DNA of 33,149 nucleotides from Fibrobacter sp. UWEL. Lineage in GTDB: Bacteria > Fibrobacterota > Fibrobacteria > Fibrobacterales > Fibrobacteraceae. Location: the NCBI RefSeq assembly GCF_900142535.1, contig NZ_FRBE01000028.1, positions 1-33,149 of the forward strand, in the 5' to 3' direction. Numbering within the stretch: position 1 is the first letter of the stretch; every line of letters starts with the position of its first letter. The position numbers were made by a program, and so were the translations under genes. Of this stretch, positions 1 to 33,149 are shown piece by piece. The notes beneath the pieces were generated by a model that was given only the letters and a program-made list of their open reading frames with translations, had not been told where the DNA came from and made no database searches.

Positions 1-390
1 GATGAATGGATGGAAGATAAAGCTTACTTAACCGAGAAGGAGATGGGAAAATCCGCTTTTTGCGCATGAATTTACAGAAAAGGACTTGCCTAATCTGAGC
101 GAAATCAAGCTTATGACATTGCTAAACGAAGTTTCTCTGACTTAGATGAGGCTGACTTGCATGTGGATCAGTTAAATAATGTTATTGGGCGTTCTGTAGG
201 CTATAAATATCGTGATTCATCTCCAAAGGTTTTGGCGATGAAAATTCTTGAACATATGTATAAAAATGGTTTTTATCAAGCAACAGGAGATTCGTTGCAT
301 GGATATAAAGTTGAAAAAGCGAACCTAAGCCTAAGTGAATACGTAGACACCCTTTTGAAGATTCTCAAGAAAAATGAAAATGGATTGTAA
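1..390 (+). pseudogene. Frameshifted remnant resembling a DUF6973-type domain
   Basis: No single frame is open, but pieces line up as one protein if two frameshifts are allowed. Frame 1 is open for bases 1-66, frame 2 (62-142) gives AHEFTEKDLPNLSE, and frame 1 again (94-390) gives NQAYDIAKRSFSDLDEAD, then DQLNNVIGRSVG, ending with TAA at 388-390. The AHE motif followed by a D..NN..GR..G motif resembles the DUF6973 family (established family pattern, recalled and not searched). The 77-codon TTG-started ORF at 157-390 would be only the C-terminal part. The gene is also cut by the window edge. It could be a true decaying gene or could contain base-call errors. No usable start or ribosome-binding site is seen for the short ORF alone. 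Confidence 0.45.
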
Positions 391-423
391 AATAAGGCTA
401 GAAAGAGATTGTATATTTAGCAT

Positions 424-915
424 ATGTCTCTCGCTTGCTTGCATTTAAAATCCATAATAGTTAACGCAATCGGTGTCTTTGTGATGCCGGTTGTTTTTAT
501 GTTAGGGGTGTTTGATTTCTTATTCAAAATAGATCCACGTACGGATGATTCTGCTTTTGTTCCCGGATTAAGTTTGTTTATTAACTATGTAGTTGCCTGG
601 GTTGTATTGCATATCTTAAATACGACTGTAGACTTGGTATTCCGTAAAGTACGATATGATTTGATAAGACCCCGTGTGAGACTGCTTGTTGCTACGCTAT
701 TGGCTTTGATTGCTGTGTGTGTGGTTTGGTGTCGGGGGGATCCTACGGGGATTGCTCTGGCTTTATTTTTGTATGTCTATTTTTTGCCCTTTGTAGGATC
801 TTTTATCTTCCCGAAAGTTTGGAAACGTGATTTATTACTATTAGGATGTTCCTTTGTTATTCCTTTCATTGCTGTTATGATTGAATGTTTTCGGAAAGGT
901 TACGTCCTTGTATAA
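424..915 (+). CDS. Small multi-pass membrane protein of unknown function
   Basis: The 163-residue product is strongly hydrophobic, with about five likely membrane spans: near residues 10-33, 47-72, 86-104, 108-130 and 137-154. Short basic stretches such as RKVRYD lie between them. I do not recognise the family. A purine-rich stretch (around 401-407) precedes the ATG, and an in-frame TAG at 418-420 fixes the N-terminal limit. It follows the decayed gene at 1-390 and ends just before a terminator hairpin. The first kilobase is visibly richer in A and T than the following prmC-prfA block, which fits an accessory insertion (inference). It could be an immunity or accessory membrane partner of the lost upstream gene, but nothing in the sequence shows this. 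Confidence 0.6.
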   Translation: MSLACLHLKSIIVNAIGVFVMPVVFMLGVFDFLFKIDPRTDDSAFVPGLSLFINYVVAWVVLHILNTTVDLVFRKVRYDLIRPRVRLLVATLLALIAVCVVWCRGDPTGIALALFLYVYFLPFVGSFIFPKVWKRDLLLLGCSFVIPFIAVMIECFRKGYVLV

Positions 916-922
916 TCTGAAC

Positions 923-958
923 AAAAAATACCAGCGGAAGAACCTGCTGGTATTTTTT
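923..958. terminator. Bidirectional hairpin terminator
   Basis: AAAAAATACCAGC (923-935) pairs perfectly with GCTGGTATTTTTT (946-958) around a 10-base loop. The A-run on one side and T-run on the other let it serve both the plus-strand membrane protein and the minus-strand prmC, whose stop is at 992. Confidence 0.8.
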
Positions 959-991
959 ATAAAGGCGGGATTGTTCTGCTTTAAGGCGGGT

Positions 992-1906
992 TTAGTTCGC
1001 CTTGTAGCTTACGAAGCGGACGTTGCCGCAGTAGTCCTTGTGGATGCCGGTGAAGGTAAGCCAGGGGTAGCTTGCTGCTTCGGCTTCCAGCATGGCGCCT
1101 TGTTCGGAACCGATTTCTAACAAAATAGATGCGCCGGAGTTCATGCGGCCTTCGGTCTGCTGCAAAAGTTTGCGGACCAGGTCCAGTCCGTCGGCTCCGC
1201 CAAAGAGGGCGAGGGCCGGATCGAAGTTTGCCACTTCGGGCTGGAGGTTGGGCTTTTCGCCATCGGGGATGTAGGGCAGGTTTGCGATAAGGCAATCGAT
1301 TTTCTGGTCGGCGGCGAGACTTGCTGCAGTCAATGCTTCTGCGGTGGCTGCGTCCAGAAGGTCGCCCTTGGCAAAGGACAGCTGGGGTGCGGTCAGTTCG
1401 TTGGCTTCTGCATTTTCCTTGGCCAAAGCCAGAGCGTCGTCGGAGATGTCGCAGGCAAGAACCTTGGCGCCGGAAATTTCCTTAGCGCAGGAAATGGAAA
1501 TGCAGCCGGAACCGGTTCCAATTTCAACGATGAAGGGGGCTTCCACTTCTTTCAGACGGTCGCGGGCCATATCCACCAGCATCTCGGTTTCGGGACGGGG
1601 AATGAGGGCGCGGGGGTCGCACTTGATGATAAAGCCGCGGAAACTGGTATCGCCAATAATGTGCTGCAGAGGTTCGCGATTGGCGCGGCGTGCCACCATG
1701 GGGCGGAGTACGTCAAGCTCTGCAGGGGTCAGGGGCTTCTCGAAGTTCAAGTACAGATCCATACGGTTCTTCATCTTGAGACCGAAGCTGATGATGTACT
1801 GAGCATCCAGAAGGGGATCGGGGATTCCCTTCTTTTCGAAGAAGACCTTGGTGCGGTTCAGAATTTCGAGAACCGTCATGGGACCGTTATTTGCAGGAGC
1901 TGCCAT
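992..1906 (-). CDS. prmC: Peptide chain release factor N5-glutamine methyltransferase PrmC (HemK)
   Basis: PrmC methylates the glutamine of the GGQ motif in release factors, using S-adenosylmethionine, and so tunes translation termination. The 304-residue protein has the usual helical N-terminal region, an AdoMet-binding motif I (VEIGTGSGCISISCAKE) and the substrate-glutamine motif. That motif reads NLPYIP instead of the common NPPY. Length is normal for the family. It lies directly downstream of prfA on the same strand with a 34-base gap, the widely conserved prfA-prmC arrangement. The ATG at 1906 has AAAGGT upstream; a second ATG at 1879 (MTVLEILNR) is an alternative. Identification is firm; the NLPY variant is the only oddity. 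Confidence 0.93.
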   Translation of the reverse strand: MAAPANNGPMTVLEILNRTKVFFEKKGIPDPLLDAQYIISFGLKMKNRMDLYLNFEKPLTPAELDVLRPMVARRANREPLQHIIGDTSFRGFIIKCDPRALIPRPETEMLVDMARDRLKEVEAPFIVEIGTGSGCISISCAKEISGAKVLACDISDDALALAKENAEANELTAPQLSFAKGDLLDAATAEALTAASLAADQKIDCLIANLPYIPDGEKPNLQPEVANFDPALALFGGADGLDLVRKLLQQTEGRMNSGASILLEIGSEQGAMLEAEAASYPWLTFTGIHKDYCGNVRFVSYKAN

Positions 1907-1940
1907 TCGCCGATACCTTTAGGGTTGCAGGTGGTCCAGA

Positions 1941-3008
1941 TTATGCCTGGAACTTGCCCAGCTTTTCCTGAGCGTTTGCCATCTGGAGGCCGTTGATCAC
2001 TTCCTGCAGGTCGCCAGCAACTACCTGGTCCAGGTTGTACAGGGTGAGGCCGATACGATGGTCGGTCACGCGGTTCTGGGGATAGTTGTAAGTACGGATC
2101 TTTGCGGAACGGTCGCCAGTACCAACGAGGGCCTTACGGCTAGCGGCTTCTTCACGTTCCTTCTTGGCGATGACTTCGTCAAGGATGCGGGAACGGAGCA
2201 TTTCCATAGCGTGCAAGCGGTTCTGGAGCTGGGAACGTTCGGTCTGGCAGCTCACCACAACGCCTGTAGGAATATGGGTCAAACGGACTGCGGAGTCGGT
2301 CTTGTTGATGTACTGACCACCAGCGCCACTGGAGCGGTAGGTATCCATGTGGATGTCTGCTTCGCGGATTTCCACGTCCACTTCTTCAGCTTCGGGAAGG
2401 ATTGCCACGGTAGCGGCAGAGGTGTGGACACGGCCCTGAGTTTCGGTTTCAGGAACGCGCTGCACGCGGTGTACACCACTTTCAAACTTCAAGGTACCGT
2501 AAACGCTATCGCCCTCGATAAACACGCGGATTTCCTTGTAGCCGCCCACAGTACCTTCGCTCAGGTCCTGGATAGTGACCTTCCAACCCATCTTTTCGCA
2601 ATAGGCGCGGTACATGCGGAACAAGTCGCCGGCAAACAGTGCGGATTCGTCACCGCCGGTACCACCGCGAATTTCGAGAGTCGCATTACGGAAGTCCCAG
2701 GGATCCTTGGGAACCATCAAAATCTGCAATTCATCAGTCAGGCCGGGAAGGGTCTTTTCGATGGTGGAAAGCTCGGACTTTGCCATAGCCACCATTTCGG
2801 GATCGGAATCACCCAAAGCGGTCTTCCATTCTTCCTGGTCGTTCAGCATCTGCAGGTATTCCTTAGCCTTGATAACGGCCTTTTCGATACCCTTGTACTG
2901 CTTGTGAATCTTGTTATAGCGAGCCTGGTCACCGAGAACATCGGGATTTCCCAATTCGGATTCCAGTTCTTCGTACTTTTCAATCAATTTACGTGCTTTG
3001 TCTTTCAT
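1941..3008 (-). CDS. prfA: Peptide chain release factor 1 (RF1)
   Basis: RF1 recognises UAA and UAG stop codons and triggers peptide release. The 355-residue product carries the GGQ motif ([17 protein letters not shown]) that reaches the peptidyl-transferase centre. It also has the PxT codon-recognition tripeptide in the context [10 protein letters not shown], which marks RF1 rather than RF2 (SPF). The reading frame stays open upstream of 3008, but the ATG at 3006-3008 ([16 protein letters not shown]) matches the normal RF1 N-terminus, so I chose it over the longer start at 3038. It is followed by its modifying enzyme prmC. A terminator for gltS sits only about 20 bases upstream. A TATAAT on the minus strand at 3058-3053 overlaps that hairpin and could supply a separate promoter (weak inference). 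Confidence 0.96.
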
Positions 3009-3028
3009 CGTGGCCAAATATAGAAAAT

Positions 3029-3053
3029 AAAAAAGCACGGCCAGTGCCGTGCT
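3029..3053 (-). terminator. Rho-independent terminator of the TAXI-gltS unit
   Basis: AGCACGGC (3034-3041) pairs with GCCGTGCT (3046-3053) around the loop CAGT. On the minus strand it is followed by a run of six T. It lies 28 bases after the gltS stop and directly before prfA. Confidence 0.8.
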
Positions 3054-3080
3054 ATTATAATCCTATAACCTAAAACCTGA

Positions 3081-4271
3081 TTAAAACTGGTTGATAAAGA
3101 ATGTTATGACGAGGCTGTTAATGAAGTCTGCGAACATACTTCCTACGATAGGTACCAGCAGGTAGGGCTTTACTGCCGGAGCAAAGCGGGAGGTGATGGC
3201 CTGCATGTTAGCCATGGCGTTGGGCGTTGCTCCCATGCCGAAACCACAAACACCTGCGGAAAGTACTGCGGCGTCATAATCTCGTCCCATGACGTTAAAT
3301 ACCACGAAGTAGGCGAACAGGAACATGAGTAATGTCTGGGCGCAAAGGAGTACAACCAAGGGGAGGGCGAGGGAAGCCAGCTGCCAAAGTTTCAGGGTGA
3401 TCATGGCGATGCCCAGGAACAGGGAAAGGCAAATGCCGCCCACGTCGCTGATTTCGCCCATATGGACTTCGTACTTGCTGCTGTATTCGCAAATATTGCG
3501 CATGATGGCGGCGACAATCATGGCGCCAATGTAGGCGGGGAAGGTCATGCCGGTCTTGGAAAGCAAAGTGGATACCAGGGTGCCCAAGCCCATGGCAACA
3601 GCTAGCTGGAAGGCTGCGGTGGAGTAGCGCTTGGCGGAGCGGCGGTACTTGCTCTGTTCTTCCTTCAGTTCGGTCTTGTCTTCTGCTTTTGCGGACTTGA
3701 GGAGATCGCGCTTGATGATCAGCTTGCGACCCAGAGGGCCGCCCATGAGGGAGCCTGCTACAAGGCCGAAGGTTGCTGCTGCGGTACAGAGGGTGGTGGC
3801 GCCTTCCATGCCGAAGTCCTCTAGCACGGGGCCGAATGCGCCAGCGGTGCCGTGGCCGCCTACCATGGAAATGGAGCCGGCGGAGAGACCCACCAGGGGA
3901 CTTACGTTCAGCATGTTTGCCAGAGCTACGGCCAGGCCGTTCTGACTGAGAATCAAAACGCAAACACAGACCAGCAGGAGAATCAAGTTGATGCCACCGC
4001 TCTTAAGAATCTTCAGGTTGGCGTTAAAGCCCACGGAGGTGAAGAACACCATCATGCAGATGGATTTGAGGGTTTCGTCAAACTGAAATTCCAGGAGGTT
4101 TAACTTATAGAGAATGCAGGAAAGGAATGCAAACAGGATGCCGCCTACCACAGGGGAGGGAATGCAGAACTTTTCCAGGAACTTGACCTGCTTTTTCAGG
4201 TTGGCGCCAATGACTAACACCACGACGGCCAGGGCCAAGGTCTGATACATGTCCAGAGATAACTTATACAT
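3081..4271 (-). CDS. gltS: Sodium/glutamate symporter GltS
   Basis: GltS family proteins (ESS family) import glutamate with sodium across the inner membrane. The 396 residues match the usual length of about 400 and are hydrophobic throughout, with roughly ten spans. Characteristic stretches are the N-terminal SLDMYQTLALAVVVLVIGAN, the first re-entrant-loop motif GHGTAGAFGP, and a related second half with GFGMGATPNAMANM. The inverted-repeat two-half organisation is visible. The start is set by GGAG five bases upstream (4277-4280 region) and by the end of the preceding gene. It is translated 9 bases after the TAXI receptor gene, so both are almost certainly one transcript. That pairing is unusual for GltS, which normally acts without a binding protein. 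Confidence 0.93.
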   Translation of the reverse strand: MYKLSLDMYQTLALAVVVLVIGANLKKQVKFLEKFCIPSPVVGGILFAFLSCILYKLNLLEFQFDETLKSICMMVFFTSVGFNANLKILKSGGINLILLLVCVCVLILSQNGLAVALANMLNVSPLVGLSAGSISMVGGHGTAGAFGPVLEDFGMEGATTLCTAAATFGLVAGSLMGGPLGRKLIIKRDLLKSAKAEDKTELKEEQSKYRRSAKRYSTAAFQLAVAMGLGTLVSTLLSKTGMTFPAYIGAMIVAAIMRNICEYSSKYEVHMGEISDVGGICLSLFLGIAMITLKLWQLASLALPLVVLLCAQTLLMFLFAYFVVFNVMGRDYDAAVLSAGVCGFGMGATPNAMANMQAITSRFAPAVKPYLLVPIVGSMFADFINSLVITFFINQF

Positions 4272-4280
4272 CAGAACTCC

Positions 4281-5240
4281 TTAGTCGCCCGTAGAGGGAA
4301 TGGGACCGTGGCCCTTTAGCGGGGCGGCAACATCCACGTTAATGTTCTTGGTCTTGTAGAAGGCTGCAGCACCTGGGTGGAATGCTGCGGGAATACCTGC
4401 GGTTTGCTGGGTGCCTACTGCAAATACGTCTGCGGTAATCTTTGTGACGGTGGCGCTATCCAGAAGGAGGCTTGCCACAAGGACTGCCTTTGCGCCTAAG
4501 GTCTGGACGGTAGAATCCTGACCGGCGTAAGTGCCCGCGGGGATTTCGCTTAAGGTCAGTTCCGGATGGAGGCTGGTAATGCGGTTCATGTCGGCGGCGT
4601 CCAGAGAAAGAATGCGGACCTTTTTGTTTGTAGCAAGTTCGCTAATGGAAGGCGTGGGGATGCCTGCGGTGCAGAAGAAGGCGTCAATGCGACCTTCCTT
4701 CAGGGCGGTGGCGGCATCCTTGAAGTTGAGGTTTTCTGTCTGAATTTTCTCGAAGGAAATGCCGTAAGCTTCCAGGATGATTTCTGCGTTACGCAGCACA
4801 CCGGATTCTTCTTCGCCTACGGAAACCTTGTGGCCTTGAAGGTCGGCAACCGTCTTGATGTCTGAATCTGCGGAAACTACAATCTGGACGGATTCGGCGT
4901 AAAGACCTGCCACCGCTGCGATGGCGGAACCCATGCGATTGCGCATCAGGTAATCCTTGAGAATATCGGCCTGGACAATCCCCAGGTCAATAAAGCCTTC
5001 TTCCATCAGGCGGATATTTGCGGATGAACCGGCGGTGTTCTTGGCCTGAATCTGCAGGTCCTGATGTTCAGAATTGAACTTGGCGGTAAAGGAGGTGGCG
5101 AACTGATCGTAGAGACCGCCCTTGTTACCGGAACCAAATCGGATATTCTGTTTTTCTGAGTCACAGGCCCCGAGAATCAGTGCCGTGGTTGCCAAAATGG
5201 CAGAGGCAAGAGCCTTGAATGTAAAAGTCGAATGTTTCAT
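4281..5240 (-). CDS. TAXI-family solute-binding lipoprotein next to gltS
   Basis: This 319-residue protein begins at the ATG at 5238-5240 (MKHSTFTFKALASAIL), preceded by CTGGAG. It has a signal peptide ending in the lipobox LGAC (Cys26), so it should be a membrane-anchored periplasmic lipoprotein. The mature part starts FGSGNKGGLYDQFATSF and includes NTAGSSANIRLMEEGFIDLGIVQAD (given here as the NTAGSSANIRL and DLGIVQAD blocks). These are the signature parts of TAXI-type TRAP receptors, which bind dicarboxylates, glutamate-like or related solutes. No DctQ/DctM-type membrane subunits are nearby; instead gltS follows after 9 bases. I infer that it delivers substrate to GltS or senses it. A divergent promoter region (5241-5297) is shared with trmO. 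Confidence 0.88.
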   Translation of the reverse strand: MKHSTFTFKALASAILATTALILGACDSEKQNIRFGSGNKGGLYDQFATSFTAKFNSEHQDLQIQAKNTAGSSANIRLMEEGFIDLGIVQADILKDYLMRNRMGSAIAAVAGLYAESVQIVVSADSDIKTVADLQGHKVSVGEEESGVLRNAEIILEAYGISFEKIQTENLNFKDAATALKEGRIDAFFCTAGIPTPSISELATNKKVRILSLDAADMNRITSLHPELTLSEIPAGTYAGQDSTVQTLGAKAVLVASLLLDSATVTKITADVFAVGTQQTAGIPAAFHPGAAAFYKTKNINVDVAAPLKGHGPIPSTGD

Positions 5241-5297
5241 TGGAAAACTCCAGTGGAATATGGACGAGCCCAAAGATAGAAAATCTAAATTTGGCGC

Positions 5298-6095
5298 ATG
5301 GAAGTAAATCCCATTGGAACTTTTTTTGGCGATGCTGTATACAAGTATGACGCTCCCCGACAGGGCCGCCTATTTGCGGGACATCCTGGCCGAATCGTCC
5401 TGAATTCCGGATGCAATTTTGAAATGGCCCTCCGTGACTTGGATGGCTTTGAACGTATCTGGGTCATCTTCCAGTTCCATGAAAATGAGGGATGGCGCCC
5501 TACCACGCGACCGCCCGTTCCTGCTCCTGGTAGAGACCGGGTGGGGACATTTGCCAGCCGTTCTCCTTACCGCCCTAATTCCATTGGCTTAAGCTGCGTT
5601 CGCCTTCTGAAAGTAGATGGGCTTACTTTGTATGTGGATGAGGCTGACCTGCTGAACGAAACTCCCGTTTTGGATGTGAAACCCTACATTCCTATGGCGG
5701 ATGCGTTTCCCAATGCGAAAGCCGGCTGGGTGGACGAACAGGAAGGTGAAAAATGGAGCGTGGAAACTTCTGAAAAGTTTGCTGCTCAGAACCAGTGGAT
5801 CGGGGAGAATAGCGAGTTCGACCTGATGAGCTTTGCCCTGGTGCAGCTAGGTCGCGGTGGCTTTAGCAATGGTGTTTTTGACGGTACCCGACGCCGCTTG
5901 ACTTTGGATGAAAATACCAAGACAGGCGTGCTGGCCTATCGCACTTTTAGAATCGATTTTATTTATGATGAAAACACCAAATCCGTGACCCTGCAGGCCA
6001 TACGGTCTGGTTATTCAAAAGACGATCTGGAGGAAGGTGCCCCGGATAAGTGGGGCGACAAACCGCTTCACCGTAATTTTCTGAAGAAATTCTAG
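5298..6095 (+). CDS. trmO: tRNA (t6A37) N6-methyltransferase TrmO (TsaA family)
   Basis: TrmO (TsaA/YaeB) methylates N6-threonylcarbamoyladenosine at position 37 of a threonine tRNA, using AdoMet. The 265-residue product starts MEVNPIGTFFGDAVYKYDAP, has the core FERIWVIFQFHEN and the AdoMet-site motif SPYRPNSIGLSCVRLL (family consensus RPNPIGLS). It also has the C-terminal extension with FDGTRRRLTLDENTKTG and YRTFRIDFIYDE typical of full-length TrmO. Length is close to the E. coli enzyme. The stop overlaps the stop of the facing diguanylate cyclase by four bases (CTAG at 6092-6095), leaving no room for a terminator between them. Confidence 0.9.
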   Translation: MEVNPIGTFFGDAVYKYDAPRQGRLFAGHPGRIVLNSGCNFEMALRDLDGFERIWVIFQFHENEGWRPTTRPPVPAPGRDRVGTFASRSPYRPNSIGLSCVRLLKVDGLTLYVDEADLLNETPVLDVKPYIPMADAFPNAKAGWVDEQEGEKWSVETSEKFAAQNQWIGENSEFDLMSFALVQLGRGGFSNGVFDGTRRRLTLDENTKTGVLAYRTFRIDFIYDENTKSVTLQAIRSGYSKDDLEEGAPDKWGDKPLHRNFLKKF

Positions 6096-7597
6096 CCTCT
6101 GTAGAAAGTGAATGCCTTGCCGTTCACTTTCTTGCTTTCGTAAGTGCAGCTGTCTGCCTGGCTGTACAAGTCATCGAAGGAAAGCCCTTCCTTGGTGAAG
6201 GTTGCGCCAATGCTTACGGAAATGCTGTAGTCCGGGATGCAACCGATGGAAACCTTTTCGAAGCGATCGAAGAGTCGGTTGAATACGTTGGTTGCGATTC
6301 GTTCGGAATCCACGTTGCTGATGAAGAAGACAAATTCATCACCGCCTAGACGAAGGATGATATCCACGTCACGGAAGGTTGCCTTGAGAGTGTCTGCTAC
6401 GGCAATGATTACGCGGTCGCCGGCTTGATGGCCGTAAGTATCGTTGATGTGCTTGAACTTGTCCACGTCCAGAAGGCACAGCATGCCAGGCGTTTTCAGA
6501 CCCATCAGTTTTTTAATCTTGGGAATGCCTGCTCGACGATTGTAGAGACCTGTCATACCATCGGTTTCTGCGATGGCGGTCAATTCCTTTTCGCGTTTCT
6601 TCTGCTCGTTAATACTTTCGATGAGGAACATGACCTGCTTGATGCTTTCGTCGCGCCTGCGGTCCACCACAATGTAGCGGGCGCGGCACCAGCCATAGTT
6701 CTTCCCCAGGAATTCGTAAGTGATGGTATCTTCGTCTTCAAGGCGAGTCTGCAAGGTGCTGGGGTCAACGAATGCCATGACGGCTTCCACATAGTCCGGA
6801 TCTACTGCGGACTTGACCACATCGGCAATCTGCTTGGAGTATCCTTCGTGGTTGTTTTTCAGGGCCGCATCCACCAGCTCGTGAGAACGAATCTGGATGA
6901 AGGTATCATTTTCAAGATTGATCTGGTTCATGGAAAGGTAGATGTTGGAAATGGATTTCCAATATTTCATCTGTTCGCTTTCGTTCTGCATTTCCTGAAT
7001 GCGGTGTGACAAGAGGTATCGTTCCGTTCTGGACTTGTTAAAGAATAACCCGATGCCCACACCTGCTGCGCCAAAGATAAGGACGTCTGCAACAGAAATT
7101 CCGATTTGTTCTTCCGGGACCATGGTGGTTCCAAGAACGGTAAATAGGATGGCGGTGGCTCCAAAGTCAATAAATAGACGGGCTGGGGCATCGATAAAAA
7201 TGGTGGGAATCAAGCAGAGGAATACGACCAGAATCAGGGGGCGGTCTTCAGGAGAAATAAAGACTGCCTGGTAGAGGGCAAAAATATAAAGGGGTGCGAC
7301 AAACAGAGAGATGAGTATTGCCTGAAGTTTCTTGCTCGGTCTCTTGATGAGATTGTTGATGACAATGACGCTGATGTTGAGGAGGAATACGATTAAGTAT
7401 CCCTTGAAACATTGACGCATGACTGCAATGTCCGTAAATAGGCCGCCTAGGGTACCGGAGGCGGTGGCTGCAGCGGAAAGTGCGGCAAACAAGGTCAGCG
7501 AACGTCGATTGGCTGCCCAAAGCTTAGGACGAATCGGTTCAAGTTCTTCTGCCTTGAATATGCCGTTTGCGAAAAAGTTCAGCAATTTCTTAATCAT
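6092..7597 (-). CDS. Membrane-bound diguanylate cyclase with PAS-like middle region
   Basis: Makes cyclic di-GMP from two GTP. The 501-residue protein has an N-terminal membrane region with about six spans (residues 30-190) and a PAS-like segment around 205-330 (YEFLGKNYGWCRARYIVVDRR region). A GGDEF domain runs from about 340 to the end, starting with DGMTGLYNRRAG. The active site reads RLGGDEF (GGDEF at about 418-422). An RxxD inhibitory site (RDVD) lies five residues before it, so product inhibition is expected. AAGGAG is well placed before the ATG at 7597. The membrane and PAS-like parts probably sense a signal, but the ligand cannot be read from sequence. Convergent with trmO, overlapping at the stop codons. 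Confidence 0.92.
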   Translation of the reverse strand: MIKKLLNFFANGIFKAEELEPIRPKLWAANRRSLTLFAALSAAATASGTLGGLFTDIAVMRQCFKGYLIVFLLNISVIVINNLIKRPSKKLQAILISLFVAPLYIFALYQAVFISPEDRPLILVVFLCLIPTIFIDAPARLFIDFGATAILFTVLGTTMVPEEQIGISVADVLIFGAAGVGIGLFFNKSRTERYLLSHRIQEMQNESEQMKYWKSISNIYLSMNQINLENDTFIQIRSHELVDAALKNNHEGYSKQIADVVKSAVDPDYVEAVMAFVDPSTLQTRLEDEDTITYEFLGKNYGWCRARYIVVDRRRDESIKQVMFLIESINEQKKREKELTAIAETDGMTGLYNRRAGIPKIKKLMGLKTPGMLCLLDVDKFKHINDTYGHQAGDRVIIAVADTLKATFRDVDIILRLGGDEFVFFISNVDSERIATNVFNRLFDRFEKVSIGCIPDYSISVSIGATFTKEGLSFDDLYSQADSCTYESKKVNGKAFTFYRG

Positions 7598-7656
7598 TAA
7601 TGGGGACTCCTTCTTTTTTAAAGATATATAAAAGAAGAAGAAGGTGGGAGTTATAC

Positions 7657-8745
7657 CTAGTACATTTCCCCTAAAACAAGGAGCCTATAGATGGCTTCTT
7701 CGCTGCCAACCTTGTGTTTGTCGGGCTCGTTGCGTCCGAAGGTTTTGTGCCAGTCCCTATCCGTGGGGACGATTGCGTCGTCGGCGGGCCAGGGACGGAT
7801 AAAGCCTTCGGGAAGCAGGCTGTAGAGCTTGCTGCTGTCAATGTCCAGATCGCCTACTCGCGGGGGCATGGGGCCCGCTTCAATTCGCGGACACCCGTGG
7901 AGTAATTCCTGCGGGTAGCCGCCGATGGCGTTGACCAGCTGGCCTGCGTTATAGAGGGTGACCCGACGGGGGCCACCGCAGTTGTAAATGCCTGCGGGAA
8001 ATTCATGCTCCAGGATGTACTGGACCACACGGCACATGTCTCCGCCATAAATAGGCCTGCGGTATTCGTCCGTGTAAAGTGTGGCAGGGCGGCCCGGCCT
8101 AAAGCGATAGCTGATCCAGTCGATGGCGCCTGCGCAGCCGCCCGGTGCATAGTCCATAGGGAGCGGGACTCGGAGCATGACGGCGTCCGGCTTGATGCGG
8201 CTGATTTCAATTTCCGCTTCCAGCTGGTGCTTACCATAATTGTGGATAGGATCGGGTGGGGTATCATCCTTGTAGGGGCGAAGGTGTGCGGTTTCCTCGC
8301 TGCCACTCCAAATCATGTCTGTGGAAATTCTCACGAAGGTACAGCCAAATTCCGCTGCCAGCTGGGCTGCGTCTACCCCCTGTTCGCAATTCAGCAGGCG
8401 GCTTCGGGGCGTATCGCACTCGCAGGCTTTTAAGGCACAGTTTCCGCTGGCATCAATGACCGTCTTGAACTGATGCTTCTCGAAAAGTCGGGTAAGGCCT
8501 GCGGTGTCTTCCGCGTCGATGGCGACAACGTCCTGCCCGTAAACGCAGGGATGTTTAATGGGACGAATCCCGATAAGGGGCGCCGCAGCATCGGGATGGC
8601 GTTTCGCCGGATGAATGGTCCCGCTGGTGCCGTCGCTAACATCGGTACCGCCAAACAGCCTGTTGAAATGCCTAAAGAGGGCGTAACCCGGAACGCCGTT
8701 CAATCCCAATACAAGGATGGGCAATTTTAGTGGGCGAGTTTCCAC
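7657..8745 (-). CDS. RmlD-like NAD(P)-binding short-chain dehydrogenase/epimerase, variant active site
   Basis: Extended short-chain dehydrogenase of the dTDP-4-dehydrorhamnose reductase (RmlD) type. The N-terminus has a dinucleotide-binding glycine motif (GLNGVPGYAL). VIDASGN and FVRISTDMIWSG are the NAD(P)-contact and catalytic-Ser/Thr strands. YRRPIYGGDMCRVVQYILE and GIYNCGG match RmlD C-terminal parts. The expected YxxxK reads YGKHQ here, so the catalytic lysine is replaced by Gln; a neighbouring Lys sits at +2. It might therefore be a binding or regulatory protein rather than a reductase. The ATG at 8745 overlaps the Nudix gene by 19 bases; a TTG at 8724 just after the Nudix stop is another possible start. 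Last gene of a four-gene minus-strand cluster. Confidence 0.78.
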   Translation of the reverse strand: METRPLKLPILVLGLNGVPGYALFRHFNRLFGGTDVSDGTSGTIHPAKRHPDAAAPLIGIRPIKHPCVYGQDVVAIDAEDTAGLTRLFEKHQFKTVIDASGNCALKACECDTPRSRLLNCEQGVDAAQLAAEFGCTFVRISTDMIWSGSEETAHLRPYKDDTPPDPIHNYGKHQLEAEIEISRIKPDAVMLRVPLPMDYAPGGCAGAIDWISYRFRPGRPATLYTDEYRRPIYGGDMCRVVQYILEHEFPAGIYNCGGPRRVTLYNAGQLVNAIGGYPQELLHGCPRIEAGPMPPRVGDLDIDSSKLYSLLPEGFIRPWPADDAIVPTDRDWHKTFGRNEPDKHKVGSEEAIYRLLVLGEMY

Positions 8746-9263
8746 TTCAGGTAGCCCGCCATCTGTAAGGGATGATTGAATTCTCCACTGTTCATCTTTG
8801 CTTGCAGTTCTTCGTCGGACATTTCCAGGGATTCGATGTCTTCGCTTTCATCGAAGCTGGTCTTGCCTGCGCGAACCACACCGTCGATAAACACCACATG
8901 AAACTTACCGCGGTGACGATCCGGATTGACCGGGAAAGCCCCGAGATAAGTGAGGGACTGGGGAAATCCGTAAGCGCATTCTTCCTGAAGTTCACGAAGG
9001 GCGGCCTGTTCTGCAGTCTCGTTCTTGTCGATGATTCCTGCTGGAAATTCCAATGCAATCTTGCCTGTGCCATGGCGGTACTGTTCCGTCATGACCCACT
9101 TGCCATCCTTCGTGCGGGCTAGAATCAGAACCCAGTCCGGCTGCCACAAGGTGTAAAAATCATCGATGACTTTTCCGTTGGGCAGCTCGCATTTTTCCTT
9201 GGCTACTTTCAGCCAGGGGGCGTTTACAAGATATTCGGTGTCCAGAAGTTTCCAGGGTTTCAT
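8727..9263 (-). CDS. Nudix hydrolase, ADP-ribose pyrophosphatase-like
   Basis: The 178-residue protein contains a complete Nudix box (G-x5-E-x7-REL-x-EE-x-C), seen as GIIDKNETAEQAALRELQEE at about residues 76-95. This chelates magnesium for hydrolysis of a nucleoside diphosphate linked to another group. The N-terminal KVAKEKCELPNGKVIDDFYTL and the EFPAGIID strand resemble ADP-ribose/sugar-nucleotide pyrophosphatases (NudF-like). The substrate cannot be fixed from sequence. It lies 4 bases downstream of the MBL-fold gene and overlaps the RmlD-like gene, so the cluster is probably co-translated. A sugar-nucleotide substrate would fit its RmlD-like neighbour (inference). Confidence 0.88.
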   Translation of the reverse strand: MKPWKLLDTEYLVNAPWLKVAKEKCELPNGKVIDDFYTLWQPDWVLILARTKDGKWVMTEQYRHGTGKIALEFPAGIIDKNETAEQAALRELQEECAYGFPQSLTYLGAFPVNPDRHRGKFHVVFIDGVVRAGKTSFDESEDIESLEMSDEELQAKMNSGEFNHPLQMAGYLKWKLAH

Positions 9264-9267
9264 AAGC

Positions 9268-10137
9268 TTACTTCACAAATCCCGGAGGAGGCAGGTGCAT
9301 GCCTGCCATGGTCAGGTTGTTTGCCTTGGCGTAGGCGAGAATCTTCTTGCGAGATTCGATGGATTTTTCCTTATCCATGTCGTAGTTGGAATTGATTTCC
9401 GGATGTTCAATTTGCAGGGCGTAACCGTGCATTAGATCGCCGATGACCAGCAGTTCGCCCTTCTGGAAAACGGTGTGGCCCGGAGTGTGGCCCACGGCAT
9501 CCATGGCGATAACATTGTGGGGGAGCGTGTCCCCGAAGGCGAACAGTTTCAGCTTGTCGTTATAGACGCCAAGAATGGCCTTTTGCAGGTCATTCTTTTC
9601 CATGTTCATCCAGGCGTCCTTTTCGACGGAACCTACGTAGACTTCCGCATTCTTGAACACCTTTTCCATACCCTTATCGCTTTGTGCCACCAAGCCGTTG
9701 ATGTGGTCCACGTGCAGGTGCGTGAGATAGACTTTCTTGACAGAGTCGGGGCTTACTCCCAGTTCATTTAGGTGGGCGAGCATCTGGCCGCCGAATGCTC
9801 CAAGGCCTGCGTCAAAGAGAACATATTCGCCATCGGCCTTCAGCAGATAGGTACTGACAGAAGCGGGAACGCCGTTGGGCAAGTTCATGGAATTATAGAG
9901 GGAATCGCTTGCGTCGCTGAACAGTTCGCGAGGGTTCATTTTTTCCCCTGCGTTGTCCTGAATCCAGGTGACGGTGGAACCATCGGCCAGAGTAATAGTC
10001 TTGGTGACTGCCTTGGCTGCAATACCTTCTGCAGCACTTTCCGCTTGAGTTTGAGAATTCTGCTGGGCGACTTCCTGCTTTTCGCAAGCGGTGATTGTAA
10101 GTGCTAATGCGGCACCTAGAGCAAAGCGTTTAATCAT
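9268..10137 (-). CDS. MBL-fold metallo-hydrolase lipoprotein
   Basis: The 289-residue protein has a signal peptide with lipobox ITAC (Cys18), so it is predicted to be a lipid-anchored envelope protein. The metallo-beta-lactamase fold signature HLHVDH (LTHLHVDHINGL, His140/His142/Asp144/His145) is intact. Further zinc-ligand regions GHTPGHT and GDLMHG follow. The general layout (FDAGLG..., long N-terminal strand pair) is like AHL-lactonase/alkyl-sulfatase-type hydrolases rather than true beta-lactamases; the substrate is unknown. Only one base separates its start from the end of the MFS gene, and it is followed 4 bases later by the Nudix gene. Confidence 0.88.
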   Translation of the reverse strand: MIKRFALGAALALTITACEKQEVAQQNSQTQAESAAEGIAAKAVTKTITLADGSTVTWIQDNAGEKMNPRELFSDASDSLYNSMNLPNGVPASVSTYLLKADGEYVLFDAGLGAFGGQMLAHLNELGVSPDSVKKVYLTHLHVDHINGLVAQSDKGMEKVFKNAEVYVGSVEKDAWMNMEKNDLQKAILGVYNDKLKLFAFGDTLPHNVIAMDAVGHTPGHTVFQKGELLVIGDLMHGYALQIEHPEINSNYDMDKEKSIESRKKILAYAKANNLTMAGMHLPPPGFVK

Positions 10138-10138
10138 A

Positions 10139-11353
10139 TCAATTCCCTTCTAGTTTGTTCTTGTGGTAGTGCTTACTAGTATAACATAAATACATGATGT
10201 CTGCAACGAACAACGCCACGACGCATGCCAAGAATACTTGCTGATGCATCCCGAAGTGCTGGGCCATGGAGCCGCCAACAAGAATGCCTGAACCAATGCC
10301 AATATCCCAACCGCTCAGGTAGGTGCTGTTGGCGGTTCCACGCTGGTCGTGCCTTGCCAGGTTCACGCACATGGTCTGGTAACCCGGGAAAATCAATCCA
10401 AGGCTTGTGCCGATCATAAAGGAAGAAATAAAGAAGGGGAGGGCGGGACCGCCGGGCAGTATTGCTCCCAGCTCGCCGCAGTAAGTCAACAGCAGGTAGG
10501 CCAGAACGTTGAGCGTCATGCCCATGCCTACAAGGCGAGTAAGCCAGCCCCGGTCAATCAGGCGCCCCGTCGATATGCGGTTTATGATAAGGCCTGCGGC
10601 AATCAGCGCATAGAACCATCCACTTCCGCCGATTCCAAGTTCCTTTGCATAGAGGGCGATGTAGTTGGTCACCGGACCGTAGGCGAATCCCACGAAAATA
10701 AAATTCAAAAATTGGGGAATTGCTTTTGTCAGGAAGAAACGGTCCAGAGATAGCGGGGCGTGGGGCTTCTTTTCGCGGGGCTTTACGGGTAAAGTCTTCA
10801 CCAGTATCAAGCCAATAACGCAAAGCGCAATGGATATGGCGAATACCATGTTACTGCCCAATCCTTCGTACAAGAACATGCCGGTCATAGGGCCTGTGGC
10901 AAAGGCCAAGTTCACGCTAATGCCAAAGTAGCCGATACCTTCGCCGCGACGGCTGCTGGGGAGTGCATCGATTGCCACCGTGTTGCTGGCTGTGGTAGAA
11001 ATCCCGAAGAATACGCCGTGCATAAAGCGGACTACGGCAAGCAAGGGCAAGAGACCTAAGGCCCAGTACCCTACAAAGCACAAGGTGAATGCGAAAAATG
11101 TCCAGAAGTAAAGGGGCTTACGGCTGAGACTATCCACCAGAAATCCGGCGAAAGGCCTACAGCACAAAGCTCCGATGGTATACAACGAAATGATAAAGCC
11201 CGCAGTGGCGTTATCCGTCTGGAACTTTTCAAAAATGTACAGCGGTAAAACGGGCAATAGCTGGTAGAAGCTAAAGAATAGCAAAAAGTTCGCAGCCGCG
11301 CAGGTTACAAAATTGCGTGTCCAAAGTGCGGGCTTTTCTACACTCTCGTTCAT
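10139..11353 (-). CDS. Major facilitator superfamily transporter
   Basis: The 404 residues form about twelve membrane spans in two six-helix halves. The intracellular loop-2 motif is present as GFLVDSLSRKPLYFW (family A-motif GxLaDrxGrr), and its second-half echo is GRLIDRGWLTRLVGMG. MHGVFFGISTTASNTVAIDALP and YFGISVNLAFATGP resemble drug/metabolite exporters of the YhhS/arabinose-efflux type, but the substrate is not predictable. It is first in the minus-strand cluster MFS - MBL lipoprotein - Nudix - RmlD-like, with spacings of 1 and 4 bases and one overlap. Confidence 0.9.
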   Translation of the reverse strand: MNESVEKPALWTRNFVTCAAANFLLFFSFYQLLPVLPLYIFEKFQTDNATAGFIISLYTIGALCCRPFAGFLVDSLSRKPLYFWTFFAFTLCFVGYWALGLLPLLAVVRFMHGVFFGISTTASNTVAIDALPSSRRGEGIGYFGISVNLAFATGPMTGMFLYEGLGSNMVFAISIALCVIGLILVKTLPVKPREKKPHAPLSLDRFFLTKAIPQFLNFIFVGFAYGPVTNYIALYAKELGIGGSGWFYALIAAGLIINRISTGRLIDRGWLTRLVGMGMTLNVLAYLLLTYCGELGAILPGGPALPFFISSFMIGTSLGLIFPGYQTMCVNLARHDQRGTANSTYLSGWDIGIGSGILVGGSMAQHFGMHQQVFLACVVALFVADIMYLCYTSKHYHKNKLEGN

Positions 11354-11394
11354 GATTTGAAATTTAGAAAAATACCTATCCCTTTGGGAATGTT

Positions 11395-12240
11395 TTATTC
11401 GTAATCAATCTTTGAGATTTGACCGTCAAAGTAGACAAAATCGCCATCGGTGTAATTCCAAATGGCTTTGAATGTGGTGGGGCGCTTGATTCCGTCTGCA
11501 CCCGTAATGTAGTTGTCGCAGGCTGCGGTCCAAGGAACATATTCCGTAGTTCCGTCGGTGTTGACTACGGCGCGGTCCTTTGTAGTGAAGGAAGTCATTT
11601 CGTACTTTTCGTTGAATGTGAAAATGCCGGATGCTTTTTGGTCGCGAAACGTAATGGTGGCACGAACCTGATGGTCATTGACTTCTTCCAGGCTGATGTA
11701 GTCTTGCAGCAAGACGCTAGGAAAGAATACACTTTCTGCGAGGAATGTTGCCAAGCAGGCCACGTCCATTTCATGGCCTCTTTGGTCAAACAACGTCAAA
11801 AGTTTTGCGATGACGCCCTTCATTCCTCCGACGCCATTGCTGTAGTAATCGTAACCTTGGAACGGAATACCAAACATACTGCTTAAAATCATGGCCATTC
11901 TTGCAGGTTCTTTGACGTAGTTGTTCTGGATATAATCGATTTTCAAGTTAGGACCGTTCTTGCCCTGCTTGAAATCTACGTCAAGGTACTCCATGTGCAA
12001 GGAGTTCATTTTTGGGGTGCCGATGTAGCCAGCATTGCCGATGTATTTCTGGATGGCAGAAGGCATGGCTGCAAAATCGGATTCCTTAAAAACTTCATCA
12101 CTCCTGTACAAAACAGATTTTTCCTTGAGTACGATGTTGTCGTTAGAAAAATCTGTTTTCAGTGGAGAATAGGAAATTTTAAACCAGACAACTGCGGATA
12201 GTACGATGGCCGCAACAGCAATGCAAATGATAATCTTCAT
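11395..12240 (-). CDS. Membrane-anchored DUF6544-like protein of unknown function
   Basis: The 281-residue protein starts with one uncleaved-looking membrane helix (IIICIAVAAIVLSAVVWF), then a soluble domain. MPSAIQKYIGNAGYIGTP, LATFLAESVFFPSVLL, YVPWTAACDNYI and IKRPTTFKAIWNYTDGDF match the block order I recall for the DUF6544 family: a P..v..Y....G start, a LAE..(F/W)fPs.LL centre and a final P...W...G. No enzymatic role is known for it. A TATAAT lies on the minus strand at 12249-12244, only three bases before the ATG, and no good ribosome-binding site is visible. The start may therefore be leaderless or lie slightly downstream. Confidence 0.7.
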   Translation of the reverse strand: MKIIICIAVAAIVLSAVVWFKISYSPLKTDFSNDNIVLKEKSVLYRSDEVFKESDFAAMPSAIQKYIGNAGYIGTPKMNSLHMEYLDVDFKQGKNGPNLKIDYIQNNYVKEPARMAMILSSMFGIPFQGYDYYSNGVGGMKGVIAKLLTLFDQRGHEMDVACLATFLAESVFFPSVLLQDYISLEEVNDHQVRATITFRDQKASGIFTFNEKYEMTSFTTKDRAVVNTDGTTEYVPWTAACDNYITGADGIKRPTTFKAIWNYTDGDFVYFDGQISKIDYE

Positions 12241-12281
12241 ACGATTATAATGTCGGTTTTCTTTCAGTTTCCCTTGCGTTT

Positions 12282-13442
12282 TTACTTCTTCTCCAGCATC
12301 ACGATAGTTTCCAGGTGCGGTGTACCCGGGAACAAGTCCAGAGGCTGCACTTCACGAACACGGTAGCCGTAACGTTCCCATTCCTTCAGGGCGGCTGGGA
12401 TTTCGTCAGTACCGCAGAACACATGACACACGCGAATCGGCTTGCGCATGGCGAGGGCGTGAATAACTCCCGGTTCGCATCCCTTGCGGGGCGGATCCAA
12501 CAGAATCTTTTCCGGTTCGCCGGGAACAGGACGAGGCAAGCGCATCTGGACGAATTCTTCGTCAATCTTGCCTGCAACAAAACGGTAATTCTTCTTCAGG
12601 TATTTGGCGCTGGCCTTTGCGCTTTCGATGGACGGACCTTCCCATTCCACACCCAGCACGGACTTGGCGGCTTCACCCAGAGCGAAGCTGAACAGACCGT
12701 AACCGCAGTACAAATCCAGGAACTTGTCGTCCTTCGTCAGACTCATCATGCGGGAAGCTGCCTTGATCAAGTTGTGGATCTGGCTTTCGTTAATCTGGCT
12801 AAAGCCTGTCACCGGATACTTCAGGGAGAAATGACCCAAGTTCAGGGACATTTCACGAGGTCCGTAAAGCTGCTTGAAGTTTAGACCTTCCGTGGGGCGC
12901 TTGGCTTCCAGATAGTAATCGGATTCCGTGGTGTCCACATAGGCGTGGGCGGCGGTGACGTTCAGGTCACTCTTCTGCAGGACTTCGGAAATCTGCTTCA
13001 GCTTGCGGACGATGGTAGCGTCAATCTTCTTGATGTTGAAAATCACCACACGGTAGCGGTAGGTGCCACGGATGATAATCCAGTTCAGGGCGTAAGCCAG
13101 GGGCTTGTAAGCCGGGTTGATCAGCTTTTCGAAAAGCAAGTCGTAAATCTTGTTGTGTTCTTCCGGTTCCAGCATGGAATCCTGACGGTCGAACTGCAGG
13201 TTGCCAGGCACCATGGCCACGCGGCGCTTACTGGTGGTGCGATAACCTCGAGCCAACGGGCTGCCGATCACCTTCTGGGGATTGCCTGCCAGACGGTTCA
13301 CTTCCCAGAATTCCTTGATGGCCTGGTCCTTGATCTTCAGTTCGTCCTTATAGTCGAACATGGCGAGGGATTCGCCGTGGGCGGAATCAGCTTCGCGGGT
13401 ATAGTTAGGAACGCAATTGGCAATGGCCTGTTCAAAAAACAT
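12282..13442 (-). CDS. TrmA/RlmC-type uracil-5 RNA methyltransferase
   Basis: Class I AdoMet-dependent RNA methyltransferase of the TrmA/RlmC/RlmD family, which forms 5-methyluridine in tRNA or rRNA. The 386-residue protein has the AdoMet motif LDLYCGYGLFSFALGEAAKS and the motif DPPRKGCEPG. A candidate catalytic cysteine lies in VCHVFCGTDEI (family consensus SCNP), and the terminal general-base Glu in PHLETIVML. The central SGFSQIN-type motif appears as TGFSQINESQI. An N-terminal TRAM domain and the four-cysteine iron-sulphur cluster of RlmC/RlmD are not evident. The exact target base is undetermined, so I give no gene symbol. Start ATG at 13442. Confidence 0.85.
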   Translation of the reverse strand: MFFEQAIANCVPNYTREADSAHGESLAMFDYKDELKIKDQAIKEFWEVNRLAGNPQKVIGSPLARGYRTTSKRRVAMVPGNLQFDRQDSMLEPEEHNKIYDLLFEKLINPAYKPLAYALNWIIIRGTYRYRVVIFNIKKIDATIVRKLKQISEVLQKSDLNVTAAHAYVDTTESDYYLEAKRPTEGLNFKQLYGPREMSLNLGHFSLKYPVTGFSQINESQIHNLIKAASRMMSLTKDDKFLDLYCGYGLFSFALGEAAKSVLGVEWEGPSIESAKASAKYLKKNYRFVAGKIDEEFVQMRLPRPVPGEPEKILLDPPRKGCEPGVIHALAMRKPIRVCHVFCGTDEIPAALKEWERYGYRVREVQPLDLFPGTPHLETIVMLEKK

Positions 13443-13593
13443 AAGTGCCTCCGTGGCGGCAAAATTTTACAAGTGCAAATGTAGCAAAAGGCGAGTGCAG
13501 CGACCGAAAACTTGCCTGCAAATTTAGGAAGTTCGCGGAAATCCTAAAAGAGTTTTTTTATACTTATGGGTATAAGGGGAATTGGAAGGAAAT

Positions 13594-14274
13594 ATGACGT
13601 CTCGAAAGTTTTATTTCGCCTTGTTGGTGAACGTCGCTATTGCGGTGCTTGTTGGCTGTTCGTCGGAGAAAGCGAATGATGACTTTGACCTGAGTGGCTT
13701 TAATGCAGAAGAATTTCAGGTTGATAATGATCCGTTGGTTTTTGGTGCGGTCCCTTGTTGCAAGTCGGTGAACCGCGCTTTGCTGGAAAAAAAGACTTTT
13801 TCCAAGGATATTGATCGGGTGGTAGCGAGACATAGGGAAGATATTCTTGATACATGTGCTGGACATGGTGTTTTCAAGAAAACATGTATTGAACGAACTG
13901 TTGAAAGTGTTAGCCCCGGTTCTGTCAAGAAAATTGACGAATACGATATTAAGGTAAAAGGCTCACTCAGTAAGAATGAAGTAGTTAGGGTATTAAGACA
14001 ACGTACTCCGGGACTTCGTCATGTGTACAATAAATCCCTAAGAAAGAAAAATCCAAATTTTGAAGGCCTTGTAAAGCTTAAGCTTGTTGTCAATTCTTCT
14101 GGTGAAGTTGATTCTGTGTCTGTAGTTCATTCCACCACGGGCTTTGAGGAATTTGACGAGGAAATAAAGACCGCCGTTGGCCGTTATAAATTCCCAAAGG
14201 TGGATTCAGGAAATGCAGCTATTGAAATTCCGCTTGAATTTGTTCTAAACGAAAGCGCAAAGGACGCAAAGTGA
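13594..14274 (+). CDS. Lipoprotein with AgmX/TonB-like C-terminal domain (first of pair)
   Basis: I place the start at the ATG at 13594 (MTSRKFYFALL), because GGAAGGAA sits just before it; a TTG at 13582 is in the same frame. The 226-residue product has a signal peptide with lipobox LVGC (Cys22). A central part contains several cysteines (PCCKS, DTCAGHG, KKTCIER), and the C-terminal domain from about residue 120 reads VRVLRQRTPGLRHVYNKSLRK, VKLKLVVNSSGEVDSVSVV and IEIPLEF (given as separate blocks). This is the AgmX/PglI or TonB-C-like fold. TonB itself is anchored in the inner membrane by a helix; here the anchor is a lipid. A TATACT at 13559-13564 may be a -10 box. The stop overlaps the next gene start (GTGA). 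Confidence 0.82.
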   Translation: MTSRKFYFALLVNVAIAVLVGCSSEKANDDFDLSGFNAEEFQVDNDPLVFGAVPCCKSVNRALLEKKTFSKDIDRVVARHREDILDTCAGHGVFKKTCIERTVESVSPGSVKKIDEYDIKVKGSLSKNEVVRVLRQRTPGLRHVYNKSLRKKNPNFEGLVKLKLVVNSSGEVDSVSVVHSTTGFEEFDEEIKTAVGRYKFPKVDSGNAAIEIPLEFVLNESAKDAK

Positions 14275-14732
14275 AAATACAGAATATTGTGAAGATTACA
14301 TTGGTTGCTGCCCTTGTGGGGCTGGTTCTGGCATGCGCACCGACGTCAAATTCTACACCCCCAGTTTCTCAAAACGATGTGAATGTTCCTTCCACGGAGC
14401 AACCCTCCTCCGTGCCTGCGGATTCTTCCAGTGATTCTCGCATAAATAGGTCGAAGACTGAAATTCAAGAAGTGATAAAGCTTGACACTTATAATCGCTT
14501 TCGCGTCATTTATAACCAGTTCCTAAAAAAGCGCCCGGGCTTTGGCGGAAAGATTGTATTGCAGTTTAAAATTATGTCCGACGGCACTGTAGAGGATGTT
14601 TCTGTCCTGAGCTCAACCACCGGGTATGAGGAATTTGACGCCGCTATTGCAGAAGACATGGGCCAATGGACCTTTGCAAGTGGAAACTACAAAAACGCCA
14701 AGGTCACAATACCATTCACCTTCTACGAATAA
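14271..14732 (+). CDS. Lipoprotein with AgmX/TonB-like C-terminal domain (second of pair)
   Basis: The GTG start at 14271 overlaps the stop of the previous gene by four bases, so the two are translationally coupled. The 153-residue product has a lipobox VLAC (near residue 22) and then a Pro/Ser/Thr-rich spacer of about 45 residues. Its compact C-terminal domain reads YNRFRVIYNQFLKKRPGFGG, IVLQFKIMSDGTVEDVSVL, STTGYEEFDAAIAEDMGQW and VTIPFTFYE. These blocks match the C-terminal half of the upstream protein closely (both have the STTG(Y/F)EEFD motif), pointing to gene duplication. The role is unknown; an envelope-spanning or outer-membrane assembly function would be typical for the fold (inference). 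Confidence 0.82.
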   Translation: MKIQNIVKITLVAALVGLVLACAPTSNSTPPVSQNDVNVPSTEQPSSVPADSSSDSRINRSKTEIQEVIKLDTYNRFRVIYNQFLKKRPGFGGKIVLQFKIMSDGTVEDVSVLSSTTGYEEFDAAIAEDMGQWTFASGNYKNAKVTIPFTFYE

Positions 14733-14736
14733 CCAG

Positions 14737-14771
14737 ACATCAAAGTCCCTTCCACGGGAAGGGACGAGCCC
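14737..14771. repeat. 35-base palindromic repeat, copy 1
   Basis: A 35-base unit with the perfect dyad GTCCCTTCC-ACG-GGAAGGGAC. It recurs at 14849-14883 with a single difference in the loop. It lies directly after the second AgmX-type gene. There is no T-run, so it is not a simple terminator. Confidence 0.75.
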
Positions 14772-14848
14772 ACCCGACAAAATGCCCAGCAACAATTCCG
14801 AAAACATAGCCCCCTTCTGGAGAGTGGGCGGGTAAAAGATATGTCCTA

Positions 14849-14883
14849 ACATCAAAGTCCCTTCCATGGGAAGGGACGAGCCC
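14849..14883. repeat. 35-base palindromic repeat, copy 2
   Basis: Second copy of the unit at 14737-14771, dyad GTCCCTTCC-ATG-GGAAGGGAC. It is followed by another GC-rich hairpin (CCCCCTC with GAGGGGG, 14895-14915). The stretch 14733-14930 holds only these repeats and no credible gene. Confidence 0.75.
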
Positions 14884-14930
14884 TCCTGAAAAAAGCCCCC
14901 TCATTTGAGGAGGGGGTTGGGGGAGGGTGC

Positions 14931-14967
14931 AAAAAAAGTCCTCTGACAGAGTCAGAGGACTTTTTTT
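14931..14967. terminator. Bidirectional terminator
   Basis: GTCCTCTGAC (14938-14947) pairs perfectly with GTCAGAGGAC (14951-14960) around AGA. It is flanked by seven A and seven T, so it can end transcripts from both sides: the lipoprotein pair and the minus-strand tRNA-Gly. Confidence 0.88.
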
Positions 14968-14969
14968 CA

Positions 14970-15041
14970 AGCGGCGGACCGGGATCGAACCGGCAACCAT
15001 TAGCTTGGAAGGCTAAGGCTCTACCATTGAGCTACCGCCGC
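14970..15041 (-). tRNA. tRNA-Gly (anticodon TCC)
   Basis: The minus strand folds into a 72-base cloverleaf. The acceptor is GCGGCGG/CCGCCGC, the D-stem GCTC/GAGC, and the anticodon stem TTAGC/GCTAA with loop CTTCCAA (anticodon TCC). The T-stem is GCCGG/CCGGT with loop TTCGATC. The CCA end is not encoded. A terminator lies directly downstream. Confidence 0.95.
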
Positions 15042-15099
15042 AAGTGAACCCAATTATACAAAAAAATGCCCATTTTCAAAGGGGTACATAAAAAAGATA

Positions 15100-15128
15100 T
15101 TGGAGTTTTTAAAAAATCTTTCTATTTT
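15100..15128 (+). promoter_or_regulatory. Possible promoter of infC-rpmI-rplT
   Basis: TTGGAG (15100-15105) and TATTTT (15123-15128) are separated by 17 bases in the AT-rich leader before infC. The predicted transcript would have a leader of about 40 bases. Consensus matches are moderate, so this is tentative. Confidence 0.35.
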
Positions 15129-15172
15129 TACGCTCACAAAAACTAAAACAATTCATCCTGAGGTATCAGAAC

Positions 15173-15793
15173 TTGGCGTTACAACCACCCCGCGGCCGTC
15201 AAATGCCCAACCGTCAGAGCGACGGCACTCGTATTAACGAAGATATTCGCATTAGCCCCATCCGTCTTGTTAAGGAAGATGGTGAAGCTGTGGTTATTGA
15301 AACTTCCAAGGCTCTCCAGATGGCAAAAGAAGCCGGACTGGACCTGGTGGAAGTCTCTCCCAACGCAAAGCCGCCCGTATGTAAGATCATCAACTACGGC
15401 AAGTACAAGTTCGAACAGGTGAAGAAGGCTAAGGCCGCCAAGGCCAAGCAGCATGTGGTGAAGCTTAAGGAAATTAAGATGCACCCGAAGACTGCAGAAA
15501 ACGATTATCTGTACCGTATCAAGCAGGCCAGCGAATTCCTTCAGGATGGTATGAAGGTGAAGCTGATTATGCAGTTCCGTGGCCGCGAAATGGCTCACAT
15601 GGACTACGGTAAGCGCCTTATGGAACGTGCCAAGGAAGAATTGGCCGCCTATGGCGAACTGGAAATGGACTCTCGAGTCGAAGGCAACACCATGCTTTCT
15701 ATCTACAGTCCTAAACGTGGTGCTGGCACTGCAAAGAAGCAGGACCAGGCACCGAAGCCCGTAACCGTGCCCGAGGCAGCAGGTGAGGCTTAA
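15173..15793 (+). CDS. infC: Translation initiation factor IF-3
   Basis: IF-3 binds the 30S subunit and checks start-codon and initiator-tRNA pairing. The product (206 residues from the TTG start) has the N-domain RINEDIRISPIRLV and LDLVEVSPNAKPPVCKI, then the C-domain KEIKMHPKTAENDYLYRI, FLQDGMKVKLIMQFRGREM and DSRVEGNTM. I chose TTG at 15173 because GAGG lies nine bases upstream (15160-15163). The first ATG is at 15203 and lacks a good ribosome-binding site. A rare start codon is the known basis of infC autoregulation in other bacteria, so a TTG here is plausible. It is followed by rpmI and rplT in the classical order. Confidence 0.94.
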   Translation: MALQPPRGRQMPNRQSDGTRINEDIRISPIRLVKEDGEAVVIETSKALQMAKEAGLDLVEVSPNAKPPVCKIINYGKYKFEQVKKAKAAKAKQHVVKLKEIKMHPKTAENDYLYRIKQASEFLQDGMKVKLIMQFRGREMAHMDYGKRLMERAKEELAAYGELEMDSRVEGNTMLSIYSPKRGAGTAKKQDQAPKPVTVPEAAGEA

Positions 15794-15815
15794 CTATACA
15801 ACCTAAGAGGTAAAA

Positions 15816-16013
15816 ATGCCTAAGATGAAAACTCACAGCGGTTCCAAGAAGCGCTTCCGCCTGACCGGCTCCGGCCACGTCAAGTTCAAGCGCGCTGGTA
15901 TGCGCCACATTCAAGCTAAGATGACTACTAAGCGTAAGCGTAACCTCCGTAAGGGCGCTCTCGTTAAGAAAGTTGATTTGTACCACGTCAAGCGTCTGCT
16001 TGTTGTAGCATAA
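15816..16013 (+). CDS. rpmI: 50S ribosomal protein L35 (bL35)
   Basis: The 65-residue basic protein begins MPKMKTHSGSKKRFRLTGSG and continues with RKRNLRKGALV, the standard bL35 pattern and length. AGAGG precedes the ATG. It sits 22 bases after infC and 12 bases before rplT, in the conserved infC-rpmI-rplT operon. Confidence 0.97.
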   Translation: MPKMKTHSGSKKRFRLTGSGHVKFKRAGMRHIQAKMTTKRKRNLRKGALVKKVDLYHVKRLLVVA

Positions 16014-16025
16014 AGGAGTGCAAGA

Positions 16026-16376
16026 ATGCCACGCGCAAAATCCAGAGTTCCTTCCCGCGAACGCCGCAAAAATATCCTCAAGGCCGCTAAGGGCTTCTAC
16101 GGTCGTCGCAAGTCCAACATTCGTCTTGCTATCGACGCAGTTGCTCACGCTGGTCAGTATGCCTACGCACACCGCCGCGACAAGAAGGGTGACTTCCGCT
16201 CTCTGTGGATCACTCGTCTGAACGCTGCAGTTCGTGAATACGGCATCAGCTACAGCCAGTTCATTTACAAGATGTCCAAGGCCAACATCAAGATGAACCG
16301 TAAGGTTCTCGCTGATATGGCAGTTGCAGATCCTTCTGCATTTGCTAAGGTCGTGGAAGCTGTGAAGGCTGCATAA
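16026..16376 (+). CDS. rplT: 50S ribosomal protein L20 (bL20)
   Basis: The 116-residue protein starts [19 protein letters not shown] and contains [17 protein letters not shown] and [18 protein letters not shown], diagnostic of bL20, an early 23S rRNA assembly protein. AAGGAG lies just before the ATG. In other bacteria L20 represses its own operon by binding the leader; no clear 23S mimic was visible to me in the short leader here. A 9-bp hairpin with a GCAA loop (16375-16396) overlaps its stop codon. Confidence 0.97.
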
Positions 16377-16425
16377 TTTAAGCGCAAGCTTAAATTCGCT
16401 TTAGCTTCATCGCACGCGAGAAATT

Positions 16426-16457
16426 GAGCCTCTCTTCGGAGAGGCTCTTTTTATTTT
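16426..16457 (+). terminator. Terminator of infC-rpmI-rplT
   Basis: GAGCCTCTC (16426-16434) pairs with GAGAGGCTC (16439-16447) around a stable TTCG tetraloop and is followed by TTTTTATTTT. Two more hairpins flank it: AATTTAAGC/GCTTAAATT at 16375-16396 and ATTTTGAGC/GCTCAAAAT at 16453-16473. The rest of 16377-16544 holds no credible gene. Confidence 0.9.
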
Positions 16458-16544
16458 GAGCTTCGCTCAAAATAACTGATTCTGCGCCTCGGCAATACAA
16501 GCACAGGTGCTAGTGCTGCGCTCGGCTTGAGGCTCTTTTTTTGA

Positions 16545-17696
16545 TTATCTGTGGCGGCGGTCGTTTTCGCTGCAGGTGGCGTAATAGGACTTCTTGTTCT
16601 CGTACATGGCGTGGTCGATGGAATTGATGAACGAGTCCATGGTGTCTTTCTTCAGGTCCAGCAGTCCTTCACCGATGGAGGTGGACAGCCTGAAGGGTTC
16701 CTTGGTATTCTGGTTGAACTTTTCCAGACGATATTGAATTTCGTGGATTACACGTTCCGAAATATTCTGGTCCTGGGTGTTCAGCAGAATGATAAATTCG
16801 TCACCTGCATAACGGATGGCGACGCCATAATTTCGGATGGACTTCTGAAGGATGTCCGCCATGGCGATGAGGGCTCGGTCACCTACAGAATGGCCGTAAT
16901 CGTCGTTGATCTTCTTGAAGGAATTCAGGTCCAGCATCATGCCAGTCATGACGTTCCTGCGCTTTCGTGAGAACAAATTCAGGTGGAAGTCCAGGTACAC
17001 GCGGTTGTAGAGCCCCGTCAGTCTGTCCCTGAAGATCAGTTCGTTCTGTAAGCTTGAGAAAATCCCGGCAATAGCAATGGCAAGGCCTGCAGAAATGGTT
17101 GAAACGCCATAGAAAATCGTCTGGGCAAGAGTGCCCAACATCAGGGGGAAGAAATAGACCCAGATGGGGAAGTACTTCAGGATGCCGTTACGCATGCGAC
17201 TCCAGAAGTAGACCACGATACTGTCCATGGTAATGCCGTAGTCAATGATGGTATAGGCCCAGTAGCCCCACAGGCGCTGGTAAACATTATGTTCATCAAT
17301 GGAGAAGGCGAAGGGACAGATGAGATTTACAAAAATACCGATGGTTCCCAGCCCTACAATCACCTTTAGGATGGCCTTATGAAGCTTGGATACGCCACCG
17401 CAAATATGCTGGGAAAGGAAGACGAACCACAGAGTGGAGCAGAACATATTGGAACCGTAAAGCCAGGTGTTTCCAATGATGTTTATGTATCTAGCGGTGT
17501 CTCCGCTTTTTCCTTCCGCGGTAAAAACGATGGGGTCCACAACGCAGTTCAGGAAACCGAGGATCAGCATCGTCATCAGGGCAACGCTTTCAACATTCTT
17601 GCGGGGGAGTTTCCAGAAATTGCCAGCAGCAACAACGGCCAGAAGAACTGCACCGAAAACGTTGGCAATGTATATACACATTAAGGACGAATCCAT
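16545..17696 (-). CDS. Membrane diguanylate cyclase with AGDEF motif
   Basis: The 383-residue protein has a large N-terminal membrane sensor with about seven spans (residues 5-215). A GGDEF domain follows, starting with DRLTGLYNRVYLDFHL. The signature reads RYAGDEF (residues 297-301). The first Gly is Ala, a variant known to be active in some cyclases. The RxxD inhibitory site is missing (RNYG at that place), so feedback control should be absent. The domain still has the Mg-binding first Asp (MLDLNSFKKIND) and the TSIGEG strand. The ATG at 17696 is followed by an alternative at 17681. It lies 23 bases after the M16 peptidase gene on the same strand and may be co-transcribed. Confidence 0.9.
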   Translation of the reverse strand: MDSSLMCIYIANVFGAVLLAVVAAGNFWKLPRKNVESVALMTMLILGFLNCVVDPIVFTAEGKSGDTARYINIIGNTWLYGSNMFCSTLWFVFLSQHICGGVSKLHKAILKVIVGLGTIGIFVNLICPFAFSIDEHNVYQRLWGYWAYTIIDYGITMDSIVVYFWSRMRNGILKYFPIWVYFFPLMLGTLAQTIFYGVSTISAGLAIAIAGIFSSLQNELIFRDRLTGLYNRVYLDFHLNLFSRKRRNVMTGMMLDLNSFKKINDDYGHSVGDRALIAMADILQKSIRNYGVAIRYAGDEFIILLNTQDQNISERVIHEIQYRLEKFNQNTKEPFRLSTSIGEGLLDLKKDTMDSFINSIDHAMYENKKSYYATCSENDRRHR

Positions 17697-17719
17697 ACAT
17701 CCCTAATATAGTATCTGTA

Positions 17720-18991
17720 CTAGAAAAAATCTACAGGCAGTTCTGTCTTCTTCTTGCTCTTGGGTTCCACCACGGCGGCGGAGTACTTGGCGCTGTTGAA
17801 GATATCCTTAGTAATCTGGTGGACTTCCTCTTCGGTAATGGTCTTCAGGACTTTTTCGGTCTTGTCCATCGGGTTGATGGTTCCGATGTGCAGGATCTGT
17901 TCTGCCAGGCGAATAACGCGCTTTTCTGGATTGTCCGCACCCAGGTGGAGGCTTCCCAGAATGTTGGCCTTAGTCCTTTCCAGTTCGTCCTTCATGAAGC
18001 CCTTCTTCAGGAATTTCTGGGTTTCCTTTACGGAAAGTTCCAGGGCCATCTGTAGCTGGTGAGGTTCCGTAGCTAGAGCTACGCCCCAGTCGGCGCAATC
18101 CCGATACAGGTCTGCGGTGGAATAGACGGAATAGGCAAGGCCTTTATCCTCGCGAATTTTCTGGAATAAGCGGCTGGCCATACCTGCGCCCATGGCCACA
18201 TTGAAGATGGAAAGGGCGCAACGTCCCTTTTCGTCCAGCAGGGCGTTGTCGAAACTCATACCCCAGAAAAGGTTGGACTGGGTAATGTCTTGCTTCTGCA
18301 CCACCTTCACGCTGGAATTTGCCTTGTAGCGATCCTCGGGGAGAATGAGGCCAGATTTCTTCTTGGCAAATTTCTGAACGCACAGTTCCACCAGGGTATC
18401 GTGATCCACTTTGCCGGCGGCACAGACGTAAATGGGGAACTGGTTCAGGACTTGTTCCTCGTAAGCCAGCATCTGCTTGTGTGTCAGGGCCTTTACTTCC
18501 TTCACGGTTCCGGTGATGGAATGGGCAATGCCGCAGCCCTTGTACTGGATAGCGTTAAAAACGTCACCAACGATTTCTTCGGGAATGTCGTCGTAGCTGT
18601 GGATTTCCTCGATGATGACCTTGCGCTCCTTCTCCATCTCCTTCTTTTCGAAGCGAGGATTCATGAGCATGTCTGCAATGACGTCGATGGCCAGAGCTGC
18701 GTCACCGCTTTCCACCTGGGCGTAAAAGCCTGTTTCCTGGCGGGTGGTGTAAGCTTCCAGATTGCCGCCGCGATCCTCGATGGAACGGGCAATTTCAAGG
18801 GCGGAACGATTTTCGGTTCCTTTGAATACGAGATGTTCGTAAAAGTGGGAGAGACCAAATTCTTCCTTGGCCTCGTGCCTGCTTCCCCGGGGGAGCCATG
18901 CGCCCAGAGCCACGGAATAGGCGTGGGGCATATAGTCGGTAATGATGGTAATTCCGTTGGGGAGGCTAGTCTGCTTAATAATCTGTTTCAT
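17720..18991 (-). CDS. M16 family zinc peptidase (processing-peptidase type)
   Basis: The 423-residue protein begins at the ATG at 18991 (MKQIIKQTSLPNGITIITD); an upstream GTG at 19012 is in frame but badly spaced for translation. The inverted zinc motif HxxEH is intact as HFYEH (residues 49-53), with the third ligand glutamate in KVIIEEIHSYDD (around 128). The C-terminal half has FDNALLDEKGRCALSIFNV, then MASRLFQKIREDKGLAYSVY, the second-domain signature. The single polypeptide matches bacterial M16B proteins such as YmxG/PqqL-like peptidases. No signal peptide is seen, so it probably acts in the cytoplasm; the substrates are unknown. Confidence 0.9.
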   Translation of the reverse strand: MKQIIKQTSLPNGITIITDYMPHAYSVALGAWLPRGSRHEAKEEFGLSHFYEHLVFKGTENRSALEIARSIEDRGGNLEAYTTRQETGFYAQVESGDAALAIDVIADMLMNPRFEKKEMEKERKVIIEEIHSYDDIPEEIVGDVFNAIQYKGCGIAHSITGTVKEVKALTHKQMLAYEEQVLNQFPIYVCAAGKVDHDTLVELCVQKFAKKKSGLILPEDRYKANSSVKVVQKQDITQSNLFWGMSFDNALLDEKGRCALSIFNVAMGAGMASRLFQKIREDKGLAYSVYSTADLYRDCADWGVALATEPHQLQMALELSVKETQKFLKKGFMKDELERTKANILGSLHLGADNPEKRVIRLAEQILHIGTINPMDKTEKVLKTITEEEVHQITKDIFNSAKYSAAVVEPKSKKKTELPVDFF

Positions 18992-19020
18992 AGGACGGGG
19001 ATAATATAGCACTTTCCTTT

Positions 19021-19049
19021 TTTACAAAATGTTTTTCAAAGTCGATAAA
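19021..19049 (+). promoter_or_regulatory. Possible promoter for the unknown gene at 19069
   Basis: TTTACA (19021-19026) and GATAAA (19044-19049) are 17 bases apart, and AAGGAG with the ATG follows shortly. Matches are partial, so this is tentative. Confidence 0.3.
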
Positions 19050-19068
19050 CCTTGTGTAAGGAGTTTCT

Positions 19069-20154
19069 ATGAACGAGAAAGATTGCTTGGAATTGGACCA
19101 GGAATTGATGCGGGTAAACCTGGAGAACCCCGACGGCTATGGGTTTACCTACAACCGCCTCACGGGAATGCCGGGGTCGAACTGGCCAAGTTTACGGGGC
19201 TCCGTGGAAGAGTGCATGCTGGAGGGAAAGTTTACACCCGCCAACTTTCCCCTGCTCTACAATTACCTTTCTGGGAACAGGGTTCTTGTTAAGGGAAACC
19301 GATTTGTGTTACGCCGACGGATGGATTTAAGCGAGTGTTCCAAAGAAGAGCTGGTTTCCATGGGCAAAAATCACTTCGCCTTGAGTGCGGCGCAGAATCA
19401 ATACGTGAATGTCCCTATGGCGTCCTTCAAGCTTCGTGAGGTGAAGGAAGAAACCATTGAGTATACCTTTGACATTAAACTCCGGATGGATGGAAACTTT
19501 GAAAAAACGTTAGACTTGAACGACTTTATGCTTGGTATGAAGGTAACAAGCTTCTGTGAGTTTAACAAGCTTCTGTGGACACTGCTGAACTTCTGGGATA
19601 AACTGAAATACCGCAGGTCCAGTAATGGCATTGTTGCCTATAAGGAAATTACCAATTGGGATGATTGCATCGAGATGGTGGGGGCCCATGCGGAAAGGGA
19701 ATGCAGGGGAGGCTTGATTGATGGATTCATGTATCTGTCCGAATTCGTCATGGGCTGGAAACATCAGGATGAACTGAATGAATTGAAAAAGTTGAGCGCC
19801 ACTCCTTATGTGTTGTCCAATTCCGCAGCCAATTTATTGTCTCTCCAGCTGGGAGATTTCAATCTGGTGACGCTACAAGAGGAAGTCCGCCGTACGGAGG
19901 TTCTTCTTCGCGGGCTCAAGTCCGTGGAGGATATTCTGAAAGGCTTCATCGATCGCCTGAAAAAGAACAATCCCAATGGCATCGACCTTCGGGTGAGTCT
20001 CGGGAATTGGCGCCCCATGCTGGGTCTTCTGACGGTGGTGAAAGTTTCTCAGGACGCCGCCACCTATGTAGATGACCGTCGAGAATACATCTCGACCGTG
20101 GCCCGCCTTGTCCTGAACGGCGATCTCAACCCCGCCGAACTTCCCGTGGTTTAA
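19069..20154 (+). CDS. Conserved-looking cytoplasmic protein of unknown function
   Basis: The 361-residue product (MNEKDCLELDQELMRVN) has an excellent AAGGAG ribosome-binding site seven bases before the ATG. It has no signal peptide or membrane helix. The composition is mixed alpha/beta with charged helices such as ELNELKKLS and LKSVEDILKGFIDRLKKN. A strand-rich part lies around residues 115-160 (VKEETIEYTFDIKLRMDG). I recognise no domain. It is divergent from the M16 gene and has no same-strand neighbour, so context is not informative. Confidence 0.7.
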   Translation: MNEKDCLELDQELMRVNLENPDGYGFTYNRLTGMPGSNWPSLRGSVEECMLEGKFTPANFPLLYNYLSGNRVLVKGNRFVLRRRMDLSECSKEELVSMGKNHFALSAAQNQYVNVPMASFKLREVKEETIEYTFDIKLRMDGNFEKTLDLNDFMLGMKVTSFCEFNKLLWTLLNFWDKLKYRRSSNGIVAYKEITNWDDCIEMVGAHAERECRGGLIDGFMYLSEFVMGWKHQDELNELKKLSATPYVLSNSAANLLSLQLGDFNLVTLQEEVRRTEVLLRGLKSVEDILKGFIDRLKKNNPNGIDLRVSLGNWRPMLGLLTVVKVSQDAATYVDDRREYISTVARLVLNGDLNPAELPVV

Positions 20155-20158
20155 CCCT

Positions 20159-20210
20159 CATGTCATCCTCGCGTAGGCGAGGATCTCACATTACTTATCG
20201 AATTCAGTCG
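20159..20210. repeat. Palindromic GTCATCC...GGATCT repeat with an argF-end-like tail (copy R1)
   Basis: GTCATCCTCGC-GTAG-GCGAGGATCT forms a hairpin (20165-20184). The bases after it (CATTACTTATCGAATTCAGTCG) resemble those after copy R3 (CATTATTTACCGAATTCGCT), which there include the 3' end of argF. R1 lies just after the stop of the 361-residue protein. Confidence 0.7.
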
Positions 20211-20211
20211 T

Positions 20212-20240
20212 AAAAAAACGCCTCCTTTTAAGGAGGCGTT
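20212..20240 (-). terminator. Terminator of argF
   Basis: AACGCCTCCTT (20217-20227) pairs with AAGGAGGCGTT (20230-20240) around two bases. On the minus strand a run of seven T follows. It sits about 60 bases beyond the argF stop. Confidence 0.85.
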
Positions 20241-20248
20241 GTCATTTG

Positions 20249-20302
20249 CATGTCATCCTCGCGGACTTACATGTCATCCCCGGCTTGACCGGGGATCTAG
20301 CA
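20249..20302. repeat. Truncated and full palindromic GTCATCC repeats (copies R2 and R3)
   Basis: 20249-20264 (CATGTCATCCTCGCGG) is a half copy. 20270-20302 is a full copy with the perfect dyad ATCCCCGG-CTTGA-CCGGGGAT (20276-20296), ending right at the argF stop codon. There is no T-run, so it is not a terminator by itself. Confidence 0.75.
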
Positions 20303-21256
20303 TTATTTACCGAATTCGCTAGTCGGTTTCATTACCTGCCACAGCACAGCCTTGTGAGCGTGCAAGCGGTTTTCGGCTTCTTCGTAGCTCATGTTGATGT
20401 CCAGGTTGTCCATCACTTCGTCGGTGATTTCGTCGCCGCGGTGTGCGGGCAGGCAGTGGGAAACCTTCACATGAGACGGTGCGTACTTCAAGAGTTCGTC
20501 GTCGATGCGGAACGGCAAGAAGTGGTTGGTCTTGGAATCCTTCTGACCTTCCTGACCCATGCTCACCCAGACGTCGCTATAAAGGATGTCGGCATCCTTG
20601 ACAGCTTCCTTGGGGTCGTTAAATACGCGGTACTGGCAGCCGTGACGCTTGAAGTCAGCCTGAGCTTCTTCGATCACCTTAGCGGGCTGTTCGAAACCCT
20701 TGGGGCAAGCCAGAGTAAAGTTCATGCCCACCTTGGAGCAGAGGGCGAGGAAAGAGTTTGCAACATTGTTGCCGTCGCCGATGAAGGCTACAGTCTTGCC
20801 CTTCATGCCGCCGAGATTTTCTTCGATCATCTGGGCGAAGGCGATAGCCTGGCAGGGGTGGTAGTCGTCGGTCAGGGCGTTCACAACGGGAATGGAACCA
20901 TATTCAGCCAGCTGTTCCACCAGGTCCTGCTTGAAGCAGCGGACAACGAGAGCGTTCACCCAGCGGGAGAGGCAGCGAGCAACGTCCTTGATGGATTCGC
21001 GCTTGCCAAGACCGATGGAGTCCGGGGAAAGCAGCACGGCGTGGCCACCCAGCTGGTTCATGCCCACCTGGAAAGTAGTGATAGTTCGCAGAGACGGCTT
21101 TTCGAAGAACATACCGATGTTCTGGCCGTGAAGACGGTCGGAGACCTGGCCTGCATGGACTTCCTTTTTCAGGCGGGAAGCGATGGCTACGGTTTCGAGA
21201 ATTCTTTCTTCGCTCCAGTCGGCGAGGCGGAGGAAGTGCTTGCTGCGATCAATCAT
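20303..21256 (-). CDS. argF: Ornithine carbamoyltransferase
   Basis: Converts ornithine and carbamoyl phosphate to citrulline in arginine synthesis. The 317-residue protein has the carbamoyl-phosphate motif FFEKPSLRTITTF (family SxRT), HPCQAIAF, the ornithine-binding DVWVSMGQE and the catalytic HCLPAHRG. The residue after SLRT is Ile where most members have Arg. The SMG motif and the HCLP cysteine favour ornithine over acetyl- or succinyl-ornithine, but related enzymes cannot be excluded without alignment. AAGGAATAG precedes the ATG. It stands alone on the minus strand, with its own terminator, after the COX24-like gene. Confidence 0.9.
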   Translation of the reverse strand: MIDRSKHFLRLADWSEERILETVAIASRLKKEVHAGQVSDRLHGQNIGMFFEKPSLRTITTFQVGMNQLGGHAVLLSPDSIGLGKRESIKDVARCLSRWVNALVVRCFKQDLVEQLAEYGSIPVVNALTDDYHPCQAIAFAQMIEENLGGMKGKTVAFIGDGNNVANSFLALCSKVGMNFTLACPKGFEQPAKVIEEAQADFKRHGCQYRVFNDPKEAVKDADILYSDVWVSMGQEGQKDSKTNHFLPFRIDDELLKYAPSHVKVSHCLPAHRGDEITDEVMDNLDINMSYEEAENRLHAHKAVLWQVMKPTSEFGK

Positions 21257-21317
21257 TTTCTATTCCTTATTTTGGTGAGCTCAGGAACTGCTCGGTTAAA
21301 ATTCCGTAAAAAAACAA

Positions 21318-21346
21318 AAAACGAAAAACGGAGCTTGACACTCCGT
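21318..21346 (-). terminator. Terminator of the COX24-like gene
   Basis: ACGGAG (21328-21333) pairs with CTCCGT (21341-21346). On the minus strand the hairpin is followed by TTTTTCGTTTTTTG. It separates the small gene from argF. Confidence 0.7.
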
Positions 21347-21391
21347 CTTTCAATTCCTTAACAGGAAATCACAAGAGAATGCTAACGGAAA

Positions 21392-21487
21392 TTAGCGAAT
21401 TTTCTTCTTATGACGGTCACGACGACGGCGCTTCTTACGCTTGTGAGTCGCAATCTTCCTGCGCTTTCTTTTCTTTCCGCAAGGCAT
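21392..21487 (-). CDS. 31-residue AURKAIP1/COX24-like basic protein
   Basis: The minus strand encodes 31 residues (MPCGKKRKRRKIATHKRK, then KRRRRDRHKKKIR), followed by TAA. GGAG lies nine bases before the ATG. The KIATHKRKKRRRR...RHKKK pattern matches the AURKAIP1/COX24 domain (mitoribosomal mS38 C-terminal type). This domain occurs as a tiny stand-alone protein of about 30-40 residues in Bacteroidetes-group bacteria. Its size and charge suggest a ribosome-bound protein. It has its own terminator and is too short for usual gene calling. Confidence 0.85.
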   Translation of the reverse strand: MPCGKKRKRRKIATHKRKKRRRRDRHKKKIR

Positions 21488-21587
21488 ATTGTATCTCCGT
21501 TAAGGGTGAAACTTAAAATTGTGCTCCCAAATAGAGCAAACTTTTGGGTTTTTGTCAAGGGGTGGGGGCTTTTTTGGTGAAAATCAG

Positions 21588-22637
21588 CTAAATGTAAGCA
21601 GTTTCGTCCACCAATTCCATGGCCTTGCGGATCAGTTCTGCGGGGCCACCGTAGTTTTTGGCGCGGGGGGCGCCTTCGCTGAGCATCTGGCGGAACTTAC
21701 GGGCGCCGGGGAGGCCTGCGAAGAGTCCGTAGATGTGCTTTACCAAGATGGTGGCGGGGCAGCCTTCGGCGAACTGTTTTTCCACGTAGGGGAGGTAGGC
21801 TTCTAGGACTGCTTTTCTTGTTTTGGGAATGCTAGATTCCCCGTCGAGCGGGGAATGACAATCTCCAAACACGCGTTGGTCGGCGTCGTGCAGGAACCAG
21901 GGATTTTCATAGGGTTCGCGACCCACCATGACGCCATCCAGCGCCACACCCGTGCCAGCAGAAGTGGGGTCGCCGTTCAGATGAGCTAGCACCTGGTCCA
22001 TGCTGCGGATGCCGCCGTTGATGGCGATGTTCAGCTGGGGCATTTCTGCCTTCAGCTTATGGACAAATTCATAATGCAGGGGAGGAACTTCGCGGTTCTC
22101 CTTGGGCGAAAGTCCCTTCAGCCAGGCCTTGCGGGCGTGAATAATAAAGTACTTGCAGCCAGCGTCAGCGATGGTGCCGACGAAATCGCGGAAAAAGTCC
22201 CAGCTGTCGAATTCATCGACGCCGATGCGGCACTTGATGGAAACGGGGATGCTGACGGCATCCTGCATGGCCTTGAAGCAGTCGGCCACCAGGTTCTTGT
22301 CCTTCATGAGGCAAGCCCCAAAGCTTCCGCTCTGCACGCGATCCGAGGGACAACCGCAATTCAGGTTCACTTCCTGGAATCCTGCGGCTTCTACCATCTT
22401 GCTGCACTTGGCCAAATCGGCGGGATTGCTTCCGCCCAGCTGCAGCACGGCGGGGTATTCGAATTCCTCGTGCCCTAGGAACATCTCGGGCTTGGCGTGG
22501 AGCAGGGCGTGAGTCACCACCATTTCGCTGTACAACAAAACATGCTTAGAAATCAAACGTAGAAAATAGCGTTCGTGGCGGTCGGTGCAATCAAGCATCG
22601 GGGCAATGGACAATCTGCGGTTGAAATCGATGTTCAT
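21588..22637 (-). CDS. dusA: tRNA-dihydrouridine synthase DusA
   Basis: Flavin enzyme that reduces uridine to dihydrouridine in the tRNA D-loop. I place the start at the ATG at 22637 (MNIDFNRRLSIAPMLDCTDR), giving 349 residues. The same frame stays open to 23222, but that extension runs antisense over the aspartoacylase gene. Motifs: APMLDCTDRHERYFLRL, LLYSEMVVTHALLHA, the catalytic-cysteine block VNLNCGCPSDRVQSGSFGAC, IHARKAWLKGLSPKENR and INGGI. These match DusA rather than DusB or DusC. The C-terminal region contains a palindromic intergenic-type repeat read in frame (CHSPLDGESSIP) and a second small insertion before LDGVMVG (NGDPTSAGTGVA). Confidence 0.92.
   Translation of the reverse strand: MNIDFNRRLSIAPMLDCTDRHERYFLRLISKHVLLYSEMVVTHALLHAKPEMFLGHEEFEYPAVLQLGGSNPADLAKCSKMVEAAGFQEVNLNCGCPSDRVQSGSFGACLMKDKNLVADCFKAMQDAVSIPVSIKCRIGVDEFDSWDFFRDFVGTIADAGCKYFIIHARKAWLKGLSPKENREVPPLHYEFVHKLKAEMPQLNIAINGGIRSMDQVLAHLNGDPTSAGTGVALDGVMVGREPYENPWFLHDADQRVFGDCHSPLDGESSIPKTRKAVLEAYLPYVEKQFAEGCPATILVKHIYGLFAGLPGARKFRQMLSEGAPRAKNYGGPAELIRKAMELVDETAYI
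21828..21859 (-). repeat. Palindromic repeat copy R4 inside dusA
   Basis: On the minus strand GTCATTCCCCGCTCGACGGG followed by GAATCTAGCATT matches the R3 consensus (GTCATCCCCGG...CCGGGGATCTAGCATT). The stem ATTCCCCG/CGGGGAAT is perfect. It is in frame with dusA and encodes CHSPLDGESSI in a probable surface loop. Confidence 0.8.
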
Positions 22638-22697
22638 AGGCCCAAATTTAGAAATATTGGCAAGTTTTCGCAAAAAAAGATTGCTATCATATAGGGC

Positions 22698-23609
22698 ATG
22701 AGTTTGATTAATACCATAGTCGTTGCTGGCGGAACCCACGGCAACGAACGAACTGGTGTAAGCCTGGTCCAAAAATGGATGGCAAATCCGGAATGCTATA
22801 GCGCCTTGTGCAAGAGTGCCAAGGTGGATTTGGTGCTGTCCAATCTCGAAGCCATGCGCTTGAATCGTCGCTATCGCGACCATGATCTGAATCGTGCCTT
22901 CTCCCAGACATGTCTGGATGTGAAGGCGGTTCCCCAGCAGTACGAATTCCGTCGAGCCAAGGAACTGAACGAGATTTATGGCCCCAAGGGTCCCAATACA
23001 AAGACTGACCTGATTCTGGATGTCCACAATACGGGCTCCAACATGGGTTACTGCCTGATCCTTTCCGCCCGCGATCCGTTCTGCATGCGAGCCTCTGCGG
23101 TTTTGACCCAGGAATTCAAGAACGCCTGGATTTACTACCAGCCGGAAGAACGTTCTGCCTCTCCCTATTTTGGAACGGTAGCCAAGGCTGACATTTGCAT
23201 TGAAATTGGCCCCCAGCATCACGGGACCTTGAACGCCCTGATTTTTGAAGAGTCGGAGCGTCTAGTCAAGCGTTATTTGGAACTTGCGGAAGAATGGAAC
23301 CGCGGCGAACTGCAGAAGCGCCCGCCTATCAAGGTGGATGTGTACACCCAGTGGCGCGATCTTGGATATCCCAAGCCTCAGGGTGGCGGTCCTATCCAGG
23401 CCATGATCCATCCGGAAGTTTTCGGCTATGACTACCGGGAACTTCGTGAAGGGGACAATCTTTTCCGCACCTTTGATGGTAAGGACATTCCCTTTAAGAG
23501 AGAACCGAACGATCCGGAAGTTTTGCACCCGATTTTTATTAACGAACCCGCTTATTATGAGAAGGATATTGCCATGAGCCTCACCGTCAAGACTGAGGAA
23601 GAGTGGTAA
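22698..23609 (+). CDS. Aspartoacylase (succinylglutamate desuccinylase/aspartoacylase family)
   Basis: Zinc hydrolase that removes an acyl group from an N-acyl amino acid such as N-acetylaspartate. The 303-residue protein has the zinc motif GGTHGNE (His14, Glu17), the substrate arginines in RRYRDHDLNRAF, and the third zinc ligand in LDVHNTGSNMG (His110). The catalytic Glu is in CIEIGPQ (about 169). NLEAM, DHDLNR and HNTGSNMG fit aspartoacylase better than bacterial AstE. Length also fits. The ATG has only a weak ribosome-binding site and a TATCAT (22685-22690) close upstream. It is followed after 7 bases by an acidic unknown gene, probably in one transcript. Confidence 0.88.
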   Translation: MSLINTIVVAGGTHGNERTGVSLVQKWMANPECYSALCKSAKVDLVLSNLEAMRLNRRYRDHDLNRAFSQTCLDVKAVPQQYEFRRAKELNEIYGPKGPNTKTDLILDVHNTGSNMGYCLILSARDPFCMRASAVLTQEFKNAWIYYQPEERSASPYFGTVAKADICIEIGPQHHGTLNALIFEESERLVKRYLELAEEWNRGELQKRPPIKVDVYTQWRDLGYPKPQGGGPIQAMIHPEVFGYDYRELREGDNLFRTFDGKDIPFKREPNDPEVLHPIFINEPAYYEKDIAMSLTVKTEEEW

Positions 23610-23616
23610 CATTATT

Positions 23617-24261
23617 ATGGCTGAAGAAAACGAAGAATTGAAAGAAATTTCTGGTGACGAACGACTGACCAACTTTTTGGAACTGGTCACCAAGCAAAAG
23701 GCTGAACAGTGGGATTCCCGCTTGTTCGATATTCTGGACGCATTTGAAGATTTCTTGACGGTCCGTCCGGAACCTCCTCAGGAATGGTCCGAAACTTACG
23801 AAAAGAGCGGCAAGAAGTTTGACTACCACCAGGTTGTGCTGCCTCAGGATTTCCAGGACCCGTACGAAGACGACTTGGGAAACATCCGCCGCCTGCGCAA
23901 CGAATTTGAACGCACACCCAGCACCATGGCCTTGGAACATGAACTGGTGAGCCGTAACTATTTCATCTTTGAAAATGGTCATGCCGAACCGATTCCTGCA
24001 CCTCAGCCCATGTTGATGTTGGAAAGCAAGGATCGTGACGACGACGAGGAAGAGCAGGAAGGGGACATTACCTGGGACTGCTGCATTTCCATTTTCCCAG
24101 ATGGTAGCTATGTAGCCTACAATCTGGATCACGATGACGAAGAAACTCTTGGGGAAGACTTCAAGAAGGAATTCGACAAGCATATTGACGTTCTGTCCCG
24201 CCTTCAGCTGGTGATTCCCGTGGAAGGCCGTGACTACGGTATCCTCAGGAGTGACGCTTAA
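23617..24261 (+). CDS. Acidic cytoplasmic protein of unknown function
   Basis: The 214-residue product (MAEENEELKEISGDERLTNF) is strongly acidic, with an Asp/Glu cluster around residues 138-149 (KDRDDDEEEQEGD). After it comes a strand-rich segment (WDCCISIFPDGSYVAYNLD). No signal peptide, membrane helix or recognised domain was seen. The ATG is 7 bases after the aspartoacylase stop, so the two are probably co-translated, but that does not reveal its role. Confidence 0.72.
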   Translation: MAEENEELKEISGDERLTNFLELVTKQKAEQWDSRLFDILDAFEDFLTVRPEPPQEWSETYEKSGKKFDYHQVVLPQDFQDPYEDDLGNIRRLRNEFERTPSTMALEHELVSRNYFIFENGHAEPIPAPQPMLMLESKDRDDDEEEQEGDITWDCCISIFPDGSYVAYNLDHDDEETLGEDFKKEFDKHIDVLSRLQLVIPVEGRDYGILRSDA

Positions 24262-24268
24262 TCCCGAC

Positions 24269-24290
24269 GTCATCCTGAACGAAGTGAAGG
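24269..24290. repeat. GTCATCCTGAACGAAGTGAAGG repeat-like element (copy R6)
   Basis: GTCATCCTGAACGAAGTGAA and the next bases GGGG resemble the GTCATCC family seen at 20159, 20270, 21828 and 25589. The 3' end (AAGGGG) may double as the ribosome-binding site of the gene at 24302. Confidence 0.5.
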
Positions 24291-24301
24291 GGCCATAGAG
24301 A

Positions 24302-25564
24302 ATGAAGAAGTTTTGGATATTTGCGATCGCAGTGGCGCTGCTTTCCAGCAGTGCTTTTTCCGCATTTATCCAGAGCCCCATTCCGCCCTCCAGTCGCGAA
24401 AACTACCTGCAGGATTCCGATGGCGATGGCCGTCTGGACCGTGTGGACATGAGATTCCTAGGTTCCCTCTCTCAGGAATACGTGGACCAGATGGTTGATA
24501 GTGTGACCTTCGACTGGCTGGACACCGTTGGCATGGTCCGTCATTATTCCGTCGGCTCAAAACAGTTCCTTCGGGACTCTGCTTACAGTCGTCGTGCCCA
24601 TCTGGATCTCCGCTCCCTACAGGGACAGTTCGCCCTGTTGACCGAAACCGTTGTGGGGCGAGATAGCCTGGGCATTTTCAAGATGTTCCTTCACGATGGA
24701 ACCGTCTACGATATTCCCGTCAGGGATTTGATGGGCCCTGTGGTAAAAGACGCCTTCCTGAAAAGCTACCGCGGTAGAGGCAATGATACTCTTTCCGTTT
24801 CCTTCTCGGAACGTGTGAGGACCCCGTCCGGATGTGAAGCCCTCTTTGAGTCAAAGGCTAGAAACGATTCTTCCAGCCACATTCTTACTCCCTCTTCTGT
24901 GATGTGGAATGAAAATCATACTTCCGCCCTGTTTGTTTTTGACGGCGCGGAAAAATCCCAGGATGTTCTGCTCCCGAGGGACTCCATCCGTCTGACACCG
25001 GGCTGTTTTATCGATTCCGCCAATAAGGTTCCCTCCGCAGATGACGCTCTCTTTAGAGAAGTGGCGGGCTTCTATCCTCTGGAAGTGCATTCTTCCAACA
25101 TGGTCTACGGCGAGTTTGATTCGTCCAGCGATTTGCCTATTTTCCAGATGATTTTTGAAAAGGATGGCGCAAAGGTACCCAACGAAAATAGTTGGGGTAT
25201 TGCCATGGATGTTCTTGGTCCTGAATTCGAAAACGCCATTCGCGATGCTCTGGAACTGGATCATAAAGCCGCTCTAGATTTGTCTAAGTTGAAGATTTCT
25301 ATGAACGTCAGGATCTATACCAATTTAGGTTCTTTCGTTGTCGCAACTTCTGATGAAGTTTTTGGCGATGATTCACGTTTTGAAGGTGGGCCTGTCCGTT
25401 TGTTCCTGAAGTGGAACTTGATGGATGGCGGCCGTCGTAAGGTAGGGACTGGCGCCTATATTTCCAATGCGGTGACGATTGTCTCCTATGATGGACAGGT
25501 GGTTTTCCGTAACGACATCCACCATGGCCCCACCACCCAAGTTTTCGGCGTCCAGCGCAGATAA
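24302..25564 (+). CDS. Exported protein with an EF-hand-like calcium motif
   Basis: The 420-residue protein has an N-terminal signal peptide (MKKFWIFAIAVALLSSSAFS, cleavage likely after AFS). Just after it comes an EF-hand/dockerin-like loop, DSDGDGRLDRVD (residues 38-49), which usually binds calcium. The rest is rich in beta-strands with repeated DS...VSF-type segments (DTLSVSFSERVRTPSG, SHILTPSSVMWNENHT, FRNDIHHGPTTQVFGV at the end). I do not recognise the fold. It is probably a secreted or surface protein. It is separated from the previous gene by 40 bases that contain a palindromic-family repeat. Confidence 0.72.
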   Translation: MKKFWIFAIAVALLSSSAFSAFIQSPIPPSSRENYLQDSDGDGRLDRVDMRFLGSLSQEYVDQMVDSVTFDWLDTVGMVRHYSVGSKQFLRDSAYSRRAHLDLRSLQGQFALLTETVVGRDSLGIFKMFLHDGTVYDIPVRDLMGPVVKDAFLKSYRGRGNDTLSVSFSERVRTPSGCEALFESKARNDSSSHILTPSSVMWNENHTSALFVFDGAEKSQDVLLPRDSIRLTPGCFIDSANKVPSADDALFREVAGFYPLEVHSSNMVYGEFDSSSDLPIFQMIFEKDGAKVPNENSWGIAMDVLGPEFENAIRDALELDHKAALDLSKLKISMNVRIYTNLGSFVVATSDEVFGDDSRFEGGPVRLFLKWNLMDGGRRKVGTGAYISNAVTIVSYDGQVVFRNDIHHGPTTQVFGVQRR

Positions 25565-25588
25565 CTGCTGTAACGACTAAAGTCCCTC

Positions 25589-25628
25589 GTCATTCTGAGA
25601 CCCAGTATGGGTCGAAGAATCTAGCTCG
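25589..25628. repeat. GTCATTCTGAGACCCA...AGAATCTAGC repeat (copy R5)
   Basis: GACCCA (25599-25604) and TGGGTC (25608-25613) form a hairpin with outer ATTCT/AGAAT pairs. The end AATCTAGC matches copies R3 and R4. The 78 bases between the exported protein and the HAD gene hold only this. Confidence 0.65.
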
Positions 25629-25642
25629 GCAATAGGTAACAT

Positions 25643-26602
25643 ATGGAACTTTTAGAAAGAGAAATCTATAAGCGATATATTGAAGTGATGAAGCTGTCGA
25701 ATGTTGTAATTCCGGCTCCTCATCAGAATCCTCGTAAAGTCTCTTTCGATGAATTGCTGGACCAGTATGACGTTTTCTGCTTTGACGGCTACGGCACCTT
25801 GTATAACGGCGGGGACTTTGTGTATCCCGGAGCCCATCAGATGTTTGACTCCCTGCGAGAAGCGGGCAAACAGATGAGGCTTATCACCAATGCGGCGTCT
25901 GACGTAGATAGCGTGCTGGCAAATGCCGCTGTCAGGCGCGGATTTAACTTTACGGAAGCCGAGACAATCTCGTCGGGAAGTCTGCTGAAGTATCTTGCGG
26001 CGGACCTGCGGGACGGCAAGCGCGTTGCCGACGGACGCCCTAGAAAGCTGGATGAAGTTTATTATATCGGACGACAAACTGGCAAGAATGTCTTGACTGC
26101 TTGCGGTATAACCGCGGTGGCGCCTGATCATATTCCCAACGAGCCTATTGTAGCCATCTCCTCCTCGAAGGAAACTGCGGAAACATACGCCCGTGCGGTG
26201 GAACTCCTGAAATGTCCCGGCGCCATTTTGCTGGTGCTGAATTCCGACGCCTGGGCCCCGAAAATTGATGGATCCCGTGAGCCTGTTTCTGGCGCCTTAA
26301 GTGAACGCCTCCGTCGTGATTCCATGTGCGAGGCCAACGGCAACGAAGGCTGCACAACCTTCTATTTGGGGAAACCTTTCCCTGCTATCTGGGAAAAACT
26401 CAAGACTACCATTCCCGCGGAATTATTTGGTGGCCGCAAGCCCCGAGTGATTATGATGGGAGATACCCTGGGTACGGATGTGCTGGGTGCCCATATTGCC
26501 GGTTTTGATAGTTGCCTCCTGGTAGGTCGTAACCAGCCGGCGGCTGAACTTTTTGAAGATCAGGACTACTTAGGAGTAACCCCTAATTACTACATTGAAT
26601 AA
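25643..26602 (+). CDS. HAD-IIA (NagD/PGP-like) hydrolase with DGYGT nucleophile motif
   Basis: Haloacid-dehalogenase superfamily protein, cap type IIA. Motif I is VFCFDGYGTLYNGG (nucleophile Asp48), motif II RLITNAASD, and motif IV IMMGDTLGTDVLGAHIAG. The C2a-type cap lies between residues about 85 and 230. The second aspartate of the usual DxDxT is Tyr (DGYGT). The Asp acts as acid/base in phosphatases, whereas dehalogenases often have Tyr there, so a normal phosphatase activity is uncertain. Length (319) is slightly above typical NagD because of an N-terminal extension of about 40 residues. Two starts are possible: the ATG at 25643 and the ATG at 25688 (MKLSNVVIPAP); neither has a strong ribosome-binding site. 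Confidence 0.85.
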   Translation: MELLEREIYKRYIEVMKLSNVVIPAPHQNPRKVSFDELLDQYDVFCFDGYGTLYNGGDFVYPGAHQMFDSLREAGKQMRLITNAASDVDSVLANAAVRRGFNFTEAETISSGSLLKYLAADLRDGKRVADGRPRKLDEVYYIGRQTGKNVLTACGITAVAPDHIPNEPIVAISSSKETAETYARAVELLKCPGAILLVLNSDAWAPKIDGSREPVSGALSERLRRDSMCEANGNEGCTTFYLGKPFPAIWEKLKTTIPAELFGGRKPRVIMMGDTLGTDVLGAHIAGFDSCLLVGRNQPAAELFEDQDYLGVTPNYYIE

Positions 26603-26618
26603 AGTATTAGGAGGATTT

Positions 26619-28049
26619 ATGAAGTGGTTTTTAGTTGTGTTGGCCTCCCTCTTCTTATGGGGATGCTATAGTGACGACGAAACGGTCCTTTACACGGTTG
26701 GTTTTCAGGGGGAATACGGCTCCTTTGTAGATAGTCGTGATGGCGAAACCTACAAGACCGTTGTCATTGGCGATCAGGAATGGATGGCCGAGAATTTAAG
26801 ATATAACGTGCCTGAGGATAGCCAATTTTACAGTTGGACCAAAGCCATTGTGGCGTGTCCGGATGGATGGCATTTGCCCACCACGGAAGAATGGAATGAA
26901 CTTGTGGAATTTGCGTCCCGTGACGGCGCGGCCTTTTTTGCTTTGGCGGAAGAGGATGGCTTTGAGGGGTACGTAGGTTCCAATTCAACGGGTTTTTCTG
27001 CCAAGGCGGTTCCTTTCGTGCAAAATTATGGCACGGTAGGTTTTTTCCCCGATCGTATTCGCTATTGGTCGTTTGAAGAAGGGGAATGGCTGGGGTTCCT
27101 CTGGTCGGGAACCTATGTTCGTTTTGGCAACAAAAAAGTTGAGACGGACCAGATTGGCTATTACGATGCCTATAAGTATCCTGTTCGATGCATTAAGGGT
27201 AAGGCTCCCGAAAGAAGCGACGCCTATTATTCGTTGTTGCGTTCTTCATCTTCGTTCCGTTCGTCTAGCTCGTCCAGCGTTAAGGACTTGAGTTCCAGCA
27301 GTTCCTCTGAGGAGTATTCCTGTAGTTCCTCCGAGGCGTCCTCCAGTAGCGTTGTAGAGGAATCGTCTAGCAGTTTATTCCCCGCAAGCTCAAGTACGCT
27401 TGTATTTGTAGATCCGTCGGAAGTAGTGCGTGATTCTTTTGTGGATGCAAGAGATGGACAAGTTTATAAATCCGTAAAGATTGGCGATCAGACTTGGATG
27501 GCGGAAAACCTGAACTTTGCTGTGGATTCAAGTTTCTGTTATAATGATGAACCGGATAATTGCGAAAAATATGGCCGCCTGTATCAGTGGTCTGCCGCAA
27601 TGGATTCCGTTGGAACATTTAGCGAAACTGCAAAGGGATGTGGTTATAATGTCTTGTGCGACTCTCTTGGAACGGCCCGTGGGGTGTGTCCCGAAGGTTG
27701 GCATATTCCCACGGAGGATGAAGCTGCTATCCTGCTGGGTTCTGTGGATAAGACCGTCTCTGAAGGCGCTGAGGTGGAGTACGCAAAGGGCAACGAATTG
27801 AAATCTGCCCTGGACTGGGATGGCGAAATGGATGCCTATGGCTTTGGGGCTCTGCCTTCGGGAATTCGTGCCCAGAATGGAAATTACTCCTATTTGGGCT
27901 CGACGGGGAATTTATGGTTGGCAAGCCCGGCCGTGAATAATCATGTGAAGGAAAATGCCCTGATCTTTGCAATCGGGGATTACTATGGGTCGTTGCGCTA
28001 TAGTTCAAATAAATCCCACGGCATTGCCGTGAGATGCTTGAAAGATTAA
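26619..28049 (+). CDS. Two-domain FISUMP lipoprotein with poly-serine linker
   Basis: The strong AGGAGG at 26609-26614 sets the start at the ATG at 26619 (MKWFLVVLASLFLWGCYSDD), giving 476 residues. The signal peptide ends in lipobox LWGC (Cys16). Two FISUMP domains follow. The first (about 37-205) has FVDSRDGETYKTVVIGDQEW, CPDGWHLPTTEEW and YPVRCIKG. The second (about 271-476) has FVDARDGQVYKSVKIGDQTW, CPEGWHIPTEDE and GIAVRCLKD. A serine-rich linker of about 45 residues (215-262) joins them. This domain is expanded in Fibrobacter; its function is not established, and surface exposure is the usual inference. The gene follows the HAD gene by 16 bases. Confidence 0.9.
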   Translation: MKWFLVVLASLFLWGCYSDDETVLYTVGFQGEYGSFVDSRDGETYKTVVIGDQEWMAENLRYNVPEDSQFYSWTKAIVACPDGWHLPTTEEWNELVEFASRDGAAFFALAEEDGFEGYVGSNSTGFSAKAVPFVQNYGTVGFFPDRIRYWSFEEGEWLGFLWSGTYVRFGNKKVETDQIGYYDAYKYPVRCIKGKAPERSDAYYSLLRSSSSFRSSSSSSVKDLSSSSSSEEYSCSSSEASSSSVVEESSSSLFPASSSTLVFVDPSEVVRDSFVDARDGQVYKSVKIGDQTWMAENLNFAVDSSFCYNDEPDNCEKYGRLYQWSAAMDSVGTFSETAKGCGYNVLCDSLGTARGVCPEGWHIPTEDEAAILLGSVDKTVSEGAEVEYAKGNELKSALDWDGEMDAYGFGALPSGIRAQNGNYSYLGSTGNLWLASPAVNNHVKENALIFAIGDYYGSLRYSSNKSHGIAVRCLKD

Positions 28050-28058
28050 ATCAGTTTT

Positions 28059-28960
28059 TTATTTCGTTAGCTGGATCATCTTGCTTGCGTTCATGGAACC
28101 GGCCTTAGCCTTTACCATGTACACACCTGCAGGAACGTTGCTGAGGTCGAAGTGAGCCGTGTGGCTTCCTGCGCTCTGATGTTCGCTGAACATGCGGATA
28201 GTCTTGCCCTTGATGGATACCAGCTGGATTTCTGCAGGAGCGGACTGACTCAATGTGTAGTTTACTTCCAGCATAGAACCGTGCTTGACTACGTTTAAAC
28301 TCTTGCTTGCGCTAGGTGCCTGCGGGGTTGCATCGGTAGGATCAGCTGTTGCAGAACGTTCCTTGGACAGTAGCATCAGAATTGCCTGGAAAGGTGCTAC
28401 ACCATAGAGGGTGGACTCTACAGAGGTGTATTCCTTGACATTTGAATTAAAGCTTGTTTTGTTTGTGCCTCCTAAAAATGCTCCTACAAGGGGACGATAG
28501 CTGTAATATTTTTGTCACCCACGCCAACAACCATGGATAATCCCCAACGGTTCATTCCCAGCAGGTAGTTCATTCTATTGATAACGATCTGTCTAGCTTC
28601 TTTGTAATTCCATGTTGCACCTAGAGTGTTGGGAAGGTTGATATCCTTTTCGGTAATATCCTTGGCGACGTCCGCAAACATAAGCAGGCTTAATTGAGCT
28701 CCAATGTCGTAAAAGTGGGGGGGCCAGGCAGAACCTTCCCACAGGCTAAAGGAAAGTCCATTGTAGTTTGCAGACATTTTTTTATTTGTTACCAAGGACT
28801 GAGCCTTTGATGTTGAGGCACTTTCTCTGCTACCCTGTTCAACGTTCTTTGTTAGAATGAAAATGACTTTTTCAATATAGGCTAAACGTTGTTCTTTTTC
28901 GAGAGAAGGGTAAATTTTTTCATAAATGATCCACCAAAAAACAAATAGAAAGATACAAAC
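28059..28960 (-). pseudogene. Decayed C-terminal part of a GH9 cellulase with a T9SS-like tail
   Basis: The minus strand encodes YNGLSFSLWEGSAWPPHF, YDIGAQLSLLMFADVAKD and INRMNYLLGMNRWGLSMVVG followed by VGDKN. That matches the C-terminal GH9 region NYLLGMNPWxxSxVxGVGDKN. Right after DKN the frame breaks: one frame stops (ITAIVPL), while the other continues YSYRPLVGAFLGGTNKTSF and later SVESTLYGVAPFQAILMLLS. The catalytic-region stretch that normally lies between DKN and YRPLVGA (with HHR) is missing. A C-terminal domain (LNVVKHGSMLEVNYTL to KMIQLTK, up to the stop at 28059) resembles a type IX secretion sorting tail. No DAGD nucleophile part is present. The first residues of the long ORF overlap the tRNA and terminator and are not real. 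Confidence 0.78.
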
Positions 28961-28988
28961 AAAAAAGAGACCCACTGTTGTGGATCTC
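28961..28988 (-). terminator. Terminator after tRNA-Gly(CCC)
   Basis: GAGACCCAC (28967-28975) pairs with GTGGATCTC (28980-28988), one G-T pair, around TGTT. On the minus strand six T follow. It sits 8 bases past the tRNA. Confidence 0.85.
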
Positions 28989-28996
28989 TTGCTTAG

Positions 28997-29069
28997 AGCG
29001 GAAAAAGGGGCTCGAACCCTCGACATCGACCTTGGGAAGGTCGCGCTCTACCAACTGAGCTACTTCCGC
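28997..29069 (-). tRNA. tRNA-Gly (anticodon CCC)
   Basis: The minus strand gives a 73-base cloverleaf. The acceptor is GCGGAAG/TTTCCGC (with one G-T pair), the D-stem GCTC/GAGC, and the anticodon stem CGACC/GGTCG with loop TTCCCAA (anticodon CCC). The T-stem is GAGGG/CCCTT with loop TTCGAGC. CCA is not encoded. It is the second glycine tRNA of the window. Confidence 0.94.
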
Positions 29070-29109
29070 GTTGTTCTGTAATGTAGTAATTTTCTATCAT
29101 TATGTCATC

Positions 29110-29661
29110 ATGAAGTGGAATTTATTTGCATCTTATCGCGTGATTGCGGTAGCATTTGTCTGTGTTTGTTTGATGGCGGGCTCTGCCTTTGCGGAAAAGT
29201 CCATGTGGCAGAAGTTCAAGGATTTCTTTACTCCCGGCGAAACCATTGACTGTGAAGGTCCTACTTGCGATGAACTTCACAATCTCGAAGATCGAATCAA
29301 CACGGTGGAAGGCAAGTATTCCCGGGAGCGCCGCCCTATGAACAAGGAACGGTACAAGAAGGAACTGGACAGCCTGAACGTGGTTCGCGATTCGCTAGTA
29401 GCGGTCATCAAGAGTCCCGCTCCCGCTTCATCAGCGGCTCTTCAGCCCGTTTCTTCTTCTGCGATTGTTCAGCCGACCTCTTCCGCGGCTCCTGTGGCAT
29501 CCTCCTCTTCTGTAGCGGCTCAGCCTGCGTCTAATGCGAAAGTTCTCTCTGCAGATGAAGTGGCGGCACTTGTCTGCAAGCCGGATACGGTCTATGTCCG
29601 TGACACGGTGGTGGTTCATGACACCGTCTACGTCATCGTGACCAACAAGCCTGCTGAATAA
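29110..29661 (+). CDS. Exported Ser/Ala-rich protein with DTVYV repeats
   Basis: I use the ATG at 29110 (MKWNLFASYRVIAVAFVCVC), 183 residues. The longer ORF starting at 29071 begins directly beside the tRNA and is unlikely. A signal peptide ends after AFA. The mature part has a charged helical region (DELHNLEDRINTVEGKYSRE), then a Ser/Ala/Pro-rich stretch of about 60 residues. It ends with VYVRDTVVVHDTVYVIV, a repeated D-T-V-(Y/V)-V pattern typical of Fibrobacter surface proteins as I recall them. Probably cell-envelope; function unknown. The stop TAA overlaps the ATG of sfsA by one base. Confidence 0.75.
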   Translation: MKWNLFASYRVIAVAFVCVCLMAGSAFAEKSMWQKFKDFFTPGETIDCEGPTCDELHNLEDRINTVEGKYSRERRPMNKERYKKELDSLNVVRDSLVAVIKSPAPASSAALQPVSSSAIVQPTSSAAPVASSSSVAAQPASNAKVLSADEVAALVCKPDTVYVRDTVVVHDTVYVIVTNKPAE

Positions 29662-30401
29662 TGAAATACTCCACCGTCGTTCCCGCCAAATTCATCAGCC
29701 GTCCTAATCGGTTCATCGCCCATGTGGAAGTGAACGGCGTGGACACCGTTGTCCATGTGAAGAACACGGGACGTTGCAAGGAATTACTGGTTCCTGGCTG
29801 TACGGTGTATCTGGAAAAGCCAGACAATCCCGCTCGCAAGACGCCTTACGACTTAATCGCTGTAGAGAAAGTCGTGCCCGATGCCACTCGCAAATCTAAG
29901 CAGAAAACCATCCTGATCAATATGGATAGCCAGGCTCCCAACAAGGTGGCCGCTGAATGGATCCGCGCCCATCAGGAACTCTTCCCGAAGATTACGTTCT
30001 TGAAGCCGGAATACACCTACGGCAACTCCCGCTTTGATTTCTATGTGGAGTTTAGCGGCCGCAAGATGTTCATCGAGGTGAAAGGCTGCACGCTGGAATT
30101 TGACGGCCACGCGAAATTCCCTGACGCTCCGACAGAACGTGGCGTAAAACATCTGACAGAGCTGGCGGACATCCTCCGCGAAAACCGCTGCGCCGAAGAC
30201 GGTACTCCCTACGAATGCGGAATCCTGTTCCTCATCCAGATGAAGGGCTGCCACAAGTTCTCTCCCAACGTGGATACACACCCCCAATTTGGAGTAGCCT
30301 TAAAGGCCGCTCAAGATGCTGGCGTTAAAATTTTTGTGTATGATTGTAAGGTAAAGCCCGACACGTTGGTGTCGGATATTCCTGTTGCACTCGAACTTTA
30401 A
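29661..30401 (+). CDS. sfsA: SfsA family nuclease
   Basis: The 246-residue protein matches SfsA (sugar fermentation stimulation protein). N-terminal FISRPNRFIAHVEVNG and KNTGRCKELLVPG form its OB-like part. The PD-(D/E)xK nuclease core is NSRFDFYVEFSGRKMFIEVK followed by GCTLEFDG and FPDAPTERGVKHLTEL. Asp in SRFDF and Glu/Lys in IEVK are the expected catalytic residues. Family members cut or bind DNA/RNA, but the physiological role is poorly defined. The ATG overlaps the preceding stop, implying coupling. A deaminase gene follows after 15 bases. Confidence 0.93.
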   Translation: MKYSTVVPAKFISRPNRFIAHVEVNGVDTVVHVKNTGRCKELLVPGCTVYLEKPDNPARKTPYDLIAVEKVVPDATRKSKQKTILINMDSQAPNKVAAEWIRAHQELFPKITFLKPEYTYGNSRFDFYVEFSGRKMFIEVKGCTLEFDGHAKFPDAPTERGVKHLTELADILRENRCAEDGTPYECGILFLIQMKGCHKFSPNVDTHPQFGVALKAAQDAGVKIFVYDCKVKPDTLVSDIPVALEL

Positions 30402-30416
30402 AACCGGTCGGTTCTT

Positions 30417-30854
30417 ATGAATCCTTTTATGAAAATAGCCATTGACGAGGCCCGTCAAGGGATTAAAGGCAAGCATGGCGGCCCCTTCGGTGCCGTTGTC
30501 GTAAAGGATGGTAAGGTTGTGGGCGCTGGTCACAACCAGGTCTTGAAAAATGCAGATCCAACATGCCATGGTGAAATGATGGCCATTCGGGATGCTTGCA
30601 AAAATCTCGGAACTCACGATTTGACGGGTTGCGAAATCTATACCACAGGCTATCCGTGTCCCATGTGTATGGGCGCCATCCAGTGGTCCAATATGGTCAA
30701 GTGCTATTACGCCTGTAATCTGGAAGACACGGAAAAAATCGGATTCCGTGATGATCAGTTTTACAACAATCCCCTAAAGCCCGAGGAATGCGACCGCGCC
30801 GAAGGCCTAAAACTCTACGAAGAATACGTCAAGAGCACCGACATCCGCTATTAG
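30417..30854 (+). CDS. Guanine-deaminase-like nucleoside/base deaminase
   Basis: Zinc-dependent CDA-superfamily deaminase. The 145-residue protein has the zinc/catalytic motif CHGEMMAI (His51 and catalytic Glu53) and PCPMC (Cys81 and Cys84). The layout GGPFGAVVVKDGKVV...NADPTCHGE...YTTGYPCPMCMGAIQW, and the C-terminal FRDDQFYNN and YEEY segments, resemble Bacillus GuaD. Guanine (or cytosine/adenine-type) deamination is therefore likely. The HGE form in place of the usual HAE is tolerated in the family. Its stop overlaps the stop of nudC by four bases (TTAG). Confidence 0.85.
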   Translation: MNPFMKIAIDEARQGIKGKHGGPFGAVVVKDGKVVGAGHNQVLKNADPTCHGEMMAIRDACKNLGTHDLTGCEIYTTGYPCPMCMGAIQWSNMVKCYYACNLEDTEKIGFRDDQFYNNPLKPEECDRAEGLKLYEEYVKSTDIRY

Positions 30855-31696
30855 GTTTCTGGTAGGGTGAATCCTGTGCGGAAGTTTTCAATTAAGCAGC
30901 AGCTGATGCTGACATCGGTTGCGTAGGGCGGAATATCTTCCCGCTTCACCCACAAGGCTTCCGAAAGTTCTTCCGCCTGCATATGGATGGTGTCGTCCCC
31001 ATCCAGTTCTGCAGTCCAGCCTGCAATCAGCGAATCGCTAAAGGGCCAGGGCTGGCTTCCGAAGTATTTCAAGTTCTTAATCTTGACACCAGCCTCTTCC
31101 ATCACTTCGCGATGGGCGGCTTGTTCCAGAGATTCACCCACTTCCACAAAACCGGAAATCAGGAAAAGCATGGGGTTGGGATTGTCAATGTTATGCGCCA
31201 TCAGGAGTTTATCACCATTACGTACGGCAATAATCACCACGGGCGAAATTCTGGGATAAACGACGTTCCCGCACTTGGGACAAATGATGGATCGTTCCTT
31301 TTCCCCGCGGATGGTGACGTTACCGCACTTGCCGCAGAATTTGTTCAGGGCTTCCCAATGGGCAATGTGGGCCGCAGTTGCGCCGCCCAGACGTTCCACA
31401 GGAGCCATGGGACGGAACGCGCGGTTGCCTGTAAATTCATATCCCTCGGGGGCTGCATAATCTTCTGCAACAGCCAGCAGGAAGAAAGCGCGTTCATCGA
31501 TGTTCAGGAGGTAATGACCTTCGAAATCTTCAAATCCTAGCTTCTGTATTTCTGCAACGGTAGGGAGGGCGTAGCCATTTCCCTCTTTCTTCAGCAGGCT
31601 CTTGCTACCATTATAAACCAGACAGTAATCGTTTGGCTTGGGGTCTTGAATCTTGAACTGATTGTCCAGTACGTGGGGCGCAATTTCGTGAATCAT
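30851..31696 (-). CDS. nudC: NAD+/NADH pyrophosphatase NudC
   Basis: Nudix hydrolase that splits NAD(H) to NMN(H) and AMP and can remove NAD caps from RNA. The 281-residue protein has a four-cysteine zinc ribbon (CGKCG and CPKCG), then YPRISPVVIIAV and the Nudix box GFVEVGESLEQAAHREVMEE. The NudC hallmark reads SQPWPFSDSLIAGW (family SQPWPFPxS); here Pro is Ser. The N-terminal half has the family pattern (FFLLAVAEDYAAPEGYEF). Start ATG at 31696. It ends overlapping the facing deaminase gene. Confidence 0.93.
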   Translation of the reverse strand: MIHEIAPHVLDNQFKIQDPKPNDYCLVYNGSKSLLKKEGNGYALPTVAEIQKLGFEDFEGHYLLNIDERAFFLLAVAEDYAAPEGYEFTGNRAFRPMAPVERLGGATAAHIAHWEALNKFCGKCGNVTIRGEKERSIICPKCGNVVYPRISPVVIIAVRNGDKLLMAHNIDNPNPMLFLISGFVEVGESLEQAAHREVMEEAGVKIKNLKYFGSQPWPFSDSLIAGWTAELDGDDTIHMQAEELSEALWVKREDIPPYATDVSISCCLIENFRTGFTLPET

Positions 31697-31711
31697 GCCT
31701 CAAAAATAGCT

Positions 31712-32704
31712 TTATTTCTTTCCGACGATCTGGTCTCGGCCATTTGTCTTTGCCATATAAAGACGTTCGTCCACTGCGGTCAAAAGCTTGTCGTGGTTGT
31801 TGAACTCGGGATTGGCGCAATCCACAAAACCGCCACTGATATGAATACGTACGTTGGGCTGGTCGTCAAATTTTAGGCAGGATACCTTGTATCGGAATTG
31901 TTCTGCCTTTACCATTGCCTTGTCGTAGCTTTCGTCACGGATGAGCAGGATGAATTCCTCACCGCCATAACGGACCGCCATTTCCCCTTCTTCGCAGCAG
32001 GTATCCTGTGCCACCTTGCCGATTGCTGTAAGAACGTGGTCTCCAAAGACGTGACCGAAGTTATCGTTCACTCGCTTGAAAAAATCTACGTCAAACATCA
32101 GTAAGTAGAATCCTGCAGGATTTTTTAGTACGTTATTCCGAATAACTTCAATAAAACTGCGCCTGTTATACAGACCTGTCAGGGGATCGTGAGAGGAAAG
32201 GTAATCCAGTTTGGTAATCAGTTCGTCCTTATCCTTTTTTTCGCGATTATAGGCTTTCAGCAGGTAAGACACCGTGGTGAAAATCATAAGTCCCATAAAT
32301 ATAAAGGATACCGCCTGGTCCACGATTGTGTCAAAAGGCTCCAAATTTGGGGAATAATTCGGAAAGTAATAGTCCACGAAGAAGATGACCGTATACAATG
32401 TGATGGAGTACACCAGCATGATACTGCGAGGCTTGAACTTGGAAATTAGGGATGAAATGAGAATGCTGGTGAGGCAATAGAATGGCATGCCGCAATCAAA
32501 TGCACCGCAAATGAAAAACATAGGGGGCAAAATTAACGTGTTGATGCCAAAGCACATGGCCGTATAGCCCGCTTCTGTCTTGTGAGAGACGAATACGATT
32601 GCGCCTAGAACCACAAAATATAAGGTGATGAAGGCCGTATAAATCACTGCCAATGCACCAAGGTCTTCAATGGCGGTGAATATGGTGGAGGCAATTGCTG
32701 CCAC
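31712..32704 (-). CDS. Membrane diguanylate cyclase (GGEEF), N-terminus uncertain
   Basis: From a GTG start at 32704 the product has 330 residues: about six membrane spans (to residue 140), a short coiled region (KAYNREKKDKDELITK) and a GGDEF domain beginning DPLTGLYNRRSF. The signature reads RYGGEEF (247-251). No RxxD inhibitory site is present (EEGE at that position). The frame stays open upstream to about 32788 and encodes more plausible protein (a further membrane helix, NVLFWGVLFF). It has no ATG, GTG or TTG before an in-frame TGA at 32791-32789. An ATG at 32792-32790 is one frame off. The true N-terminus is therefore either frameshifted or lost to the nearby IS element. Confidence 0.85.
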   Translation of the reverse strand: MAAIASTIFTAIEDLGALAVIYTAFITLYFVVLGAIVFVSHKTEAGYTAMCFGINTLILPPMFFICGAFDCGMPFYCLTSILISSLISKFKPRSIMLVYSITLYTVIFFVDYYFPNYSPNLEPFDTIVDQAVSFIFMGLMIFTTVSYLLKAYNREKKDKDELITKLDYLSSHDPLTGLYNRRSFIEVIRNNVLKNPAGFYLLMFDVDFFKRVNDNFGHVFGDHVLTAIGKVAQDTCCEEGEMAVRYGGEEFILLIRDESYDKAMVKAEQFRYKVSCLKFDDQPNVRIHISGGFVDCANPEFNNHDKLLTAVDERLYMAKTNGRDQIVGKK

Positions 32705-32793
32705 AAAGCAAAAGAACAGAACGCCCCAGAATAGGACGTTTTCAAAAGAGCCGTGAAGATGTAATTTTCTTTCTGTAAAATCAATAATTCATG

Positions 32794-32814
32794 AAAAAAG
32801 GCCCGTTTAGGGCC
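32794..32814 (-). terminator. Small hairpin with T-run at the IS/cyclase junction
   Basis: GGCCC (32800-32804) pairs with GGGCC (32810-32814) around GTTTA. On the minus strand it is followed by six T. It would stop transcription entering the cyclase from the IS side. Confidence 0.6.
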
Positions 32815-33149
32815 CTATAAACAAAAAGTGGAGTTTCCACATCCTATTTTTGGTTTTGCGACAAATCAAAAAGGAATCAATTATGGAAAACTCCGAAAAC
32901 AAATATAGTTTCGACCCGACAATTTTGAAAGCCCTAATCGAGCAGGGACCCGACTTTCTGATGGATCTTTTCAGACTCGCCATGAACGAGGCCATGAAAT
33001 TGGAACGGGAGAACTTCCTAAATGCAGGGGCTTACGAACGCTCCAAAAATCGTTTGGATTACGCGAACGGTTTCAAACCCAAGACTCTTAATATGCGGTC
33101 CGGGCAGGTCACATTTGCCATCCCGCAGACTCGGAACAGCGGCTTCTAC
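32805..33149 (+). mobile_element. Left part of an IS256-family insertion sequence (truncated by the window)
   Basis: The transposase at 32883 is of the Mutator/IS256 type. The preceding sequence includes GTGGAGTTTCCAC (32828-32840), a short palindrome of the kind often seen near IS256-family ends. The exact left end cannot be fixed without the right end; it probably lies between about 32800 and 32830. The right end and target duplication are outside the window. Confidence 0.65.
32883..33149 (+). CDS. IS256-family (Mutator type) transposase, N-terminal part
   Basis: Eighty-nine codons are visible, open to the window end. They include FRLAMNEAMKLERENFLNAG, YERSKNRLDYANGFKPKTL and a VTFAIPQTRNSGFY segment. 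This matches the N-terminus of Mutator-type transposases, which normally read L...EAM..ER..FLGA.PYER...R.gYaNGfKpKtl...G...v.vPq.R...FyP. The DDE catalytic residues are further downstream and not included. AAGGAATC precedes the ATG. It lies divergently from the third diguanylate cyclase. Confidence 0.92.
   Translation, partial: MENSENKYSFDPTILKALIEQGPDFLMDLFRLAMNEAMKLERENFLNAGAYERSKNRLDYANGFKPKTLNMRSGQVTFAIPQTRNSGFY

Follow-up and report, generated by a model that had tools for sequence, protein, structure and literature searches.

Our analysis indicates that two adjacent minus-strand genes of Fibrobacter sp. UWEL, encoding a TAXI-family solute-binding lipoprotein (4281..5240) and the sodium/glutamate symporter GltS (3081..4271), very probably specify a secondary transporter of the TAXI–GltS class, one that has two components and depends on its receptor. 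This assignment, drawn from sequence, concerns a pair of genes lying in a window of 33,149 nucleotides, the whole stretch of DNA that was analysed. The architecture itself has been known since 2025, when Jaques et al. (Commun Biol, August 2025; PMC12344293) first published the TAXI–GltS arrangement and proposed that the receptor feeds GltS; the Fibrobacter pair is a further, conventional-size member. Hence, the original prediction, namely that a TAXI receptor might deliver its ligand to GltS in a different kind of transporter, is supported as a reading and coincides with the published proposal, but the architecture is not new and glutamate delivery is something that we infer.

The predicted GltS (396 aa) scores 369 bits against TIGR00210 (cut-off 311) and 389 bits against PF03616, likewise over cut-off, with its motifs GGHGTAGAFG and CGFGMGATPNAMANM intact; the equivalog match together with the GGHGT and GFGMGATPNA motifs places it in the ESS family, and no solved structure matching its sequence was found. 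The TAXI protein (319 aa, ATG start) reaches 207 bits against TIGR02122 (TRAP_TAXI; cut-off 84) and 151 bits against PF16868, again over cut-off. A lipobox, L-G-A-C26, can be read from its sequence, with the Cys invariant among aligned relatives, and points to membrane tethering as a lipoprotein, as expected of the TAXI–GltS class. The coordinates and profiles bear out the layout originally described, i.e., a lipoprotein gene ending 9 bases ahead of gltS on the same strand: the spacer (4272..4280, minus) carries a GGAG ribosome-binding site right behind the TAXI stop codon, the junction reading TAA-GGAG-TTCTG-ATG on the coding strand, and a terminator-like hairpin with a T run (3034..3053, minus) lies 3' of gltS. 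As a hairpin scan returned four terminator-like sites against 2.6 expected, we call the terminator by its location and the quality of the hairpin, not on statistical grounds. A conserved leader with its own GGAG (TATTCCACTGGAGTT.TCCA-ATG; 5241..5260, minus) abuts the TAXI start codon and is near-identical across ten Fibrobacter genomes. Downstream of the pair lies prfA; upstream, its neighbour is a trmO-like gene in divergent orientation. Elsewhere in the window, three genes for GGDEF diguanylate cyclases (6092-7597, 16545-17696 and 31712-32704, all minus) occupy separate places over a 27-kb span, and a Fib_succ_major (PF09603) domain protein is encoded at 26595-28049, which fits a Fibrobacter genome.

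The absence of DctM, originally noted for the window, holds for the entire source genome, which measures 3.53 Mb and is 99.98% complete. In TAXI TRAPs the membrane component is a fused protein (PMC12344293); our whole-genome profile search for a TRAP membrane partner used both PF06808 and TIGR02123, and recovered neither a DctM nor a TAXI-type fused TRAP protein (TRAP_fused). A TRAP partner encoded elsewhere in the genome is accordingly rejected. The same genome has one TAXI over the cut-off and one GltS, both inside the window, the second match to the TAXI profile being a 24-bit fragment on a different contig.

Across 168 genomes of the phylum Fibrobacterota, a true GltS (>350 bits) is found in 12, with a TAXI gene directly upstream in 11 of them. 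The gap between the two genes is 9 nt in all ten Fibrobacter genomes that have a TAXI over the family cut-off (TAAGGAGNNNNNATG) and 11 nt in a genome from a related genus (G150). This distribution leads us to reject a chance adjacency specific to one strain. Of the phylum's TAXIs over the cut-off, 11 adjoin gltS and four adjoin a fused TRAP gene, no gene of the latter kind being detected in any Fibrobacter genome of the survey; one further genome (G020) has a partial TAXI to which neither a GltS nor a TRAP partner could be assigned. The exception among the true GltS is a Fibrobacter MAG, 70% complete (G084; L012, 1-1500), which keeps gltS and the GGAG junction and has lost the TAXI, an unrelated lipoprotein gene resembling the Fibrobacter major paralogous proteins being found upstream of gltS. 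It is a natural TAXI deletion in an incomplete assembly and, as gltS is intact, GltS may act alone there.

Beyond the phylum, scanning one genome per species with an alignment of the Fibrobacter TAXI yielded 79 TAXI loci, mainly from gut and rumen Bacillota, whose flanks were typed by profile search. At 40 of these gltS lies directly downstream, nine have TAXI and GltS joined in one ORF, 22 have a fused TRAP gene downstream, one (Treponema) has a divergent gltS, and seven have neither partner, some of them at contig ends. As the sample is skewed towards the relatives of the query, the 49 of 79 loci with an adjacent or fused GltS do not represent the frequency among all TAXIs; they do extend the adjacency, along with the Fibrobacterota pairs, well past a single strain. 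One pair comes from a 'Bacteroides' MAG and is possibly mis-binned; the same caveat attaches to a TAXI–GltS fusion in a Kiritimatiellae MAG (L117:3917-6097), which lies beyond the Lachnospiraceae fusions of the earlier paper. On the 627-kb plasmid NC_012780.1 of [Eubacterium] eligens ATCC 27750 (L173:824-4197), the TAXI–gltS pair sits 4 nt behind an alanine racemase gene, which might link amino-acid racemisation to the transporter. Two candidates were discarded: the Treponema locus (L134), whose divergent gltS is of the solo type and whose TAXI is TRAP-like, and an ORF that looks secreted and precedes a solo GltS (L155), which is an acetolactate decarboxylase rather than a further receptor.

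Phylogenetic analysis separates the receptor-linked proteins on both sides of the pair. On the GltS side, the 58 proteins linked or fused to a TAXI all group in a single clade of the tree (SH-aLRT 99), which excludes the 20 solo GltS; the Fibrobacter and fusion GltS fall inside it, and its diagnostic residues include T163, Q222, G287, M290 and T292. Likewise, in a Bacillota sample (a second such sample consisted of the same genomes), the Fibrobacter GltS profile gives scores of 587-682 for the four GltS that adjoin an intact TAXI and of at most 463 for all solo ones. In a careful tree of 71 TAXIs, the GltS-linked and TRAP-linked labels separate with two changes, and the odd one out in a quick tree was the Treponema case. 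Pairwise distances of TAXI and GltS are correlated (r=0.71 for 38 pairs, against at most 0.27 in 5000 permutations), which speaks for co-inheritance rather than contact, as shared ancestry alone may yield such a value. In the predicted fold of one natural fusion (L081), both domains are mostly confident and their mutual placement is uncertain, the pTM of 0.59 being too low for us to claim a TAXI/GltS interface; among the Foldseek matches listed for it, the targets are TAXI-like only.

The putative ligand pocket is well conserved. An AlphaFold2 model of the TAXI protein (pLDDT 92.4) has as its nearest solved structures the glutamate-bound TAXI proteins 8u79/1us4 and 9ibo/8s4j (TM 0.74-0.75), in accord with its profile-based family assignment. 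Residue mapping places Y44, S72, Q90, E116, S146-G147 and C190-T191 at the ligand, with Y44, Q90, E116, C190 and T191 corresponding to Y45, Q93, E125, Y200 and M201 of VcGluP. Mutation of VcGluP at Y45 or Q93 lowers glutamate affinity 213-fold or 990-fold, respectively (PMC11574862), and Y44, Q90 and E116 are invariant across the 54 of 54 GltS-linked TAXIs compared. Y200 and M201 are of minor importance for binding, and TtGluBP has Thr at the second of these positions (PMC11574862); their replacement by C190 and T191 means that the exact ligand could differ. The frequency of C190 among the scanned loci is biased, the cysteine having been part of the scan pattern. Taken together with the nanomolar binding of L-glutamate by BP0403, the Bordetella pertussis TAXI (Kd 180 nM; PMC12344293), the sequence and the model make L-glutamate the likely ligand; a TAXI system for 2-oxoglutarate is also cited in that work (PMC12344293).

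A further feature is a C-terminal tail, which in the Fibrobacter TAXI spans roughly the final 14 residues and ends in PSTGD (4284..4325, minus), as delineated by comparison with relatives' tails and by the model, where it is flexible (pLDDT ~54 over the last residues). A tail with a QD or GD motif at or close to its end is present in 25 of 45 GltS-adjacent TAXIs versus none of 26 TRAP-linked ones, and the chain runs 23-29 residues past the last conserved Tyr in the tailed GltS-adjacent proteins versus 6-14 in the TRAP-linked ones. In the TAXI–GltS fusions, it is at the tail position that the chain continues into GltS. We rejected the tail as a universal feature of GltS-linked TAXIs, one whole sub-group of which lacks it; speculatively, it might serve the tailed subgroup as a docking element on GltS or as a tether.

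These features allow the pair to be set against the known systems. Like BP0402 GltS/BP0403 TAXI of B. pertussis, it joins a TAXI lipoprotein and gltS as one unit, with no TRAP membrane gene and with the ligand Tyr and Gln conserved. However, BP0403 has 503 aa, among them an additional domain at the N-terminus and a helical domain for dimerisation, and its gene follows gltS, overlapping it by 3 bp, whereas the Fibrobacter TAXI is a single SBP module encoded upstream of gltS across a 9-nt gap, as in the conventional-size TAXIs adjoining gltS (Fig. 6B in PMC12344293). The elongated tri-domain dimeric SBP, a variant feature not required of conventional-size members, is thus absent from Fibrobacter, which implies that the extra domains are not generally needed for keeping TAXI with gltS. 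The Lachnospiraceae fusions (Fig. 6E in PMC12344293) share the order, TAXI first and GltS second, and the GltS clade, but form one chain with a linker, whereas Fibrobacter has two genes and a TAXI with a free C-terminal tail. With the TAXI–TRAP systems (VcGluP/VcGluQM and Thermus TtGluBP) it shares the SBP fold and ligand residues; their membrane partner, a fused DctQM, has no counterpart in the Fibrobacter genome, which sets the pair outside that class. Solo GltS proteins are of the same symporter family with the same core motifs, but the TAXI-linked ones differ in their own clade and its diagnostic residues. The traits that characterize the TAXI–GltS class, namely contiguous same-strand genes with a short or overlapping junction and no cognate TRAP membrane protein, are both seen in the Fibrobacter pair.

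Briefly, we advance the following plausible mechanism. In the periplasm, the lipid-anchored TAXI would bind L-glutamate, or a molecule very similar to it, with high affinity and close around the ligand. Once docked on the external face of the GltS dimer, it would release the ligand for GltS to import together with Na+ by an elevator movement. The most likely function is hence high-affinity, receptor-delivered Na+/glutamate uptake, with the ligand identity, the docking and the Na+ coupling all being presumptive. The case for a receptor-dependent transporter is built on the fixed 9-nt spacer, the co-conservation of the genes, the lack of a TRAP partner, the separate GltS clade, the distance correlation, the conserved pocket and the affinity of BP0403. 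On the other side stand the TAXI-less gltS of G084, the occurrence of related TAXIs beside sensor genes, the uncertain fusion fold and the C190/T191 replacement.

Some of these observations bear on two other readings. The TAXI could be a glutamate sensor or regulator that, having bound its ligand, adjusts the activity of GltS or of a signalling protein without delivering substrate. Two Oscillospiraceae MAGs in which GltS was not detected lend this some substance, in that a TAXI of the GltS-linked clade directly precedes a gene for a GGDEF protein in one (L112:1218-4387) and for a propeller/HD-GYP sensor in the other (L106:3917-7839). Such TAXIs can therefore have another role, and these loci suggest that the receptor has been redeployed in c-di-GMP signalling. 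The three GGDEF genes of the window also speak for the sensor reading, though they belong to transcription units other than TAXI–gltS, and there is no sensor gene within the Fibrobacter operon. With gltS as the TAXI neighbour at short spacing in by far the greater part of the clade, and nine loci fused into a single chain, we regard a purely regulatory role as improbable for the Fibrobacter protein. We give equally little credence to the two genes being independent, glutamate-related occupants of a shared operon, with GltS working alone and the TAXI being an orphan receptor or feeding some other partner. Such independence would accord with most GltS proteins operating without a receptor (PMC12344293) and with the retention of gltS without a TAXI in G084; against it, the TAXI-linked GltS form a clade separate from the solo ones, natural fusions exist, and the genome has no TRAP membrane protein for an orphan TAXI to serve. 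The receptor-dependent transporter hence remains our preferred reading.

The receptor-linked GltS clade also has a deviant sister. In Monoglobus pectinilyticus (L174:1963-4182, NZ_OY725736.1), gltS follows 0 nt behind the gene for a BMP/PnrA-type lipoprotein (PF02608, 190 bits), and its GltS branches as sister to the TAXI-linked clade (support 96). The arrangement was seen in one species only, on the plasmid record NZ_OY725736.1 and at a further locus (L183, genome G593); it may represent a second receptor family on GltS. Our search of open-access full texts turned up a single paper that deals with both TAXI and GltS, and no earlier report of the QD/GD tail on GltS-linked TAXIs, the Monoglobus BMP–GltS arrangement or the TAXI–sensor loci in MAGs without a detected GltS; the first two are apparently new to the literature and the third seems to be so. 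A broader evolutionary scenario, which we offer tentatively and consider doubtful, is that symporters of one distinct GltS lineage came to be assisted by a receptor: the TAXI partner would in many cases dock on GltS via a QD/GD tail of near-constant length, a covalent linker taking its place in the fusions, while the closest relative, from Monoglobus, would use an unrelated BMP/PnrA-type receptor in place of the TAXI, making receptors exchangeable on one symporter scaffold.

TAXI–GltS has been described once, from one organism and without a transport assay, and its authors note that the functional coupling calls for experimental verification (PMC12344293). Against this backdrop, Fibrobacter presents a clean test case, as its version is minimal, the receptor being a single module, and its genome encodes just one TAXI and one GltS and lacks a TAXI-type TRAP system. 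Further, the split between solo and receptor-linked GltS clades, the tail motif and the natural loss of a TAXI lead to direct hypotheses on the receptor-dependence of the symporter.
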